DNA from: Halobellus captivus
GTDB lineage: Archaea; Halobacteriota; Halobacteria; Halobacteriales; Haloferacaceae
Direction of reading: 5' to 3'
Assembly: GCF_007655485.1 (NCBI RefSeq)
Contig: NZ_VJXQ01000004.1
Location: 205,376 to 269,375, forward strand
Length of the DNA stretch: 64,000 nucleotides
This document shows positions 1-64,000 of this stretch, one piece after another. The translations under genes and the position numbers were made by a program. Under the pieces are notes generated by a model. The model saw only the letters and a program-made list of their open reading frames with translations, ran no database searches and was not told the DNA's origin. Position 1 is the first letter of the stretch. Every line of letters begins with the position of its first letter.

Positions 1-726
1 AATACCAGTAGGCCCGTCCTCGATCGTACCGATGGTGTTTTTGGAGTGTTCGCCGCCGTCGGGCGCGCGGAACCCCTCGACGGTCGCGATGCCGGTGGGG
101 TCGGTGACACTGAACAGTGCGGGCCCGAACGACCCGAGGTCGTGTTTGCCGATGATGTCGATGTCGCGGACGAGCATCTCCTGCTCGACGTACGCCTCGA
201 TCGCGCGGAACCCGCTGTGTTTCGCCGTGAAATCGAACTCGAACCCCTCGAAGTGAAGGTCATTTCCAGGGTCGGAGCCGACACCGAGGCGGAACAGGCG
301 TGTGGGACCACTGAAGGATCCTTTCACGACGCTCCGGCCGTCGAGTTCCTCGACGGTTCCCGGGACGATCGTCGCGTCGTTCCCGACGATCCCGAAGTTC
401 TCGAAGCCCGTAAACCGGAACTGCTCCGTCATCAGATACTCGCCCGGGGGGAACATCAAGAGCGTGTCGTCGTCTGCATACTTCGCGAGCAGATCGTTGA
501 TCGATTCGGAGGCGGTGGTGTCCGCCCCTGCTTCGCGCATATCAATCACTGTCGAGAATCGATCGAAGTACTCCGAGTAACGGTCGGAGGTCGACTCCCC
601 ACGTACCGTGGGGGCGAGCGCCGCGAGCGAACCGGCGGCAGCGATACCTTGTAGAAAGGTCCGTCGAGAGATACCTCGGGATTGCCTTTCCTCGTGCTTC
701 GTTGTTTCAATGTCGGTCGTTTTCAT
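1..726 (-). CDS. Tat-exported right-handed beta-helix protein, C-terminus cut by window edge
   Basis: The frame opens at an ATG (724-726, minus strand) and is still open at position 1, giving 242 residues. Residues 20-26 read SRRTFLQ, a twin-arginine motif, followed by a short hydrophobic stretch, so export in folded form is expected. After the signal comes a conserved-looking entry into a parallel beta-helix (a segment around FPPGEY followed by regularly spaced GxDA and DF strands), as in pectate-lyase or glycan-binding surface proteins. It sits upstream of a glycan-biosynthesis locus, which fits a surface polysaccharide lyase or binding role, but no catalytic residues can be assigned from the visible part. 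Confidence 0.8.
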   Translation of the reverse strand, partial: MKTTDIETTKHEERQSRGISRRTFLQGIAAAGSLAALAPTVRGESTSDRYSEYFDRFSTVIDMREAGADTTASESINDLLAKYADDDTLLMFPPGEYLMTEQFRFTGFENFGIVGNDATIVPGTVEELDGRSVVKGSFSGPTRLFRLGVGSDPGNDLHFEGFEFDFTAKHSGFRAIEAYVEQEMLVRDIDIIGKHDLGSFGPALFSVTDPTGIATVEGFRAPDGGEHSKNTIGTIEDGPTGI

Positions 727-1004
727 TACAAATGTATAGAATCACCCCAACCGGAACTACTTCTGGATGGATATATCTAGAGTTTATATACTATACCAGT
801 AGAGTGCTGGTCAGGCGGGGACACTACAGATGTATGTTGTCAGTTACCGTGGTTTGGTTTAACATCAACCAAGACGTACCTGTCGGTGACGCAGTGACGA
901 CTGCTCCAAGCGTGGTACGACGTACCGGTTGAAGCACTGACAGACTCGTGAGTGAGGGGAGTGGTCTGCGGGAGACGTTCAGCCGGTGCGAATAGTCTCC
1001 GCCG

Positions 1005-1802
1005 TTACTGCTTTGACTCCTGCACCCGGCCCAATGTTTCTATCGTGTCTTGAATGAGTTGTGCGGTAGCCCGTCGAAGCCGGTGAGACACCGCGGTAGT
1101 CGAAATGTCGAGTTGCGTTGCGAGGTCGTCCTGTGTTTCCCGTCGTGGGATGTCGTAATATCCCGATTCGAAGGCGATGCGTAATGCCTCCCACTGTTTG
1201 TCCGTGAGCGTGGACGTGCCGTCACCGAACTGCTCAGACCGATAGAGGCTGTTGAGACCGAATCTGATGTCCCGCTCGGAGCAGAACTGCCGAAGCGCCA
1301 CTAACGCATCGCGGTCAGAAAACAGTAACTGGGCCTTCCAACTACCACTACTGCCCCGAACGGAGCGAGCGCGTGCACCGAGTTCGAGACTCGTCGATGC
1401 GACGAGCAGCGCGTGGTCCGAGAGGGTGATCCGATACACCTCGCTGTCCGGGAACGTTTCGATGAGATCCGCAACGACGACGGTCGGGTCGAGCGTGAAC
1501 GCGTCTTTTAGACGTCCGGGAGTCGCGCCCGAAACTGAGAGGTACAGCGTCCGTTTACCCGATGGTGAGAGCGTATGGTGGTCGGGGACGAACGTGGCCT
1601 CCGTGACCAATTCGAGCGTACGGGCGAGCGCAAGCGACCCCCCCGACAGTTGGACAGTTCCAACAAGTAACGACTCGGTGCGCTCTTTTCTCTTCAACGA
1701 ACTCGATCCATCGCGGCCTGTCCCGTCGTGATCATCCTCGTTGGACGCGTCTCGCGTGCGTGACCACCGCCCATTGGGCGTTCCTACACACGTCGGTTCC
1801 AT
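1005..1802 (-). CDS. HTH-10 (bacterio-opsin activator type) transcriptional regulator
   Basis: A 265-residue protein. The C-terminal ~55 residues (about 203-258, beginning LTDKQWEALRIAFESGYYD) match the haloarchaeal HTH-10 domain: an LT.KQ..AL..A...GYY..PR lead-in followed by the helix-turn-helix around LATQLDISTTAVSHRLRRA. The N-terminal 150 residues resemble the sensory beta-sheet part of these regulators and show no known cofactor motif. A TATA-like element lies 24-29 bases upstream of the ATG, consistent with a leaderless mRNA. It is followed on its upstream side by a larger HTH-10 protein on the same strand, so the two may act on shared targets. The ligand is unknown. Confidence 0.9.
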   Translation of the reverse strand: MEPTCVGTPNGRWSRTRDASNEDDHDGTGRDGSSSLKRKERTESLLVGTVQLSGGSLALARTLELVTEATFVPDHHTLSPSGKRTLYLSVSGATPGRLKDAFTLDPTVVVADLIETFPDSEVYRITLSDHALLVASTSLELGARARSVRGSSGSWKAQLLFSDRDALVALRQFCSERDIRFGLNSLYRSEQFGDGTSTLTDKQWEALRIAFESGYYDIPRRETQDDLATQLDISTTAVSHRLRRATAQLIQDTIETLGRVQESKQ

Positions 1803-1825
1803 AGCTGACGAATTTAAACGTGGGG

Positions 1826-1831
1826 GTTATA
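1826..1831 (-). promoter_or_regulatory. TATA-like element for the short HTH-10 regulator
   Basis: TATAAC on the minus strand lies 24-29 bases upstream of the ATG at 1802. This is the usual distance for a leaderless haloarchaeal transcript. No Shine-Dalgarno sequence precedes the ATG. Confidence 0.45.
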
Positions 1832-1899
1832 GGTTTCATAGCTATACAGATAGTGTCCACAATCCAACCGTCCATCTCCGTTCGATTTGCACGACCTCC

Positions 1900-4098
1900 C
1901 TACAAGTAGTCACCATCGGATAGCTCACTCTCGAACAACGCGCTGAAAAGTTTCCGTTCAACCACCCGCAGGTGATTGTTGAACGTCGGCTGGGTGATAT
2001 CGAGGAGCGCGGCGATCTCCTCGCCCGTTCGCTCCCGCGGCCATTCGAAGTAGCCGTTGAGATAGGCCGTCTTGAGAACCTCCAGCTGGCGATCGGTCAG
2101 AGACTCAGTGAGCCGGGATGTCGTCATCTGCCGCGGTTCGGTCGGTCGTTCGAGGGAGGAACAACCACGTAGCTCCGCCGTCGGATACTCCTCTCGAAGT
2201 CGTTCGAGGAAACCGCGAACGTTCTCCCGCCGAGTCAGTTCGACGCTGAGATGCGTCTCGGTGGGCGTGGCAGTGAGGTCCCGAATCGACACCCCGGTTC
2301 CTCTCACCGAAGAGAGGATCGTCGGTTCGGACGTCGTTATCGCGAACACGCTACTGGTAGGCCCGCTAGCTATCCGTTCGACCCGATCTACGGAGGCCGA
2401 CTCCTCGAGATATTCTCGAATCTCGTCTGCCGATCCACCGTCCACTGAGAGGTACAGCGTCGACGTCGCGTCGACCTGTGAGACGCGTCCCTCGAACGAG
2501 ACGGTGCCGTCGACCTGATCGGCCAGCCTCCGCAGAATGTCGCTGGAGTCGCGAATCCGAACGTCCAGTCCGACCACGTGGTCTTTTTTTAACGCCTGTC
2601 GATCGCTGATTGCGTCGATGCCGAAGGCCACCGCGTCGGCGATTTCCTCGAAAGCGGACCGCCACAGGTCACCGAAGGCCTTCGCGTCGCTGGCACCAAC
2701 CGTCAGCACGCCGTACCGTAGCTCCCCCGAGACGAGTGGGAGACTGAGAACTGATTGATTGCCGCGGTTTAGCAGGTTTCGTCGCCACGGCTCCTCGCGC
2801 AGACCGAACGAGACGTTTTCTACGAGTACAGCGTCCACGTCGCGGGCTGCTCGAACTGCTGGCTCACTGTTCTCCGGCGTCACAGAGAAGTCGATATCAT
2901 CAAAATACCCTCGTATGGCACCTGCGTGCGCACGGGGGACGAGCCGGTTCTCCGCGGTGTCGTGGTCGCCGACCCACGCGAAGTTGACCCAGTCAAGTTC
3001 GGCGAGCGTCTCACAGATGTCGGTCTCGAGTTCCTCTCGCGTTACCGAACGGGAGACAGCGCGCTCGACATCGAGCAGCGTCTCGGTGGCCAGGTGACGT
3101 CGCTCCAACGCCTCAATTCGTTGGTGGAATTCTCCGGCCTGCTCCCGTGCAGTCCGTTCACAGTGAATGCGGGAGAACGACTGCTCGAGGAGGTCGGCCA
3201 CGAGTTCCACCAGGTGTTCGCTCTCATCGTCAATCCGCCCAGGTTCACCCCATTCGACAGTGAGAACGCCGAACCCGTCGAACGGAGCAGTCATCGCCTG
3301 CGGAGTCGAGAGAACGTCCGCGTCGCTTTCGATCGCCTCCACACCCTCACTGGCCACAAACGAATCCCAGACGAGAGACCCGTCGTGGGGACCGATCGGA
3401 GAGCCGTCGCTGCTGGCGGGGATAAGACCATTCCGCGCTTCGTCCATAACGTAGACCGTCGCTGCGGAGGACGGAAAGAGCTTCTTCAGGGTGAGTTCGG
3501 CCGATCTGCTCGCATCCTCGACGGATTCGGCGTCAACGAGTTCCCGAATACTGTCTTTGAGCGTGTGTAGCTTCCCGCGTCGTGTTCTCGGATCGTTATC
3601 GGTCTCACGGTCACCGACAGGATCGGACCGTCGGGGCCGTTCACCCCCCACCCCCCGTTGGAATCCGGAGGTGGCAAGGGCGTTCTCCACCCGATGGACT
3701 AAGAGCTCCTCCGCGGCATCGTCGGTACTATCGACGATGTCAGTGACGCCTGCGTCGAGACCGGAGATCACGACTCCGGCCGCTGCGTCCGAGACGTATA
3801 GCACGAACGGAAGGGCGGGGTACCGGTCCCTGACCGCTCGGAGGAACGCCACGCCGTCGAACGACCCGTCGTCGTGCTCTGCAACGACACAGTCTACTTC
3901 CGGTTCGGCGCCGAGCCTGTCGAGCGCGGCGTCGCTATCGGAGACGATCGTGACGTCGGCCTCGCTCAGTTCAGCGCTGAGGACTGGTGTAACCGATGAG
4001 AGGCCGTCCCCGACGAGGAGGATGTTCGCGGTGCCGGTCCTCGCGGGTCGTTTCGAGGACACAGAACCCATCACTGCCCCCCCGAACCGAACATACAC
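1900..4098 (-). CDS. Multidomain GAF/HTH-10 bacterio-opsin activator-like regulator
   Basis: A 732-residue regulator. Domains in order: a receiver-like fold at about residues 24-140 (ILLVGDG... start, acidic pocket partly degenerate), a first GAF-like domain at about 190-310, a second GAF domain at about 345-480, a bacterio-opsin-activator beta-rich region at about 490-650, and a C-terminal HTH-10 domain (about 665-720: LTDRQLEVLKTAYLNGYFEW then a helix-turn-helix). Such proteins couple small-molecule or redox sensing to transcription in haloarchaea. The ATG at 4071 (MGSVSSKRP) is an equally plausible start. It lies beside the shorter HTH-10 gene and upstream of the sugar locus; a regulatory link to that locus is inferred only from position. 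Confidence 0.9.
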   Translation of the reverse strand: MYVRFGGAVMGSVSSKRPARTGTANILLVGDGLSSVTPVLSAELSEADVTIVSDSDAALDRLGAEPEVDCVVAEHDDGSFDGVAFLRAVRDRYPALPFVLYVSDAAAGVVISGLDAGVTDIVDSTDDAAEELLVHRVENALATSGFQRGVGGERPRRSDPVGDRETDNDPRTRRGKLHTLKDSIRELVDAESVEDASRSAELTLKKLFPSSAATVYVMDEARNGLIPASSDGSPIGPHDGSLVWDSFVASEGVEAIESDADVLSTPQAMTAPFDGFGVLTVEWGEPGRIDDESEHLVELVADLLEQSFSRIHCERTAREQAGEFHQRIEALERRHLATETLLDVERAVSRSVTREELETDICETLAELDWVNFAWVGDHDTAENRLVPRAHAGAIRGYFDDIDFSVTPENSEPAVRAARDVDAVLVENVSFGLREEPWRRNLLNRGNQSVLSLPLVSGELRYGVLTVGASDAKAFGDLWRSAFEEIADAVAFGIDAISDRQALKKDHVVGLDVRIRDSSDILRRLADQVDGTVSFEGRVSQVDATSTLYLSVDGGSADEIREYLEESASVDRVERIASGPTSSVFAITTSEPTILSSVRGTGVSIRDLTATPTETHLSVELTRRENVRGFLERLREEYPTAELRGCSSLERPTEPRQMTTSRLTESLTDRQLEVLKTAYLNGYFEWPRERTGEEIAALLDITQPTFNNHLRVVERKLFSALFESELSDGDYL

Positions 4099-4254
4099 TG
4101 TCGCATACTTCCGTCGACGACTGCGAAGTGTTTACTTATACGCACGGTAAGCAGCGAGCGATTCGTTCGAGGGCGTCTCGGACCACCTTACCGGTAATAT
4201 AATAAAGCGTCCCAGGACCCAACGATTGCTCACGGCACCCGCCGTAATCGACAT

Positions 4255-4371
4255 ATGACCCGAAAAAGACGCCTCGCACTGGCCGGTATCGTCATCGGAA
4301 TTGTTCTCACCCTCGCGAATCGACGAACCAAGCGGACAGACTCCGCCGACGCCGACGCGGTGCTCGACTAG
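4255..4371 (+). CDS. Small single-span membrane protein (38 aa) next to GT2
   Basis: An ATG at 4255 opens a 38-codon frame ending in TAG at 4369-4371, three bases before the ATG of the GT2 glycosyltransferase. The product begins MTRKRR, has one hydrophobic helix (LALAGIVIGIVLTLA) and an acidic tail. The positive-inside start and single helix look like a genuine membrane microprotein, and the tight spacing suggests it is co-translated with the glycosyltransferase. No family is recognised, and a chance frame cannot be excluded at this length. Confidence 0.5.
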   Translation: MTRKRRLALAGIVIGIVLTLANRRTKRTDSADADAVLD

Positions 4372-4374
4372 CCG

Positions 4375-5379
4375 ATGTACCGCGAGCAGACCATCGGGGC
4401 GGTCATCCCCGCATACAACGAAGAAGCCCACATCGGCGACGTCATCGAAACGCTCCCGGAGTTCGTCGACAGGGCGTATATCATCGACGACGGGTCGACG
4501 GACGGCACGTGGGAAGAGATACAACGACACGCCGAGACGGTCAACGAGCGGTCAGTGGCGAATCCGCCGGTGACCGATGGCGGGACCGCGCTCGAACCGC
4601 GGGTCGTCCCGATACAGCACGAGGAGAATCGAGGCGTTGGTGGGGCGATTAAGACCGGATACCTTCGCGCCCTCGACGACGGTGTCGACGTCACGGCAGT
4701 GATGGGCGGCGACGGGCAGACCGAACCGGACATCGTCAAGCGCATCGTCGACCCGGTTGCGAGGGGCGACGCCGAGTACGCGAAGGGAAATCGTCTTCTC
4801 AGCGGTGACCGAGACGACATGCCCCGACTCCGACAGGTCGGGAATTTCACGCTGACGTTCCTGACGAAAATCGCCAGCGGGTACTGGAAACTCATGGACC
4901 CACAGAACGGGTCGACGGCGATCAGTCACGAGGCCCTCGACGCGGTCGGTATCGAGGAGATGTACGAGGGCTACGGGTACTGCAACGACCTCCTCATCCG
5001 ACTCAACACCCACGGAATGCGCGTTGCGGACGTCTCTCGACGGGCAGTGTACAAAGACGAGACGAGCCACATCCGGTATCGGACGTACGTTCCGAAGGTA
5101 TCAGCGATGCTGCTGCGAGGATTCATTCGCCGGTTGCACACGAAATATTTTGTGAAGGATTTTCACCCGATTCCGCTGGTCTACTACCTCGGCGCATTCA
5201 GTGCGGGAAGCGGTCTCTTGGCCGCTCTCACGGGTGCGGTGTCGGAAGATCGCGGTCTAATTGGAGGGTTCCTGCTGTTCGTCATCGGCTGTCTCTCGCT
5301 CCTGCTGGCGATGACGTTCGACCTCGATCAGAACAAAGATCTGGAAGTGCTCCTGTACGACCGCGAAGCCGAGAAGTAG
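4375..5379 (+). CDS. Family 2 glycosyltransferase, polyprenyl-phosphate type
   Basis: A 334-residue GT-A enzyme. The N-terminus shows the nucleotide-sugar binding start IGAVIPAYNEEAHIG and IIDDGSTDGT, and an acidic metal-binding motif GGDGQ around residue 120. Two C-terminal hydrophobic helices (about residues 262-285 and 290-313) anchor it in the membrane. This layout is that of dolichyl-phosphate glucose/mannose synthase relatives such as AglD/AglJ, which load a sugar from a nucleotide donor onto a dolichol phosphate carrier at the cytoplasmic face. The donor sugar cannot be read from sequence. It opens the biosynthetic part of the glycan locus. Confidence 0.92.
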   Translation: MYREQTIGAVIPAYNEEAHIGDVIETLPEFVDRAYIIDDGSTDGTWEEIQRHAETVNERSVANPPVTDGGTALEPRVVPIQHEENRGVGGAIKTGYLRALDDGVDVTAVMGGDGQTEPDIVKRIVDPVARGDAEYAKGNRLLSGDRDDMPRLRQVGNFTLTFLTKIASGYWKLMDPQNGSTAISHEALDAVGIEEMYEGYGYCNDLLIRLNTHGMRVADVSRRAVYKDETSHIRYRTYVPKVSAMLLRGFIRRLHTKYFVKDFHPIPLVYYLGAFSAGSGLLAALTGAVSEDRGLIGGFLLFVIGCLSLLLAMTFDLDQNKDLEVLLYDREAEK

Positions 5380-5395
5380 TCCCGTCGCGAGATAT

Positions 5396-6187
5396 TTATC
5401 GGGAGGGACGCGGCGGTGACACGACTGATTCCGCAGCACCGTCATCGCGCGGCTCGAAGTCACAGAACTCGTCGATATTGTACTTCTTTTCGACGAACTG
5501 TTCGTGCATAAACCGACGCGTCCGTCCGAGTGTCTGGCTCATAAGCCGCTCAAGACGCTCGACGAACGTCGCGTCACGGTTCCCCCACAGGCCGGGGTGC
5601 ATCAGCACCTGCATCCGTTCGGGGATACCGTCTTCGAGCGGCGGCTCCTCGCGCCAGCGCTGATTCGAGTCGCCCCGGTAGGCGATGTCGCTGAAGAACC
5701 GTTCCTCGTAGGTACTCGCGAAGTCGGGGAAGGTACGCCGGAACACCCACTCTGGGGGGCGGTGAAACGAGACTGTCTCGATCGGATCGTCGGTGACCTG
5801 TGCCAGTATCGCCTTCTCCGCGGCGACGCGCTCCTGAAGGGCATCCTCGGACGGTTCGTCTGCCCAGTACTGGTGCGTGCTGAAGTGTAGTCCGACGTCG
5901 TGTCCGAGCGCCTCCAACCGGGAGAAGATCTCTCGGTTCGGCTTGTGCGTGACAGTATAGAACGGCGAGGTAACGAGGAAGAAGTACGTCGCCTCGATAC
6001 CTCGATCGGCCTCCATACGCGCCGTCCGCAGCGCCCGTCGCGGCGACCAGTCGACATCGTGACGGAGGAGGACGTCCCCCGCCGCGAGGTCCTCTTCGTA
6101 CCCGCGGAAGCGGCAGCCGTGATCGCACAACTCATCGAGGAAGTCGCCGTACCACTCGAACGTGAAGGCGACCTCGTCAGTCGTCAT
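5396..6187 (-). CDS. NodB-like polysaccharide deacetylase family protein
   Basis: A 263-residue cytoplasmic protein with no signal peptide. Candidate metal ligands are Asp in LLRHDVDWSP (about residue 45) and the two His of LHFSTHQY (about residue 100), with a further SFHRPPEW motif. These correspond to the D-H-H triad of carbohydrate esterase family 4 relatives. The lack of an export signal suggests it acts on a nucleotide- or lipid-linked sugar inside the cell rather than on finished polymer. Its start overlaps the end of the LpxD-like gene by 11 bases, so the two are co-translated and may act on the same N-acyl amino sugar. It could also be a catalytically altered family member. Confidence 0.8.
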   Translation of the reverse strand: MTTDEVAFTFEWYGDFLDELCDHGCRFRGYEEDLAAGDVLLRHDVDWSPRRALRTARMEADRGIEATYFFLVTSPFYTVTHKPNREIFSRLEALGHDVGLHFSTHQYWADEPSEDALQERVAAEKAILAQVTDDPIETVSFHRPPEWVFRRTFPDFASTYEERFFSDIAYRGDSNQRWREEPPLEDGIPERMQVLMHPGLWGNRDATFVERLERLMSQTLGRTRRFMHEQFVEKKYNIDEFCDFEPRDDGAAESVVSPPRPSR

Positions 6188-7064
6188 CGTGACCCCCGAT
6201 AGGAGCGGCGGGAGATCCCACGACGGTCGTCTCGGCAGTCACGTCGTCGAGGACGGCGGCGTTCATCCCGATCTCGGCGTCGTCCCCGATAACGACATCC
6301 GTCGCAACCGAGACGTGTGGATGAACGGTGACCCGATCACCGACACGGACACCGCCGCTGAAGCCCGATCCGTACGCGACGGTCGTGTCCTCGCCAAGTT
6401 CAGCCTGGTGAGCGAGGTGGACGTTCCCGCTCAGTTTCGTTCCCCGACGCACGATCGTCTCATCGAAAACCGCGCGATCGATGGAGGAGTTCGCGCCGAT
6501 CTCGACGTCGTTCTCGATGACGACTCGGCCCGTGTGTCTCTGTCGTCTGAGTTCGCCGTCGTCCATCCGTGCGAATCCGAATCCGATTCCGCCGAGAGCG
6601 GTGCCCTGTCCCACTCGGCAGTCGTCGCCGATGGTAACACAGCTGGCGACGTAGGCGTGGGCTCCGATCCGACACCGCTCGCCGATCGTTGCACCGTCTT
6701 CGACGACGGCAGTGGGATGAACGACAGTCTCGGCGACGCCCGGGCGGAAGAACTCGTCGTCGACGCGGACGAGAGCCGCCTTGGGTCGCTCGGCGTGAAT
6801 CAGCGTCCGCTCCGGCAGCGAACCGACTGTGGGCGAGCAGATGACGATGCCAGCGTCCGAGGTGCGTACGTGTTCGGGATCATCGTACGTACAGAACGCC
6901 AGATCGTCAGCACCGGCGCCGTCTAGTGCGTCGACGCCGGTGACTGTCGTCTCCGGGCCGGTCACTTCGGCGTCGAGGAAGTCGGCGATCGTTGTCGAAG
7001 CAACCGGGTCGTTCTCCGGGGCCGACGTTCGATTCGTCGCAGTCGAGTGAGTGTACCGAGTCAT
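6177..7064 (-). CDS. LpxD-like left-handed beta-helix N-acyltransferase
   Basis: A 295-residue protein. Residues ~25-95 resemble the LpxD N-terminal uridine-binding domain (IADFLDAEVTG, GVDALDGAGADDLAFC). Residues ~110-285 are hexapeptide repeats, and the segment HLAHQAELG matches the position of the catalytic His of LpxD. In bacteria LpxD adds a hydroxyacyl chain to UDP-3-O-acyl-glucosamine for lipid A. Archaea have no lipid A, so here the likely job is N-acylation (probably acetyl) of a UDP-amino sugar for a surface glycan. That is inference from context: the gene overlaps a deacetylase-like gene and lies beside aminotransferase and dehydrogenase genes for amino-sugar synthesis. Confidence 0.88.
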   Translation of the reverse strand: MTRYTHSTATNRTSAPENDPVASTTIADFLDAEVTGPETTVTGVDALDGAGADDLAFCTYDDPEHVRTSDAGIVICSPTVGSLPERTLIHAERPKAALVRVDDEFFRPGVAETVVHPTAVVEDGATIGERCRIGAHAYVASCVTIGDDCRVGQGTALGGIGFGFARMDDGELRRQRHTGRVVIENDVEIGANSSIDRAVFDETIVRRGTKLSGNVHLAHQAELGEDTTVAYGSGFSGGVRVGDRVTVHPHVSVATDVVIGDDAEIGMNAAVLDDVTAETTVVGSPAAPIGGHDDD

Positions 7065-7251
7065 AGTCCGTGCTCGTGTGAGACACTCGGCTGTCGGGGC
7101 TTTCTTATAGTGCTGCTAATAGCCCCGAGGCGGTGGATCAGACCGGTTCGTGGCGACAGCGGGACAGCGCGTGTGAGCCGGGTCCCGACCGCGGGAGACA
7201 CCTCTGGCGATGCGTGGTGACGCGCGGCAGAGAAGATCCGCGGTTGGGACC

Positions 7252-7836
7252 TCAGCCGTCAGAGGCGACCGAGCGGAGGGTCCTAATCGCCTGTCGAACG
7301 CCCGGCGCTCCGTCAATCACCCAGAGGGTACTGACGAGGAAAAACACCGAGAGGTACGCGAGCACGTACGGGAGGTTGCTCGGATCAGTAGCTTCGTGGA
7401 GGTATCGCCCGACGTAGAGGGAAAACCGTCCGACGAACCCGTGATCGGTTTCGTAGGCCGGAAACGAGACGAGGGGCCAGAGGAGGCGATCGAAGGACAG
7501 CGCTCCGCCCGAGAGGAACGGGCTGAGGACGTCGCCCGCGAGGTGTGAGAGGTAGCCGACAGCGAGCGCAATACCGATACCGGCCCGGTCGTACCGCCGC
7601 GCGATCCAGACCGCGACGGCTGTGAGGGGGAGGGAAAACAGGATCGAATGACCCACTGCATAGCCCATCGGAAACACTTCGAGTCCCCAGGAGAGGGGTT
7701 TGTCGATCAAATCTGGTGCCTGCGTCCCAATGGCGACGACGACGGCTTCCGCGCCGCCGGGTGCCCGTCGCCACGTGAGATGGACGCCGAGAGAATAGAT
7801 CACGTAGCCGAACGCGAGGTGCTCCCACGGCCACAT
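7252..7836 (-). CDS. DUF457/YdjM-like membrane-bound metal-dependent hydrolase family protein
   Basis: A 194-residue polytopic membrane protein. It begins MWPWEHLAFGY and carries conserved His and Asp residues at membrane edges (WEH, APDLIDKP, VGHS, SHLAGDVLSP), the pattern of the DUF457 (YdjM, 'LexA-binding, membrane-bound hydrolase') family. About five hydrophobic helices are visible. The biochemical activity of the family is not established. The stop of the DUF1616 gene lies three bases upstream of its start, so they form one transcription unit. Confidence 0.82.
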   Translation of the reverse strand: MWPWEHLAFGYVIYSLGVHLTWRRAPGGAEAVVVAIGTQAPDLIDKPLSWGLEVFPMGYAVGHSILFSLPLTAVAVWIARRYDRAGIGIALAVGYLSHLAGDVLSPFLSGGALSFDRLLWPLVSFPAYETDHGFVGRFSLYVGRYLHEATDPSNLPYVLAYLSVFFLVSTLWVIDGAPGVRQAIRTLRSVASDG

Positions 7837-7839
7837 CTG

Positions 7840-8883
7840 TTAGCGTCCCCCCGTCGAACCGCCGTCGACGGAAATCCAGAGCTGTGTACTCCGGTAGGCC
7901 GTCTCGGCCGACGGGTCCTCCGGCGCGTCGCCGCGGTAGAGGAGATACTGCACGCGAAGGCGTGAACCACCGAACGAGGGCTGTAAGTCGTGTCTGATAC
8001 GATCAGTCTCACCGGCTTCGACGGTCCGCGAGAACCGATCGAGCTCCGTTTCGCGCGTGACTTCCGTCCCATCCGTTGTTTGATCGACTTCCTGTAGTTT
8101 CACAACGGTCGTATACGACTGCGACGCACCCTCGTGATTGGCGATTCCGACGTACACGGGACGGCTCTGCCCCCCATCGAAGTTCCGAGGGTAGTCCGAG
8201 GCGACGAACTCGCCGTCCCCGGATTCAGTGAGCAGGTAGAGTTCGGTGAACTGTTCATCCTGCGTCGGAGCCGCGTACATCGCAGCAACGCTGCCAGCGA
8301 ATGCGACGATGCTCACCGCGAGCGCGACGTTCAGCAGTAGTCCGCGCCGTGACGATGGCTCGAAGGTGGGCGTCCGGGAGAGCGACCGTTTCCGAATCCG
8401 GAACGACGCCCCGACTGCCCCGACCAGCGCGGCTACCGACGGCACGCCGAACCGCTCGGACTCCGGGAGCTGATATCGTCGAAAGAGGGCCACGGGCGTC
8501 AGAACAGCCGTGAACACCGCGAGAACGATAAAGCTCGGAACGACTCGAATCTCACCGAAGACGAATTGCAACGCCAGCACGACGCCGGGCAGCAACCCGA
8601 TACTGGCGGCCACCGAGAGTCCGATGCGGGCGGCGAGCGAGATGCTGGTGTTACCGGCCTTCGGTGCCGACACAGTTGTGTTGTCCGACGAATCCGGCCT
8701 TCGTTCTTCCGGAAAGAGCGCCGAGACAAGTGCGTACCCAGGGAGGAATATCACGAACGGTAGGACCAGTACCGTTCTGAGCTGTGACCCGGTGTTGTCG
8801 ATAAGGACTGAGACCGTGGCCAATACTGTCGACAGCAGGACGACCAGCAGATCGGTAGTCCACCGGCTTTTTTGGAAAGCCAT
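7840..8883 (-). CDS. DUF1616 family membrane protein
   Basis: About 347 residues. The N-terminal half has four hydrophobic helices with the family-typical LVLPFVIFLPGYALVSALFP segment. After a fifth helix the C-terminal half is an extracellular beta-rich domain with many acidic residues. DUF1616 proteins recur in archaeal surface-glycan clusters, but their function is unknown. The start at 8883 was chosen because a TATTTA box sits 26-31 bases upstream, which suits a leaderless mRNA; a GTG at 8922 in the same frame is the alternative. Confidence 0.85.
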   Translation of the reverse strand: MAFQKSRWTTDLLVVLLSTVLATVSVLIDNTGSQLRTVLVLPFVIFLPGYALVSALFPEERRPDSSDNTTVSAPKAGNTSISLAARIGLSVAASIGLLPGVVLALQFVFGEIRVVPSFIVLAVFTAVLTPVALFRRYQLPESERFGVPSVAALVGAVGASFRIRKRSLSRTPTFEPSSRRGLLLNVALAVSIVAFAGSVAAMYAAPTQDEQFTELYLLTESGDGEFVASDYPRNFDGGQSRPVYVGIANHEGASQSYTTVVKLQEVDQTTDGTEVTRETELDRFSRTVEAGETDRIRHDLQPSFGGSRLRVQYLLYRGDAPEDPSAETAYRSTQLWISVDGGSTGGR

Positions 8884-8908
8884 TTCGAGACCGTTGACCG
8901 CCGAAGGG

Positions 8909-8914
8909 TAAATA
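8909..8914 (-). promoter_or_regulatory. TATA box of the DUF1616 gene
   Basis: TATTTA on the minus strand lies 26-31 bases upstream of the ATG at 8883. This spacing decides the start codon of the DUF1616 gene and implies a leaderless transcript. Confidence 0.5.
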
Positions 8915-9216
8915 TCCCCCACACAGTTGTTCGCCAGATGCGCCGAATTTGCGGTTTAGAGACCTTCTAAGTTAAGAATTCATCACATCGTTGAATTTCA
9001 AATTCGGCCACGCATCCGTTTAACGACCGTATAGTAAACTCTCTGACTAACGGAGTGCTCTCCGCGAAGCCGCTGTCGTGCCCGTGGCACGGAGCGCCTA
9101 CCGACGCGTCGACACACAGGACAGACAATGATACGATTCCGAGATCCGACATCGTTGTGGCACCGCCCTCGAGGGGGAACCGACCCATCGCAACCGAATG
9201 AGGAGACGGTCCCGAG

Positions 9217-10347
9217 ATGATACGCGAAGAATCAACTGAGGCGATCGACGGGCAGGTCCCCATCGCGGAACCGCACATTGGCGATGCGGAGATCGATCGG
9301 GCCGTCGACGTCCTCCAAACGGGGCAGCTCGCTGACGGACCAGAGGTCAGATCGTTCGAATCGGAATTCGCCGACCTATGCGATGCCGGGCACGCCGTTG
9401 CGACGTCGAACGGAACGACTGCGCTCCACGCCGCTCTAGAGAGCGTCGGGATCAGACCGGGAAACCGCGTCATCACGACGCCGTTCTCGTTCGTCGCAAC
9501 CGCGAACGCGATTCGGCTGGCCGGGGGAGTCCCGACGTTCGCGGATATCAATCCCAGTACGTTCAATCTCGATCCGTACGCGGTCGAAGAGCGTATCCGA
9601 TCGCTGGACGACCCGGTCGACGCGATCGTGGTGGTGCATCTGTACGGCCTTCCCGCCGATATGGATCACTTCGCGGATATTGCTGACACCTACGATGTCG
9701 CGCTCATCGAGGACGCCGCGCAGGCGCACGGAGCGATGATCGACGGGCAACACGTCGGTGCCATCGGTGACGTCGGGACGTTCTCCTTCTACCCGACGAA
9801 GAACCTGACGACAGGCGAGGGAGGGATGATAACGACGGACGACGAGGAGATCGCCGCGGCCGCATCGCAGTTCATCAATCACGGTCGAGAGAGTGACGGC
9901 TACGAGCACGTCGAACTCGGGCACAACTTCCGAATGACGAGTATGGCGGCCGCCATCGGGAACGCTCAACTCGAACGGCTGCCCGAAATCATCGAACGGC
10001 GACGCGAGAACGCGGTTGCACTGAACGCCGCGCTCGCAGAGACTCCGGCAGTCACGCCCATTGAACCCCCCGGACGCCGACACGCGTATCACCAGTACAC
10101 GATACGGTGTGGAAACCGCGATAAAGTGATGCGCGTGTTGGCTGATCACGATATCGACAGCGCGGTGTACTATCCCACGCCAATCCATCAGCAACCGGCC
10201 TATGACGGCGTCTCAGGCACCGCACCGGTGACCGAACGGCTCGTAGACCAGGTGCTCTCCCTCCCAGTTCATCCGGGCGTGTCCCGCGAAGAGGCCGCGC
10301 ATATCGGTCGAATCCTCACCGACGAGGAGGTGATCTCCTATGTCTGA
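9217..10347 (+). CDS. DegT/DnrJ/EryC1 (WbpE-like) sugar aminotransferase
   Basis: A 376-residue PLP enzyme. The pyridoxal-phosphate lysine is Lys195 in SFYPTKNLTTGEGG, the family signature; the substrate loop LVVVHLYGLPADM and the C-terminal YHQYTIR segment are also in place. Members transfer an amino group from glutamate to a keto-sugar nucleotide. Its neighbours are a Gfo/Idh dehydrogenase (8-base overlap), a hexapeptide acetyltransferase and UDP-sugar 6-dehydrogenases. Together these point to 3-amination of a UDP-3-keto-GlcNAcA, as WbpE does in Pseudomonas. The substrate assignment is inference. Confidence 0.93.
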   Translation: MIREESTEAIDGQVPIAEPHIGDAEIDRAVDVLQTGQLADGPEVRSFESEFADLCDAGHAVATSNGTTALHAALESVGIRPGNRVITTPFSFVATANAIRLAGGVPTFADINPSTFNLDPYAVEERIRSLDDPVDAIVVVHLYGLPADMDHFADIADTYDVALIEDAAQAHGAMIDGQHVGAIGDVGTFSFYPTKNLTTGEGGMITTDDEEIAAAASQFINHGRESDGYEHVELGHNFRMTSMAAAIGNAQLERLPEIIERRRENAVALNAALAETPAVTPIEPPGRRHAYHQYTIRCGNRDKVMRVLADHDIDSAVYYPTPIHQQPAYDGVSGTAPVTERLVDQVLSLPVHPGVSREEAAHIGRILTDEEVISYV

Positions 10348-11344
10348 GATGGCCCCGCTTTCCGCCGGTGTCATCGGCGCGGGGAGTATGGGACAGAATC
10401 ACGCACGGGTGTACGATGAACTCCCAGTGACGACGCTGACGGGCGTGTTCGACGTCGACGCTGATCGTGCGGCGTCGGTGGCTGAGCGGTATGACACCGA
10501 TGCGATGGATCTCGAAGCCCTCCTCGAATCGGTCGATATCGTCTCGATCGCCGTGCCGACGGCGTACCACCACGAGACCGCGAGAACCTGTATCGATCAC
10601 GGCGTCGACGTGCTCGTCGAGAAACCGTTCGTGAGCGATCCGGACGCGGGCCGTGAACTGGCCGATCGCGCCGAGAAAAACGGTGTCACGTTGCAGGTAG
10701 GCCACATCGAGCGTTTCAATCCGGCAGTCAAGGTGGTTCGCGACCTCATCGATGAGTTAGACGTCATCTCGGTCTCCGCGCGTCGGCTGGGCCCGCCGCC
10801 GAAGCGCACGATAGAGGATACCGCGGTAATGGATCTGATGATACACGACGTGGACATCATCCTCGATCTGGTGGACGGCGATCTCGCTTCGTGCGACGCC
10901 GTCGGCACCGCAAAGGGCCGCTACGCGACGGGAACACTCGCGTTCGAGTCCGGGGTCGTCGGGCACCTCACTGCGAGCCGCGTGACCCAAGAGAAGGTTC
11001 GTGAACTCACCATCTCCGCGCGGGAGTGTCGAGTGCTAGTGGACTACATCGACCAGACGGTAGAGATCCATCGGTCATCGACGCCGGAGTACCTCCGGAC
11101 GGAGAGCGACGTCCACTACCGCCACGAGAGCGTAGTGGAACAGCTCACCGTCGAACGCGAAGAGCCCCTCAAAAACGAACTTCGGTCGTTCGCCGAGGCG
11201 GCCGCGGCCGGGGCGGAACCGGTCGTGACCGCGTCGGACGGGCTGACGGTTCTCGAAGTCACCCGTGCGCTCGATCGAGCGGCCGCGGAGACGGAGAGCG
11301 GGACGGCAGACGACGCGCTGGCGGCCGACGGCGGACACAGATAA
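10340..11344 (+). CDS. Gfo/Idh/MocA (WbpB-like) sugar nucleotide oxidoreductase
   Basis: A 334-residue NAD-dependent dehydrogenase. The Rossmann motif GVIGAGSMGQ is at residues 10-19 and the catalytic-lysine motif EKPF has Lys95. The C-terminal half is the alpha/beta substrate domain of the family. In the diacetamido-uronic acid pathway WbpB oxidises C3 of UDP-GlcNAcA before transamination; adjacency to the aminotransferase, with an 8-base overlap, supports the same role here. A generic dehydrogenase of another sugar nucleotide cannot be excluded. Confidence 0.92.
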   Translation: MSEMAPLSAGVIGAGSMGQNHARVYDELPVTTLTGVFDVDADRAASVAERYDTDAMDLEALLESVDIVSIAVPTAYHHETARTCIDHGVDVLVEKPFVSDPDAGRELADRAEKNGVTLQVGHIERFNPAVKVVRDLIDELDVISVSARRLGPPPKRTIEDTAVMDLMIHDVDIILDLVDGDLASCDAVGTAKGRYATGTLAFESGVVGHLTASRVTQEKVRELTISARECRVLVDYIDQTVEIHRSSTPEYLRTESDVHYRHESVVEQLTVEREEPLKNELRSFAEAAAAGAEPVVTASDGLTVLEVTRALDRAAAETESGTADDALAADGGHR

Positions 11345-11468
11345 TCCCCAAATCAGCCGCTTATCCTCCCGCTAAGCGCTGGTTTACCTGATTCATAGTG
11401 AAAGGGGCCCAGAACCGAGTACTCCACACCCACGGACCATCGGCTCACGGTACCGGGTCAATAGATAC

Positions 11469-11612
11469 ATGACGCACACGACGCACAGCGTGGTTGACAA
11501 GCACGCACGAGTGAGTGATGCACCGGCTATCGAGCAGTATGCACCTGCTGTCGAGAACTCAGTCCGGCAGCGGAACGCTACAGGCGAATTCGGGGGTGTC
11601 GAGCGCCCGTGA
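11469..11612 (+). CDS. Possible 47-residue leader ORF coupled to the acetyltransferase
   Basis: An ATG at 11469 opens a 47-codon frame whose TGA (11610-11612) overlaps the GTG start of the acetyltransferase in a GTGA junction. The product starts MTHTTHSVV and is soluble, with no recognised domain. About two thirds of its third codon positions are G or C, a little low for this locus. In GC-rich DNA a chance frame ending at a GTGA start is common, so this is only a candidate. Confidence 0.25.
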   Translation: MTHTTHSVVDKHARVSDAPAIEQYAPAVENSVRQRNATGEFGGVERP

Positions 11613-12190
11613 ACGCCTTTGTGACCGGCAGCGGCTGCGACATCGACGAGGACGTGACCATCGGGTGCCGGGGAGAGGAGGCGCAGACGACGATCATCGG
11701 ATCCGAAGCGAGGATTCGGGCCGGAACGATCATCTACGCTGACGTCGAGATCGGCGACGAATTCACAACCGGTCACAACGCCGTCGTCCGCGAACGAACC
11801 CGTATCGGTGACGGCGTGCTGGTCGGTTCTGACGTCGTCATAGACGGTAACGCCGTTATCGGTGACGAAGTACGTATGCAGACCGGCGTCTACGTCCCGC
11901 GGAATACGACGATTCACGACAGAGTCTTCTTGGGGCCGCGGGCGGTGCTGACGAACGATCCGTACCCGCTCCGTCGCGACGTGGACCTGGACGGACCGAC
12001 TATCAGAGAAGGGGCGTCAATCGGGGCGAATGCGACAGTTCTCCCTGGCGTGACCGTCGGAGCGGACGCCTTCGTCGCCGCTGGCGCGGTCGTGGCGGAG
12101 GACGTCCCCCCCAACACGCTCGCCGTGGGCGTTCCGGCGACGCATCGACCACTACCCGACGAACTCGAAGGAACGAACGTAATCAGATGA
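11609..12190 (+). CDS. Hexapeptide-repeat (WbpD-like) sugar O/N-acetyltransferase
   Basis: A 193-residue left-handed beta-helix protein made almost entirely of [IV]G.. hexapeptide repeats, ending with the typical VPPNTLAVGVPA segment that closes acetyl-CoA-dependent sugar acetyltransferases. It resembles WbpD/WlbB, which acetylates the 3-amino group of UDP-GlcNAc3NA. The GTG start is preceded by a purine-rich GGGGGTG. Its stop overlaps the start of the next dehydrogenase by four bases (ATGA), indicating one operon. Confidence 0.9.
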   Translation: MNAFVTGSGCDIDEDVTIGCRGEEAQTTIIGSEARIRAGTIIYADVEIGDEFTTGHNAVVRERTRIGDGVLVGSDVVIDGNAVIGDEVRMQTGVYVPRNTTIHDRVFLGPRAVLTNDPYPLRRDVDLDGPTIREGASIGANATVLPGVTVGADAFVAAGAVVAEDVPPNTLAVGVPATHRPLPDELEGTNVIR

Positions 12191-13572
12191 TATCTCAATA
12201 CGGCCGAAAGCTGTACGCGAGTCGCGACGACCCCTCGGATCAACAAGACGACCTCATCAGCGGCAACGTCCCGGTGGCGGTCTACGGACTCGGGAAGATG
12301 GGACTGCCGTTGGCGGCGGTCTACGCCGACGTGACGACGGCGGTGATCGGCGTCGATACGGACGAAGAAGTCGTCGAGACGGTGAATCGCGGCGTGAGTC
12401 ACGTCACGGGCGAACCCGGCCTCAGCGAGGCGGTCTCACGGGCCGTCTCAGAGGGGTGGCTCCGTGCGACCGACGAAGGCGAGCGGGCGGCCGAGGAGGC
12501 CAGCGTGCACGTGGTGATCGTCCCGACGCTGGTCGACGAGAGCGACGACCCGGACCTGTCGGTGGTCAAGGACGTCACACGCACGATCGCCGCCGGACTC
12601 GAACCCGGCGACGTTGTCATCGCGGAATCGACGTTGCCACCGCGGACGTGCCGCGATGTTCTCCTCCCGCTTCTCGAACGCGAAAGCGGACTCTCTCGTG
12701 AGGAGTTCGGGCTCGCATTCTGCCCGGAGCGGACATCGAGCGGCAGGGCCCTCGAAGACATCAGGGGCGCGCATCCGAAGATCGTCGGCGGCGTCGACGA
12801 GGAGAGCACCCGCGCGGCCACGCTCATCTACGAGCAGATCACCGACAACGACGTCCTCGCCGTCTCCGATGCGACCACGGCTGAGGCGGTCAAGGTGTTC
12901 GAGGGGGTCTATCGCGACGTGAATATCGCGTTGGCGAACGAGCTGGGGCGGCATTCCTCGGCGCTCGGGATCGACGTCGTAGAAGCGATCGAAGCCGCCA
13001 ACACGCAGCCGTTCTGCGACATCCACACGCCGGGAGCGGGGGTCGGCGGCCATTGCATCCCCTACTACCCGTACTTCCTCATCGGACCGTTCGACGAGGA
13101 TACACAGTTACTGGAGACCGCACGCGCGGTAAATGACGAAATGCCGTTCTACACGGCTCAACTCGCACTCGACACGCTCCGCGGGCAGGGGGTAGATCCC
13201 GCGGACGCCTCGATACTCGTGCTCGGGCTGACGTACCGTCCCGGGGTGGAAGAAATCAGGGCGACGCCGGCCCTCCCCGTCGTCAAACGGCTTGATCGAA
13301 GCGGTGCCTCCGTCTTCGCACACGACCCGGTCCTCACCGACTACGACGCGTTCGAGGAAGCCGGTGCGGAGATCACAGAGACGGTCGATCTCGACGACAA
13401 TCAGTTCGATGCTGTCGTTCTCGTCACACCACAGGCGGCGTTCGAGGACATCGACGTCCCGGAGTTGGGACCGGAGGAACGCCCGCTCGTCGTCGTGGAC
13501 GGGCGACAGGACCTGACGCACCTCCGAGACCGCGACGACGTGACGTACCGGGGGGTGGGACTGGATGGCTGA
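12187..13572 (+). CDS. UDP-sugar 6-dehydrogenase, WecC/WbpA-like (first copy)
   Basis: A 461-residue nucleotide-sugar dehydrogenase. The NAD motif YGLGKMGLPLA lies at about residues 35-45. The catalytic Cys is in GVGGHCIPYYPYFL (about residue 285), and the C-terminal UDP-binding domain contains LGLTYRPGVEEIR. The enzyme oxidises C6 of a UDP-hexose or UDP-HexNAc to the uronate in two NAD steps. It has about 30 extra N-terminal residues compared with the copy downstream. Overlaps on both sides (4 and 8 bases) place it in the amino-sugar operon; UDP-GlcNAc is the most economical substrate. Confidence 0.93.
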   Translation: MISQYGRKLYASRDDPSDQQDDLISGNVPVAVYGLGKMGLPLAAVYADVTTAVIGVDTDEEVVETVNRGVSHVTGEPGLSEAVSRAVSEGWLRATDEGERAAEEASVHVVIVPTLVDESDDPDLSVVKDVTRTIAAGLEPGDVVIAESTLPPRTCRDVLLPLLERESGLSREEFGLAFCPERTSSGRALEDIRGAHPKIVGGVDEESTRAATLIYEQITDNDVLAVSDATTAEAVKVFEGVYRDVNIALANELGRHSSALGIDVVEAIEAANTQPFCDIHTPGAGVGGHCIPYYPYFLIGPFDEDTQLLETARAVNDEMPFYTAQLALDTLRGQGVDPADASILVLGLTYRPGVEEIRATPALPVVKRLDRSGASVFAHDPVLTDYDAFEEAGAEITETVDLDDNQFDAVVLVTPQAAFEDIDVPELGPEERPLVVVDGRQDLTHLRDRDDVTYRGVGLDG

Positions 13573-14851
13573 CACCGTCTGCATTGTCGGGTTGGGATAC
13601 GTCGGCCTACCGTTATCCGAGGCGTTCGACCGGAACGGCGCGCACGTCATCGGGTACGATATCGACGAATCGAAGGTCGAACGATTGGCCGCGGGTGAGG
13701 ACGCTGTCGGCTGCGTCGGCGACGACGCCGTCGCCGACTGCGACGTGCAGTTCACGGCCGATCCGTCCCTGATCGGAGACGCGGAGTACGTTATCATCAC
13801 TGTACCGACACCCGTCGACGACCTCCAGAACCCGGATATGCGATTTGTCGAGGCCGCGGCGGAAACGGTCGGCAAACAGATGATGCCGGAGACCACCGTC
13901 GTGCTGGAGTCGACGGTGTTCCCCGGTGCGACCGCTCAGGTACTCGTCCCCGCTCTGGAGCGGACGTCGGACTTCACGAGAGGCGAGCAGTTCAACGTGG
14001 CGTACTCACCGGAACGCGTCGCCCCCGGCGTCACGGGGCGGAGCGTCAACGAGGTCGTGAAACTCGTCGGTGCGTGGTCTCCGGCAGTCGGCGAGGACGT
14101 CGGGCGGCTCTACGAACGCATCGTTGACGCGGGCGTCGTCCGCACGCCCGACGTCGAAACCGCCGAGGCCGCGAAGGTGATCGAGAACGTCCAGCGCGAC
14201 CTGAACATCGCGCTGGTGAACGAACTGGCCGTCGCCTGCGACCACATCGGTCTCGACACGCACGCGGTGCTGGACGCGGCCGGGACGAAATGGAATTTCC
14301 ACGACGAATACCGGCCGGGTCTCGTGGGCGGGCACTGCATTCCGGTTGATCCGCTGTACCTCACCTACCGCTCGGAGCGCGAGGGGTTCTCGCCGAAGCT
14401 CATCCTGCAGGCCCGCGAGATAAACGAATACGTTCCGAAGCACACGGCCAATCTCGCGATACGCGCACTCAACGAGAGCGGACGCGTTATCAAAGACAGC
14501 AGACTGCTCGTTCTCGGCCTCGCATACAAGGCGAACGTCGGGGATATCCGGACCTCCGAGGTCGGCGGGGTCATCTCCCATCTGCAGGACTTCGGAGTCG
14601 ACCTCGCCGGGTACGATCCCCACGCTGACGACGCCGAGGTGCGCGAGGCCTTCGGAATCGAGATACTTCCGGAGGTGTCTCTGGAGAATTTCGACGGGGT
14701 TCTGATCGCGACGGCCCACGACGAGTTCGCCGACCTCGATCTCGAAACGCTCAGTGAGGAACTGAACGCCGATCCCCTGCTCATCGACGTGGCGAACCAG
14801 TTCGACGGCGAGACGGCCCGCGATTTCGGGTTCGTCTACGAGAGCCTCTAA
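13565..14851 (+). CDS. UDP-sugar 6-dehydrogenase (second copy)
   Basis: A 428-residue paralogue of the preceding gene. It begins with the NAD motif CIVGLGYVGLPLSEAF. The catalytic Cys is in GLVGGHCIPVDP (about residue 258) and the C-terminal motif is LGLAYKANVGDIRTSE. This version is closer to UDP-N-acetylmannosaminuronate or TviB-type dehydrogenases. Two different dehydrogenases in one operon suggest two different uronic acids in the product, for example an oxidised GlcNAc and a second hexuronic acid. It overlaps the first copy by 8 bases. Confidence 0.93.
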   Translation: MADTVCIVGLGYVGLPLSEAFDRNGAHVIGYDIDESKVERLAAGEDAVGCVGDDAVADCDVQFTADPSLIGDAEYVIITVPTPVDDLQNPDMRFVEAAAETVGKQMMPETTVVLESTVFPGATAQVLVPALERTSDFTRGEQFNVAYSPERVAPGVTGRSVNEVVKLVGAWSPAVGEDVGRLYERIVDAGVVRTPDVETAEAAKVIENVQRDLNIALVNELAVACDHIGLDTHAVLDAAGTKWNFHDEYRPGLVGGHCIPVDPLYLTYRSEREGFSPKLILQAREINEYVPKHTANLAIRALNESGRVIKDSRLLVLGLAYKANVGDIRTSEVGGVISHLQDFGVDLAGYDPHADDAEVREAFGIEILPEVSLENFDGVLIATAHDEFADLDLETLSEELNADPLLIDVANQFDGETARDFGFVYESL

Positions 14852-14931
14852 CCCATGAACAGAACCTACCGTCCTGGCAGCGAAATGGGCGCACGGCGAA
14901 CGAACGCGTTGCACAGTTTCGGGTGGGGATG

Positions 14932-15957
14932 ATGGAGATACTCATCAGTATTCAGCATCCGGCACACGTGCACTTTTTCAAGCACGCGATCAGGGAGTTA
15001 CGCGAACGTGATCACGAGACGCACGTATACGCCCTCGACAGAAGCGTCACGCGCGAACTACTCGCCGCGAACGATATCGAACACACCGTCCTCGCGTCCC
15101 GAGGCCCTGACGACTCGGTTCCGCTCACCCAGTTGGTTTACGAGTACCGACTGCTGCGTGCCGCGCAGCGTCACGATCCGGACGTGATGGCGGCCGTCGG
15201 CGGCGTCTCCGTCTCACACGTCGCGTCTGTTCTCAAAACCAGAAGTGTCGTCTTTACGGACACGGATCACGCCACGCTCTCGAACCGACTCGCGTTCCCC
15301 TTCGCCGATCTCATCTGCACGCCGACCTGCTACCGCGGGAACATCGGCCCGAAACAGTACACCTATCCCGGCTACCACGAACTGGCCTACCTCCATCCCG
15401 ACCGGTTTTCGCCGTCGCCAGCTCCCCTCGAAGCGATCGGCATCGACCCCGAGGAAACGTTGGTCGTCCTGCGGTTGATCCGGTGGGATGCGATGCACAA
15501 CGTCGGAGGAGAGGGGTTCAAGGACTTGGAAGGCGTCGTCGAGCGGCTCGAACGGACCGGCGCGCGCGTCCTCGTCAGCTCCGAGAAGCCGCTCCCGTCG
15601 ACGCTCGAAGACCACCGAGCCGTCGTCCCGTCGAACCGGATGCACGACCTGCTCGCCTACGCCGACCTGTTCATCGGCGAGAGCGGCACGATGAGCGCTG
15701 AGAGTGCAGTTCTCGGCACGCCAGCGGTCTACGCGCACGAGAATGAAACAGGACTGACGGAAGAACTCGCCGAGTACGGACTGCTGTTCCCTTGTCACGG
15801 CCCGACTCGACGGGCTGACGCGCTCAAGACTGCGGTCTCCATCCTCGAAGGCGGGACCGAGCGCGATTGGGAATCCAGACGGGATCGAATGCTCGCCGAC
15901 CGTCGAGACACGACCGAAATCGTCGTCGAGCGACTTCTCGACGTGGGGAGACGATAA
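14932..15957 (+). CDS. DUF354 GT-B-like protein
   Basis: About 341 residues. The start MEILISIQHPAHVHFF is the hallmark N-terminus of DUF354, a GT-B-fold family related to MurG and to UDP-GlcNAc 2-epimerases. The C-terminal donor-site region reads FIGESGTMSAESAVLGTPAV. Function in archaea is unproven: it may be a glycosyltransferase, or an epimerase replacing the missing WbpI step of this operon. ATG codons at 14929 and 14932 and a GTG at 14923 all fit; the last ATG gives the family-like start. The next gene begins one base after its stop. Confidence 0.85.
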   Translation: MEILISIQHPAHVHFFKHAIRELRERDHETHVYALDRSVTRELLAANDIEHTVLASRGPDDSVPLTQLVYEYRLLRAAQRHDPDVMAAVGGVSVSHVASVLKTRSVVFTDTDHATLSNRLAFPFADLICTPTCYRGNIGPKQYTYPGYHELAYLHPDRFSPSPAPLEAIGIDPEETLVVLRLIRWDAMHNVGGEGFKDLEGVVERLERTGARVLVSSEKPLPSTLEDHRAVVPSNRMHDLLAYADLFIGESGTMSAESAVLGTPAVYAHENETGLTEELAEYGLLFPCHGPTRRADALKTAVSILEGGTERDWESRRDRMLADRRDTTEIVVERLLDVGRR

Positions 15958-15958
15958 G

Positions 15959-16894
15959 ATGCGTACCCTTCATCTCGTGACCACGGAGTCGCCGTTCTTT
16001 GAGAAGCAGATACAGGCCCTCGAAGAGCGGGGCGTCTCCTGTACAGTCGTCTCGATGCCGAAACGGGGCGAAACCGCCCGATCGGTACTGTCGTACGGTT
16101 CCTTTTACAGCCGGGTGCTGCAGTCCGCGATGGACGACTTCGATATCGTCCACGCGAACTACGGCCTCGTGGGACCCTTCGCGCTCGCGCAGCCGAACAG
16201 GCCTGTCGTGCTGACGCTTTGGGGATCGGAGGTGATGGGCTCGTCCAGATGGCTCGACGCACTGAGCGCGTGGACGGCTCGGCAGTGCGACGCCGTCGTC
16301 GCGCCGTCGCCCGCAATCGCAGCGCGACTCGATTGTGATCACCACCTCGTCCCGTTCGGTGTCGACACCGATCTCTTCGAGCCAATACCGCAACACGAGG
16401 CCCGCGAGCAGGTCGGATGGGATCCCGACGAGCACGTCGTCCTCTTCCCGTACCCACCGCGCAGAACGGTGAAGAACTATCCACTCGCCGAGCGGGTGGT
16501 CGCCCAATTACCGGATAACGTCGTCCTGAAGACGATGTGGGGCGTCCCGTACGAGAAGGTTCCGGTGTATATGAACGCGAGCGACACCGTACTCGTGACG
16601 TCGCGTCGCGAGAGTGGGCCGATGGTCGTCAAGGAAGCGACCGCGTGCGGGGTTCCGGTCGTTTCGACTGACGTCGGATTCGTGGCCGACGTGCTCGAAG
16701 ACGTCCCCCAGTCGTTCGTGTGCTCGTCGGAGGCGGAACTCGTCGAAGGTCTACGAGCCGCACTCACCGCTGAAACGTCTGAAAGCCCTTCGAGGGAGAT
16801 CACCCACGATCTCGATCGGATGGGTGATCAGCTCCTCAGAGTGTATCACGACGTCCTCGACAACTCCACGGAGGGAACGCGTGTACGAACCTAA
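15959..16894 (+). CDS. Family 4 glycosyltransferase
   Basis: A 311-residue GT-B enzyme, shorter than the usual 350-400 residues. Recognisable parts are the acceptor-side VHANYGLVGP, the linker PFGVDTDLF and the GT4 donor motif E-x7-E (Glu218 to Glu226, ESGPMVVKE) followed by GVPVVSTDVG. It should add one sugar from a nucleotide donor to the lipid-linked glycan at the cytoplasmic face. It is translationally linked to DUF354 upstream and to the polytopic membrane protein downstream, which it overlaps by 14 bases. Confidence 0.92.
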   Translation: MRTLHLVTTESPFFEKQIQALEERGVSCTVVSMPKRGETARSVLSYGSFYSRVLQSAMDDFDIVHANYGLVGPFALAQPNRPVVLTLWGSEVMGSSRWLDALSAWTARQCDAVVAPSPAIAARLDCDHHLVPFGVDTDLFEPIPQHEAREQVGWDPDEHVVLFPYPPRRTVKNYPLAERVVAQLPDNVVLKTMWGVPYEKVPVYMNASDTVLVTSRRESGPMVVKEATACGVPVVSTDVGFVADVLEDVPQSFVCSSEAELVEGLRAALTAETSESPSREITHDLDRMGDQLLRVYHDVLDNSTEGTRVRT

Positions 16895-18836
16895 CCGCGG
16901 CCTCGTCGACCGGATCGACGGGCTCCGTTTCGACGTCGTCGGTGCCGCCATCGGGTTAGTCCTCGCGGCGCTGATGTTCCCGCTGCGATTCCTCTCCTCG
17001 CAAATCTACATCGAGACGCTGCCGATCGTCCTCGGGTTGGGGTGCGCCATCTATCTGCTCGCCACCCGACAGAGCCTTTCGACGGACGAACGGCCACAGT
17101 TCGGTGCTGGCTTCGCCCGGTTGGCTCCGGCACTCGTCTTCTTCGGCCTCGCGGGGATGGTCGTCGTCGCTGGCACGGCCGGTCGTCGAACGCTGTTGTT
17201 CTACGACCTCGGCGGCGTCATCGGTACGTTACTCCTGGCGCAGGTCGTTCTGATCAGAGAGCGCGACTTTTACCCCGGTGTCGTCCTCGCACAGGTCATC
17301 CTCCTCGGAATCGTCGTGCGGTTCGCTGCACTCTATACCGCACCGGGATACATCGGCATAGACATCTGGTCACATATGACGTACGTCGAGGCAATCGCCC
17401 AGGGGAACTCCCTCTCGGCGATCGAGCACACCAAGTACTACGCCTCACCGTTCTATCACCTGTTGGTTGTCACATCGTCGAGGCTGCTGGACGTGTCGCT
17501 GCGGAACGGTCTCTACCTCTCTCTCGGCATCGCGATGCCGCTGTCTGTCCTCCTCGTCTACGCGGCGGGAAGGACACTCGTCTCCGCGCGGTGGGCCGTC
17601 TTCGCCGCCGCAGCGTACGTGGTCTCGGACCACGCGATTCGTTGGGGAATCCACATTATCCCGACCAGTATGGGACTGGTGTTCTTCCTCGCGATACTCT
17701 TCCAGCTATCGCACATCCTGCAGAACGAGCACCGTCCACGCGATTATGGGCTGCTCGCGCTGTTCAGCGCGGCCGTTATCCTCACGCACCAGATTTCGTC
17801 GTTCATAATGCTCGTCTTCGTCGGAGCGGGGTTACTCGCGCAATTACTCCTCAGATCCGACCTGATTAGAAAGCCGTCCAGCAACAACTGGCTCCTGCAG
17901 TCCGTCCCGAAACCGGCGAACCTTCTCGGCATCCTCATCTTCGACGTTGGACTGATTACGTTTATGTGGTCGCTCACGCCGTACAACGGTGACACGTTTC
18001 TCGAGACGGTGTTGAGCTATCTGTATGACACGCTGTTCAGCACTGCGGGGTTTCTCAACGGCGTCGACAACGACAGAGGGGGAGGTGCCGCGGCCGCAGG
18101 GGGCGACGGCGGTTCACAGTTCATCGCCGAACTCGCGGTTTACATGGACACGGTCGGGTTCCTGTTGCTGCTCTTCACCACCGTGATCGGCAGCCTCGTC
18201 GTCCTCCGGCGACGGCGTGCGAACCACGCGACGTTCACGCTCGTAATCACGGTTGTCGTGATGCTCTTCTTCGTGCTCGGCCTGCCGCTCTTCAACGTGA
18301 ACAACTTCGTTCCGGGTCGCTGGTTCGCGTTCCTCTACGCTCCGATGGTGATACTCACCGCGATCGGCTTGCGATACCTCAGCCGTAACCTCTCGCCCAA
18401 AGCGGTCCTCGTTTGTCTCCTCATCTTCGCGCTGGTCTTCCCGAGCGTGATGCTGATGTCGAGCGACGGGACGCCCGACAGTCCGGTGTTCCCGAGCCAG
18501 AACGAGCGACTGTCCTACACCGACACCGAACTAACCGCGGTGCAGACCACCGGTGCCATCGCGGCCACGGAGGGACAGCCACTCTACACAGACCACCCGT
18601 ACGCCACGGTGTTCGTCCGAACCGAAACACATCCGGCGGAGGTGATACGATTGCGCAACGGTCGCGCCGTCCTCGATGGGACAACTGTCTACCGGACGTA
18701 CCAGTCTGACGGCGGTTCGTTCTTCCGCATCGGGGAGGGCGCAGGGATCCGCAACCCCGACCGCTCGAACATCTGTCCCGGCGCCACGAATCACGTATAC
18801 GCGAACGGTGATGTGCAGGTGTGCCAAGCACCGTGA
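16881..18836 (+). CDS. Large polytopic membrane protein, GT-C-like
   Basis: 651 residues from a GTG start at 16881, chosen because a strong GGAGG sits 6 bases upstream (16870-16874) and the hydrophobic protein begins there. There are roughly 12-13 membrane helices, a first extracellular loop with an acidic D-x-W-S-H motif (GIDIWSHMTYVEAI) as in GT-C polyprenyl-phosphate-sugar transferases, and an extracellular C-terminal domain of about 120 residues. A Gly/Ala-rich loop lies near residue 405. It may transfer a sugar or glycan from a lipid carrier on the outer face; a role as polymerase or ligase is equally possible. Exact specificity is unknown. Confidence 0.82.
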   Translation: MYEPNRGLVDRIDGLRFDVVGAAIGLVLAALMFPLRFLSSQIYIETLPIVLGLGCAIYLLATRQSLSTDERPQFGAGFARLAPALVFFGLAGMVVVAGTAGRRTLLFYDLGGVIGTLLLAQVVLIRERDFYPGVVLAQVILLGIVVRFAALYTAPGYIGIDIWSHMTYVEAIAQGNSLSAIEHTKYYASPFYHLLVVTSSRLLDVSLRNGLYLSLGIAMPLSVLLVYAAGRTLVSARWAVFAAAAYVVSDHAIRWGIHIIPTSMGLVFFLAILFQLSHILQNEHRPRDYGLLALFSAAVILTHQISSFIMLVFVGAGLLAQLLLRSDLIRKPSSNNWLLQSVPKPANLLGILIFDVGLITFMWSLTPYNGDTFLETVLSYLYDTLFSTAGFLNGVDNDRGGGAAAAGGDGGSQFIAELAVYMDTVGFLLLLFTTVIGSLVVLRRRRANHATFTLVITVVVMLFFVLGLPLFNVNNFVPGRWFAFLYAPMVILTAIGLRYLSRNLSPKAVLVCLLIFALVFPSVMLMSSDGTPDSPVFPSQNERLSYTDTELTAVQTTGAIAATEGQPLYTDHPYATVFVRTETHPAEVIRLRNGRAVLDGTTVYRTYQSDGGSFFRIGEGAGIRNPDRSNICPGATNHVYANGDVQVCQAP

Positions 18837-19028
18837 TCACGGAAGATTGTAGCTAAAGTAGCGTTTGCAATCCGTTTCGAAGGTTGCTAATCGAAGATCA
18901 ATTCGGATTTAGTTAACTTACAATCGACACACTGCGTGGATATCAACGGTCTAAATAATTGCAACGGTCTGCAAAAGTCGGGATTAGTTTCCCATTTTAT
19001 TATCTCCCTGGTGAATGGGGAAAGTGCA

Positions 19029-19631
19029 ATGAGCACGAACGCTTCCGATGGAATGAACGAACTCTCAGAGCAAGCCCCCCAGACGACGAACGCGGAGCGT
19101 CAAAGCCTCTCTGAGGACGATATCTTCCACGTGCTACAGAACGAACGACGGCGCCTCGTTCTCAAGTATCTCGAGGGTCGAGACGGGGAGGTCCGTATGC
19201 GCGATATCGCTGAGCAGGTGGCCGCGTGGGAACACGACACGACCGTGCAGGCGCTCACGTCCACGCAACGCCAACGTGTGTATATCCCGCTCTATCAGAA
19301 CCACCTCACCAAACTCGATGACAAAGGAATCATCGAGTACAACCAGAGCCGCGGTATCGTCAAGCGAACCCCGCTCGCCGATGAGCTACAGGCTTATCTC
19401 GATCCGTTCGAGGTCGAGAGCGACAACGCCGACGCGGAGAGTGACGATTTCCCGTGGGAACTCCCGTATTTCAGCATCGCTGGCCTCGGGACGGTCCTCC
19501 TCGTGGGTAAGGCGTGGAGCCTCCCGCTACTGTCGATGCTGTCCAACTTCCTGGTGAGTACGCTCATACTGGTCTTGTTTTCGGCCACTAGCGCCGCACA
19601 AGTCGCAAATGAACGCGGCTTCAGGGTGTAA
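19029..19631 (+). CDS. DUF7344 winged-helix membrane-anchored regulator
   Basis: About 200 residues. Residues ~27-135 form the haloarchaeal DUF7344 winged-helix domain (FHVLQNERRRLVLKYL, then HLTKLDDKGIIEYN and the KRTPLADELQAYL closing strand). Two hydrophobic helices follow near the C-terminus (about 152-190). This layout suggests a membrane-tethered transcription factor. An upstream ATG at 18936 is in frame, but the start at 19029 has a purine-rich stretch (GGTGAATGGGG) just before it and yields the family-typical beginning. It separates the amino-sugar operon from the GlmS region. Confidence 0.85.
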   Translation: MSTNASDGMNELSEQAPQTTNAERQSLSEDDIFHVLQNERRRLVLKYLEGRDGEVRMRDIAEQVAAWEHDTTVQALTSTQRQRVYIPLYQNHLTKLDDKGIIEYNQSRGIVKRTPLADELQAYLDPFEVESDNADAESDDFPWELPYFSIAGLGTVLLVGKAWSLPLLSMLSNFLVSTLILVLFSATSAAQVANERGFRV

Positions 19632-19860
19632 GCGGCGGCCCCGCCCGATACGAGCTCGTCTCGGAAACAGTGATGTTGTTGAAATCCCCGAGGAGTTACG
19701 GGTCCGTCTCGTGATATCACGAGATGGCAATCATCCCGAAACAATAGTTCGACCTGCTATGGACGATGCGGGATTCGCTGAGTGGACGTACTACAATGGC
19801 ACGGAATTGAAAGCACTGACTTCAGCCGAAGTGCCAGTAATTTATGTTGCGAAGCGGTGA
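19609..19860 (+). CDS. Uncertain short ORF overlapping the DUF7344 gene
   Basis: An 83-codon frame starting inside the last 23 bases of the DUF7344 gene. Only the second part (after about residue 22, VVEIPEELRVRLVISRDG) looks protein-like, acidic and foldable; third-position GC is lower than in the neighbours. It may be a small gene with a later start or a remnant. No family is recognised. Confidence 0.25.
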   Translation: MNAASGCKRRPRPIRARLGNSDVVEIPEELRVRLVISRDGNHPETIVRPAMDDAGFAEWTYYNGTELKALTSAEVPVIYVAKR

Positions 19861-19974
19861 CTGTGTGTTCCTCTGCAATCAGTAGGCACTCATCAGCTAC
19901 CGGCCGTGTTTATGCTTGTTGTGCCTGAAAGGTAGGGTTTCAACAGTGGCGAAACAGCGGGACCTAGAAGCGAT

Positions 19975-20823
19975 TCATTCCACAGCGCGCTCGATCTGTG
20001 CGAGCGTATCCTGAAAGTCGACCGTCGGTGCGGTAACCGTCCCGTCAACCGCCACTCGCGGGACCGTTGAGACGCCGAGATCAGCGGCAGTGTCCGTCGT
20101 CGCGTGGACCGGACCGGCGTACGCCCCGTTCGTGACGCTCTGTCGGAACTGCGTGATCCCCGACACTCCGCTCGTCTCCGCAACGCGGACGAGGAACGAC
20201 GGTTGCGCCCATTCGTAGCGCTCCTGGGGTTGGTTCGCGAAGAGGTGGGCGAAGTACGACCAGTACGATTCCGGGTCGATATCCCAGACGGCGAGACCCG
20301 CGCGAGCGGCCCGCGGTGCGTCGGTACCGAGAAACGGATCGCCCGAAAGATACGCGAGCGAGCGGTACTCCACCTGGAGATCCCCGGAATCGACGAACCG
20401 ATCAACGATCTCGGGCAGCAGCTCCAAGACGAACTCCTGCGTGTAGGGACACTTCCAGTTCCCGATTACCGTGGCGGTGACCGCCGCGTCGTCGCGGCCC
20501 ATTCGAGCGTACGACGACTGTCCGTCGGGGACGGGGATACCCGATAGATCGAGATCCGGCGATTCGAGTGTCACCGAATCCGTCGACCAAGAATCATCAT
20601 CTGCCTCCGTCGAGGCTGTCCGATCGGATCGAGTCGAGACCGAATCAGTCGACGGTTGGCCGCCGTTCTGACCGGGCTGAGACGTCGATGTCGACCCCCC
20701 TTCACCGTGGTCTTGTTCGCCAGTGGAGAACTGCTGTGCGACGCTTGCACAGCCAGCAATCGATGCGATCGCGGTTGTTCCGGCCAATTGCAGAATTCGG
20801 CGGCGTGTGTCGTCTAACGACAT
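19975..20823 (-). CDS. Tat lipoprotein with DsbA-like thioredoxin fold, CPYT active site
   Basis: 282 residues. The ATG at 20823 gives TRRRILQ followed by a lipobox IAGC with Cys25, so it is Tat-exported and lipid-anchored. A Ser/Thr/Gly-rich linker of about 80 residues follows, then a DsbA-type thioredoxin domain with active site WKCPYTQEF and the cis-proline loop STVPRVAVDG. The usual second cysteine of CxxC is replaced by Thr, so it is a monothiol site. It may reduce, isomerise or carry thiols at the cell surface, possibly for envelope proteins. An earlier in-frame ATG at 20904 would bury the signal and is unlikely. Confidence 0.88.
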   Translation of the reverse strand: MSLDDTRRRILQLAGTTAIASIAGCASVAQQFSTGEQDHGEGGSTSTSQPGQNGGQPSTDSVSTRSDRTASTEADDDSWSTDSVTLESPDLDLSGIPVPDGQSSYARMGRDDAAVTATVIGNWKCPYTQEFVLELLPEIVDRFVDSGDLQVEYRSLAYLSGDPFLGTDAPRAARAGLAVWDIDPESYWSYFAHLFANQPQERYEWAQPSFLVRVAETSGVSGITQFRQSVTNGAYAGPVHATTDTAADLGVSTVPRVAVDGTVTAPTVDFQDTLAQIERAVE

Positions 20824-21259
20824 ACGTACCACGAGTAGCCGCACACTCATCATTATCCGGATGGTAATACCGTCTGAAACAGTCGGTTTCACGGTGTCCG
20901 TCACTCCAGGTGTGGCGGAGTTCTTCGCTGTCTCGTGTCGATCAGTTCACGTGTGTGACGTCGGACGGGGTCAGTTCCGAGACCTCAAGCCAACGGGTTT
21001 TCGACCGTCCCACCGGGCTTACCGCGATGATAACGGACTGCTTAGCCCGTTTATAGTAATGGGTCGAGCCGGTGTACGCCAAATCAACCCCTCGTAGCGA
21101 ATCGGGGCCCTGAACGGAGATTTCGACTATGACACGACCCACTCCAGTCATCGACGCAGAGACACCACCCGCACAACCAGTCTGCCTCAGTACCGACATC
21201 GTGTACTGGTGTTCACCGCTTGCAAGCGCCCGAATGACCTCCTCCGAGGTGAACTGCTA
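20824..21259. other. Divergent intergenic region between thioredoxin lipoprotein and glmS
   Basis: About 436 bases with no established gene. It must hold the divergent promoters; the sequence near 21047-21060 (GTTTATAGTAATGGG) is a possible TATA element for the plus strand. The only frame of note is the 43-codon ORF at 21129-21260, listed separately. Confidence 0.6.
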
Positions 21260-21260
21260 A
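21129..21260 (+). CDS. Possible 43-residue leader ORF overlapping the glmS start
   Basis: An ATG at 21129 opens 43 codons ending in TAA at 21258-21260, whose last A is the first base of the glmS ATG (TAATG junction). The peptide begins MTRPTPVIDAE and contains three cysteines but no recognised domain. Stop-start overlap of this type supports translational coupling, so it may be a regulatory leader, but chance is quite possible at this length. Confidence 0.3.
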   Translation: MTRPTPVIDAETPPAQPVCLSTDIVYWCSPLASARMTSSEVNC

Positions 21261-23077
21261 TGTGTGGCATCATTGCCAGAGTCGGCGAAGGAAACGCCGT
21301 CGACCGAGTCATCACCGGACTCGACAATTTAGAGTATCGCGGCTACGATTCCGCCGGGATCGCCCTCCAGAACGGCACCGGCGTCTCGGTATCTAAGTGC
21401 TCGGGCGAGGTCGAAGAGCTGAAGCAGAACATCCGTGGTGACCGATTAGCTGGCAACATCGGAATCGGGCACACGCGATGGAGTACCCACGGCCCACCGA
21501 CAGACGAGAACGCTCACCCTCATACGAACGGCGATGGGACCATCGCCGTCGTCCATAACGGCATTATCGAAAACCACGCAGAGCTCCGTGAACGACTGAG
21601 GAGCCAGGGCGTTGAATTCGAAAGCGACACCGACACCGAGGTCATTCCGCATCTCATCGATCACTACTACGCGACGTGCGACGACCCGAAGGTGGCGTTC
21701 ACCAGAGCGATCAGCGAGCTCGAGGGAAGCTACGCCGTTGTCGTGATGTTCGAGGACTACGATGCGGTCTACGGCGCTCGGCAGGGATCTCCCCTCGTTC
21801 TCGGCGTCGGTGACGATCAGTACTTCCTCGCGAGCGACGTGCCCGCGTTCCTGGAGTACACCGACCGCGTCGTTTACTTCGAGGACGGCGACGTCGTCGT
21901 CGCACGCCCGCACGGGGTCACGGTGACAACGGCCGACGGAGAACCGGTGAATCGCCCGATCGAGTCGGTCGATTGGGACCCCGAGGAGACGGGGAAGGGC
22001 GCCTACGACCATTATATGTTGAAAGAGATCGAGTCACAGCCGAGCGCCCTCTCGAACAGTATCAGGGGACGGATCAACGACTCGAACGACGGTGTCGATG
22101 TAGACGTGTTCGATCCGTCGACGCTGGCGGATGTCCGAGAGGTGCAGTTCATCGCCTGCGGGACGTCGTATCACGCGGCGATGTACGCGTCGACGGTGTT
22201 GAACCGAACCGGAATTCGCGCACGTGCCTTCCGGGCGAGCGAGTACCAGTTGTCCTCCGATCCGGTGACGACCGACACGCTCGTCGTCGCGGTGACGCAG
22301 AGCGGAGAGACGGCTGACACGCTCGGAGCGATGGAGCGTGCGGCCGACGAGGGGGCGAAGTTGCTGACCGTTACGAACGTCGTCGGATCGTCCGCCGCAC
22401 GCGCCGCGGATGACACGCTGTTCATCCACGCGGGTCCTGAGATCGGTGTTGCGGCCACCAAGACGTTCTCCTCGCAGGCGGTCACGCTCTCGCTGCTCGC
22501 ACAGCACCTCGCCGAACACATCGAGGATGGGACACCCGTCCCGAATCTCCCAGCGGTTTTGGACGCCGTCCAGACACTCCCATCGGACATCGAACAGATC
22601 ATCAACACCACGCGCGCCGCTGCGCTCGCGAATCACTATCTGAACAGCGAGGCGTACTTTTTCATCGGGCGAGAGCTCGGTCACCCGGTAGCACAGGAGG
22701 CCGCGTTGAAGTTCAAAGAGATCACCTACGAGCACGCGGAGGGCTTCGCGTCCGGGGAACTGAAGCACGGTCCGCTCGCGCTCGTGACACCGCGGACGCC
22801 GGTGTTCGCCATATTCACCGGCCTTCACGACGAGAAAACGCTCAAGAACGCAAAGGAGGCACAGACCCGCGGAGCAGATATCGTTGCCGTGGCACCGGCC
22901 GGGCACCCCGCGGTCTCAGAAACGGACGCTCATCTCCCGATACCGGACACGCATCCGATGTGGGCCGGGCTGCTCGCCAACGTTCAACTCCAACTTCTCT
23001 CGTATCACGCGGCAGATGCGCTCGGGCGTTCGATCGACAAGCCTCGAAACCTCGCGAAGAGCGTCACCGTCGAATGA
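21260..23077 (+). CDS. glmS: Glutamine-fructose-6-phosphate aminotransferase (isomerizing)
   Basis: 605 residues. The start at 21260 places the catalytic Cys directly after Met (MCGIIARVG), as required for the N-terminal Ntn glutaminase. The glutaminase domain spans about 1-240 (GHTRWSTHG, NGIIENH). Two SIS isomerase domains follow (CGTSYHAAMY, TQSGETADTL) and the protein ends in the family-typical KPRNLAKSVTVE. It makes glucosamine-6-phosphate from fructose-6-phosphate and glutamine, the first step towards UDP-GlcNAc. GlmU and GlmM lie a few kilobases downstream on the other strand. Confidence 0.97.
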   Translation: MCGIIARVGEGNAVDRVITGLDNLEYRGYDSAGIALQNGTGVSVSKCSGEVEELKQNIRGDRLAGNIGIGHTRWSTHGPPTDENAHPHTNGDGTIAVVHNGIIENHAELRERLRSQGVEFESDTDTEVIPHLIDHYYATCDDPKVAFTRAISELEGSYAVVVMFEDYDAVYGARQGSPLVLGVGDDQYFLASDVPAFLEYTDRVVYFEDGDVVVARPHGVTVTTADGEPVNRPIESVDWDPEETGKGAYDHYMLKEIESQPSALSNSIRGRINDSNDGVDVDVFDPSTLADVREVQFIACGTSYHAAMYASTVLNRTGIRARAFRASEYQLSSDPVTTDTLVVAVTQSGETADTLGAMERAADEGAKLLTVTNVVGSSAARAADDTLFIHAGPEIGVAATKTFSSQAVTLSLLAQHLAEHIEDGTPVPNLPAVLDAVQTLPSDIEQIINTTRAAALANHYLNSEAYFFIGRELGHPVAQEAALKFKEITYEHAEGFASGELKHGPLALVTPRTPVFAIFTGLHDEKTLKNAKEAQTRGADIVAVAPAGHPAVSETDAHLPIPDTHPMWAGLLANVQLQLLSYHAADALGRSIDKPRNLAKSVTVE

Positions 23078-23105
23078 TCGGTTGTGTCAGAGCGGGGAGA
23101 CGAAT

Positions 23106-24785
23106 ATGAAAAAAGAGCTCTTCGGTGTCTTCGGCGACCTCTCGGAGTTCCGGCGCTACCGGTCGGAGACCGAGTTCGATCGCGTCGTCGAAGGGCAGTC
23201 ATCGACGGTCGGGATCCGGGACATCGCACTCGGAATTCCCGGTCGATCCACCGTCTACGAGGAGGGAGACGATATCTGCGTGCTGTGGGGTGAAGTGTAT
23301 CCCCCGTACGGGATGTCGACCGGGACGGCCCGGTGGCTCCTCGAACGGTACCGAGAGAGCGGACTCGACGCTCTCAAGGAGTTGAACGGTTCCTACCTCG
23401 CCCTCATCGACGACGGCGACGCGGTCATCGCCACGGACCCGATCCGGTCCTGGGAGTGCTACTACGCGGATACGAACGGATCGCGCGTCTTCAGCACGGC
23501 ACCGGATTCGATTTCGAACCACCTCACGGAGCCGGAGCCCTCGACACGGGGACTTCAGGAGTTCCTTCACTTCGGCGTCGTACTCGGCGACAAGTCGACG
23601 GTCAAAGGGCTTCATCGCGTTCCGTTCGACGGGTGTCTGTACCGCGGTTCAACCCGAGATCTTCGCCGGTTCGTCTACGAACCGACGGAATTCGACTACG
23701 TGCAAGAACTGGCCGATCGCCTCGAACGCGCGTTCGCCCGCCGGGCGAAACTCCCCGGCAAAAAGGGGTTACTCCTGAGCGGCGGGTACGACTCGCGGAC
23801 GCTTCTGGCCGGACCGCTCGACGTCGATCAGTGTTATACAGTCGGCGATCCCACGAGCGCCGAGGTGAACGTCGCGGCCCAGGTTTCCGACCAGTACGAC
23901 GTTCCGCACCGCGTTCTGAGCATCGATGAGCGATACCTTCGGCGCGATGACGACGTCATCAAGTACGGACACGGAATCAAGGAGTCGCTCCACATCCACC
24001 ACGCCGCGTACGACCACGAGATCGACGTCGATACGATGTATCACGGACTGCTGTGGGACACGTTCTTCCGAGGGCACTTCCTGCCGAGGGATCGCTTCGA
24101 CGTGTTCGGGTATAAGATACCGAGAAATCGACTCGAACCCGATCCGGGCCTCGCCGAGACGCTCGTCGATCGGAAGTTCGGGTTCATCCCCACGGAGAAG
24201 GATCTCGTCGCTGACGCCGACGTGAGAGGCGATGGGCGCGCAATGGCATACGACGCCATCGTCTCCCAGCTCGATGGCCAGACGGACCGGTACGATTCGA
24301 TTTATAACGCGATCGATCTGGTGGGCATCCAGAACCAGCCGACGCTGCCGTTCCGTAACCACCTCGCGGACCAGTACATTGAGTCCTTCATCGTCGCGGA
24401 CCGCGAGCTTATCGATTGGCACCTTCGAACGCCGCCGGAGCATCGAAACTCGAAAACGCTTCTCCAGGCGATCCAGCTCATCGACTCGGACATCTTGCGG
24501 CATCGACCGCCAGGACGGCCCTTCGAATCGGTGTCTCTCAACACCGCACAGAACTTCTTCCGGAAGCAGTGTCCGTTCCTGTCCGGGTTCAACGGTTCGT
24601 GGCCGGACCGAACCCGGCACTACGATCAGAACCACTTCGACGAGAAGCTCTTCCCGCACTGCCGGGAGATACACAACCTTCCGCCCCGATTGAAACTCCG
24701 TATCAGCGACATCAGTGTCTGGCTGGACGACGCCGCTGACGATTTGAGCGGCATCCCATCCGAGACGCTCTGCTCACCGGTCTGA
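23106..24785 (+). CDS. Asparagine-synthase-like protein lacking the glutaminase cysteine
   Basis: 559 residues. The N-terminal ~200 residues have the Ntn-glutaminase-like fold of asparagine synthase B, but the protein begins MKKELFGVFGD, with no cysteine at position 2, so it cannot use glutamine the normal way. The C-terminal domain has the ATP-binding PP-loop LLLSGGYDSRTLL (about residue 222) and should adenylate a carboxylate. Such proteins in sugar loci can amidate uronic acids (as proposed for WbpS) or have other ATP-dependent roles. It starts 28 bases after glmS. Ammonia source and substrate are unknown. Confidence 0.85.
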   Translation: MKKELFGVFGDLSEFRRYRSETEFDRVVEGQSSTVGIRDIALGIPGRSTVYEEGDDICVLWGEVYPPYGMSTGTARWLLERYRESGLDALKELNGSYLALIDDGDAVIATDPIRSWECYYADTNGSRVFSTAPDSISNHLTEPEPSTRGLQEFLHFGVVLGDKSTVKGLHRVPFDGCLYRGSTRDLRRFVYEPTEFDYVQELADRLERAFARRAKLPGKKGLLLSGGYDSRTLLAGPLDVDQCYTVGDPTSAEVNVAAQVSDQYDVPHRVLSIDERYLRRDDDVIKYGHGIKESLHIHHAAYDHEIDVDTMYHGLLWDTFFRGHFLPRDRFDVFGYKIPRNRLEPDPGLAETLVDRKFGFIPTEKDLVADADVRGDGRAMAYDAIVSQLDGQTDRYDSIYNAIDLVGIQNQPTLPFRNHLADQYIESFIVADRELIDWHLRTPPEHRNSKTLLQAIQLIDSDILRHRPPGRPFESVSLNTAQNFFRKQCPFLSGFNGSWPDRTRHYDQNHFDEKLFPHCREIHNLPPRLKLRISDISVWLDDAADDLSGIPSETLCSPV

Positions 24786-24838
24786 ATTCCGCGAGTTTCT
24801 CATCGGCCCCCACCACACACTCTTCTGTAGACGACGAC

Positions 24839-27166
24839 TCACCGAGTGACGACAACGCTGCTGAGGTGATCGCCGGGGTATCCGCCGAACAGGGTGAGGA
24901 GTTTATCGAAGGTCGATAACAACGACGTATTCGACGACGTGGTCGACGTCTCTGTAGTGCTGGCCGATGTCTCCGTGGCCGTCGTCGTTTCGGTTGTCGT
25001 TGCGGTGGTCGCTGTCGTCTCCGTCGGCGTGGCTGTCACGGTCTGAGTTGACGTGGCAGTCACGATCTGAGTCGACGTTGTCGTTTCCGTCGGAGTCGGC
25101 GTCCTCGTCTCCGTGGATGTCGAGGTCTCTGTGGGTGTGGATGTTTCCGTCACCGTCTCCGTTGGTGTGAATGTCGACGTCGCCGTCGATGTTTCCGTCG
25201 GAGTCGGCGTGGACGTCGACGTCTCCGTAGACGTGGATGGCGACGTCGCCGTTGATGTCTCCGTCGGAGTAGGCGTCTCGGTGGACGTAGACGGCTCCGT
25301 GGGAGTCGACTCCGAGACTGTCGTTGTGGTCTGCGTCGCCGTGGGGGTCGTTGCGTCAGTTGGAGCCGACGTGGGGGCAGTGGTTTCTGTGGAAGGCGAT
25401 GGCGGCGGACGCGTCTCCGCCTCAGTCGGTGCGTCCGTGGCAGTTGAATCGGGAGTCTCCGTTTCCGTCGGGGTCGACTGCGGTCCGGTGGGCGTGGGAG
25501 TCATCGTGGGCTCCTCATCACCCGGAACCGGGATGTCCATTCCGCCGACGCTCGGTCCGGCCACGGCGACGACCAGTCCGGTCACAAAGAGCAGGACACC
25601 GACGATCAAGAGCAGACCTTGGACGGTGTCAACCATATCCGCCCTCACATGGAAATCGACAGTGGTCGCTTGGGTCCGTGACGCCCATCGACCGAGTGGG
25701 TCGGGGAACGACTCGAGGACCGAGAGGAGTTCAGTACCGCCGAGGGCACCGGTCAACAGCGCGAACGACACGTAGATGAAGAGCCCAACGGGCGGGACAA
25801 TCGCGAGGGCGAGAACGTCGCTTTCGATGACCCGCGCGAGGTAAAAGATGGGGACGATAGAAAGCAGGATCGTGAGCAGCGTCCGGATCGGTCGAGCGTC
25901 CGAAAGCGGGTCGAACCCGATCCGACGCGCGCTCCACACGTGGAAAACGAACATCGACCCGTAACTGATGCTGGTCGCGACGGCCGCACCGTTCATCCCG
26001 TACCGGTTGATGAGAATCCAGTTGAGAACGAGATTGAGTCCGGCCGCAGCGCCGGTCGCCACGATCAGTGCCTTCAGGTCACCCTTCCCCTGTCCGATAG
26101 CGAGAAGCGGTCTCGCCACGGCGAACCCGAGTGCCCCCGGAAGCAGTAATAGGAGCGGGATCCGGCTGGCGATGTAGTGGTCCGGATAGATGAGTGGTAT
26201 CGCCTGTGTTGCGAGCGCCGCGAGACCGATCGCCATCAGGGCAGTGAGAAGGAGAGTGTAGCGGGTGACCCGAGCCGCGATAGAACTGATCCGCGCTTCG
26301 TTCTCGTTCGCCCAGAGGTTCGAGGTCGATTGTAACAGCACCATTTGCAACGAAATGGGGACAAACCAGAGAAACTCCGCGAGTGTGAGTGCGATCTTGT
26401 AATACTGGGTTTGATCGCGGCCAGCGAGTGGACGAAGCATCAGGATGTCAATGTGAAATAGCGACGTGAGCAACAGGACCAACAAGATACTGAATCCGTT
26501 GAACGCGAGCATCTCTCGCCGGGGGAACTCAAGGGAGGGCACTGACAGGACGGAGAGCAGCGATACCCTCCGATGAATGAGCCAGAAGCCGATGAGCGCG
26601 ACGGTGGTGCTCGCAAGGATATGACCGATGAGAACGCCGACGACACCGTATCCGAGGTACGCAAGCGAGAGACCGCTCGTCAGGAAGATCGCCTTTCCAA
26701 GCACTCTCAGCGGTTCGGATCGGGATTCCAGTCCGAATCCCATAAGCGTACGTCGGGTGTATTCTCGAAATTGAGCGGCGACGACGAGGACAGCCAATAC
26801 GTAAAAGTACGTCTCGAATCGCGCACCTGCTACGATAGGTTCAATAAACCCCAATCTCGATGCACCGGCGAGGAACGCGGCACCGAGTGCAGCCAACACG
26901 ACCGCGAGCCGAAAATAAAATCCCACAACGTTCTCTGCCCACTGCGGATCGTCGCGCTGTTCGGCGAGGAATTTCCTGACGCCGTCGGTTACGCCCGAAC
27001 TGACGAAGATCATAAAGATAGCAAAGACGGACATCAGGAACGCGTAATCGCCGTACTCGTTGTCGAGGAGGCGTGTCAGAAGCGGAGAAGACGCGATCCC
27101 GAGGAGGAGCAAGAGCACCTTCGTACCCACCAACGAGAGAAACCCGCTGGTAATACTCCGGTCCAT
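24839..27166 (-). CDS. Wzx/PST-type flippase with extra TM helix and long Thr-rich mucin-like tail
   Basis: 775 residues. Residues 1 to ~490 are a canonical polysaccharide flippase with 12 or more membrane helices (opening SGFLSLVGTKVLLLLLGIASS, then SPLLTRLLDNEYGDYAF). Such transporters move lipid-linked oligosaccharide across the membrane, as AglR is proposed to do in Haloferax. An unusual extension follows: one more helix (about 512-540), a ~200-residue tail (about 547-745) of Thr, Ser, Pro and Glu in TPTET/STSTET-type repeats, and a short non-repetitive end. Such tails are typical of O-glycosylated surface spacers, not of flippases. The frame is continuous with no sign of frameshift. Convergent with the asparagine-synthase-like gene. 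Confidence 0.9.
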   Translation of the reverse strand: MDRSITSGFLSLVGTKVLLLLLGIASSPLLTRLLDNEYGDYAFLMSVFAIFMIFVSSGVTDGVRKFLAEQRDDPQWAENVVGFYFRLAVVLAALGAAFLAGASRLGFIEPIVAGARFETYFYVLAVLVVAAQFREYTRRTLMGFGLESRSEPLRVLGKAIFLTSGLSLAYLGYGVVGVLIGHILASTTVALIGFWLIHRRVSLLSVLSVPSLEFPRREMLAFNGFSILLVLLLTSLFHIDILMLRPLAGRDQTQYYKIALTLAEFLWFVPISLQMVLLQSTSNLWANENEARISSIAARVTRYTLLLTALMAIGLAALATQAIPLIYPDHYIASRIPLLLLLPGALGFAVARPLLAIGQGKGDLKALIVATGAAAGLNLVLNWILINRYGMNGAAVATSISYGSMFVFHVWSARRIGFDPLSDARPIRTLLTILLSIVPIFYLARVIESDVLALAIVPPVGLFIYVSFALLTGALGGTELLSVLESFPDPLGRWASRTQATTVDFHVRADMVDTVQGLLLIVGVLLFVTGLVVAVAGPSVGGMDIPVPGDEEPTMTPTPTGPQSTPTETETPDSTATDAPTEAETRPPPSPSTETTAPTSAPTDATTPTATQTTTTVSESTPTEPSTSTETPTPTETSTATSPSTSTETSTSTPTPTETSTATSTFTPTETVTETSTPTETSTSTETRTPTPTETTTSTQIVTATSTQTVTATPTETTATTATTTETTTATETSASTTETSTTSSNTSLLSTFDKLLTLFGGYPGDHLSSVVVTR
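24930..25525. repeat. Degenerate tandem repeat DNA encoding the Thr-rich flippase tail
   Basis: On the plus strand this stretch is dominated by irregular copies of GTCTCCGTCGGAGT, GACGTCGA and GTTTCCGTC, giving about 200 codons for Thr, Ser, Pro and Glu when read on the minus strand. Period is 6-12 bases with many single-base differences. Copy-number change by slippage is likely between strains. Confidence 0.85.
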
Positions 27167-27235
27167 TATGACGCCATCTCCGGTTCGGATTGAGACTGCC
27201 CCACGAGTGACGGTGTCCGTGTTGAGGCCGCTTGA

Positions 27236-28417
27236 TTATCTGTCACGGGAAATACGTTCGCCTGGTTCCGTCGTGGCGGTGGGAGACAGCGTGACCCCCG
27301 GTTCGAGACTCGTATTGATAGCCGTCTTTGCACCGGGGCCAGCAACCACGCCGAACTTCCGGCGGTTTGTCGAGACGCGTTCTCCCTTGACCGTGAGCTT
27401 GACCGGTTCCCCGTCGTGCCGGAGGTTAGCCACGTTCGTTCCGGCACCGAAGTTCACGTCAGGGCCGAGGAGGCTATCGCCCACGTACGAGAGATGACTC
27501 ACGTTGGTATCGGTCATAATAATACTGTTTTTCACTTCGACACCGTGGCCAACGGAGACGTTGGGTCCGACGAGCGTGGCACCCCGAATGTAGGCGTTGG
27601 GACCGATGCGCGCATTCGACCGGACCAGTACCGGCCCCTCAATGATGACGCCGTCTTCGACGACCGCACCCGGTTCGACAATCACGTTGCCGTCGATTCG
27701 CGCCCGTTCGCTGATCTCTCCCTCGATCCGCCGATCGATTTCACCGAGCTTCCATTCGTTGGCCGAGAGGAGTTCCCACGGGCGGCCCACGTCGAGCCAA
27801 CGATCCAATTCGACCGCGCTCACGTCGTAATTTTGAATAACGCGCGAGAGGACGTCCGTAATCTCGCGCTCACTGCGTTCGCTGGGTGGGACGTCCAGCA
27901 AGTCCCGCGCTTCAGACGGAAACACGTACGCCCCCGCGTTGATGAGCGTCGATTCGGGGTTATCCGGTTTTTCCTCGATTTCCATCACACGATCACCCTC
28001 GGTCGTCAAGACGCCGTACTGCGACGGGTTATCCCGATGGACGCACGCGACGCTCGGCCCCGACTCGAACAGTGCGCTCACGTCGGTCGCCTCGTAGAGG
28101 TTGTCGCCGTTGAGGACGGCAAAGTCCCCTTCGAGATGCGTCACAGCGGCGTGGACCGCATCCGCAGTGCCAGCCTGTTCTTCTTGGATGGCGTACTCGA
28201 CCGGGGTCCCTCGGAACGACGCTCCGAAATAGTCTCGGACGGCGTCTGCCTCGTATCCGACGACGAAGATCAGCTCATCGACACCGGCGTCGACCGCCGC
28301 CGAAGCGACGTGGGCAGCGATCGGTCGGCCAGCGACTGGGAGCATCGGTTTCGGAAGCGAGTCGGACAGCGGCCGAATTCTCGTTCCTTCGCCAGCGGCG
28401 AGGATGACTGCTTGCAT
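27236..28417 (-). CDS. glmU: Bifunctional sugar-1-phosphate nucleotidylyltransferase/acetyltransferase
   Basis: 393 residues. The N-terminal pyrophosphorylase domain begins MQAVILAAGEGTRIRPLSDS and contains the lysine motif LPKPMLPVAG and the metal site NGDNLYE. From about residue 230 a left-handed beta-helix of hexapeptide repeats carries the acetyltransferase part (PNAYIRGATLVGPNVSVGHG). The archaeal type makes GlcN-1-P into GlcNAc-1-P and then UDP-GlcNAc. The flippase starts 69 bases downstream on the same strand and GlmM ends 129 bases upstream, so the three probably share an operon. A related sugar nucleotide such as UDP- or dTDP-glucose is possible. Confidence 0.92.
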   Translation of the reverse strand: MQAVILAAGEGTRIRPLSDSLPKPMLPVAGRPIAAHVASAAVDAGVDELIFVVGYEADAVRDYFGASFRGTPVEYAIQEEQAGTADAVHAAVTHLEGDFAVLNGDNLYEATDVSALFESGPSVACVHRDNPSQYGVLTTEGDRVMEIEEKPDNPESTLINAGAYVFPSEARDLLDVPPSERSEREITDVLSRVIQNYDVSAVELDRWLDVGRPWELLSANEWKLGEIDRRIEGEISERARIDGNVIVEPGAVVEDGVIIEGPVLVRSNARIGPNAYIRGATLVGPNVSVGHGVEVKNSIIMTDTNVSHLSYVGDSLLGPDVNFGAGTNVANLRHDGEPVKLTVKGERVSTNRRKFGVVAGPGAKTAINTSLEPGVTLSPTATTEPGERISRDR

Positions 28418-28546
28418 TACCCTCCTCTCCCACCCGAGCGGGTATTATTATACGGCTGATAATGCGACCGACACTGCACAGTCCGTCGATGTTCCGCGGT
28501 CCCCCGATATACATTCACGGAGCACAGTCACATAACGCACCCCCTC

Positions 28547-29872
28547 TCAGTCAGATTGTGATATCGAAGGTGTGATAAGTTCCCTCGCGCGCTCGAGCAG
28601 TTCGTCCGCGCGGCCGGGATCATCCGCCTCAGCAGTGAGACGAACGAGGGGCTGCGTCCCGCTCGCACGTATCAGAAACCAGCCGTCGCCGACGGGCACC
28701 CGTATCCCGTCAGTCGCCTCGATCCCATCGTAAGATTTCGATGCCCGTCGGTGGACCTCTTCGATCACGGCCGCACTATCGTCGCAGGAGAGGTTCGTAC
28801 GCCGGGTAACGTACCCGCCGATTCCGTCGAGTTGTCCTGCAAGCGACCCGCGCTCATCGACCAGGTTGACGAGTCGGCAGGCGGCTAACGGACCGTCTGG
28901 ACAGAGGGTCTCCTCGGGCCATATCCACGCGCCGCTCGGTTCGCCACCGAAGACGACGTCTCTGTCCGTCGCTCGCTCAGCCACGAATACGTCTCCGACT
29001 TTCGTTCGAACGACCGATGCGCCGACCGACGCGAGCGCGTCGTCGACTGCGAGACTGGTGTTGAGCGGCGCCGCGACGGTATCACCGGCGGTTGCAACCG
29101 ATCGAGCGAAGAGGGCAAGCAGGTGATCACCCATCACGAAATCTCCGTGTTCGTCGACCGCCACTAACCGATCGGCGTCACCGTCGTGGGCGACGCCCAA
29201 GTCGGCGTCGCTCGTCGCAACGAACTGACGCAGAGCGCGACAGTTCTGAGCGGTCGGTTCGCTGGGGCGAGCGGGGAAGCTGCCGTCAGGCACGGCGTTC
29301 AGCGTCGATACCGTTGCGCCGAGTTCGCGCAGCGCCGTGGCCGTAACGACCCCCGCACCGTTACCGATATCGACAGCGACGTGAACATCATCGACCGCAG
29401 AACAGGCGTCTCGAAGCGCCGCAACGTGTCGCTCGTTCCGCTCCTCCCAGTAGCGGGTTGTCCCGACATCGGCCGCAGACGCGAATGAATACGCCTCGTT
29501 CTCGATCGTATCGGCGATTACGGTACGCTGATCGGCGTCGAAGGCCTGTCCCGAGGGATTCCACAATTTGAGCCCGTTATCTTTCGGGGGATTGTGCGAC
29601 GCCGTGATCACAACGCCCGCGTCAGCGTCGAGCCAACCGACACTGCGAGCGACCGTCGGCGTCGCCGCGATCCCAACGTCAACGACATCGGCACCGCATT
29701 CACACAGACCCGCCGAAAGCGCGTTAACGAGCATCTCGCCGCTCTCGCGCGTGTCTCGTCCGACGACGATCCGACGGTAACCGACAGACGCGAGTGCTCG
29801 ACCCATCGACAGCGCGAGATCAGCAGTAACGTCACTCCCAACTTCGCCTCGAACGCCGCTCGTTCCGAACAT
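28547..29872 (-). CDS. glmM: Phosphoglucosamine mutase (phosphohexomutase family)
   Basis: 441 residues. The start MFGTSGVRG and the phosphoserine loop VVITASHNPP (Ser92) are signatures of archaeal GlmM/phosphomannomutases. The metal loop HDGDADR and the C-terminal phosphate-binding RASGTQPLVR are also present. It interconverts glucosamine-6-P and glucosamine-1-P, linking GlmS to GlmU. Its presence with both partners in one locus supports this assignment over phosphomannomutase. Confidence 0.92.
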   Translation of the reverse strand: MFGTSGVRGEVGSDVTADLALSMGRALASVGYRRIVVGRDTRESGEMLVNALSAGLCECGADVVDVGIAATPTVARSVGWLDADAGVVITASHNPPKDNGLKLWNPSGQAFDADQRTVIADTIENEAYSFASAADVGTTRYWEERNERHVAALRDACSAVDDVHVAVDIGNGAGVVTATALRELGATVSTLNAVPDGSFPARPSEPTAQNCRALRQFVATSDADLGVAHDGDADRLVAVDEHGDFVMGDHLLALFARSVATAGDTVAAPLNTSLAVDDALASVGASVVRTKVGDVFVAERATDRDVVFGGEPSGAWIWPEETLCPDGPLAACRLVNLVDERGSLAGQLDGIGGYVTRRTNLSCDDSAAVIEEVHRRASKSYDGIEATDGIRVPVGDGWFLIRASGTQPLVRLTAEADDPGRADELLERARELITPSISQSD

Positions 29873-30036
29873 AGTCGTACAACCCAGACCGATATCCTAA
29901 CTATAGGGATGCTAACCCACCTGTCTTGCTGGACGAGACTGCCGTACCGGGCGGTTTTCCCCGCCAACACTATCGCGGACAGCCCAACCAGTGCTTAAGT
30001 ACGCTATAATAAATGGGTCGCCGACGCTAGGGGACT

Positions 30037-31005
30037 GTGATGATAGATCGACCGCTGTCTCGACGGCGAGCCATCAAGAGTATCGGCGCGGCCGCGCTTG
30101 TGGGTGTTGCCGGTTGTTCGAGCGATAGCGATCAGACGGACACCGAGTCGTCGACTAGTACCGAAACGCCGACGGCGACGAGAACAGAGACCGCCACGTC
30201 CACACAGAGTGATTCGTTAGGCCTCGACGGGCCGCGACACGGGGACGATCTGCCAGCAGACCCGGACCCAACCAACGGATACCCGCCGGAGTTCGAGGTG
30301 GTTCCCGAGGAACGGTCCATCGATACCGCGGAGTTCGAGACACTGACGCGGGGGGACTTCGAGGTAAAACTCGTCCCAACGGACGTCGCGTATTACTGGT
30401 ACGCTCGGGGAGAGGCCCGGTTCGCCGACACCCGCAGCGAATCCGAATTCGAGGTCTCGCACATCTTTGGCGCCGTGCTCAGTCCAGCAGGGGATGGTAT
30501 CGACCTCCCCGACGATCCGGTGCTCGAATGGCCGACAGACGACCGAATCGTGACCTACTGCGACTGTCCACACCACCTCTCATCCCTTCGAGCAGCTTCA
30601 CTAATGAATCGCGGGTACGAACGGGTGTATGCCCTGGATGAGGGGTTCGGTGCGTGGCGCGAACACAACTTCCCACTCGCGGGGACGGACGCGGGACGCA
30701 CCCCGCCCACCAGAACGATCACCGGCACGGTTCCGACCCAGTATGAAGGCGAGACGGCGTGGGCGTTCCACACCGAATCGAACCAACGTGAGGCAACCGA
30801 AATCACGTCCGATGGGAGCTATACGCTCGAATTCCGGTTCGTAGATGTCACTGCAGAATCGACGATACGCGTCGAGACGCCCGCCTATGAGGTGACCGCG
30901 CCGCTAGGTGACCTGACGAATGGCACTGTGACGTCGGACGGAACGGTCTCCGCCTCCGGCGGAACGACAAACACGACCAACACCGCAAACACTAGCACGA
31001 GGTAG
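30037..31005 (+). CDS. Tat lipoprotein with rhodanese-like domain
   Basis: 322 residues. The N-terminus has LSRRRAIKS and a lipobox VAGC (Cys27), so export by Tat and lipid anchoring are expected. A Thr/Ser/Glu-rich linker follows, then a rhodanese domain (FADTRSESEFEVSHIFGAV) with an unusual active-site loop YCDCPHHLSSLRA containing two cysteines, and a C-terminal beta-sandwich of ~95 residues. Sulfur or selenium transfer at the surface is possible; substrate unknown. ATG codons at 30037 and 30040 both serve as starts. Confidence 0.88.
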   Translation: MMIDRPLSRRRAIKSIGAAALVGVAGCSSDSDQTDTESSTSTETPTATRTETATSTQSDSLGLDGPRHGDDLPADPDPTNGYPPEFEVVPEERSIDTAEFETLTRGDFEVKLVPTDVAYYWYARGEARFADTRSESEFEVSHIFGAVLSPAGDGIDLPDDPVLEWPTDDRIVTYCDCPHHLSSLRAASLMNRGYERVYALDEGFGAWREHNFPLAGTDAGRTPPTRTITGTVPTQYEGETAWAFHTESNQREATEITSDGSYTLEFRFVDVTAESTIRVETPAYEVTAPLGDLTNGTVTSDGTVSASGGTTNTTNTANTSTR

Positions 31006-31082
31006 TGGCGACGAGCGCCGAAACAGTCAATTGGGCCCGCTGACGCGTCACAAAATGACGTTAGACAGGTGTTAATCGACAC

Positions 31083-31134
31083 TATATCTGTAGTAATCGG
31101 TAGTCGGATTTCCGATCGTGGAATTACAGATATA
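31083..31134. repeat. Inverted repeat with 10-bp arms
   Basis: Arms TATATCTGTA and TACAGATATA are exact reverse complements 32 bases apart, with a second 5-bp hairpin (TCGGA-TT-TCCGA) in the spacer. It could be a regulator binding site, an RNA hairpin or the relic of an element end. No gene association is clear. Confidence 0.5.
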
Positions 31135-31410
31135 TATGTGTAATGTGAATTGTGTGAAGTGAACCCGCTACCGATCGCAACGGTGCTATGCATATAGTGA
31201 TCAGCGGGGAACGACGGTAACCGATTCGCGAGGATCACCGAGTGAAACGGAACAGACCAGCGCCGAAACGCTACTAGTGTGATAGCACCGCGGACAGCAG
31301 AGGGAGTAAACGAACAAAATCGAGGATGCGAACGTTCCACATAGAGATAATTTCTGCACTAATTTAGTGGGTTATACTCCGGACAAGTTTTCAAATAATA
31401 GACCCAATAT

Positions 31411-31417
31411 ATTTATT
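31411..31417 (+). promoter_or_regulatory. TATA-like element upstream of the small acidic protein
   Basis: ATTTATT lies 28-34 bases before the ATG at 31445, in AT-rich DNA with no ribosome binding site between, consistent with a leaderless transcript. This supports the 31445 start over an in-frame ATG at 31367. Confidence 0.45.
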
Positions 31418-31444
31418 GGATTAGTGTTAATTAGTGGAATAACG

Positions 31445-31786
31445 ATGGCAAACTACGAAGTAATCGAACGCGTCGTCGTCGATCGGTGGGGTGACGGAGA
31501 GGGGCGTGCCGAAGTCCAGGCGGTCAGAATCGAGGACACAGACAGGTATGAGGTGCGCGTCTGTTACTTCCGAGATAATGGTCAGTTCGGACAGTCCGCC
31601 CCGACCGTGAGTCCGGACGAGGAAACAGTCGAGCGCGTCAGTGAGGGGATCGAAGAGATGGCGAAGATCGCTCGTACGAAGGAACGCGAGCACCGGTTGG
31701 CCGAGATCGACACTCTCGTGGAAGATGTCGGTCTCGACCGGGCAAAGCAGATTCTCGAGGAAGCGGCGGACGAGGAAACGCAGTAG
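31445..31786 (+). CDS. Small acidic protein of unknown function
   Basis: 113 residues, starting MANYEVIERVVVDRWGDG. The first ~60 residues look like a beta-sheet domain, the remainder two charged helices (EEMAKIARTKEREHRLAEID) likely to form a coiled coil. No motif for catalysis or DNA binding is seen. Composition and codon use fit a real haloarchaeal cytoplasmic protein; family not recognised. Confidence 0.75.
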   Translation: MANYEVIERVVVDRWGDGEGRAEVQAVRIEDTDRYEVRVCYFRDNGQFGQSAPTVSPDEETVERVSEGIEEMAKIARTKEREHRLAEIDTLVEDVGLDRAKQILEEAADEETQ

Positions 31787-31992
31787 CTCATATCGGATGA
31801 GTAGCGGGAGACACTCCGGTAGCGTAAAGCGCTCTTGAAGCAATCGGGCGTTCTTAGGTATCGGCTGCACACCGGAGACGTGTATGCCCTCCACGGCCAT
31901 ATCGAAAATCGACGCTGACGGGAACAGATCGCGCGACCGTGACGACAAACAGATCCCAGGAACCACGCCGAATCGAACGACGGGGGCGCACA

Positions 31993-33024
31993 ATGAGTAA
32001 CAGAACCCGATCGAGATCACTCATTCTCGTGGGGGTCCTCCTGATCGCCGCGCTGTCACCCGCGGTACTGGCCGGTCCGGTCGCCGCAGATCCCAGTGTG
32101 AGCGTCGACTACGACGGGGACGGGGTGACGGTGGCGAACGGGACCTCCCAAGTGGTGAGCGGAACGGCCGACGCGCCGGTCGGGACCGAGATCATCGTCC
32201 GAGTGCGATCAACGGGCGAAACGGAGCCGGTGTTTCTCAAGAGCGCAACGGGAGTCGTGACCGAGAACAGCACGTGGGCCGTGACGTTCGACTTTGAGCC
32301 CCATCGCGCGAACGACACGTTCCAGTTGACCGCCCGGTTCGAGAACGGCTCCGCCGAGACCGAAGCCGACGGGGAGGTAGTCGCCTGCGGCGAGGAGTGT
32401 GGAGAGACACCACCGAGCGGAACGCCGACACCGATTCCGGAACAGACCCAGAGCCCGACGCCGACCGACGGGCCGTCGGCACCGGTGACGTTCGAGGAGA
32501 ACATCTTCGTCGTCGACCGCGGCGGCGTCGCCGCGATTCCGATCGCCTTCGAGTCGGACCAGGGGGAGCGTGTCGACGAGGCGGTCGTCGTCCTCGGAAA
32601 CGAGAGCCAGTCGAACTACGAACTCGAAGCGGTCGTGCGCGACGATGACGACGACGGACAGGCCGTCCTCTACGTCGACACCTCCTTGGCCGGACGGAGC
32701 GACGAGACGCTGAGCACCTCCGGCGGCGATGGCGTGCGAGTCGTTTCGGAGACGTCGCTCGATTCGATGATCGATCCCGCCGATTACGACGTCTCGCTGT
32801 ACGCGGGCAGCGAACGGGCCGAGGAACCCACCGACGTCGGGAGTTTGGTCGTCCAGACGCAACCGACGCGAACGGCGACGGTGACGACGTCCTCCGGCGT
32901 CGAAACCGGCGACAGTTCGGGGATCGACGGGTTCGGTCTCGGGCCCGTCGCCGTCGGGGGCGTCGTCAGCGGCGCGTTCATCGTCGGTGGTGCGCTCCTC
33001 GCGGCGTTGCTACTACGGGGGTAA
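31993..33024 (+). CDS. Secreted, C-terminally anchored surface protein
   Basis: 343 residues. The ATG at 31993 gives a Sec signal peptide (SLILVGVLLIAALSPAVLAG). The body is beta-rich with an N-terminal domain like the BGTF/DUF7827 surface domain (sugar- or S-layer-associated proteins), a Thr/Pro linker near residue 150 (TPTPIPEQTQSPTPT) and several N-x-S/T sequons. The last 25 residues are a membrane helix (VAVGGVVSGAFIVGGALLAA). It is likely a small cell-surface glycoprotein. An upstream ATG at 31939 would precede the signal peptide and is not favoured. Confidence 0.82.
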   Translation: MSNRTRSRSLILVGVLLIAALSPAVLAGPVAADPSVSVDYDGDGVTVANGTSQVVSGTADAPVGTEIIVRVRSTGETEPVFLKSATGVVTENSTWAVTFDFEPHRANDTFQLTARFENGSAETEADGEVVACGEECGETPPSGTPTPIPEQTQSPTPTDGPSAPVTFEENIFVVDRGGVAAIPIAFESDQGERVDEAVVVLGNESQSNYELEAVVRDDDDDGQAVLYVDTSLAGRSDETLSTSGGDGVRVVSETSLDSMIDPADYDVSLYAGSERAEEPTDVGSLVVQTQPTRTATVTTSSGVETGDSSGIDGFGLGPVAVGGVVSGAFIVGGALLAALLLRG

Positions 33025-33086
33025 TCGAGGGGGCCGGTCCGAACTGTGAACGCTACTATAATACGGCGGTAGCGAGAAGGCGGGGT

Positions 33087-33950
33087 ATGAACTTTCGATA
33101 CGCCGGGGACGCCCACGAGCGGCTCTTCGACTCGTATCAGAACGACTCGGACCCGTTTCCGACCAGCGTGACCGCGTGCTTCCCGGACCGGGAGCACCGC
33201 CGCGAGGAGGTCGCGATCCTTCAGGAACTGTTCTTCCCGACGTGTTGGAACGCGCCGGAGCTCGTCCGCGACGAACTTGCCGTGTTGGACCGCCTCGACG
33301 ATCTCGGGAGCTTGTTCAAGGCGGGGATCTGCCCGTACACAGACAGTCGTCCGGACGAAACGGTCGCGGCGGTCCTCGACAGCCTCCCGCACGTTCGCTC
33401 GCTCCTCAAGCGCGACCTGGAGGCCGCCTACAAGGGCGACCCCGCGGCGAAGACGTATATGGAGATCGTTCGCTCGTACCCCGGCTTCCTGGCGATCGCG
33501 GTTCAGCGCGTCGCCCACGTGCTCTACGGCATCGGCGCGGCCGAGTACGCCAGAGAGCTCACCGAATACGCGAAGACCCAGACGGGCATCGACATCCACC
33601 CGGGCGCGGAGATCGGCGAACACTTCTTCATCGACCACGGGACCGGCGTCGTCATCGGCGAGACGGCGACCGTCGGCGAGTGGGTCCGGCTCTATCAGGA
33701 CGTTACGCTCGGCGCGCTCCACTTCGAGGAGGAGGAGGGCGACGAACACGCGCTGAAGAAGGACTACAAGCGACACCCGGATATCGGCGACCACGTCGTG
33801 ATCGGTGCCGGAACGAAGGTGTTGGGAGCGGTGACCGTCGGCGATCACGTCAGCATCGGCGCGAACTCCTGGATCACCGAGAACATCCCGGATCACACGA
33901 AGGTGTTCGTCAAGGACCACCCGACGCAGGAGCGAAAGCGGTACGAGTAG
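33087..33950 (+). CDS. cysE: Serine O-acetyltransferase (EpsC type)
   Basis: 287 residues. The N-terminal helical region is followed by hexapeptide repeats with the family signatures TGIDIHPGAEIGEHFFIDHG and GVVIGETATVGEWVRLYQDVTLG, which carry the catalytic His and the serine/CoA site. It makes O-acetylserine, the first step of cysteine synthesis. A TATA-like ACTATAATAC and a purine-rich AGGCGGGG precede the start. An acetyltransferase for sugars is unlikely given the EpsC-type N-terminus. Confidence 0.93.
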   Translation: MNFRYAGDAHERLFDSYQNDSDPFPTSVTACFPDREHRREEVAILQELFFPTCWNAPELVRDELAVLDRLDDLGSLFKAGICPYTDSRPDETVAAVLDSLPHVRSLLKRDLEAAYKGDPAAKTYMEIVRSYPGFLAIAVQRVAHVLYGIGAAEYARELTEYAKTQTGIDIHPGAEIGEHFFIDHGTGVVIGETATVGEWVRLYQDVTLGALHFEEEEGDEHALKKDYKRHPDIGDHVVIGAGTKVLGAVTVGDHVSIGANSWITENIPDHTKVFVKDHPTQERKRYE

Positions 33951-34004
33951 CGCGGCGGGTGGGCAGGCGTAGAATCGAGCGGGGGAACGGAGAGCTGTGC
34001 AATC

Positions 34005-34060
34005 GAGAGCGGAGAGGTGGAGGACGGAGAGAGCGGAGAGGTGGAGGACGGAGAGAGCGA
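34005..34060. repeat. 24-bp perfect tandem repeat, 2.3 copies
   Basis: The unit GAGAGCGGAGAGGTGGAGGACGGA-type purine-rich block of 24 bases occurs at 34005-34028 and again without change at 34029-34052, with eight more bases of a third copy. Being a multiple of three, it does not disturb the reading frame that could extend the downstream CBS gene to 34017. Confidence 0.9.
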
Positions 34061-34100
34061 TGACGAAACACCGAAGCCGCTCCACCGTGTCGACTCCTCT

Positions 34101-34472
34101 ATGTCAAGTAAATCGACGCTCGTGAGAGATGTAATGTCGACGCCGCTCGTGACGATCAGTCCTGACGCGACGTTGGTCGAGGCGGCCACGCGGATGCGCA
34201 GCGAAAACGTCGGCGCGCTCTTGGTTCCCAGCACCGAGTTGGCGATTCTCACAAGCACCGACATCCTGGATGCGATCGCCGCCGATCGCGACCCGGCGGG
34301 GACGACAGTGGCCGACGTGATGACCGAATCCGTCGAGACGGTGACTCCCGAGCTTCGACTCACCGAGGCCGCGGCGATGATGGAGAACTTCGGGATCAGT
34401 CACCTCCCGGTCGTCGACGACGACCTCGTCGGGATGGTCTCCTCGACGGATATCACGGCACAGCTATCCTAA
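34101..34472 (+). CDS. CBS-domain pair protein
   Basis: 123 residues from the ATG at 34101 (MSSKSTLVRDVM), containing two CBS motifs in tandem (VRDVMSTPLVTISPDATLVEA and VADVMTESVETVTPE, each ending in a D-I helix). Such Bateman modules bind adenine nucleotides and regulate partners. The frame can be extended to 34017 with an acidic, repeat-encoded leader, but the shorter form matches the family. No fused effector domain is present, so it would act on another protein. Confidence 0.9.
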   Translation: MSSKSTLVRDVMSTPLVTISPDATLVEAATRMRSENVGALLVPSTELAILTSTDILDAIAADRDPAGTTVADVMTESVETVTPELRLTEAAAMMENFGISHLPVVDDDLVGMVSSTDITAQLS

Positions 34473-34615
34473 CTGACGTCGATAAGAGCCCTCCATAACG
34501 GTGGGAGCACGATCCACGTTCCCACGAAGGCGCACGAGCACGTCCTCACGGAGGCAGGTTATCGCGTTCCCGACGGAAGCGCACGATTCAATTACCACGC
34601 GCTCGTCCACGCCAT

Positions 34616-35374
34616 ATGGACATCGTCGCTGCACTGGAGGCCGAGAGCGGGACGACCTGCGTCGTCGGCGCTGGCGGCAAGAAGACGACGCTCGCCGCGC
34701 TCGCGTCTCGCCTAGACCGTGCGGTCGTCACCGCGACCGTCCGTATCCCGATCTTCGACGACTGGGTCGACCGAGTCGTGGTGACGGACGATCCGGTCGG
34801 CGTCCTCGACGGAGTCACCGCCGACAGTTTCGAGCGAGACCGCGGGTCGGACGGCGCCGGTTGGCCGCTCGGGCTGGTCCCGGAGCGCGAACGCGACGAC
34901 CGATACCGCGGCTACGAACCGGCGACCGTCGACGCGCTCGCAGGTTTCGACGTCCCCGTGCTCGTGAAGGCCGATGGGGCCCGGATGCGGCGGTTCAAAG
35001 CGCCCGCCGAGAAGGAGCCGCAGCTCCCGACAACAGCGGACACGGTGGTGTCGATCGCGAGCGTTCACGTCGTGGGCGAACCGCTCTCGGCGTCGCTCGT
35101 GCATCGGGTCGACCAGGTGTCTGAGATCACCGGACTGTCGGAAGGCGAGGAGATTTCGGCCGCGGACGTCGCCAGAGTGCTGGCGAGCGACCGCGGCGGG
35201 ATGAAGGACGTGCCCGACGGAGCGACCGCGATCCCGCTGCTCAATATGGTCGACGACGGCGACCTCGAAGAGACGGCCCGGGAGATCGCCGCAGAGATCC
35301 ACGACCGTGCCGACGTGCCGCGCGTCGTCCTCGCGGAGATGCGCGCCGAGGATCCACTCGTCGACGTCGTCTAA
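34616..35374 (+). CDS. yqeC: YqeC-type putative selenium/molybdenum hydroxylase accessory protein
   Basis: 252 residues. The P-loop-like start TTCVVGAGGKKTTLAALA and the segment VLVKADGARMRRFKAPAEKEP are signatures of YqeC, a family found with selenium-dependent molybdenum hydroxylases and proposed to act in cofactor maturation. Convergent with a MobA homologue just downstream, which supports a molybdenum-cofactor context. The biochemical activity of the family is not established. Confidence 0.88.
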   Translation: MDIVAALEAESGTTCVVGAGGKKTTLAALASRLDRAVVTATVRIPIFDDWVDRVVVTDDPVGVLDGVTADSFERDRGSDGAGWPLGLVPERERDDRYRGYEPATVDALAGFDVPVLVKADGARMRRFKAPAEKEPQLPTTADTVVSIASVHVVGEPLSASLVHRVDQVSEITGLSEGEEISAADVARVLASDRGGMKDVPDGATAIPLLNMVDDGDLEETAREIAAEIHDRADVPRVVLAEMRAEDPLVDVV

Positions 35375-35432
35375 GTAGGAATCACCCCGCGTCCTTCGAA
35401 TCCGGTTCGCCCGATCCACTCATTCCAAGGTA

Positions 35433-36047
35433 TCACTCGGCCTCGAACCGCCGCTTCGCCGCTTCGAACTCCTCGGGCGTGTTGACGTTCTCGAACGTGT
35501 CGAGGGAGCCGACGGATTCGATCTCGTCGGCGTCGACGACGACTTCGTCGAGGTCGTCCAGGGGTGCGACGATCCGACTCGCCCCGCGGTCGAGCGCCCG
35601 GCGGCAGGCGCGCGACATCGGCTCGGTCCGATAGACGGCCTGCGTCGTCTGAAACCACTCATCGAGCCGCGGGACCGCGGCGTCGTGGTCCCGAGCGCGC
35701 TCGAAGAGGAGATCGACCACCTCGGGATCGACGAAGGGCATATCGCAGGCGACGACGAGGGTGTACTCGGCCGATACCGCTTCCAATCCGCGAGCGATCC
35801 CGGCCATCGGCCCCGCGTCCGGGTCGCGATCGACAGCGAACGCGGGCTCGAAATCGAGGCCCGCGAGCGCGGTCTCGATGGCGTCGACCTGGTCGGCTCG
35901 GCAGTTGATCACTACCTCGTCGACGACGGGTGCCAGCCGATCGACGACGCGGCGGATCATCGGCATCCCACCGAGGTCAGCGACGGCCTTGTCGCGGTCG
36001 CCGAACCGGGTCGACCGTCCGCCAGCGAGAACGAGGGCTGCGCGCAT
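35433..36047 (-). CDS. mobA: Molybdenum cofactor guanylyltransferase (MobA-like)
   Basis: 204 residues from the ATG at 36047. The N-terminus reads LVLAGGRSTRFGDRDKAVADLGG, the GTP-binding signature LAGGxSxRxGxDKA of MobA; the metal motif VVACDMPFVDP follows, and the acceptor region ends FENVNTPEE. It attaches GMP to molybdopterin. An upstream in-frame ATG at 36077 adds ten residues unlike the family. Confidence 0.92.
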   Translation of the reverse strand: MRAALVLAGGRSTRFGDRDKAVADLGGMPMIRRVVDRLAPVVDEVVINCRADQVDAIETALAGLDFEPAFAVDRDPDAGPMAGIARGLEAVSAEYTLVVACDMPFVDPEVVDLLFERARDHDAAVPRLDEWFQTTQAVYRTEPMSRACRRALDRGASRIVAPLDDLDEVVVDADEIESVGSLDTFENVNTPEEFEAAKRRFEAE

Positions 36048-36145
36048 ACGCCGTGATAGGTGGACTGGGTAAAACAACGCACCGATCGAGAGTCTGTTAG
36101 AACCGATGTGCCGACCGCACCGTCACAGCGGAGCGCATATATCCC

Positions 36146-36772
36146 GTGAGGCAGTCCATCGAAGCGATGCGGGAGGACGAACTGGCGACGGCCGCGGTCG
36201 AACACTTCGAGGCGGCCTTCGAATCCCCGGAGATCCACCTCGAAGAGCCGTACGACCACTACGGGAACAGGGGCGCGGTCGACCTGTACGTCCGAACCCG
36301 GCCCCCGGAGCGAGTCGAGTACGTGGTCGAACTCAAGGCCGACCCCGCCGTGCGGATGGCGGGCGGCGCGAACGAAATCCTTCGCCAGTACCGCCGGATG
36401 GAGCGGTACTTCTACGAGGACGACGAGCACGCGCTTCGGAAACGCCTCGGTAGGGAAGCGCCCGCAATCAACCTGCTGTTACTGTTCGCACCCACGACGC
36501 GGTGCGTCGAACACGTTTACGAGTACCGGCGGCTCTACGGGTCGATCGACGCCGATCTAACGATCGACGGGGTGGCCGCGGCCCGGAAGGTCGCGTTCCT
36601 GGTCAACCTCGATGAGGCCGCCTCCGGCGGACTCGGCTTCCTCTCAGTCAACGGCGAGGTGACGATCGGCACCGTGCGGTTCGCCGAGGCCGTGCCCGAC
36701 GGCTCGCGGCTGGCCGAAGCGCTCGACGCCGCAGAAATCCCAGATCCGGGAGAGCGTCCCGATCCCGGCTAA
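36146..36772 (+). CDS. PD-(D/E)xK-like fold protein of unknown function
   Basis: 208 residues from a GTG start (an ATG at 36167 is an alternative). Residues 40-66 carry the nuclease-core arrangement: an Asp in RGAVDLYVR (Asp46), an E-x-K in VVELKAD (Glu62, Lys64), then a helix with Gln (about residue 81) in EILRQYRRM. This is the PD-(D/E)xK pattern of restriction-endonuclease-like folds. The C-terminal ~100 residues have a second mixed domain. No partner methyltransferase is nearby, so a DNA repair or defence role is not shown. Confidence 0.75.
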   Translation: MRQSIEAMREDELATAAVEHFEAAFESPEIHLEEPYDHYGNRGAVDLYVRTRPPERVEYVVELKADPAVRMAGGANEILRQYRRMERYFYEDDEHALRKRLGREAPAINLLLLFAPTTRCVEHVYEYRRLYGSIDADLTIDGVAAARKVAFLVNLDEAASGGLGFLSVNGEVTIGTVRFAEAVPDGSRLAEALDAAEIPDPGERPDPG

Positions 36773-36877
36773 CCGCCGATCCGGGAGAACAGTAGCCCTC
36801 GACGCGGCGCGAAAGCGGTTCGATCGGTTCGAGACCCGCCACGCTCGACACAGGTGCCGGTGACGCCGACGGCTCGC

Positions 36878-38152
36878 TCACCACGCGCGGTCGAGTATCG
36901 AACGGATCTCGTCGATCCCCGGATCGACACCGTCGGGCGCGACGTCCAGAAGGCGGTCCTCGGAGATCGCCGAGGCGACGTCGTCGAGGTCGGACCGCTC
37001 GATGCCGTCGATGTCGCGAAGTCGACTCGGGAGACCCAGATCGTCTCGAACGTCCTCGACGGAGTCGATCACCGCCGCGGCGACAGCGTCGTCGGAGCCG
37101 TCGCCCATCGGACAACCGAGCGCCTCGGCGAGGAGACGGCGGCGGCCGTCGACCGCATCAAATACGTACCGGAGGACGTGCGGGGCGACGACGCCGTGGA
37201 CGGTGCCCTGGTGCACGTCGAAGCCGTGGGAGAAGCCGTGGCCGAAGGCGTGGATAATCGACGCCCGGTAGCCGTCCCCACCAGCCAGCCCGTACTGGAC
37301 GTTCACGATGCCGGAAAGCACGTCAGCGAGTCGTTCGTCGTCCATCGGGTCCTCGCGAATCGTTCCGACCCCTCCAACGAGCAGCCGCAGGCCGCGCGCG
37401 GCGGTCCCGTCGGTGATCGGCGTCGCGTGCGGTGAGTAGAGCATCTCGACGCCCTTGTCGAAGCCGTTCATCGCCGAGGCGGCAAGGACCGCGGAGGGCG
37501 TCGTCCGATACAGGTCCGCGTCGTAGAACAGCGCCTCCGGCATCAAGCGAGGGTCGCCGACGCCGCCGCTTTCGGGATTCCCCTCACCATCAGAGGCGTT
37601 GCGGGGAGCCGCCGCACCCGCAGACGCGTCGGCACCGTCGGGTAGGTCGCGGTCGAGGGTGAGCGTCACGCCCGCGATATCGGAAAGGTCCGCTCCCGCG
37701 AGCGTCGTGGGCACGGCGACGATGGGAAGCGGGTCGCCGTGCGGAGCCACCGAGAGTTCACCGGTGTCGACGGCCCGCTTTGCGACGTCCTCGGTCGACT
37801 GTCCGTGCGAGGAGAGCGCGGAGAGGGCTTTCGCCGTGTCGAGCGTGCTTCCGCCGCCGACAGCGACGACGACGTCCACGTCGTGCTCGCGCGCCAGACG
37901 AAGCCCCGCGAGCGCGGTTCCGAGCGTCTTCGCCGGAGTGGTTTCGGGGAACTCCGCGGCGAGACGGTCGCCGAGTCCGGATCGAATCGGATCGACGACC
38001 GCGGGGGTGGTGCCGACAGTCCGGCCGCTCAGTAGCATCGCCCGCTCGTGGTCGCGGCGTTCGAGTTCGTCGCCGAGACCGGCGACACAGCCAGCGCCGA
38101 CGACGATCGTTCCGGGGTGGAAATCGAAGGTGAATCCCTCGGTCGCGTTCAT
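36878..38152 (-). CDS. Iron-containing (class III) alcohol dehydrogenase
   Basis: 424 residues from the ATG at 38152. The N-terminal NAD domain contains VVAVGGGSTLDTAKAL and VPTTLAGADLS; the metal-binding C-terminal domain has HAFGHGFSHGFDVHQGTVHG, where the His residues ligate iron. A Gly/Ser/Ala-rich insertion of about 30 residues (around 185-215) is not typical of the family and may be a surface loop. Members oxidise primary alcohols or polyols or reduce aldehydes; the substrate cannot be told. Confidence 0.9.
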   Translation of the reverse strand: MNATEGFTFDFHPGTIVVGAGCVAGLGDELERRDHERAMLLSGRTVGTTPAVVDPIRSGLGDRLAAEFPETTPAKTLGTALAGLRLAREHDVDVVVAVGGGSTLDTAKALSALSSHGQSTEDVAKRAVDTGELSVAPHGDPLPIVAVPTTLAGADLSDIAGVTLTLDRDLPDGADASAGAAAPRNASDGEGNPESGGVGDPRLMPEALFYDADLYRTTPSAVLAASAMNGFDKGVEMLYSPHATPITDGTAARGLRLLVGGVGTIREDPMDDERLADVLSGIVNVQYGLAGGDGYRASIIHAFGHGFSHGFDVHQGTVHGVVAPHVLRYVFDAVDGRRRLLAEALGCPMGDGSDDAVAAAVIDSVEDVRDDLGLPSRLRDIDGIERSDLDDVASAISEDRLLDVAPDGVDPGIDEIRSILDRAW

Positions 38153-38240
38153 CGGGTTGTGTTGGGAGGGGACGCGGAAAGGTCTATCCCGTTCTCGGTC
38201 CGACAGTGACGCGTTCCGCGGCGAGGGAGGAAGATAGGCC

Positions 38241-38347
38241 GGGCAAACCCATTGGGCCGCGCAAGTATGATGCGCCACGCGAATCCAATCGGCCGGGCAA
38301 GGGCGGTGACCACGCAAAGCCACTGAGCCATCCAAACCCGATCAACG
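38241..38347. repeat. Four degenerate 15-bp repeats between divergent genes
   Basis: Variants of CAAACCCATTGGGCC occur at 38244-38258, CGAATCCAATCGGCC at 38280-38294, CAAAGCCACTGAGCC at 38315-38329 and a shorter CAAACCCGATC at 38333. The first three are about 35-36 bases apart and each is partly self-complementary. They lie between the alcohol dehydrogenase and AEC transporter starts and look like binding sites for a shared regulator. Confidence 0.55.
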
Positions 38348-38375
38348 TAAGGGGGAGGGTAGAGACCACAGTCGT

Positions 38376-39284
38376 ATGGAGGTTCTCGGCCGACTGCTCG
38401 GACTGCTCGTCCTTCTCTTGGTCGGGACCGGGCTGCGCTTCTCCGGCGCGCTCGACGAACGGCGGACGCAGCTACTCAACACGCTGGCGTACTACGTCGC
38501 CCTCCCCGCGCTCATCTTCGTCTCGACGTACGATCAGGCGATCGGCGAGTTGCTCACCGGGGAACTGCTCGTCGGCCTGCTGGCTGCGGTCTTCGGGACA
38601 GTCGGCGTCGCGTGGCTCATTCATCGCGGCGCCGAGGAACGGGGTCGCCGGAGCGTCGCCATCATACAGTCGTACCACTCGAACCTGGGCTATCTGGGAC
38701 TACCGCTCGTGGCGGCGACGTTCGACGCGCGGGTGACCGCCATCGCGAGCGTCGTCCTCGGCGTGGTGTCGCTGACGCAGGTCCCGCTCACGATCGTCAT
38801 TCTCACGGCGATCAACGAGGCGGACGCCTCGATCGGCGAGGAGGTTCGACGCCTCGCGCGCAACCCCGTGCTCGCGACGCTCATCGCCGGACTGACAATC
38901 GGATCGCTCGGACTGCCGGTACCGGGGCCGGTCACGGCCGGACTCGACGTCCTCGGGACCCTCGCCCTCCCGATCGCGCTGCTGTGCGTCGGCGCGTCGC
39001 TCCAGGTCGACCTCCCGAGCGTCGACGTCGTTTCCACCGGAGCGGTCGTCGCCGTGAAAATCGTCTGTATGCCGCTTTTCGGCTGGATTGCCCTCTCGCT
39101 CCTGGAGGTCGACGCCGCGACGTTCACCGCGTCGATCGTAATGCTCGGAACGCCGACTGCGGTCTCGACGTACGTGTTCGCAAGCGAACTCGGTGGCGAC
39201 GAGGAGTTCGCATCGCTGAACGTCTTTCTCACCACGCTCGCCTCGATCGCGACGCTGTTCGTTCTCATCCGCGCCGTCGGGTAG
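38376..39284 (+). CDS. AEC family (auxin efflux carrier-like) transporter
   Basis: 302 residues, ten predicted membrane helices in two halves of five. The conserved helix SYHSNLGYLGLPL and the second-half LALPIALLCVGASL are family signatures. AEC proteins export small organic acids or similar solutes. It is divergent from the alcohol dehydrogenase with repeats in between, so co-regulation is plausible. Substrate unknown. Confidence 0.9.
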   Translation: MEVLGRLLGLLVLLLVGTGLRFSGALDERRTQLLNTLAYYVALPALIFVSTYDQAIGELLTGELLVGLLAAVFGTVGVAWLIHRGAEERGRRSVAIIQSYHSNLGYLGLPLVAATFDARVTAIASVVLGVVSLTQVPLTIVILTAINEADASIGEEVRRLARNPVLATLIAGLTIGSLGLPVPGPVTAGLDVLGTLALPIALLCVGASLQVDLPSVDVVSTGAVVAVKIVCMPLFGWIALSLLEVDAATFTASIVMLGTPTAVSTYVFASELGGDEEFASLNVFLTTLASIATLFVLIRAVG

Positions 39285-39306
39285 GCGGTTGTGCGACCCG
39301 AGTGCT

Positions 39307-40140
39307 TCACGTCGATTCACTCGGCGCATACCAGCCAGCGACGACCAGATAGTCGCGGAGGAACACCGCGAGCGACGGCGCGAGGACGACCGCGGCGAGC
39401 ACGCGGAGCACTCCGGGACCCAGAAGCGGCGCGAGCGCGAGCGTGATAAATCCCATCTGCACCCCCGCGAGCGGGCGGCGGACGAGACTGTCCGGCAGGT
39501 CGTAGACGGGTTTTCCGCGGCGGCGGCGAACTCCGCGGCCGAACCTGAACAGGTACCGTGCGGCCGACAGCGAGAGATACCAGATCGGCAGGTGTCCCCA
39601 CAGGACCGCAACCACCGGAGCGACCAGGAATCCGGTCGTATCGAACGCCATATCCAGTTTCGCGCCGAGGACGGTTCGGCGATCGAGCCGCCGGGCGAGA
39701 AACCCGTCGACAGCGTCCAGGGCGCACCCCGCACCGTAGAGAGCAGCGGGGATCCACGCGATTTCCGGACGTGGAGCGAGCGCAGCGAATCCGGCCAGCG
39801 CGGCGAACAGGACGCCGCGGACGAGCGTCACGTGGTTCGGAACGCCGAGCGTTCGATACGTGCCACCTGCCGGTTCCGACAGTGGGCGGTTTGCGCCGAG
39901 GTATCGGAAGCAGAACCACAGCTCGAAGGCCCCGACTGAGAGAGCGGGGAGCAGCCATCGAATCGCGATCTCCGAGAGCGGGTCGGTTCGAAGGATTGGG
40001 GCGGGACCCGACTCCAGCGTCGACGCGTCGGCAAGGATCGCGAGCAAGGCGGCACCGCCGACGAGGAGGAGAGAAACGCTCGTCGCGACCGCGGCCCACT
40101 CCCGTCGGAGCGCCGTCGAGGCCGTCGGCTCGTCAGTCAC
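39307..40140 (-). CDS. CDP-alcohol phosphatidyltransferase family protein
   Basis: 277 residues with about seven membrane helices. The catalytic signature D-x2-DG-x2-AR-x8-G-x3-D-x3-D is intact (from DAVDGFLARRLDRRTVLG to KLDMAFD, about residues 142-167). It transfers a phosphoalcohol between CDP-archaeol and an acceptor, making or decorating a phospholipid headgroup. Its start overlaps the end of the Gfo/Idh-aldo/keto reductase fusion by 8 bases, so the two are co-translated, hinting that the fusion provides or modifies the alcohol acceptor. That link is inference. Confidence 0.9.
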   Translation of the reverse strand: MTDEPTASTALRREWAAVATSVSLLLVGGAALLAILADASTLESGPAPILRTDPLSEIAIRWLLPALSVGAFELWFCFRYLGANRPLSEPAGGTYRTLGVPNHVTLVRGVLFAALAGFAALAPRPEIAWIPAALYGAGCALDAVDGFLARRLDRRTVLGAKLDMAFDTTGFLVAPVVAVLWGHLPIWYLSLSAARYLFRFGRGVRRRRGKPVYDLPDSLVRRPLAGVQMGFITLALAPLLGPGVLRVLAAVVLAPSLAVFLRDYLVVAGWYAPSEST

Positions 40141-42175
40141 GGTCGAACTCCGGGTCTTCGAGCGTCGCGAGTCGCCGACGATCGTCCGGCGTCAACCGAA
40201 CCCGTGCGGCCGCGAGGTTCGCAACGAGGTGTGCGGGATCGTTGCTCGCGGGGATGGGAACGACGCCGCGGTCGACGTGGAACGCGAGCGCGACTGCCGC
40301 TGGTGAAACGTCGTGGCCGTCGGCGACGGCGCACAGCGCGTCTTCGGTGAGGAGCCCGGGGGCCGACAGCGGAGAGTGCGCGAGCACTCGAACGCCGCGC
40401 GCGTGACACCACTCGACGATCTCGGCCCGCGGCAGGTACGGGTGCGACTCGATCTGGACGATCGCCGGGGGGACACGGGCCGTCTCAGCAAGTCGCTCCA
40501 GGTGGGAGAGCGACACGTTACAGGCGCCGAGCGTCCGAGCGAGCCCTCGGTCGTGGAGTTCTTCGAGGCGTCTCCACGTCTCTTCCAGCGATACGTTCGC
40601 GGTCGCCGGATCGCCGCTGTCGTCGGTCGGGAAGGTGCGCTCCTCCTGTTTCTCCACCGGTTCGGACGCCAAGTCGCGAAGCGGTCCCTGATAGGCCCAC
40701 GCGTCGGGCCAGTGAAGCAGATAGGAGTCGAAGGCGTCGACGCCGAGTTCGTCGAGGCTGCCCCGACAGGCCTCCTCGACGTGTTCGTGGTTCGTGTTCC
40801 AGACCTTGCCGATGAGAAACAGGCCCTCCCGGTCGGGCGATCCGGGCGCGTCGAGGAGGTTCCCGATTCGCGTCTCGTTGCCGTACAGTTCCGCCGAATC
40901 GAACAGCCGATACCCCGCGTCGAGCGCCGTCGCGATCGAGTCGATCCGGTCGACGTACTCGCCGTCGCGGTACCGCGAGCAGCCGAAGCCGACGCTCGGA
41001 AGTCGAATCGCGGCGTCGCGGAGGGTTTGGGATGCAGATCGGTTGGAGATGGGATCTCCTTCCTCAGCGCCGCCCGTCGACGGGTTCGTTGACGCGTCTC
41101 GCGTCGGCGGGCGAATCGGCGGGCAGGATCGGTCACCGACGGCGAGCAATCCCGCGTCAGAGTCCTCCACGTCGACACGCGAGCCATCGGCTGCGGCCCG
41201 CTCGATGGCGTTACAGACGGCGACGACGTGCGCGGCCCGTCGAGCACCCCGGATCGGTGCGTTCCCGTCCCCGATCGCGGCCGCGAGTCGCTCGGGTCCG
41301 AATATGTACGGGCGCGTCCGTTCGGGCTGGGGGTGGGGGGCCGCCACGTAGGGCCGACCCGCGCCGCCGACGGAGACAGTTTCCCGCTTGGCAGCGAGCG
41401 CCCCGGTGTCAGCGAGGTACAGCGATCCGTCGTCGCCGTGCAGTTCGAGGCTGTTGAACTCCCGACTCCGGTGCGGCGCGTAGAGGCTCGCCGTGAGTCG
41501 GACGACCGGACCGGCTCGGAACTCGATCATCGACTCGATGTGAGGCACTCGGCCGGGAGTGCGATCCTCGCGGTCGGGCCAGACGTCGAGCGCGTCGGCG
41601 ACCCTGACCGCGTCGACCGGGCCGAACCAGGAGACGAGAAGCGAGAGGGGGTAGACCGCGCCGTCGTAGAGCGGCCCCACGTCGAGGAACGAGTCGGGAT
41701 CGTCGTGCCACTCAGTCACCCGTCCCACGTGCGCGTGCGCGTAACCGAGCCGGATCGGCCCGAAGCGGCCGTCCGTCAGGAAATCGCGCGCGTGTCGCTG
41801 GGCGTCGCAGGCGTGGTTGATCGGCGCGCAGCCGAGGGCGAGCCCCCGTCGGTCGGCTGTCGCGACGAGTTCGCGCGCCTTAGTCGCGTCGAGTGCGAGC
41901 GGCTTCTCGGTGAACACGTGGCGATCGGCGTCGAGACAGGCCGCGGTGACGTCGGCGTGGGCGGCGTGGCTCGTGAGGTTCACGAGCAGGGGAGCCGATT
42001 CGGCGGCAAGCAGGTCGTCGAGGTCCGAGTACGCCGTCGCTCCGGCGGCCGCCGCCAACTGCCCGGCCCGGTCGGCGTCGAGGTCGCAGACGGCGGTCAG
42101 CGAGAGCGACGACTCTTCGAGGCCCGACGCGTACTTGCGTGCGACAGCGCCCGCACCGACGAACGCACACTTCAT
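40133..42175 (-). CDS. Gfo/Idh/MocA oxidoreductase fused to aldo/keto reductase
   Basis: 680 residues from the ATG at 42175. Residues 1 to ~350 form a Gfo/Idh dehydrogenase (CAFVGAGAVARKYASG and the lysine motif EKPLAL). After a low-complexity linker (about 350-395) residues ~400-680 are a complete aldo/keto reductase with the catalytic tetrad visible: Asp and Tyr in FDSAELYGNE, Lys in LIGKVWNT and His in SYLLHWPD. The frame is continuous and codon use even, so this is a real fusion. It could interconvert two positions of a polyol or sugar in tandem. Physiological substrate unknown. Confidence 0.9.
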   Translation of the reverse strand: MKCAFVGAGAVARKYASGLEESSLSLTAVCDLDADRAGQLAAAAGATAYSDLDDLLAAESAPLLVNLTSHAAHADVTAACLDADRHVFTEKPLALDATKARELVATADRRGLALGCAPINHACDAQRHARDFLTDGRFGPIRLGYAHAHVGRVTEWHDDPDSFLDVGPLYDGAVYPLSLLVSWFGPVDAVRVADALDVWPDREDRTPGRVPHIESMIEFRAGPVVRLTASLYAPHRSREFNSLELHGDDGSLYLADTGALAAKRETVSVGGAGRPYVAAPHPQPERTRPYIFGPERLAAAIGDGNAPIRGARRAAHVVAVCNAIERAAADGSRVDVEDSDAGLLAVGDRSCPPIRPPTRDASTNPSTGGAEEGDPISNRSASQTLRDAAIRLPSVGFGCSRYRDGEYVDRIDSIATALDAGYRLFDSAELYGNETRIGNLLDAPGSPDREGLFLIGKVWNTNHEHVEEACRGSLDELGVDAFDSYLLHWPDAWAYQGPLRDLASEPVEKQEERTFPTDDSGDPATANVSLEETWRRLEELHDRGLARTLGACNVSLSHLERLAETARVPPAIVQIESHPYLPRAEIVEWCHARGVRVLAHSPLSAPGLLTEDALCAVADGHDVSPAAVALAFHVDRGVVPIPASNDPAHLVANLAAARVRLTPDDRRRLATLEDPEFDRD

Positions 42176-42281
42176 CAGCGGTCGTTCGATGGGCGGGGGC
42201 AAAAGTGCGCTGGCGGATACGCGGCGCTGTGGACGCGATGATAGCCAACGGAATCATCACACGGCAGCGCGAACGTGCGGT

Positions 42282-43400
42282 ATGGCACGGGTGGCGGTCG
42301 TCCACAACACGCTTGATTTCCACGGCGGCGCGGACGTCGTCTGTCTCGCGGTCTGTGAAGCGCTCCAGCGCGACCACGACGTCACCCTGTACACGCTGTC
42401 GGAGACCGCCCCCCTCGACCTCGCCGAGCGGTTCGAGATCGCGCTCGATTCGAGCCGACTCACCGTCCGAAATCCGCTCGGAGGCCGGGCAGTCGCCCGG
42501 GCGCTGTCGACCGTGACACCCGTCGTCGGACCCCAGCTACCGTTCAGGAGCGTTCTCATACGCCACTTTTTCGAGCGAGACGCCAGCGAGTACGATCTCG
42601 TCGTGAGCACCGCCAACGAGTTCGACTTCTCGATTCCCGCGGTCCAGTACATCCACTACCCGCAGTTCCGCCCCGATCGAGCCGCAGCGTCGGGTGACTC
42701 GGCGGGAGCGTTGAACCCGCTGTGGAGTCGACTGGCGGGGCCCGAACGGGGGGAGGTCGACGGCAGCACACTGCTGGCGAACTCGTCGTGGACGGCAGAC
42801 GTATTCGAGCGGCTCTACGGCGTCGAACCCGCCGTTTTGCACCCGCCGGTCGAGCCAATTGAGCGGCGACTCGACTGGTCGGAGCGGGCGGACGGCGTCG
42901 TCGTCGGTCGAATCGCGCCCGATAAACGGGTGTTCGACGCGATCGAGATCGTCGACGGAGTGCGCCGTCAGGGCCGCGATCTGCACCTGCATATCGTCGG
43001 TGCCGCTCCGCGAGCGTACCGCCGGTACGTCGCTCGCGTCGAACGCGCGGCCGCCGACAGATCGTACGTCACCGTCGAGCGCGACGTCCCCAGAGCGCGG
43101 CTCGAAGAACTGCTCCGGACGCACAAGTACGGAATCAACTGCAAGCCGAAGGAACACTTCGGGCTGTCCGTCGCGGAGTACGTCGCCGCGGGAATGGTCG
43201 CCTTCGCACCCGACAGCGGCGGTCAACGAGAGGTCCTGGAAGAGCGCGAGGACCGGCTGTTCGGGTCGGTCAAGGAGGCAATCGAGTTGCTCGCGGCGGC
43301 GATAGAGCGCAACGGACCACCGAATCAGTCGCCGACGCGGTTCGGCCGAGCGCGGTTCCGAGCGGATATTCGTGCGTTCGTGGATGAGACCCTACATTAA
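42282..43400 (+). CDS. Family 4 glycosyltransferase
   Basis: 372 residues from the ATG at 42282. It starts MARVAVVHNTLDFHGGADVV, a GT-B acceptor domain, and ends with the GT4 donor motif E-x7-E in KEHFGLSVAEYVAAG plus AFAPDSGG. Resembles ALG11-like mannosyltransferases. The gene is isolated from the main glycan locus and may act on lipid-linked oligosaccharide or a glycolipid. It is divergent from the Gfo/Idh fusion. A longer in-frame frame upstream is antisense to that fusion and is not used. Confidence 0.9.
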   Translation: MARVAVVHNTLDFHGGADVVCLAVCEALQRDHDVTLYTLSETAPLDLAERFEIALDSSRLTVRNPLGGRAVARALSTVTPVVGPQLPFRSVLIRHFFERDASEYDLVVSTANEFDFSIPAVQYIHYPQFRPDRAAASGDSAGALNPLWSRLAGPERGEVDGSTLLANSSWTADVFERLYGVEPAVLHPPVEPIERRLDWSERADGVVVGRIAPDKRVFDAIEIVDGVRRQGRDLHLHIVGAAPRAYRRYVARVERAAADRSYVTVERDVPRARLEELLRTHKYGINCKPKEHFGLSVAEYVAAGMVAFAPDSGGQREVLEEREDRLFGSVKEAIELLAAAIERNGPPNQSPTRFGRARFRADIRAFVDETLH

Positions 43401-43426
43401 AGGCTGATTACGTCCATTGTGAACAT

Positions 43427-43813
43427 ATGGCAACACAAACAGCCGGTGGTCTGTCTCTGCGGACGGAGTCGCTCACCGGGATTCACTGGGTCGGCATCGT
43501 GCTGGCGGCGATCAGCGGCGTCATTCACCTCGCGCTCGGCGTGAGCTTTATCGGCGACCCGCTCGGCTGGGCGTTCATCATCGCCGGGATCGGGTTCCTG
43601 GGCGGGATTATCGGAGTGATCGTCGACTATCGGCGACGGCTGCTGTATCTGGTGGGAATTCCGTTCACCGCCGGACAGATCGTGGGATGGTACGTCGTCA
43701 ACGCGCCGGACTTCTCGGCGCTGGGGATCGGAGATAAAGTCGTTCAGGTGCTCTTGATCGCCGTGTTGATCGTCCTGTACCGCCGCGGTGACGCGACAAC
43801 AGGGGCTACCTAA
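43427..43813 (+). CDS. Small four-helix membrane protein (DUF7475-like)
   Basis: 128 residues with four hydrophobic helices (HWVGIVLAAISGVIHLALGV and three more) and short loops. It resembles the small haloarchaeal membrane family I would call DUF7475; the family number is from memory and uncertain. Starts 27 bases after the glycosyltransferase. Function unknown. Confidence 0.8.
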   Translation: MATQTAGGLSLRTESLTGIHWVGIVLAAISGVIHLALGVSFIGDPLGWAFIIAGIGFLGGIIGVIVDYRRRLLYLVGIPFTAGQIVGWYVVNAPDFSALGIGDKVVQVLLIAVLIVLYRRGDATTGAT

Positions 43814-43824
43814 TCCAGAAAGAA

Positions 43825-44118
43825 CTACTCGATGTGGCCTTCTTCGCGCAGCTGCTCGGCGTCCTGCTCGGAGTAACGCCACTCGATGTTGGCCTTCTCG
43901 TCCTGCCAGTCCCACGGTTCGACGAGGACCACGTCGCCCTCGTTGATCCACGTGCGGTACTTCATCCGACCCGGGATCCGTCCCATCCGATTCTTTCCGT
44001 CTGCACAGCGTACGCGAACGTGGTTGCCGCCGTTGTGTTCGACGACGACCGCGAACAGCTCATCACCGTTGGGCATCCGTAGATTCCGTCGCCCTGATTC
44101 TTCAGTCACAACCGACAT
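43825..44118 (-). CDS. eif1A: Translation initiation factor aIF-1A
   Basis: 97 residues from the ATG at 44118, the usual size. The OB-fold signatures [33 protein letters not shown] and the closing [10 protein letters not shown] identify an archaeal initiation factor 1A, which assists ribosomal subunit handling and start-site selection. An upstream extension in frame is not family-like. This single-copy housekeeping gene argues that this part of the window is chromosomal. Confidence 0.97.
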
Positions 44119-44363
44119 ATGTCGGCAGCACGGATAAATGACCGGTTCCGCGAATCGATTCACGTGGGTGGGGTTATCACGCACTGAGCGGTGAATACGC
44201 CGCGGTCGTGGTGGTCGGTGAAGAGACGATCGCCAGGTGCAGGGACGCAAAGAGGAGGATATCGGTCTCTCGCTGTACACTATCGAAAGAACTGCTGGGA
44301 TCGGTCGGTTCGAGTTCGAAACCGGGTTGTCAGACCCGGAATACGCCGAAAACCGACTTCGAC
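44119..44363. other. Intergenic segment, no gene seen
   Basis: About 245 bases between aIF-1A and the DUF7847 gene. A GGTTCGAGTTCGAAACC stretch at about 44303-44319 resembles a tRNA T-arm but no cloverleaf can be drawn around it. No coding frame is convincing. Confidence 0.6.
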
Positions 44364-45167
44364 TCAATAGACCGCGCGCGTGCCGTCGATCGCGCGGTAG
44401 AACGCGACCGAGTACGTCGCGTAGAACGCGCCCAGAACCGCGATAGCGACGATGTAGACGACGGCCGCACCGGCCAGAATCGGCATCGAGAGTTCCGGGA
44501 GCGGCAGGGCAGTCGGTTGCGGCGACAGCAGTATCGAGGCCACGCCGCCGACACCGCCGAAGACGACACTGCCGACGAGGAGGAGTGCTGAGTAGCCAAG
44601 CACGCTGAGGGGGTTCCGACGAACGAGTCCGAGGCTTCGTTTGAACCCGTCGACGACGTCAGTGTCGCTCAGGACGATCGCGTGCCCGTAGAACTGGATG
44701 AAAAAGGCGATCAGAAGGTACGCGAGGACGAACAGAAGTCCGATACCCACGAATACGATGAGCCCGAGGCGGTTGGATTGACCGCCGAGCGCGAACAGTC
44801 CAGCGCCGCCAAACAGGGCGACGAAGAACGAGACGAACCCGAGGGCGAGGTTGACCGCGAAGACGGCGAGATACGCGATGAGGAGGCTGACGTAATTCGC
44901 TTTGCCGTCGGCGAGCAGGGTATCGACGCTCGTCTCCCCGTCGAGCGCCTCGTCGGCCATACCGAGGAGGCCGCCCTGGAAGAACGGCACTACGATGATC
45001 ATCACGCCAGTGATCGCCAGCGAGACGAGCGCCGCGAGCAGCGGTTGCGACGATTGCAGCGCCAGTTGCGGCAGTTGAACCACACCGAAGAGACCGACGA
45101 TGGCGATAAGTATCGGATTCCGGATCAGTGCACCGACGGCTGGACGGAGGGACTTCAGGGCAGCCAT
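44364..45167 (-). CDS. DUF7847-like polytopic membrane protein
   Basis: 267 residues from the ATG at 45167. About six membrane helices with Gly/Ala-rich, charge-poor segments and a conserved [19 protein letters not shown] motif on the cytoplasmic side. This is the pattern of the haloarchaeal DUF7847/glycerophosphoryl-diester-phosphodiesterase membrane-domain family. It is a membrane scaffold or transporter-like protein of unknown function. Confidence 0.8.
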
Positions 45168-45393
45168 ACGCGGCGGTTCTCGATGGGGGATTGTAAACCT
45201 TCGTGGCTGGGCGGGACGGCGAATTCTGACGGAATGGGGTGCAGGCGAGACACTTCCCCCACGTTTCCACGGGCTACCGCGGAACCAGTCGGTCGAATCA
45301 CTCCAGTCGCTCGATTTTCGCTGTCGCCTCAGTTGACGCGCTCTGTGAAGGAGTCGTGGACTACCGGACTGCAAACAGTTTCGTGGAACATAA

Positions 45394-45413
45394 AAATATC
45401 AACGTTGATATTT
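45394..45413. promoter_or_regulatory. Perfect 20-bp palindrome overlapping the pilin promoter
   Basis: AAATATCAACGTTGATATTT is an exact palindrome. Its right half runs into TATTTAGG (45408-45415), a plausible TATA box about 55 bases before the pilin ATG. A repressor dimer bound here would block TBP/TFB access. Confidence 0.7.
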
Positions 45414-45469
45414 AGGTCAATAATGTTATATGTTCGTGCAATCAAGTGGTAATCAGAGGACGAACAACG

Positions 45470-45904
45470 ATGAACATCAAACAACTATTCACGGAAGAGC
45501 GTGCTGTCAGCCCGGTTATCGGCGTCATTCTAATGGTAGCGATCACGGTCATTCTCGCGGCCGTTATCGGTGCGTTCGTGCTGAATCTCGGTCAGGGGAT
45601 CGGCCAGTCGGCCCCGCAGGCGACGTTCGAGATCAACTCGACGAATCTCGATTCGAACCAGAATGCGACGATTACGCACTCAGCTGGTGATTCCATTGAG
45701 AAGACGAATCTGTACGTGAACGGAGATATCGTTCAAGATGGAGCACAAGTAGATAACCTTTTGAACACCATCAACGGCGATACGGTAAGCTCTGGCGAGA
45801 GTTTCGAGGTGGAGACCAACGCGGATAACGGAACGATCCGCGTCACCTGGCAAGCCGAGGACGGCAGCAGTTCCTCGACGCTCCGGACGTTCGAGTACCA
45901 ATAA
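45470..45904 (+). CDS. Archaeal type IV pilin (PilA-like)
   Basis: 144 residues. After the processing site region comes the invariant Pilin_N H-domain RAVSPVIGVILMVAITV (residues 12-28) extended by ILAAVIGAFVLNLG, then a Thr/Ser/Asn-rich globular domain with several N-x-S/T sequons. A prepilin peptidase (PibD) would cut just before the hydrophobic helix, and pilins assemble into adhesive filaments whose H-domain also regulates motility in Haloferax. The ATG at 45470 gives the family-typical start MNIKQLFTEE. Confidence 0.95.
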   Translation: MNIKQLFTEERAVSPVIGVILMVAITVILAAVIGAFVLNLGQGIGQSAPQATFEINSTNLDSNQNATITHSAGDSIEKTNLYVNGDIVQDGAQVDNLLNTINGDTVSSGESFEVETNADNGTIRVTWQAEDGSSSSTLRTFEYQ

Positions 45905-45996
45905 CGTCCGCTCGATTCCCGGGATTAATTCCTCGTACAGTTTCTGTAGGGACAGTTTTTGCCTCCTACGAGCACTAATTCGGTAGCCCTCCGGCG

Positions 45997-46878
45997 GTGA
46001 CGACGATGATCGATGAAATAGCACTCGCCAGAACCTACAATCCCCGCAGTTACGCCGATCCGGCGGACCAACTCGACGACTACCGGCGGGTCAAACGGTA
46101 CGTGAACCGCCACCCGAACGCCGGTCGGACCGCCGTCGGAACCGCGTTGGATCTGCCGCCGAGTCGAGTCCGAGGCTGGATGGACGGCGGCAAACCCGAT
46201 GCCGTCAACGGGGTCGAATGCGCGCGAAAACACGGATGGCTGGATATCGCGATGGCGGATCCCCACACCGCGGCGTTCGCGGAGTGTGTCATCGGCGTGT
46301 TCGCCTGCGGGAGTATCGATCGGCGGTGGACCGTCGCGTACGCTCCGGCCGCCGACCGAAGTCGATACCGGCTGTGGAACCGCCTGTCGGCGCTCGGCGT
46401 CGAACCCACCCGTCGGCACAGGAGCGCGCCGACCAGACCGACTGAACTGCTGCCGGGCGTCGACGGCTCGGTATTCGCCCGCTGTCTGGGCGCCGCGGGT
46501 GCACCGCGCGGGACGAAAAACGCAGCGACTACCCCGCCACTTCCCTCGTGGCTGCTCGAGACAGATCTCGAAAGCCGACGGCGGTGTGTCGAACTCTACC
46601 TGCTCGAACGCGGCACCATATACGAGGACAAAGAGACCGTTGTACTTCGGAGTCGGAACCGATCGGAAGCGTACCGCCAGTCGCTCGCGCACCTCTGTCG
46701 ATCGGTCACAGACGAGGAAGTCTCCGTGGGTGCGAACGTGGTCCTTTCGGCCGCTGCCGCCCGAGAGCTACGACCCGACGCGGATGGATCCCCGTTGTTC
46801 GAGATCCTTCCGACCGAGACCGACAGTTCGCTCTCCTCCGGGGGCACCAAGCGCAGTCGCTCGGTTCGCGGGTACTAA
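45997..46878 (+). CDS. HTH protein with a degenerate LAGLIDADG-endonuclease fold
   Basis: 293 residues. Residues ~33-80 form a helix-turn-helix (GTALDLPPSRVRGWMDGG). Then two repeats follow the LAGLIDADG layout: a helix FAECVIGVFACGSID (about 94-108) with a strand and LWNRLSALGVEP helix, and a second helix block ESRRRCVELYLLERGTIYED (about 192-211). In active homing enzymes each helix ends in a metal-binding Asp/Glu before Gly; here these read ACGSI and LERGTI, so catalysis is doubtful. The protein is probably a sequence-specific DNA-binding regulator, comparable in principle to bacterial WhiA. An ATG at 46006 is an alternative start. Confidence 0.75.
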   Translation: MTTMIDEIALARTYNPRSYADPADQLDDYRRVKRYVNRHPNAGRTAVGTALDLPPSRVRGWMDGGKPDAVNGVECARKHGWLDIAMADPHTAAFAECVIGVFACGSIDRRWTVAYAPAADRSRYRLWNRLSALGVEPTRRHRSAPTRPTELLPGVDGSVFARCLGAAGAPRGTKNAATTPPLPSWLLETDLESRRRCVELYLLERGTIYEDKETVVLRSRNRSEAYRQSLAHLCRSVTDEEVSVGANVVLSAAAARELRPDADGSPLFEILPTETDSSLSSGGTKRSRSVRGY

Positions 46879-46970
46879 GAGCGACATACTTCTGAGAGCA
46901 GCGTACCCGCGAAAGCGAATTCGGTTCGAGGAGAAAAACGCGTATCAGCGTGCCGCGAAGATCGCGTCTC

Positions 46971-47624
46971 CTACAGTTCCTCGTAGGGCTGGACGACGAC
47001 GAATCCGTCAGTTCCCTCGAAGTTCATCTGATACCGTTCGCCGGACTCCTGGCCGATCATATCCGAGAGATTGCGGTTCACCTGCACGTTCGGGGAGGTG
47101 CCGCTCCACGCGACCGTCGCACTGGGATCGGTCGCGACCGGAGGTTCCAACACGAGCGGGTCACCGTGGGTCGTGATGGCGACGTAGCCGGGGCCCTCGA
47201 GGAACACGTTGGTGAACCCACCGGCGAACGAGCCAGCGAGGCTGTCGATTGTGCTGATTTCGTAGGAAACGTCGTTCTCGAAGGCCAGGACGTCCTCACC
47301 GTTGACGGTGATCGAGTCGTCCGCCGACAGTTCCAGTATCTGTACTTTCTTCTGGTGATCTGCGAGATACACGTGACCGCTCCCTTCGACCGTCATCACC
47401 GGCGTGCCTTCCCCAGTGGCCGCTTGTTTCAGAAAGCCAGTGATCCCGCCCTCCGCGGAGGCGCGTCCGGTGAACGTGAGGTCTCCGGAGTACGCGATCA
47501 TCGATCCCGCCTTCGCCAGGACCGAACCCTCGACCGCGACGTCGAGCGTATAGCTGTTCTCGAGTTGGAACGATTCGTCGGAGACACGGGGAACGTGTTC
47601 GGATTTGAATTGCTCGATATTCAT
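46971..47624 (-). CDS. AIM24 family protein
   Basis: 217 residues, all beta-rich, with the repeated Gly-rich strands of the AIM24/TIGR00266 family (SVLAKAGSMIAYSGDLTF, VFLEGPGYVAI, GERYQMNFEG). The family forms a double-stranded beta-helix. Function in archaea is unknown; related genes influence mitochondrial membrane organisation in yeast. Its start faces the partition-like cassette. Confidence 0.9.
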   Translation of the reverse strand: MNIEQFKSEHVPRVSDESFQLENSYTLDVAVEGSVLAKAGSMIAYSGDLTFTGRASAEGGITGFLKQAATGEGTPVMTVEGSGHVYLADHQKKVQILELSADDSITVNGEDVLAFENDVSYEISTIDSLAGSFAGGFTNVFLEGPGYVAITTHGDPLVLEPPVATDPSATVAWSGTSPNVQVNRNLSDMIGQESGERYQMNFEGTDGFVVVQPYEEL

Positions 47625-48065
47625 CGTTTCACGGAGCCAGGGCGACTCCAGCGGCAGAACGACCCCCGAAGCGAAGAAAGTATGGGTCGATATCGTCGGC
47701 TACCGCCGGAACCGTGCTTCTAGAATGGAACCCAGTACACGGATTCAGGACTGCCATTCCCGGCTGAATGTGTGGAAATTCATCGACGTCAGCATATAGA
47801 CAGCCCACAGGGAGACAGTAAGAAAGTCCACTTATGCCACACAGTCATTCACCGAACTCATTAGTATTGTTCATTAGTTGTGTTCATTACATTCAATCAG
47901 GAACACCGTTAATGGATGGTATTCATTAATAGGCTTAAAGGAAAACAGTACAGAGTTGTTTCAATGAAGATCACGAATTTATGGTGTTCGATATGAAACA
48001 TCATTCATCGAATTCCGGAATGCGTCTGGAGAACATTCAAGGTGAAGCCAATCGTTGGGCCGGTA
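47625..48065. other. Intergenic region carrying the iteron array and parA promoter
   Basis: About 440 bases, AT-rich relative to neighbours, with no convincing gene. It contains the 13-bp-periodic repeats at 47845-47935 and presumably the divergent promoters of AIM24 and parA. Confidence 0.6.
47845..47935. repeat. 13-bp-periodic iteron array (TCATTA units) upstream of parA
   Basis: Units beginning TCATT start at 47845 (TCATTCACCGAAC), 47858 (TCATTAGTATTGT), 47871 (TCATTAGTTGTGT), 47884 (TCATTACATTCAA) and 47923 (TCATTAATAGGCT), all separated by exact multiples of 13. The two registers between (47897 TCAGGAACACCGT and 47910 TAATGGATGGTAT) keep the spacing but have diverged. A further TCATTC at 48001 is also in phase. 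Regular short direct repeats ahead of a ParA gene resemble centromere/operator sites of partition operons. Confidence 0.75.
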
Positions 48066-48941
48066 ATGCTCGCATACTCGACGTACAGTGAGGCAGGTGG
48101 GGTCGGAAAAACCACCACCGCGGCGAATCTCGCGGTGGCGCACGCACGGGCCGGACTCAAGCCCCTCGTCGTCCCGCTTGATCCGCAGGACGGGGACCTC
48201 TCACGGCTGTTCGGCGTGGACAACCGACGGACCGAATCCGTGGACAACATCGTCCGGCATATGATCCGTCGACCCAAGGGCGAGTTCGACGCGCTCGTGC
48301 GGACGGTCGAGGGCGTCGACATTATCCCGGAGCACAACATGCTCTCCGATCTCGCGGAGTACCTGCAGCGAGAGAAGGAGCAATCGGAAGCGATGGGCGA
48401 AGCCTTCGGCGTCCACGCACAACTCCTCCGCGTTCTCAGAGAAGCGGGAGTGCCGGACAACTACGATGTGCTCATCTGTGACCCTCCAGCAACGGAAGGG
48501 CCGCACCTCTACAACGCGATCAACGCGACGCGATCGCTCGTGATTCCCGTTGAACCGAGTGCAAAGGGACAGGCGGCCGTCGAAGGGTTAGAGGAACTCG
48601 TCTCTGGCTTCGAGGAACAACTCGACGTGAAAGTCGGTGTCCTCGCCGCGATTCCGATGGGATTCAAAAATACCCGCGATCAGCGAGAGATCCTCGACGG
48701 GATCAACTACCCGGTCCCAGAAATCATCGGCGAGCGGGCGTCGTTGATGGAGGGATGCTGGATGCAGCAGTGCTCGGCGTTCGCGTACGTTCGCGAGCAT
48801 CGAGAGCGCCGACGTGACTACGAGCTGGAGACGCTCGCGCAGTTCGACCGACTCGCAAGGCATTTAGAAAAAGAGGTGGCACTGGAGGCGCCGAATCCAC
48901 CGGCGCCGGGGGACGTCGACCACGAGGTGATGACCGCATGA
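48066..48941 (+). CDS. ParA/MinD-superfamily ATPase
   Basis: 291 residues from the ATG at 48066 (48042 is an in-frame alternative). The Walker A region reads YSEAGGVGKTTTAANLA: the P-loop lysine (Lys15) is present but the deviant-Walker 'signature' lysine is replaced by Ala (Ala10). Walker A' is LVVPLDPQDGDLS and Walker B is DVLICDPPATEG. The protein lacks an N-terminal HTH, as in type Ib ParA. Its stop overlaps the next start in an ATGA junction. A role in segregation or positioning of DNA or a large complex is inferred. Confidence 0.92.
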   Translation: MLAYSTYSEAGGVGKTTTAANLAVAHARAGLKPLVVPLDPQDGDLSRLFGVDNRRTESVDNIVRHMIRRPKGEFDALVRTVEGVDIIPEHNMLSDLAEYLQREKEQSEAMGEAFGVHAQLLRVLREAGVPDNYDVLICDPPATEGPHLYNAINATRSLVIPVEPSAKGQAAVEGLEELVSGFEEQLDVKVGVLAAIPMGFKNTRDQREILDGINYPVPEIIGERASLMEGCWMQQCSAFAYVREHRERRRDYELETLAQFDRLARHLEKEVALEAPNPPAPGDVDHEVMTA

Positions 48942-49336
48942 CTGGAATGAAACAGGGAGCCGGCGAGAACCCGTTCGCGGACGATACGCCGTCCGAGGAC
49001 GACGGAGGCACCGACGAGATTCCGGAGGCCGGAAGCGAACGCGAGGAATCTACCGAACCCGATGGTAAGAACGAATCCACCGGGCGAGAACCGATGCAGA
49101 TTCCGTACAAATTCAGACGCGACGGCGTGCAGGACGGCCGTAATCGGGTCCCGCTCTTTCTGCAACCCGAAACGAAGACCGCGGAACGGGAGACGCTTCG
49201 GGATCTGGAAGACACCTTCGGCGACAGCGTCTCGCTCACGGATCTCAGAGAGGCGCTCGTTCTGGTCGGCCTCGAACACACGAACGAGGTCGAAGAACAA
49301 CTGGAGGAGTGGGGATACGGGATGACGTTCGAGTGA
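48938..49336 (+). CDS. Small ParA-partner protein (DUF8160-like)
   Basis: 132 residues. The first ~50 are acidic and disordered (Asp, Glu, Gly, Ser). The last ~80 form a compact domain: MQIPYKFRRDGVQDGR, VPLFLQPETKTAERE, then helices to the C-terminus. Four-base overlap with parA implies coupled synthesis. By position it is the candidate centromere-binding or adaptor protein; no standard DNA-binding motif is visible apart from the basic KFRRDG segment. The DUF number is from memory. Confidence 0.8.
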   Translation: MTGMKQGAGENPFADDTPSEDDGGTDEIPEAGSEREESTEPDGKNESTGREPMQIPYKFRRDGVQDGRNRVPLFLQPETKTAERETLRDLEDTFGDSVSLTDLREALVLVGLEHTNEVEEQLEEWGYGMTFE

Positions 49337-49677
49337 CCGAGTCGTACGCGCCGAAATAAACTCTACACTGATATATGATCGTCTATCGGGCGCTGGAGTA
49401 CACACTTCGCAAGCCACGGTCGCTAACTGCCCAGGATACACGATAATCATCGGCGTTCGGTGCGCCGGGAACGATAGTAGATATTGTAACTGAGAAATCA
49501 GCCGCTTGCGCGCCGTATCGTGCGAACGGGGTAGTATATGCGTACGAACAGTTTTGGGCTTATTAGGAATGTACAGGACTCCGCTTCATCTAATACCTAA
49601 AGGGGGGATACGCTCCGGTCTGCGTGGTGGGTTCGCCGGGCGGCAGGGTTGTAAGCGAGTGGCCCATGTATCGAGCC
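49337..49677. other. Intergenic segment, promoter of the GST-like gene
   Basis: About 340 bases without a gene. A GGGCTTATTAGG stretch at about 49556-49567 is a possible TATA element. Nothing else is evident. Confidence 0.5.
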
Positions 49678-50658
49678 ATGGGCAGGAATATGCTCGTCGA
49701 CGGCGAATGGCGGACCGATATCGAACCGTATACCGACGAAACCGGCGCGTTCGACCGCGCCCAGACGTCGTTCCGTGACCGGATCCAGAACGATGAAGAT
49801 AGTCGATTCCAACCGGAACCGGGTCGATATCACCTCTACATCGCCAGGAACTGTCCGTGGGCTCACGGTGCGGCACTTACTCGTCGCCTGGCGGGCCTGA
49901 CTGAGATCGTCTCGATGGACGTCGTCGATCCGTGGCGCGAGAACGACGGCTGGGAGTTCACGCCCGCGAAGGAGGGCTGTACGAGAGATACGGTCAACGG
50001 ATGTGACTACCTCCGGAACGTGTACGTCTTGGCTGACCCGGAATTCACCGGTCGCGTGACGGTACCAGTGCTGTGGGACAAGAGGAGAGAAACCATCGTC
50101 AACAACGAATCGATCGAGATAATGCGGATGTTCGCCACAGAATTCGACGAGTACGGCGACACCGTCGATCTATATCCCGACGGGTATCACGCCGAAATCG
50201 ACAGCATCATCGAGTCGATCTACGACTCGATCAACAACGGAGTCTACCGGGCTGGCTTCGCCGATTCACAGGCCGCATACGATGAGGCGGTCACGGACGT
50301 CTTCGACGCCCTGGATCGCTGGGACGGGGTACTCGCCAACCAGCGATACCTTGCTGGCGATCGACTCACGCTCGCCGACGTACGGCTGTTTCCGACGCTG
50401 ATCCGGTTTGACGAGTGTTATCACACCGCTTTCAAGTGTAATAAGCAGTATCTCCACCAGTACGACCACCTCTGGCCGTATCTACGCGATCTCTACCAGA
50501 CGCCAGGTTTCGCGGAGACAGTACGGATGGAACACATCAAAGACGACGGCTACTACCAGGGGGAAATCACACCGATCGGGCCCGGACTCGATTTCGAGCA
50601 ACCGCACGACCGTGACCGTTTCCCGACTGTCAACGGAACGACGGCCCAAAGGTCGTAG
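49678..50658 (+). CDS. Glutathionyl-hydroquinone reductase-like (xi-class GST) protein
   Basis: About 326 residues. The active-site motif ARNCPWAHG, with the catalytic Cys, and the downstream VPVLWDKRRETIVNNESIEI are those of the YqjG/ECM4 family, followed by the all-helical C-terminal domain (YLAGDRLTLADVRLFPTLIRFD). These enzymes remove thiol groups from quinone conjugates. Haloarchaea are known for gamma-glutamylcysteine rather than glutathione, so the natural thiol probably differs. In-frame starts at 49624, 49666, 49678 and 49690 exist; 49678 (MGRNMLVDGEW) suits the family. Confidence 0.92.
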   Translation: MGRNMLVDGEWRTDIEPYTDETGAFDRAQTSFRDRIQNDEDSRFQPEPGRYHLYIARNCPWAHGAALTRRLAGLTEIVSMDVVDPWRENDGWEFTPAKEGCTRDTVNGCDYLRNVYVLADPEFTGRVTVPVLWDKRRETIVNNESIEIMRMFATEFDEYGDTVDLYPDGYHAEIDSIIESIYDSINNGVYRAGFADSQAAYDEAVTDVFDALDRWDGVLANQRYLAGDRLTLADVRLFPTLIRFDECYHTAFKCNKQYLHQYDHLWPYLRDLYQTPGFAETVRMEHIKDDGYYQGEITPIGPGLDFEQPHDRDRFPTVNGTTAQRS

Positions 50659-51602
50659 TTTTCGATTGGTGACCTACCTCGACACAGTGGGGGAGTAGCC
50701 GTGTGGGGGCATTGGTTAGAGTTCGCGGCCGGGAAGCGCCTCCTCGACCGTCCAGAATGAGATAGTTCGCACCGGCTTCGGTCGCGAAACCGATACTGTC
50801 GTCCACGAGGGCACCCTCAAAGCGGAACGGGAAACGGGTCCGATCCGACGCACGTTCCAAACATCCGAGTGTTGTAGTTTCGTTTTGGTATTTCCAACGA
50901 TGTGACTTCAGCAGGAAAATGACATTCGAGTTTCCAGAAGGTAGTCCTAATGAGATCGTGGTTAGTCGAACAATGGAAAGATTCTCCGTGTTAATATGAA
51001 GTTACTTCGGTAAAGTAATATTAAAATGTAATATTAATTAGTATAAGAGATAATAGATGAATAAGCGGCGATTTGATCGTGAGACGATGAGTTTCAAAAT
51101 GAATTGTCCGGTTCAGATTGAGTCGTCCCTCGATAGACGACAGAGCAGTCAACGATATATTTGTCCGACATTACCGAACGAATAGAACGTTGTAGAGAGT
51201 AAAACGACCGAGTTCCATCGACAACAAGCCACCTCTGAGATCGACGAGTACAACGAGACACCGATCTAAGCGTCCAAAATCGAGTGGTGATCCAGATAGC
51301 AGTAATCACGGGTGACATAAATAACATGCGTACGGTTGTTAGTACATTGTATTGCATTTCGACGGCACAAGTGACACCACCGTAAGCAACTCAATACATA
51401 CACAGAACCCTCAGAGCCCATCAAAGTTCGCTACCAAAGAGGTTGAATCGGATTTTGTCCGGTAATACCGTACACAATGTGGAACGATAGACGGAGCGTT
51501 CACAGCGAAAGAGAAACGGGCAGACGGATCTCAAAAGGAAAGAGACGTGACGGGTCGTCGAACGAGAAAGAGCGAAATTGCCAAAAGCGGTCGAGAGGAA
51601 CC
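50659..51602. other. ~0.94 kb AT-rich gap without an intact gene
   Basis: No frame here is convincing. The first 200 bases contain a possible glutamate-synthase remnant (listed separately). The rest, especially 50880-51480, is much lower in GC than flanking DNA and is full of stops, consistent with decayed mobile or acquired DNA. No terminal repeats could be paired. Confidence 0.6.
50735..50830 (-). pseudogene. Possible remnant of an FMN-binding glutamate synthase-like gene
   Basis: One minus-strand frame reads FEGALVDDSIGFATEAGANY then LILDGRGGA, which resembles the FMN/barrel strand region (AGA.Y..LDGRGG) of archaeal glutamate-synthase-related proteins. Nothing recognisable continues on either side, so at most about 32 codons survive. 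The match is from memory and short. Confidence 0.3.
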
Positions 51603-53129
51603 CTATTCGTTGGATTTGAGCTTATACCGCTCGATCTTACCGCTCGGATTTCGGGGCAGTTCGTCGATGAACCGGTACTCGCGCGGTCGCTTGTAATCGG
51701 CCAGGTCGTCGCTGTCTTTGCACCACTGATCGAGTTCTTCCGCCGTGACATCGCCGCTCCGTTCGACGAACGCGACCACGATCGATCCCCACTCGTCGTC
51801 GGGATGACCGACGACACCGACGTCCGAAACGCCAGGATGCGTCAGCAGGACGTCCTCGACTTCCGTGGGGTGGATGTTCTCGCCGCCGCTGATGATCATA
51901 TCGTCGACGCGACCGGTGATGACGATCCGGTTTTCCTCGGTCAGACGTGCGGCGTCACCCGTGTAAAGCCAGCCCTCGTGGATGGCCTCTGCAGTCGCTT
52001 CGGGCTTGTTCCAGTACCCGTCGAACGACACCGAGGAGTCGGTGTTGACGATGAGTTCGCCCTGTTTTCCGGGGTCGACTCGGTCGTTCGGATCATCGCT
52101 TCCGATCTCGACCACGCGGGTCTCGATTCCCACGTTCGCAGGGCCGGTCACCGTCGGATCGCCGATATCGTGGAGATCGAGATATGCGAGGGTACCGTAC
52201 ACCTCAGTGGTCCCGTAGAGGTTCGCGATGTGGTCGGGCTCGAACGTCTCGATCGCCCGGTCGAAGATCGACTGGCTCATCGGCGCACCGGAGTAACCGA
52301 TCGCCCGGACCGATGAGAGATCCGTCTCATCGATCGCATCGCTGTCGAGCATATTCGCGAAGATCGTCGGCGCCTCGTGAAGGGCGGTCACCTGATGCTC
52401 CTCGATGGCGCGGACGGCGATCTCGGGGTCGAACTGCGACATACAGAGGTACGTCCCGCTCATCGAGAGCAGTCCGCAGAGGATACCGTGCAGACCGACA
52501 GTGTGATACAGCGGCATAACGCCGATCAACGTCTCCTCGAGGTAGTACCGTTGCCCGAGCGAGTTGATGATCCACCGGTCAACCGTCGCCTCGTGGTCCA
52601 GCGGAATGCCTTTCGGATCACCCGTCGTCCCCGAGCTGTACAGCATCACGCTCGGATCGTCGTGGGCGACAGACACGTCGGGCCGCTCGGGAGCCGAGTC
52701 ACTGAAAGACTCGAACGACTCCGCGAAGTCAGGGGTTTCATCGCCAACGTAGACCATATCCAGATCGAATCCGTCTGCGATGCCCGCGACGGATTCCCGC
52801 GAAATCGAATCGAAAAAGAACAGTTCCGGATCGGAGTCCTGGAGGTGATACCGAACCCCACCGGCGGCGAGGCGGAAGTTGAACGGGACGGCGACGACAC
52901 CGGCGAGCTGCGTTCCGAGGAACGTGATCACGTGCTCGGGACGGTTAGCCATACAGATCGCGACGCGATCGCCGGGGTCGATACCTCGGTCGTGAAGCTC
53001 GTTCGCGACGGCGTACGCCCGCGTCTGTACCTCGGCGTAGGTCAGCTCCTCGTCGCCGTTGAGATGGACGATTGCGGGCCGCTCGGGAGTGCGCGCGACC
53101 GATTGTTCGAACAGTTGTGGGAACAGCAT
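51603..53129 (-). CDS. AMP-dependent acyl-CoA synthetase (ANL superfamily), copy 1
   Basis: 508 residues. The AMP-binding signature MLYSSGTTGDPKGIPLDH (about residue 165), the GYSGAPMS and YGTTEVYG motifs, the hinge TGRVDDMIISGGENIHP and the catalytic C-terminal lysine in RNPSGKIERYKL are all present. It activates a carboxylate to its acyl-CoA via the acyl-AMP. Substrate not readable; context with a demethylase-like gene suggests an aromatic or medium-chain acid. It is a paralogue of the gene at 55.8-57.3 kb and lies downstream of the IclR regulator on the same strand. Confidence 0.95.
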   Translation of the reverse strand: MLFPQLFEQSVARTPERPAIVHLNGDEELTYAEVQTRAYAVANELHDRGIDPGDRVAICMANRPEHVITFLGTQLAGVVAVPFNFRLAAGGVRYHLQDSDPELFFFDSISRESVAGIADGFDLDMVYVGDETPDFAESFESFSDSAPERPDVSVAHDDPSVMLYSSGTTGDPKGIPLDHEATVDRWIINSLGQRYYLEETLIGVMPLYHTVGLHGILCGLLSMSGTYLCMSQFDPEIAVRAIEEHQVTALHEAPTIFANMLDSDAIDETDLSSVRAIGYSGAPMSQSIFDRAIETFEPDHIANLYGTTEVYGTLAYLDLHDIGDPTVTGPANVGIETRVVEIGSDDPNDRVDPGKQGELIVNTDSSVSFDGYWNKPEATAEAIHEGWLYTGDAARLTEENRIVITGRVDDMIISGGENIHPTEVEDVLLTHPGVSDVGVVGHPDDEWGSIVVAFVERSGDVTAEELDQWCKDSDDLADYKRPREYRFIDELPRNPSGKIERYKLKSNE

Positions 53130-53242
53130 ACAGCGTCATATATTCGTACAGATCGTAATAATTTTTCCTGTTTATGCGACTGAAATCTGTGCTACGATAC
53201 GATCCCGACGCAGTGTTATCAGAAGTTGACGCCGCCTCTGAC

Positions 53243-54001
53243 TCAGTAGAACCGGTAGTTGACGCTTATCTCCTCGGCGGCCGCGCGCACGTTCTGAATG
53301 AGGTTCTCCCGATACTCATCTTGCTGCAGTCGGCCGGTCGGACACGCCACGGAAACGCTGCCGAGCAGTTCGCCGTCTTCGATCACCGGACACGCCACGA
53401 AACCGATTCCGACCACCTGCTCTTCGTGGTCGATAGCGTACCCCTGTTCTCGGATCTGCTGCAGTTCATCGCGGAGGGCCGCCGGGTCTGTGATGGTGTG
53501 TTCTGTGACCGCTTCAAGTTCGTCGACCGAGAGAATCTCCTCGATTCGCGGTTCTGGAAGATTCCCAAGAAGGACTTTCCCGGCGGCGTGGGTGTGAATC
53601 GGCGTTCGAAATCCGGGGTAGGTGCCGGTCTGAACGGACGTGATGTCACCCTCCTCGTGGAGCATCACCCACTCACCCGACTCCTCCTGGCCGAGTTGAG
53701 CCAGTTCGCCGGACTGCTCGGAGAGCTTTCCCAAGACGATGTCAGAGGAGTGGAAGAACCGGTTCCGGTACTTGAGGCGGCTTCCCCGCTGGAGAAATCG
53801 ATAACCGATCCGATATTTACCCGCCTCTCTGACGACGAAGCCGGTCGCTTCCAACGAGACGAGGTAGTCGTGTGCTGTACTCCGGTTGACGTCCATCAGG
53901 GCCGCGATCTTCGCTGGACCGGCCTCCCGCTCGCGTTCCAGCAGGTCGAGCACCTCGAACGCCCGCGAAACCGTCTGGAGTGGAACCGTATCGGAGCTCA
54001 C
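53243..54001 (-). CDS. IclR family transcriptional regulator
   Basis: 252 residues from a GTG at 54001 preceded by GAGGGGGGC. The N-terminal winged helix (LQTVSRAFEVLDLLE, then IAALMDVNRSTAHDYLVSLE) and C-terminal IclR effector domain (HTHAAGKVLLGNLPE, IGFVACPVIEDGELLGSVSVACP) are complete. IclR proteins typically control catabolic operons in response to an aromatic or small-acid ligand. It is divergent from the LigM-like gene with ~115 bases between, the likely operator. Longer in-frame starts upstream are antisense to the demethylase gene and not used. Confidence 0.93.
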   Translation of the reverse strand: MSSDTVPLQTVSRAFEVLDLLEREREAGPAKIAALMDVNRSTAHDYLVSLEATGFVVREAGKYRIGYRFLQRGSRLKYRNRFFHSSDIVLGKLSEQSGELAQLGQEESGEWVMLHEEGDITSVQTGTYPGFRTPIHTHAAGKVLLGNLPEPRIEEILSVDELEAVTEHTITDPAALRDELQQIREQGYAIDHEEQVVGIGFVACPVIEDGELLGSVSVACPTGRLQQDEYRENLIQNVRAAAEEISVNYRFY

Positions 54002-54116
54002 ATCCGTAGTTAGCCCCCCTCGAATATGAAACGAGTGGTCGTCTCGGACGAGGAGATTCACACCGGTTAGGAAATAATTAAATAATATTGGAAGAAATGT
54101 ATTCTCAGGCACCACT
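54002..54116. promoter_or_regulatory. Divergent IclR/demethylase promoter region
   Basis: Between the GTG of iclR and the ATG of the GcvT-fold gene lies an AT-rich core (TAATTAAATAATATT, about 54075-54089), 28-42 bases upstream of the latter start, a probable TATA element. IclR would be expected to bind here, though no clear palindrome is visible. Confidence 0.45.
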
Positions 54117-55499
54117 ATGACAGAGAGCCTCGAAGACGTTCTGCAGCAGTACGACAACCCGTTGGATCTCGTCCGCCGCATCGGCTCCCACGCCGACTCC
54201 GGCCACCTCCGACTGTTCGCCGACCTCCCGTCGGAACACACCAACTGGCGCGAGGAGCAGGCCGCGTGGGCCGACAGCGTCGCGATCGCCGACCTCTCGC
54301 ACCATATGACCGACCTGCACGTCGAGGGTCCCGACGCGCTCGATCTGTTCGCAGATCTGGGTATCAACGACTTCTCCAGCTTCGAGCCCGGACAGGCCAA
54401 GCAGTTCGCCGCGACGAGCCCCGACGGCTACCTCATCGGCGACGGGATTCTCTTTCACCTGAGCGAAAACGAGTTCAACCTCGTCGGCTACGGCCCGATC
54501 AACTGGGTCCAGTACCACGCCGAAACCGGAGACTACGACGTGGCGACCGAACGAGACGAACACGGCGGCGTCCGCGAGGGGCCGCCGAAGACGTTCCGCT
54601 TCCAGGTGCAGGGCCCCGACGCGCTCGACCTCATCAAGGAAGTCGTCGACGAACCGCTCCCCGACGTCCCCTTCTTCAACTTCCGCCCCGTCTCGATCGC
54701 GGGTCACGAGATCAACGCGCTCCGACACGGAATGTTGAACGAACCCGGCTTCGAGTTCTTCGGCTCCTGGGACGTCCAAGCAGACGTCCGAGAGGCGATC
54801 GTCGAGACCGGCCAGAAGTACGACATCCGCCAGATCGGCGCGATGGCGTACCCGACCAACGTCATCACGGCGGCGTGGATGTCGATCCCGCTGCCCGCGA
54901 TCTACCACGACGACGAGACCCTTCGAGAGTACCGCGAGTGGCTCGACGCCAACAGCTTCGAGGGCGCGCTCGCTATCGGCGGCAGCCTCGACTCCGACGA
55001 GATCACCGACCACTACCTGACACCCGTCGAAGCCGGACACGAACGGTTCATCGACTTCGATCACGACTTCATCGGCAAGGAAGCGCTTCAAGAGGAAGTC
55101 GAGAACAAAGAGCGCACCCGCGTCACCCTCGTCTGGGACGAAGACGCCACGAAGGAACTGGTCGGCTCGTCCTTCGACAAGGAGACCAACTACCGCTACA
55201 CGGAGCTTCCGGTCGCGGACTGGGCGCTGACGCAGAACGACAAAGTCCTGAAAGACGGCGAACTCGTCGGCGTCGCGAACAACACCCGCTATCTCTACTT
55301 CGAGAAGCGGATGTTCTCGCTGTGCAGCATCGACGTCGATCTCGCGGAACCGGGCACGGAGGTATCGGTGCTCTGGGGCGAGCCCGATTCGGGCAACCCG
55401 CGCGTCGAAGCCCACGAACAGACCGAAATCAAAGCGACCGTCGCGCCTGCGCCGTACTTCGAGGACAAGCGCAAGACGGCGAACTACTCGGTCCAGTAA
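54117..55499 (+). CDS. GcvT-fold tetrahydrofolate-dependent O-demethylase-like protein (LigM/DesA or DmdA type)
   Basis: 460 residues, about 100 longer than glycine-cleavage T-protein (~365) and close to LigM/DesA (~460-470). GcvT-family features are visible: WADSVAIADLSHHMTDLHVEGPDAL near residue 50, the RHGMLNEPGFEFFGSWD loop, and a C-terminal beta-barrel domain (FIGKEALQEEVENKERTRVTL). Such enzymes move a methyl group from a methoxy-aromatic (vanillate, syringate) or dimethylsulfoniopropionate to tetrahydrofolate. The neighbouring acyl-CoA synthetases, IclR regulator and liv-type transporter favour a methoxylated aromatic acid or related carboxylate. Substrate is inference. Confidence 0.85.
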   Translation: MTESLEDVLQQYDNPLDLVRRIGSHADSGHLRLFADLPSEHTNWREEQAAWADSVAIADLSHHMTDLHVEGPDALDLFADLGINDFSSFEPGQAKQFAATSPDGYLIGDGILFHLSENEFNLVGYGPINWVQYHAETGDYDVATERDEHGGVREGPPKTFRFQVQGPDALDLIKEVVDEPLPDVPFFNFRPVSIAGHEINALRHGMLNEPGFEFFGSWDVQADVREAIVETGQKYDIRQIGAMAYPTNVITAAWMSIPLPAIYHDDETLREYREWLDANSFEGALAIGGSLDSDEITDHYLTPVEAGHERFIDFDHDFIGKEALQEEVENKERTRVTLVWDEDATKELVGSSFDKETNYRYTELPVADWALTQNDKVLKDGELVGVANNTRYLYFEKRMFSLCSIDVDLAEPGTEVSVLWGEPDSGNPRVEAHEQTEIKATVAPAPYFEDKRKTANYSVQ

Positions 55500-55501
55500 T
55501 C

Positions 55502-55640
55502 GAACCGGGGACGACTCCCCGTCGAATCCGCTGACGCGAAGGGGACTCCCTCCGAATCCACTGACATAGGGTGACCCACACCGAATCCGAAGACATAGGA
55601 CAGCCCTCGCCGAGTCTACCGACACGAGACGGCACCATTG
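55502..55640. repeat. 29-30 bp imperfect tandem repeats downstream of the demethylase
   Basis: Units begin CGAATCC or variants at 55523, 55553, 55582 and 55611 (spacing 30, 29, 29), with a shorter related unit at 55501. Each contains an AGGG...CCC-type mini-hairpin, the clearest being GGGGACGACTCCCC at about 55507-55520. They lie just after the stop codon and may act as transcription terminator or RNA-stability element. Confidence 0.7.
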
Positions 55641-55730
55641 AGACCTCGAGGGGAAGTTCCTGCGTGAAAGACCGCAGAGAACGGTATTGCGACGGTTTAC
55701 ATCCGAACACACAGAGCGTTCAGAGCAACG

Positions 55731-55762
55731 GGAACAAGGAAAGAGAGGAACAAGGAAAGAGA
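55731..55762. repeat. 16-bp perfect tandem duplication
   Basis: GGAACAAGGAAAGAGA occurs at 55731-55746 and is repeated exactly at 55747-55762, in a purine-rich stretch between the convergent demethylase and synthetase genes. Probably replication slippage. Confidence 0.9.
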
Positions 55763-55832
55763 GGAGAGCAACGGGAGCACGGAGAGCAGCTGGAGGAGTA
55801 AAAATGGCCGCGCGAAACGTCGAAACCGCCGA

Positions 55833-57347
55833 CTACGACGATCCTTCGAGTTCGTGACGAAGTACCTTCCCGCTGGGGTTGCGGGGCAGTTCGTCGACGA
55901 AGGCGTACGCCCGCGGGCGTTTGAAATTGTCGAGCCGGTCGCTCGCTTTGCACCACTCGTCGAGTTCGTCGGCGGTGACGTCGCCGTCGACGACCACGAA
56001 GGCCTTCACGGCCGTCCCCCACCGTTCGTCGTCGACGCCGGTGACGCCCACGTCGACGACGTCGGGGTGCGAAATGAGCACGTCCTCGACTTCCGAGGGG
56101 TGGATGTTCTCGCCGCCGCTGATGATCGTGTCGTCCGCACGGCCGCTGATCGCGGTCTCGCCCGTCTCCGTCTCGAACGCGGTATCGCCGGTGAAGAACC
56201 AGCCGTCGTGGATCGCGGCCGCCGTCTCCTCGGAGTTCTCCCAGTAGCCGTTGAAGACGATCGGCGAGTCGGTGCTGATGATGAGCTCGCCGGTTTCACC
56301 CGGCGAAACCTCTGCGTGAGGGTCCTCCGAGCCCAGCTCGACGATTCGACGGCGATAGAACGCGCCGTTTCGACCGGAGTGGGTGGGATGGATCAGCGCG
56401 AGCGGGTGGTACGTCTCGGTCGTCCCGTAGATGTTGACCAGCCGATCCGGCGCGAACTGTTCGCGGGCGAGGTCGACGAGGTGTTCGCTGATCGGCTCGC
56501 CGCCGTAGCCGAGTAGCCGGACGCTTCCGAGGTCGGCGTCGTCGATAGCGTCGCAGTGAAGTAGTTGATTCAAAATCGTCGGCGCGGTGAAGAGCACGGT
56601 CGCCTCCGTGCGGTCGATCGCCGCGAGGTACGCCGCGGGATCAAACTCCGGCATCGGTACGAAGGTACCGCTCAAGAGCAGTCGCGAGAGGCAGTTCGAG
56701 TGCAGGCCGATCGTGTGATACAGCGGCATCGTCGAGACGGTCGTGTCGCCCTCGACGTAGCTGCCCTGCGCCAGCGACGTGTCGATCGCGCGGAAGACGG
56801 ACGCGCGGTGATCCAGCGGGACGCCCTTTGGCAACCCAGTCGTTCCCGAGGTGTACAGGATGACGCTCAGGTCGTCCGATCCGAGGTCGACGTCCGGTCG
56901 ATCGCTCGACCCGTCGAGGAGGGCCGAAAACGGTCGGGCGAACGCGTCGGGAGCGTCAGCCGCGTCGACGAACGTGGACACGGAAAGCTCCTCGTAGAAC
57001 TGTTCGAGATCCGCTTCGAGACCGTCGTCGTAGGCGAAGACGACGGGATCGGATTCTGAGAGGTAGTGTTCGACGCGTCCGCGCGAGGAGCGGTAGTTGA
57101 ACGGGACGACGACCCCGCCGCAGTGTTGGGTACCGAGGTTCAAGATCACGTGATCGATCGAGTTGGTCATGGCGACGGCAACTCGGTCGCCCCGTTCGAC
57201 GCCGAGGTCTCGAAGCGAGTTCGCGACTGCGTACACCGCCTCTGCGAGTTCGGCGTACGTGTACCCTCGGTCACCCGTCGGACTCGTGAGCGCAATGCGG
57301 TCGGGTGTGCGTTCGACCGATCGAGTAAACATCTCTGGTACGTTCAT
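55833..57347 (-). CDS. AMP-dependent acyl-CoA synthetase (ANL superfamily), copy 2
   Basis: 504 residues from the ATG at 57347. All ANL motifs are present: ILYTSGTTGLPKGVPLDH, YGGEPISE, YGTTETYHP, SGRADDTIISGGENIHP and the catalytic lysine in RNPSGKVLRHEL. It is clearly a paralogue of copy 1; the two share gene length and most motifs. Divergent from livG, so the two directions may share regulation. Convergent with the demethylase-like gene. Confidence 0.95.
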   Translation of the reverse strand: MNVPEMFTRSVERTPDRIALTSPTGDRGYTYAELAEAVYAVANSLRDLGVERGDRVAVAMTNSIDHVILNLGTQHCGGVVVPFNYRSSRGRVEHYLSESDPVVFAYDDGLEADLEQFYEELSVSTFVDAADAPDAFARPFSALLDGSSDRPDVDLGSDDLSVILYTSGTTGLPKGVPLDHRASVFRAIDTSLAQGSYVEGDTTVSTMPLYHTIGLHSNCLSRLLLSGTFVPMPEFDPAAYLAAIDRTEATVLFTAPTILNQLLHCDAIDDADLGSVRLLGYGGEPISEHLVDLAREQFAPDRLVNIYGTTETYHPLALIHPTHSGRNGAFYRRRIVELGSEDPHAEVSPGETGELIISTDSPIVFNGYWENSEETAAAIHDGWFFTGDTAFETETGETAISGRADDTIISGGENIHPSEVEDVLISHPDVVDVGVTGVDDERWGTAVKAFVVVDGDVTADELDEWCKASDRLDNFKRPRAYAFVDELPRNPSGKVLRHELEGSS

Positions 57348-57491
57348 AGGCGGATATCTACCTCGTATTTTTATTAAAGATGCCGGTGGGGCGATCGGTG
57401 CGACAGCGTTGGTCTCACTGAGGAGTGTCCGGAAGAACCGGCAACGGTGGGGGAACATTAATATGCGGATCTCTCATTACCTTCACTAACA

Positions 57492-58217
57492 ATGTTAGAG
57501 GTGTCGGACGTAACCAAGAAGTTCGGCGGCCTGACGGCCGTCGATGACGTCGCTTTCACGATCGGTGAGGCCGAAATAGTCGGCCTCATCGGTCCGAACG
57601 GTGCTGGAAAGACGACGCTTTTCAATACGATCACAGGGATCTACCAGCCCGAGCAAGGCGGAGATATCGACTTCGACGGGGTTCAGCTCGTCGGAAAAGA
57701 GACCCACGTGATCGCGCGGGAAGGCGTGGTTCGGACGTTCCAAATCGTCCGTGTGTTCGGCGAGATGACCGTATTCGAGAACGCGGTGGCTGGCGCACTG
57801 TTCGGTGGAGACGGATCGGTCGATCGATCGACCGCGGAGGAGAAGGCCCACGAAGCGCTCGAATTCGTTGGGCTGGCGAGCCAGGCGGACACCGAAGCCT
57901 CGGCGCTGCCAGTGGCTCGACAGAAGCAATTGGAACTCGCTCGGGCGCTCGCCTCAGAACCGAAGCTCCTGCTGCTAGACGAGATCGCGAGCGGACTTAC
58001 GCCGGGCGAAGTCGACGAACTCACAGAAATCATCCGTCGGATCAGAGACGAACGGGGGATCGCGATCTTTTGGGTCGAACACATAATGGACGCGATCATG
58101 GACGTCGCCGATCGGATCATCGTGTTGAACAGCGGCCGAAAGATCGCCGACGGAACGCCTGCGGAGGTCCAAGAGAACGAGACGGTTATCGAGGCATATC
58201 TGGGGGCCAGCACATGA
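57492..58217 (+). CDS. livG: Branched-chain-type ABC transporter ATPase LivG
   Basis: 241 residues. Walker A LIGPNGAGKTTLFNTITG (about residue 35), the Q-loop region with FQIVRVFGEMTVFENAV, Walker B LLLLDEIASGLTPGE and the His switch WVEH are present. The ABC signature, normally LSxGQ/LPYGxQ, reads LPVARQKQLELA, with the usual glycine replaced. The start follows a TATA-rich leader and is divergent from acyl-CoA synthetase copy 2. It pairs with LivF, which it overlaps by four bases. Confidence 0.94.
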   Translation: MLEVSDVTKKFGGLTAVDDVAFTIGEAEIVGLIGPNGAGKTTLFNTITGIYQPEQGGDIDFDGVQLVGKETHVIAREGVVRTFQIVRVFGEMTVFENAVAGALFGGDGSVDRSTAEEKAHEALEFVGLASQADTEASALPVARQKQLELARALASEPKLLLLDEIASGLTPGEVDELTEIIRRIRDERGIAIFWVEHIMDAIMDVADRIIVLNSGRKIADGTPAEVQENETVIEAYLGAST

Positions 58218-58906
58218 TTGACATCGAGAACATCGACGTCTCATACGGGAATATTCAGGTCCTGTGGGATCTCTCGATGCGTGTATCCGAAGCGGACAGC
58301 GTCGTAACCATCGTCGGTCCGAACGGTGCCGGAAAATCGACGCTGCTTGACGTTATGTCAGGATTGCACCCCGTCGATGACGGTCGAGTCACGCTCTGGG
58401 GCGACGACGTCAGTTCCCTCGATCCCTCAGAGGTAGTCAAGCGCGGATTCGTGCACGTCTCCGAAGAGCGGAATCTCTTCGGTGAGATGACAGTGCGCGA
58501 GAACCTGGAGATGGGCGCGTACACTCGCCGGGAGACGCTCGGAGAGACGCTCGAAGAGGTATACGAGCTGTTTCCCATCCTCGAAGAGCGGGCGGACCAG
58601 CGAGCCGGTTCGATGAGTGGCGGCCAACAGCAGATGCTCGCACTCGGACGCGGACTGATGGCGCGTCCGAAAATTCTGGCGCTCGATGAGCCGTCGGAGG
58701 GACTGGCACCGCAGATCACAGAGCGCGTCTTCGAGAAGATCGAAGAGATCAGCGAAGAGGTGACGGTGCTTCTCGTCGAGCAGCACGTCCACGACGCGCT
58801 CACGCTAGCTGACCGCGCATACCTGCTCGAAAACGGTCGTATCAAGGCTGAGAACACCGGTCAGGCACTTCTAGAGAGCGAGCACGTGGCAGAGGCATAC
58901 CTGTAG
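58214..58906 (+). CDS. livF: Branched-chain-type ABC transporter ATPase LivF
   Basis: 230 residues from the ATG at 58214 (ATGA overlap with livG). Walker A GPNGAGKSTLLDVMSG, signature MSGGQQQMLALGRGL, Walker B ILALDEPSEGLAP and switch His LLVEQHVHDAL are complete, with the LivF-typical HVSEERNLFGEMTV. With LivG it powers uptake through the LivH/LivM permeases. Confidence 0.95.
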   Translation: MIDIENIDVSYGNIQVLWDLSMRVSEADSVVTIVGPNGAGKSTLLDVMSGLHPVDDGRVTLWGDDVSSLDPSEVVKRGFVHVSEERNLFGEMTVRENLEMGAYTRRETLGETLEEVYELFPILEERADQRAGSMSGGQQQMLALGRGLMARPKILALDEPSEGLAPQITERVFEKIEEISEEVTVLLVEQHVHDALTLADRAYLLENGRIKAENTGQALLESEHVAEAYL

Positions 58907-59099
58907 GCATTTCGTTAGGAAACACATATTCGTCCTGTGCGGTCGTGAAAGCGACGTAGTGACTAGCTTGGAGGAACCACGGAGATCACCACTCTACATC
59001 GAAACGAGTCCGGTAATCGGACCCAAGAGAGACCGAGAATCCAAGTAGCGGCAGGAGAAGGATTGCAACGCGTAGGTCGAGGACGAAGGGAGGTACAGC

Positions 59100-60101
59100 T
59101 CAGTCGGCGTTTGAATCGCCGAGATATCGCTCGAAGAGCTCTGAGCGTTCGAGTCGTTCGCGGACGCTTACGACGACGCCGTTCTGGAAGTAGATGAACA
59201 GGAAGATCAACAGCGCACCGAATATCGCCGTTCGCCAACTGCTCGCGTTGGCAGCGAGTATCTGTTCGATCGCGACGACAATGACGGCGCCGACGACCGG
59301 TCCGACTACCGTGCGAAGCCCGCCAACGATGAGCACGATCAGGACGATCACGTCGATCGCGAAGAAGGAGAACTCGTTCGGTAGAATGTAGCCAGCCTCC
59401 TTCGCGATGAAGGGGCCGGTCATCCCAATAAGGAAGGCCGCGACGAACCCCGCGGTGGTCTTGTACCGGACCACGTCGATCCCGATCGACTGCGCGGCCA
59501 GTTCGTCCTCTCTGAGAGCCGCAAACGCGACACCGTACTTGGAGTCGACGAGACGGACGTAGACGAGAAGCGAGGCCACCAAAAGGACGAGCACAGCGTA
59601 ATAAACCACGAGCTTGCTCCCGAGACCGGTTGCAGCCGTGATCGCGTCGAACGAGAGGTAGTCGTACCGGAAGCCCGTGGATCCGCCGGTGATGTCACGC
59701 GCGCCGACGAACACCTCCGAAAAGACGAACTGGAGGCTGATGGTGAGGATCGCGATGAGAACGACTGAGAAGTTCCGCTTCGCCGAGACCCAACTCACAA
59801 AGAGTCCGATCCCGCCAGCGAGCAGCGCGACGATCGGGAGCGTAATCCACGCGGAGATTGACAACCAGTCCGCCAGAATCGCCGTCCCGTACGCACCGAA
59901 CCCGGCCAAACCACCGCTGAACAGGAACAGCTGGTCCGTCTGACCGAACACGATATTGAGCGCGACCGCCAGCACGGCGATGAGGAGCATATGGGCGAGG
60001 ATCCCCTCGTAGTAACTGCTGCCGAGAACCGGGAGCGGAGCCACCGCCAGGACCGCGGCGACAATCCAAATACTGCGGTGTTCAGCGTCGAGAATCGACA
60101 T
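59100..60101 (-). CDS. livM: Branched-chain-type ABC transporter permease LivM
   Basis: 333 residues, eight to nine membrane helices. The conserved permease loop RLVDSKYGVAFAALREDELAAQSIGIDVVRYKTTAGFVAAF, which contacts the ATPases, is present. It starts at 60101 with a one-base stop-start overlap with livH (TGATG). Together they form the channel. Confidence 0.93.
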   Translation of the reverse strand: MSILDAEHRSIWIVAAVLAVAPLPVLGSSYYEGILAHMLLIAVLAVALNIVFGQTDQLFLFSGGLAGFGAYGTAILADWLSISAWITLPIVALLAGGIGLFVSWVSAKRNFSVVLIAILTISLQFVFSEVFVGARDITGGSTGFRYDYLSFDAITAATGLGSKLVVYYAVLVLLVASLLVYVRLVDSKYGVAFAALREDELAAQSIGIDVVRYKTTAGFVAAFLIGMTGPFIAKEAGYILPNEFSFFAIDVIVLIVLIVGGLRTVVGPVVGAVIVVAIEQILAANASSWRTAIFGALLIFLFIYFQNGVVVSVRERLERSELFERYLGDSNAD

Positions 60102-60961
60102 CAGGACAACACCTCCGGCTTCGCAAAGAGCGCAACGATAGCCGTCACGAAGAGGATGATCGTCGCGACGTACGAGCCCACAAAGAAGTTCGCGAACTGG
60201 CTCACCATTCCGAGGACCAACCCAGCAGCGATCGCGCCGATGATGCTTCGAACGCCACCGACGATCGAGACGATGAGCGCGAACGTCGTGAACTCGAAGC
60301 CGGTGCTTACCGAGACCGTAGATCCGGTCGCGTGGATCAGCCCGGCAAACCCGGCGACGGCGGCCGAGAGCACGAAGATGAATGTTCGAATCCGACGGAG
60401 GTTCACGCCGACTAACTGTGCGCCGCGTTCGTCTTGGAAGATCGTCCGCGTCGCCTTCCCGAGAAACGTTCGGCGGAGAAAAACGAGCAGAGCGATCAGT
60501 GCGACGCCCCCGAGAGCGATGACGGCGAGCGACGAGCCTGTCAAGACGACCGTGCCGAAGCTGATCGGTTCAACGCCCAGTGAGAGGCCGTACTGCGCCG
60601 GGAAGTAATTGATGAGTACTCCCTCGAATAGCACGGCGAGTCCGAGCGTGATGAAGATTCCCAACAGGATTCGGTCCTCTCCGGTGGACCGGTAGACGAA
60701 CCGGAGAAGCGTCCGGTCCACTACGAACCCGACAAAGCCGATAAACACGAGACCCACGACGACACCGACCGCGAGTCCGACCCCGCTGTTGATCGCAGTC
60801 CGAGCGGCGAGAACCGCGAGAACCGCGAAGATTCCGATGGCCAAGTTGAGGACTTCGCCCAAGCCGAAAACGAGCGTGATACTGACACCCAAGAGTGCCA
60901 GTACCACACCGAAGGCGAGTCCGTCGACGGCCACCCCTAATAATGTGCTGGCAGTTACCAT
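60101..60961 (-). CDS. livH: Branched-chain-type ABC transporter permease LivH
   Basis: 286 residues from the ATG at 60961. Starts with the family-typical helix LLGVAVDGLAFGVVLALLG and VFGLGEVLNLAIGIFAVLAV; the cytoplasmic coupling loop FQDERGAQLVGVNLRRIRTF is visible. About eight membrane helices. An in-frame ATG at 61021 would add 20 unconserved residues. Confidence 0.93.
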   Translation of the reverse strand: MVTASTLLGVAVDGLAFGVVLALLGVSITLVFGLGEVLNLAIGIFAVLAVLAARTAINSGVGLAVGVVVGLVFIGFVGFVVDRTLLRFVYRSTGEDRILLGIFITLGLAVLFEGVLINYFPAQYGLSLGVEPISFGTVVLTGSSLAVIALGGVALIALLVFLRRTFLGKATRTIFQDERGAQLVGVNLRRIRTFIFVLSAAVAGFAGLIHATGSTVSVSTGFEFTTFALIVSIVGGVRSIIGAIAAGLVLGMVSQFANFFVGSYVATIILFVTAIVALFAKPEVLS

Positions 60962-61212
60962 ACCGGTAGATGATGCACAACTCAGCACCGTATGTGTTTC
61001 GGTTAGGACAGCACCTCTCAAAAGATAGAGACTACAGCTAGTTGAGTAATCGTGGAGCAGCCAAACCCCGTCGGAAAATGCGAATAGCGATTGCGGGAGT
61101 ATAACAGAAATCCACTGTCGGCGGAACGGGTATAACGCGAAGATCGACGGTGTGAGTGGTGGTCAAAAACCACATCGAAAACACCGAGCGGGGCAAAGAA
61201 AGAGGGATCAGT

Positions 61213-62457
61213 CTACGGTTCGGGTGCCGGGAGCGGGTCGGAGGTGCCGATAACTTCGAGGTGGTACTCGGCGTCAGGATAGTAGGACGGTGCGCCCTCC
61301 GTCATCTGGCTGTATTGGATAATGAGGTTCTCGAACTCGCCCCACTCGGTGTATTCGAGCGGGTTCTCATACAGCATATCGAACGACCCGTTGCGAATGT
61401 ACTCAGCGATATCAGCGGGACCCGTGCCGACCTCAGCAATGGTCTCGGCGAGCATCATACCGTTCATATACCCGATCGGTGGGTAGGAGTACATCGGTTC
61501 GTCGTATGCCTCCCCGTACCGTTGTCCGAGGTCGTTGAACAGTTCCGTGTCCGGCACCGCGAGGTGTCGAGTGACGACATCGCCCGCGCGGTCTCCAAGC
61601 GTGTCGACAATGACGTTCTGCGGTGGGTCGACGCCGAGGATGTCCTGTTCCATACCGAGATCCGCCATCTGAACGGCCGCGGAGACGGATCCGGGTGGAT
61701 GGCCGACGAAGTTCATCAGTTCGACGTCGTCGGGCATCTGTCGGAGATACGGTTTAAAGTCGCTGGCACCGACGGGTGCGGCCTCGATGTGCAGATCGAT
61801 ATCGTCGGGCGTGAACTCCTCGAGTGCAGCCTCGATCGATCGTCCCCACGCGTAATCAGCGATGACGACGCCGACCGAGCTCACGTCGTTCTCGGCGAAG
61901 TACTGTGCGTCCGCACGGCCGTGAGACTGCGCTGGCGGCCACCCGGTTCGGAACACATACCGCGTGTCACGGGTGAGGGCCTCCGAAGTGCCGGACATAT
62001 GGAGGAGGTTCGGGATCTGCAGTTCCTCGGCTGTCTGAGACGTCCGGATCCCAACGTCGCTAGAGACGGCGCCGGTGACGGCGATGGCGTCGTCCTGTTC
62101 GACGTGACGGCGGAACGCACTATCGGCCTCTCCGGGATCCGCACCGGTGTCGGTGACGACGATTTCGAGGTCTCTATCGAGCATATCTCCCGCGTTAATC
62201 TCCTCGACAGCGAGTTCGAGGCCGCGGAGGTGCACGGTCGCCCACGGGGCGAACGGCCCGGATTGCGGTTCGATTGCGGCAATCGTGATCGGATCGTCAC
62301 TGCCACCATCCGATCCACCGTTACCACCCGAATCCGATCCCGAGTCGCCGCCGTTCGATCCCCCGTCGGAACCGCTGTCACCGTCGGATCCAGCGCAACC
62401 GGCAACAGACGCGATGCTACCAGCACTCAGCAGTTTTACGTAGTCTCGTCGCTGCAT
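61213..62457 (-). CDS. livK: Periplasmic-type (Tat lipoprotein) substrate-binding protein of the liv transporter
   Basis: 414 residues. The N-terminus has a twin-arginine start MQRRDYVKLLSAG with lipobox VAGC (Cys21), followed by a Ser/Gly/Asp-rich linker of ~30 residues, then a type I periplasmic binding fold (IAAIEPQSGPFAPWATVHLRG, VTGAVSSDVGIRTSQTAEE, NFVGHPPGSVSAAVQM). Members bind amino acids, amides, urea or aromatic acids. It leads the livKHM unit; a 250-base gap separates it from livH. Confidence 0.93.
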   Translation of the reverse strand: MQRRDYVKLLSAGSIASVAGCAGSDGDSGSDGGSNGGDSGSDSGGNGGSDGGSDDPITIAAIEPQSGPFAPWATVHLRGLELAVEEINAGDMLDRDLEIVVTDTGADPGEADSAFRRHVEQDDAIAVTGAVSSDVGIRTSQTAEELQIPNLLHMSGTSEALTRDTRYVFRTGWPPAQSHGRADAQYFAENDVSSVGVVIADYAWGRSIEAALEEFTPDDIDLHIEAAPVGASDFKPYLRQMPDDVELMNFVGHPPGSVSAAVQMADLGMEQDILGVDPPQNVIVDTLGDRAGDVVTRHLAVPDTELFNDLGQRYGEAYDEPMYSYPPIGYMNGMMLAETIAEVGTGPADIAEYIRNGSFDMLYENPLEYTEWGEFENLIIQYSQMTEGAPSYYPDAEYHLEVIGTSDPLPAPEP

Positions 62458-62787
62458 ACGGGTGAGTGTCGAGAAGATAAGTTAACTCTTTGCATTACAA
62501 TGATTATATATTCGGCCAGAAGAGTGACTGAATCATAATCCTACATACTAATTTTTACTGATATTTTCTGAATAGTGTTAAAATTATAGCATATCTAGAT
62601 CCGCTATTTAGCAAGTAAAAAAGATTTTATTCGGAGTCATACAATAAAATATCACTTAACAATATATAAAGAATTATTTTGTATATAGATATACCGAGCC
62701 ATCCGAGATCCATTCTGAGTGATTAAACAGAATAGGGAGGGTGGCAGGGTGTCCTGAAAAAGACGGCAGTAGACTGCGAAAGGAAGC
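62458..62787. other. Very AT-rich intergenic region upstream of livK
   Basis: About 330 bases with markedly low GC, particularly 62500-62700, including runs such as AAAAAAGATTTTATT and ATATATAAAGAATTATTTT. It should hold the livK promoter; no gene is seen. Confidence 0.6.
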
Positions 62788-63804
62788 TTACTCCGGTCCC
62801 GGGAATTCCTCACTATCGTCATACCCCTCGGTATCGACCTCACCCCGAACGGAGTCGACCCACCCGTCGATGTTCTCCGCGACGTAGTCCTGCCCGCCAA
62901 GGCCGACTGCAAGGCCGATCCCGATTGCCAGCGCGATGGCGAGCGCACCGAAGAACGCGGCGATAAACGCCGTGAACAGGTTCGTCAAGACGAGGATCTC
63001 AAAGCCGATCGTGGCGACGGCGATCGTGATCGTGATGTAGTAGATGAGCACCTTGACTACGAGGCTTGCGCCGTGGATCATCCGGCCCTCGCCCATATCG
63101 CTTACGAGCATACCGACGCGTTCGGCGACCCAGATCCCCACGAGGAGGACCAGCAGGCCGCCGATCAGGGCGGGGAGATACGCGGCGAACGTATCGAGCA
63201 ACCCGGACAGGGCGTCTATCGCGAGGATATCCGCCACGGCCAAGAGCGTCAGCAGGTAGATGTAGTACGTGACGAGCAACCCGATGATCCGGCCGAACTC
63301 GCCTTCGGAGTCGCTGAGTCGCTCCAGTGGGGTCTCACGGAGGTACCGCCCGACGTCGAATCCTCCCACGATATCGGCCACGATGTCGCCGATCACGCGG
63401 CCGACGATGAAGCCGATGACGAGCACGACGAGCGCCCCCAGAACGACCGGCAGGAACGCTCCGAGTTCGGAGAGCAACTGGGTGAGTTGCGGGATGTCGA
63501 GAACGTCCGCGGCAGCGAGTAACGCGACGAAGTAGACGTAGTAGGAGACGATTTTCCCGAGTGCGAGGGCGACACCGTCTCCCTCACCGACGTTCGCGAT
63601 CGCGGTTCCCTCTGTGTAGCGGTCGACCCCGATCCGGCGAATGATGCGAGTGACGAGCCCGCCGAGAAGACGACCGATGATGTACCCGATCAGAAGGATG
63701 ACGAGTGCGGCGACGACCGTCGGGAGATACGCGATCGCGTCCGCGACCGCCTGTTCGATCGCTCCGCCGACCTGCATCACGACAACTGTGTCTTGGCTGA
63801 ACAT
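62788..63804 (-). CDS. TM-helix-repeat protein related to MscS channels, without an MscS domain
   Basis: 338 residues. Three copies of a helix motif of the conserved-TM-helix family appear: LPTVVAALVILLIGYIIGR, LPVVLGALVVLVIGFIVGR and LPALIGGLLVLLVGIWVAER, plus further helices and a Gly-rich FGALAIALAIGIGLAVGLGG pore-like helix as in MscS TM3. The cytoplasmic beta domain of MscS is missing: only ~30 acidic residues follow. It may be a small channel or scaffold responding to membrane tension; function untested. Confidence 0.85.
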   Translation of the reverse strand: MFSQDTVVVMQVGGAIEQAVADAIAYLPTVVAALVILLIGYIIGRLLGGLVTRIIRRIGVDRYTEGTAIANVGEGDGVALALGKIVSYYVYFVALLAAADVLDIPQLTQLLSELGAFLPVVLGALVVLVIGFIVGRVIGDIVADIVGGFDVGRYLRETPLERLSDSEGEFGRIIGLLVTYYIYLLTLLAVADILAIDALSGLLDTFAAYLPALIGGLLVLLVGIWVAERVGMLVSDMGEGRMIHGASLVVKVLIYYITITIAVATIGFEILVLTNLFTAFIAAFFGALAIALAIGIGLAVGLGGQDYVAENIDGWVDSVRGEVDTEGYDDSEEFPGPE

Positions 63805-63925
63805 TACCGTAAAGATATACGGTGGTACACATTGTTACTCAGCGAATAGTCGGCGAATCGAACGGTATGAGTCGGTTATCGCACGATAAAACGCCGGCAA
63901 TTGTCGCCGAGACGACCGCTCCGAC

Positions 63926-64000
63926 TCACGGTCGTGGCGGGTCTCGTTCTTTCGAGTCGTACAACGCGTCCGGATGGACGGTTGCCGCGATTTCACGGGT
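63926..64000 (-). CDS. Possible C-terminus of a gene entering from the right edge
   Basis: A minus-strand frame is open at the window edge and ends with TGA at 63926-63928, giving 24 residues ending EIAATVHPDALYDSKERD-type acidic sequence. Composition fits a haloarchaeal protein but too little is visible to name it. A plus-strand frame from 63867 is a less likely alternative. Confidence 0.35.
   Translation of the reverse strand, partial: TREIAATVHPDALYDSKERDPPRP

Follow-up and report, generated by a model that had tools for sequence, protein, structure and literature searches.

A ParA-type ATPase that lacks the signature lysine of its Walker A motif, follows an array of short repeats and overlaps the gene for a small acidic protein raises the question of what such a cassette moves, and by what means. 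The cassette lies in a stretch of 64,000 nucleotides of Halobellus captivus (G000:C16:205376-269375), here called the window. The genome is in 21 contigs, of which C16 has 290,931 bp. A reading of the letters alone had likened the cassette to a type Ib partition operon. The comparisons described below lead us to regard the locus, with considerable confidence, as a plasmid partition system of type Ib-like layout, in which the lysine is of the McdA type and the centromeres are diversified and sometimes multi-site.

The ATPase matches Pfam AAA_31 (1.3e-19, above the gathering cut-off) and the ParA-like partition proteins of PHROG 164 (1.3e-26). Its AF2 single-chain model has a pLDDT of 93 and matches ParA/Soj with a Z of 28-29 over about 240 residues. 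The protein has no N-terminal HTH extension; residues 1-272 span the Soj fold from its start. Translation is likely to begin at the ATG rather than at the upstream GTG (Table 1), because related proteins begin at that point. The ATGA overlap with a small acidic partner gene, proposed in the sequence-only reading, is borne out: the ParA gene runs to 48941, and that of the partner begins at 48938.

Table 1. Features of the partition cassette (positions in the window).
Feature	Position	Strand	Basis	Remarks
13-bp iteron array, TTCATTAGTTGTG type	47845..47928	+	Register, Tandem Repeats Finder, lag test	7 positions; proposed candidate parA-proximal centromere/operator
Degenerate TGTCTGACG copy and TATA-like stretch	48024..48044	+		Some 43 nt upstream of the ParA ATG; 3 mismatches here; probable core promoter
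ParA-type ATPase, 291 aa	48066..48941	+	Pfam, PHROG, AF2 model	Alternative start GTG 48042
Walker A, SEAGGVGKTT	48087..48116	+	Family alignment	Ala at residue 10, the signature-lysine position
K167 codon in IPVEPSAKG	48564..48566	+	Family and McdA alignment	Proposed relocated signature lysine
Partner, 132 aa, translationally coupled to ParA	48938..49336	+	Conserved downstream gene	Candidate centromere-binding protein
Partner C-terminal extended strand and helices	49136..49309	+	AF2 and structural matches	Ribbon-helix-helix-like

The partner encoded here consists of an N-terminal MTGMKxGAGENPFADD, an acidic linker and a C-terminal DNA-binding-like domain. Throughout the family a conserved N-terminal MxGMKxGxGxDPFADD precedes an acidic linker of variable sequence and a conserved C-terminal domain, and in nearly all loci the gene follows that of ParA, overlapping it or tightly joined to it. 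The partner had no match in Pfam, its sequence found nothing relevant in the PDB, and its model gave no significant match with Foldseek alone. The AF2 single-chain model, with a pLDDT of about 83-98 over residues 67-124, has an extended segment followed by helices at residues 77-94, 100-113 and 115-124. Among the few candidates compared, the best structural match was the TraM N-domain (Z 5.0, 51/53 residues, 2.6 Å), followed more weakly by MazE (Z 3.3), a TCP domain (3.0) and NikA (2.5), all of which we take to be ribbon-helix-helix (RHH) or RHH-like folds. Since a Z of 5 is modest, an RHH fold for the partner is considered likely but not proven.

Upstream of ParA, 13-bp copies begin at 47845, 47858, 47871, 47884, 47897, 47910 and 47923, an exact 13-base register. 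Five of the seven are good matches to TCATT; those at 47897 and 47910 are degenerate. Period 13 was also recovered independently by Tandem Repeats Finder at 47858-47889. In the 300 bp upstream of ParA, 13 was the best lag, with 31/52 matches in the best window, a value attained in 0 of 100 shuffles (maximum over all lags, 24.2 +/- 1.6). The coordinates and the lag test agree with the seven-position register of the sequence-only reading. Chance periodicity was ruled out by these shuffles and by the flat control windows described next.

Matches to ParA (E <= 1e-20) were present in 120 of 194 sampled genomes of Halobacteria, and about 110 ParA loci were retrieved and compared. In 148 genomes sampled from the phylum, no member of the lysine-less ParA family was found beyond Halobacteriales at E <= 1e-30. 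Of 109 related loci, 107 had 13 or 26 as the leading lag within the 300 bp before ParA. Neither the control windows placed 700-1000 bp upstream nor those inside parA or downstream of the partner had a preference for these lags; lag 13 was slightly raised in the downstream control (13/109 loci), which would fit occasional second arrays there. Relatives lacking a 13-bp periodicity would have spoken against the earlier interpretation; instead, the order of the genes, their coupling and the upstream array proved to be conserved across the class, which supports the type Ib-like partition reading well.

The repeats themselves vary by subgroup. Some are of the types TTCATTAGTTGTG, TTGAACCAGTTGA and TCTTAGATAAGTG, and others resemble GTTTGCAAACAAT, TATAGCTA, AGTCTAACTA, CAGTATTACTG and ATCTGTTACAGAT. 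Where partners are more than 50% identical, repeat similarity is 0.72-0.78; where they are less than 50% identical it is 0.36-0.41, equal to chance (null 0.38). Repeat similarity correlates with partner identity (Mantel r 0.41) and with ParA identity (0.27), values to which phylogenetic relatedness, left in, contributes. From the survey of periods and from these correlations it follows that the 13-bp step is fixed and that the repeat sequence changes with the partner.

Two more divergent ParAs in this genome, on C17 and C2 (L111 and L112), have altered P-loops, SGGTYKT and SGGQSKS, and still retain 13-bp arrays, the repeat being a different one in each. Three sequences of 47-54 kb filed as viral in IMG/VR (L225, L226 and L227) carry the same ParA and partner with 13-bp arrays of the TCTTAGAT type; they may be plasmid-like viruses or plasmids. 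Some family members are on chromosome-sized contigs, and therefore not every copy need serve a plasmid. On chromosomal contigs of G022 and G019, two genomes related to each other, a paralogous lysine-less ParA (SESGGVGKTT; L188 and L189) has the replacement lysine and a partner, and its upstream period is 12 (lags 12 and 24) instead of 13, clearly so in L189 only.

The ParAs of Halobacteria that keep the P-loop lysine (LLKGGVGKS type) form what we regard as a second partition type. These KGG-type loci (C19 and C21 here; L195-L224) share with the lysine-less family the host class, an upstream array and a small downstream gene. They differ in the retained P-loop lysine, in having no PSxKG insert and in the step of the array, which is 9 bp rather than 13: lags 9, 18 or 27 were among the leaders in most of 32 loci, several of them near-identical copies. 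One variant (among L195-L224, L113 and L114) is 98-100% identical across distant genera, which suggests recent plasmid transfer.

The contents of the contig bear on the kind of replicon that is served. ParA is 84-92% identical to plasmid ParAs of Halobellus, Halobacterium, Haloferax, Haloquadratum and others. Its best relative is on a 398-kb circular plasmid of Halobellus limi, which also has the adjacent AIM24 gene and parts of the surrounding stretch. An Orc1/Cdc6 gene is located near the end of C16, and C2, C16, C17, C19 and C21 each pair a single ParA of this broad kind with a single Orc1/Cdc6. No 16S rRNA gene was found on C16; it is located on C12. Because of the plasmid relatives, the Orc1/Cdc6 gene of its own and the lack of 16S rRNA on C16, we conclude from the sequence that the replicon bearing the cassette is a megaplasmid or a secondary chromosome. 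An ordinary chromosomal location was ruled out by the contig evidence and the plasmid relatives. The suggestion that the cassette lies among chromosomal-looking genes such as aIF-1A is not upheld: the aIF-1A gene of C16 is a second copy, with another on C15, and relatives of it are present on several Haloferax plasmids.

Some other genes of this replicon may be recorded here. The aIF-1A copy (window 43825-44367) is unusual plasmid cargo, as is a full-length aCPSF1 beta-CASP ribonuclease encoded at about 283-285 kb of C16 (L110:3352-5268). A pilin-like gene is found close to the partition cassette (window 45446-45904). At 25017-25302 of the window, dense repeats of 6, 18, 24 and 66 bp encode the Thr/Ser/Pro-rich tail of a predicted membrane protein.

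Arrays like that of the cassette also occur at a distance from parA. A scan of C16, in which 347 bases were unread, gave only two foci, the one by parA at 253.2 kb and another at 102.8 kb. On the H. limi plasmid, arrays lie beside parA at 215.5-215.7 kb, and a single distal one lies at 324.5 kb. No focus was obtained when the sequence of C16 or of the H. limi plasmid was reversed. The array pattern was present in 28 of 28 genomes, with a single match in the reversed-pattern control, and in genomes of few contigs all matches were on the parA-bearing replicon. With the pattern used, many loci had no distal array. For a second repeat type, some genomes likewise had matches at sites other than parA, though the controls were weaker.

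These extra arrays are probably additional centromere sites. They might instead be remnants of plasmid fusions or promoter elements of neighbouring genes such as proC, and we regard this as a serious possibility, somewhat short of an even one. Haloarchaeal replicons often fuse and rearrange, and the distal array stands at the same place beside proC in three related replicons: on C16 directly upstream of proC, followed by proB and proA; on the H. limi plasmid separated from proCBA by a single HEAT-repeat gene; and in G095, where an array on another contig adjoins proC. Against remnants or promoters, neither of the two distal arrays inspected (C16 and H. limi) has a second parA or partner gene beside it, the distal arrays keep register and consensus, and in other genera further positions far from parA are beside unrelated genes.

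The missing Walker A lysine had also been pointed out in the sequence-only reading, as an oddity of this protein. The absence holds (SEAGGVGKTT), but it is no local oddity. At the signature-lysine position 66 family ParAs have Ala and 9 have Ser, that is, all 75 members lack the P-loop lysine of the KGGxxGK feature. A local mutation of the lysine or a pseudogene was ruled out by the fixation of this state across the family. In 74 of the 75, residue 167 is Lys, the sole exception having an adjacent Arg, and the three-residue insert that bears it (PSxKG) is missing in 20/20 KGG-type haloarchaeal ParAs. In a profile of the region, IPVEPSAKG was aligned with IPAEASTKG of Cyanothece McdA (6non, 6noo and 6nop). 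K167 falls exactly on the McdA lysine at index 171, which is residue 151 after subtraction of a 20-residue tag, an offset backed by the numbering of the structure entries. In the McdA-ATP structure of Schumacher et al. from 2019, the sandwich dimer is reportedly enabled by a lysine distant from the P-loop. Type 1 McdA has no P-loop lysine (PMC8262871, PMC6328274). The signature lysine of the haloarchaeal family has probably been relocated from the P-loop to K167.

A non-dimerising or otherwise distinct ATPase cycle, in which K167 would have some other role, for instance in binding DNA or contacting the partner, appears unlikely. Cyanobacterial McdA, itself without the P-loop lysine, shows that the cycle can differ, with an ATPase rate more than 200-fold above those of classical ParAs (PMC6328274). 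In the haloarchaeal ParAs compared, K167 and the P-loop lysine replace each other reciprocally; this exchange and the alignment of K167 with McdA K151 speak instead for relocation.

Between the array and ParA there is a further conserved element. TGTCTGACG, with no more than one mismatch, was found in 51 of 110 family loci at a fixed distance of about 43 nt before ParA, compared with about 1.6% of shuffles, and is followed by a TATA-like stretch. Its occurrence is independent of repeat type, being common to subgroups with different repeats (L007-L128), and it is likely to be a promoter or a host-factor site; the degenerate copy in the window occupies 48024-48032. Together with the TATA-like stretch it would fit a leaderless transcript from the ParA ATG. 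The position of the array directly upstream of this promoter-like element would suit an array that is solely an autoregulatory operator of the parA operon, with the partner as repressor and the true centromere elsewhere or nonexistent. Small bacterial RHH partition proteins also repress their own operon. We nevertheless think an operator-only role improbable: matching arrays are present elsewhere on the replicon, at a great distance from parA, the repeat type tracks the partner over the whole class, and in type Ib systems the operator and centromere roles are not exclusive. A further reading, raised from the letters alone, is that the cassette serves to position part of the chromosome or another, non-DNA cargo, in the manner of McdA with carboxysomes. 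Such a role would accord with the McdA-type lysine motif, with the relatives on chromosome-sized contigs and with the chromosomal paralogue found in two genomes, which also has a partner but an upstream period of 12 bp instead of 13. It is very improbable given that DNA repeats accompany the partner at almost every locus, that close relatives are mainly on plasmids and that five contigs of this genome pair one ParA with one Orc1/Cdc6.

For the type Ib-like partition system, we infer the following cycle of binding, dimerisation and movement. The partner, probably as an RHH dimer, would bind the 13-bp repeats and build a partition complex on the array, the step of 13 bp probably being set by the packing of partner dimers along the DNA. 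With ATP, ParA would form a sandwich dimer able to bind the DNA of the nucleoid, and its trans-acting lysine would come from K167 in the PSxKG insert instead of the P-loop, as in McdA. The conserved N-terminal KxGxGxDPF tail of the partner would contact and stimulate ParA, driving its release from the nucleoid and thereby directed movement. As ParA repeatedly binds and then, stimulated by the partner, hydrolyses its ATP, the copies of the replicon would be separated by a diffusion ratchet. The repeat sequence would act as an identity tag of the replicon, diversified together with the partner, and the distal arrays would probably function as further centromere sites on it.

A 2016 review of archaeal segregation left open how halophilic archaea segregate chromosomes along with megaplasmids and what an archaeal centromere looks like (PMC5120986). 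Each locus of the family offers a predicted centromere, a partner and an ATPase, which makes the question of segregation directly testable in model organisms, among them Haloferax mediterranei and Halobacterium salinarum, and the arrays are testable candidates for haloarchaeal plasmid centromeres. If the exchange of the P-loop lysine for PSxKG is true, it is a second McdA-type solution, here in DNA partition. The 13-bp and 9-bp ParA types suggest a simple scheme for typing plasmid compatibility. More tentatively, and with rather more doubt than assurance, the family might be a distinct haloarchaeal partition class, defined by a relocated lysine of McdA type, a centromere specified by its 13-bp step and not its sequence, repeats and partners that coevolve into incompatibility types, and several centromere arrays on a single replicon that may be tethered to one another. 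No prior description of the lysine-less haloarchaeal ParA group or of its repeats was found in the open-access literature that was searched.

Among known systems, the haloarchaeal locus resembles type Ib ParABS (TP228 ParFG and pSM19035 delta-omega) in a ParA without an N-terminal HTH, a small downstream candidate centromere-binding partner, probably RHH, and an upstream repeat array. It differs in the missing P-loop signature lysine, the 13-bp step, the long acidic linker of a partner whose sequence has no relevant match among solved structures, and the extra arrays far off on the replicon. With McdA/McdB (beta-McdAB type 1) it shares a ParA-family ATPase without the P-loop lysine and, at the corresponding point of the chain, a lysine in an equivalent IPxExSxKG motif. 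The neighbouring gene here encodes a putative DNA-binding protein and is accompanied by a DNA repeat array, and in this gene context the two differ. Nor are haloarchaea known to have carboxysomes. The pNOB8 ParA-AspA-ParB and SegAB systems have the ParA fold (5k5z, Z 22.1; 7dut, Z 23.2) and a role in archaeal partition in common with it; their partner proteins and gene order are different, and they are known from Sulfolobales. Prophage N15 has a multi-site plasmid centromere, its sites dispersed on one replicon and bound by a ParB-type protein. Some haloarchaeal replicons likewise appear to have more than one candidate partition site spread over a single replicon; unlike those of N15, these would consist of direct repeats of 13 bp and be bound by a partner that is probably RHH. 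As judged by these comparisons, the system does not seem categorically new; what appears new is the lysine of McdA type, a step held at 13 bp while the repeat sequence changes, and the distal arrays.
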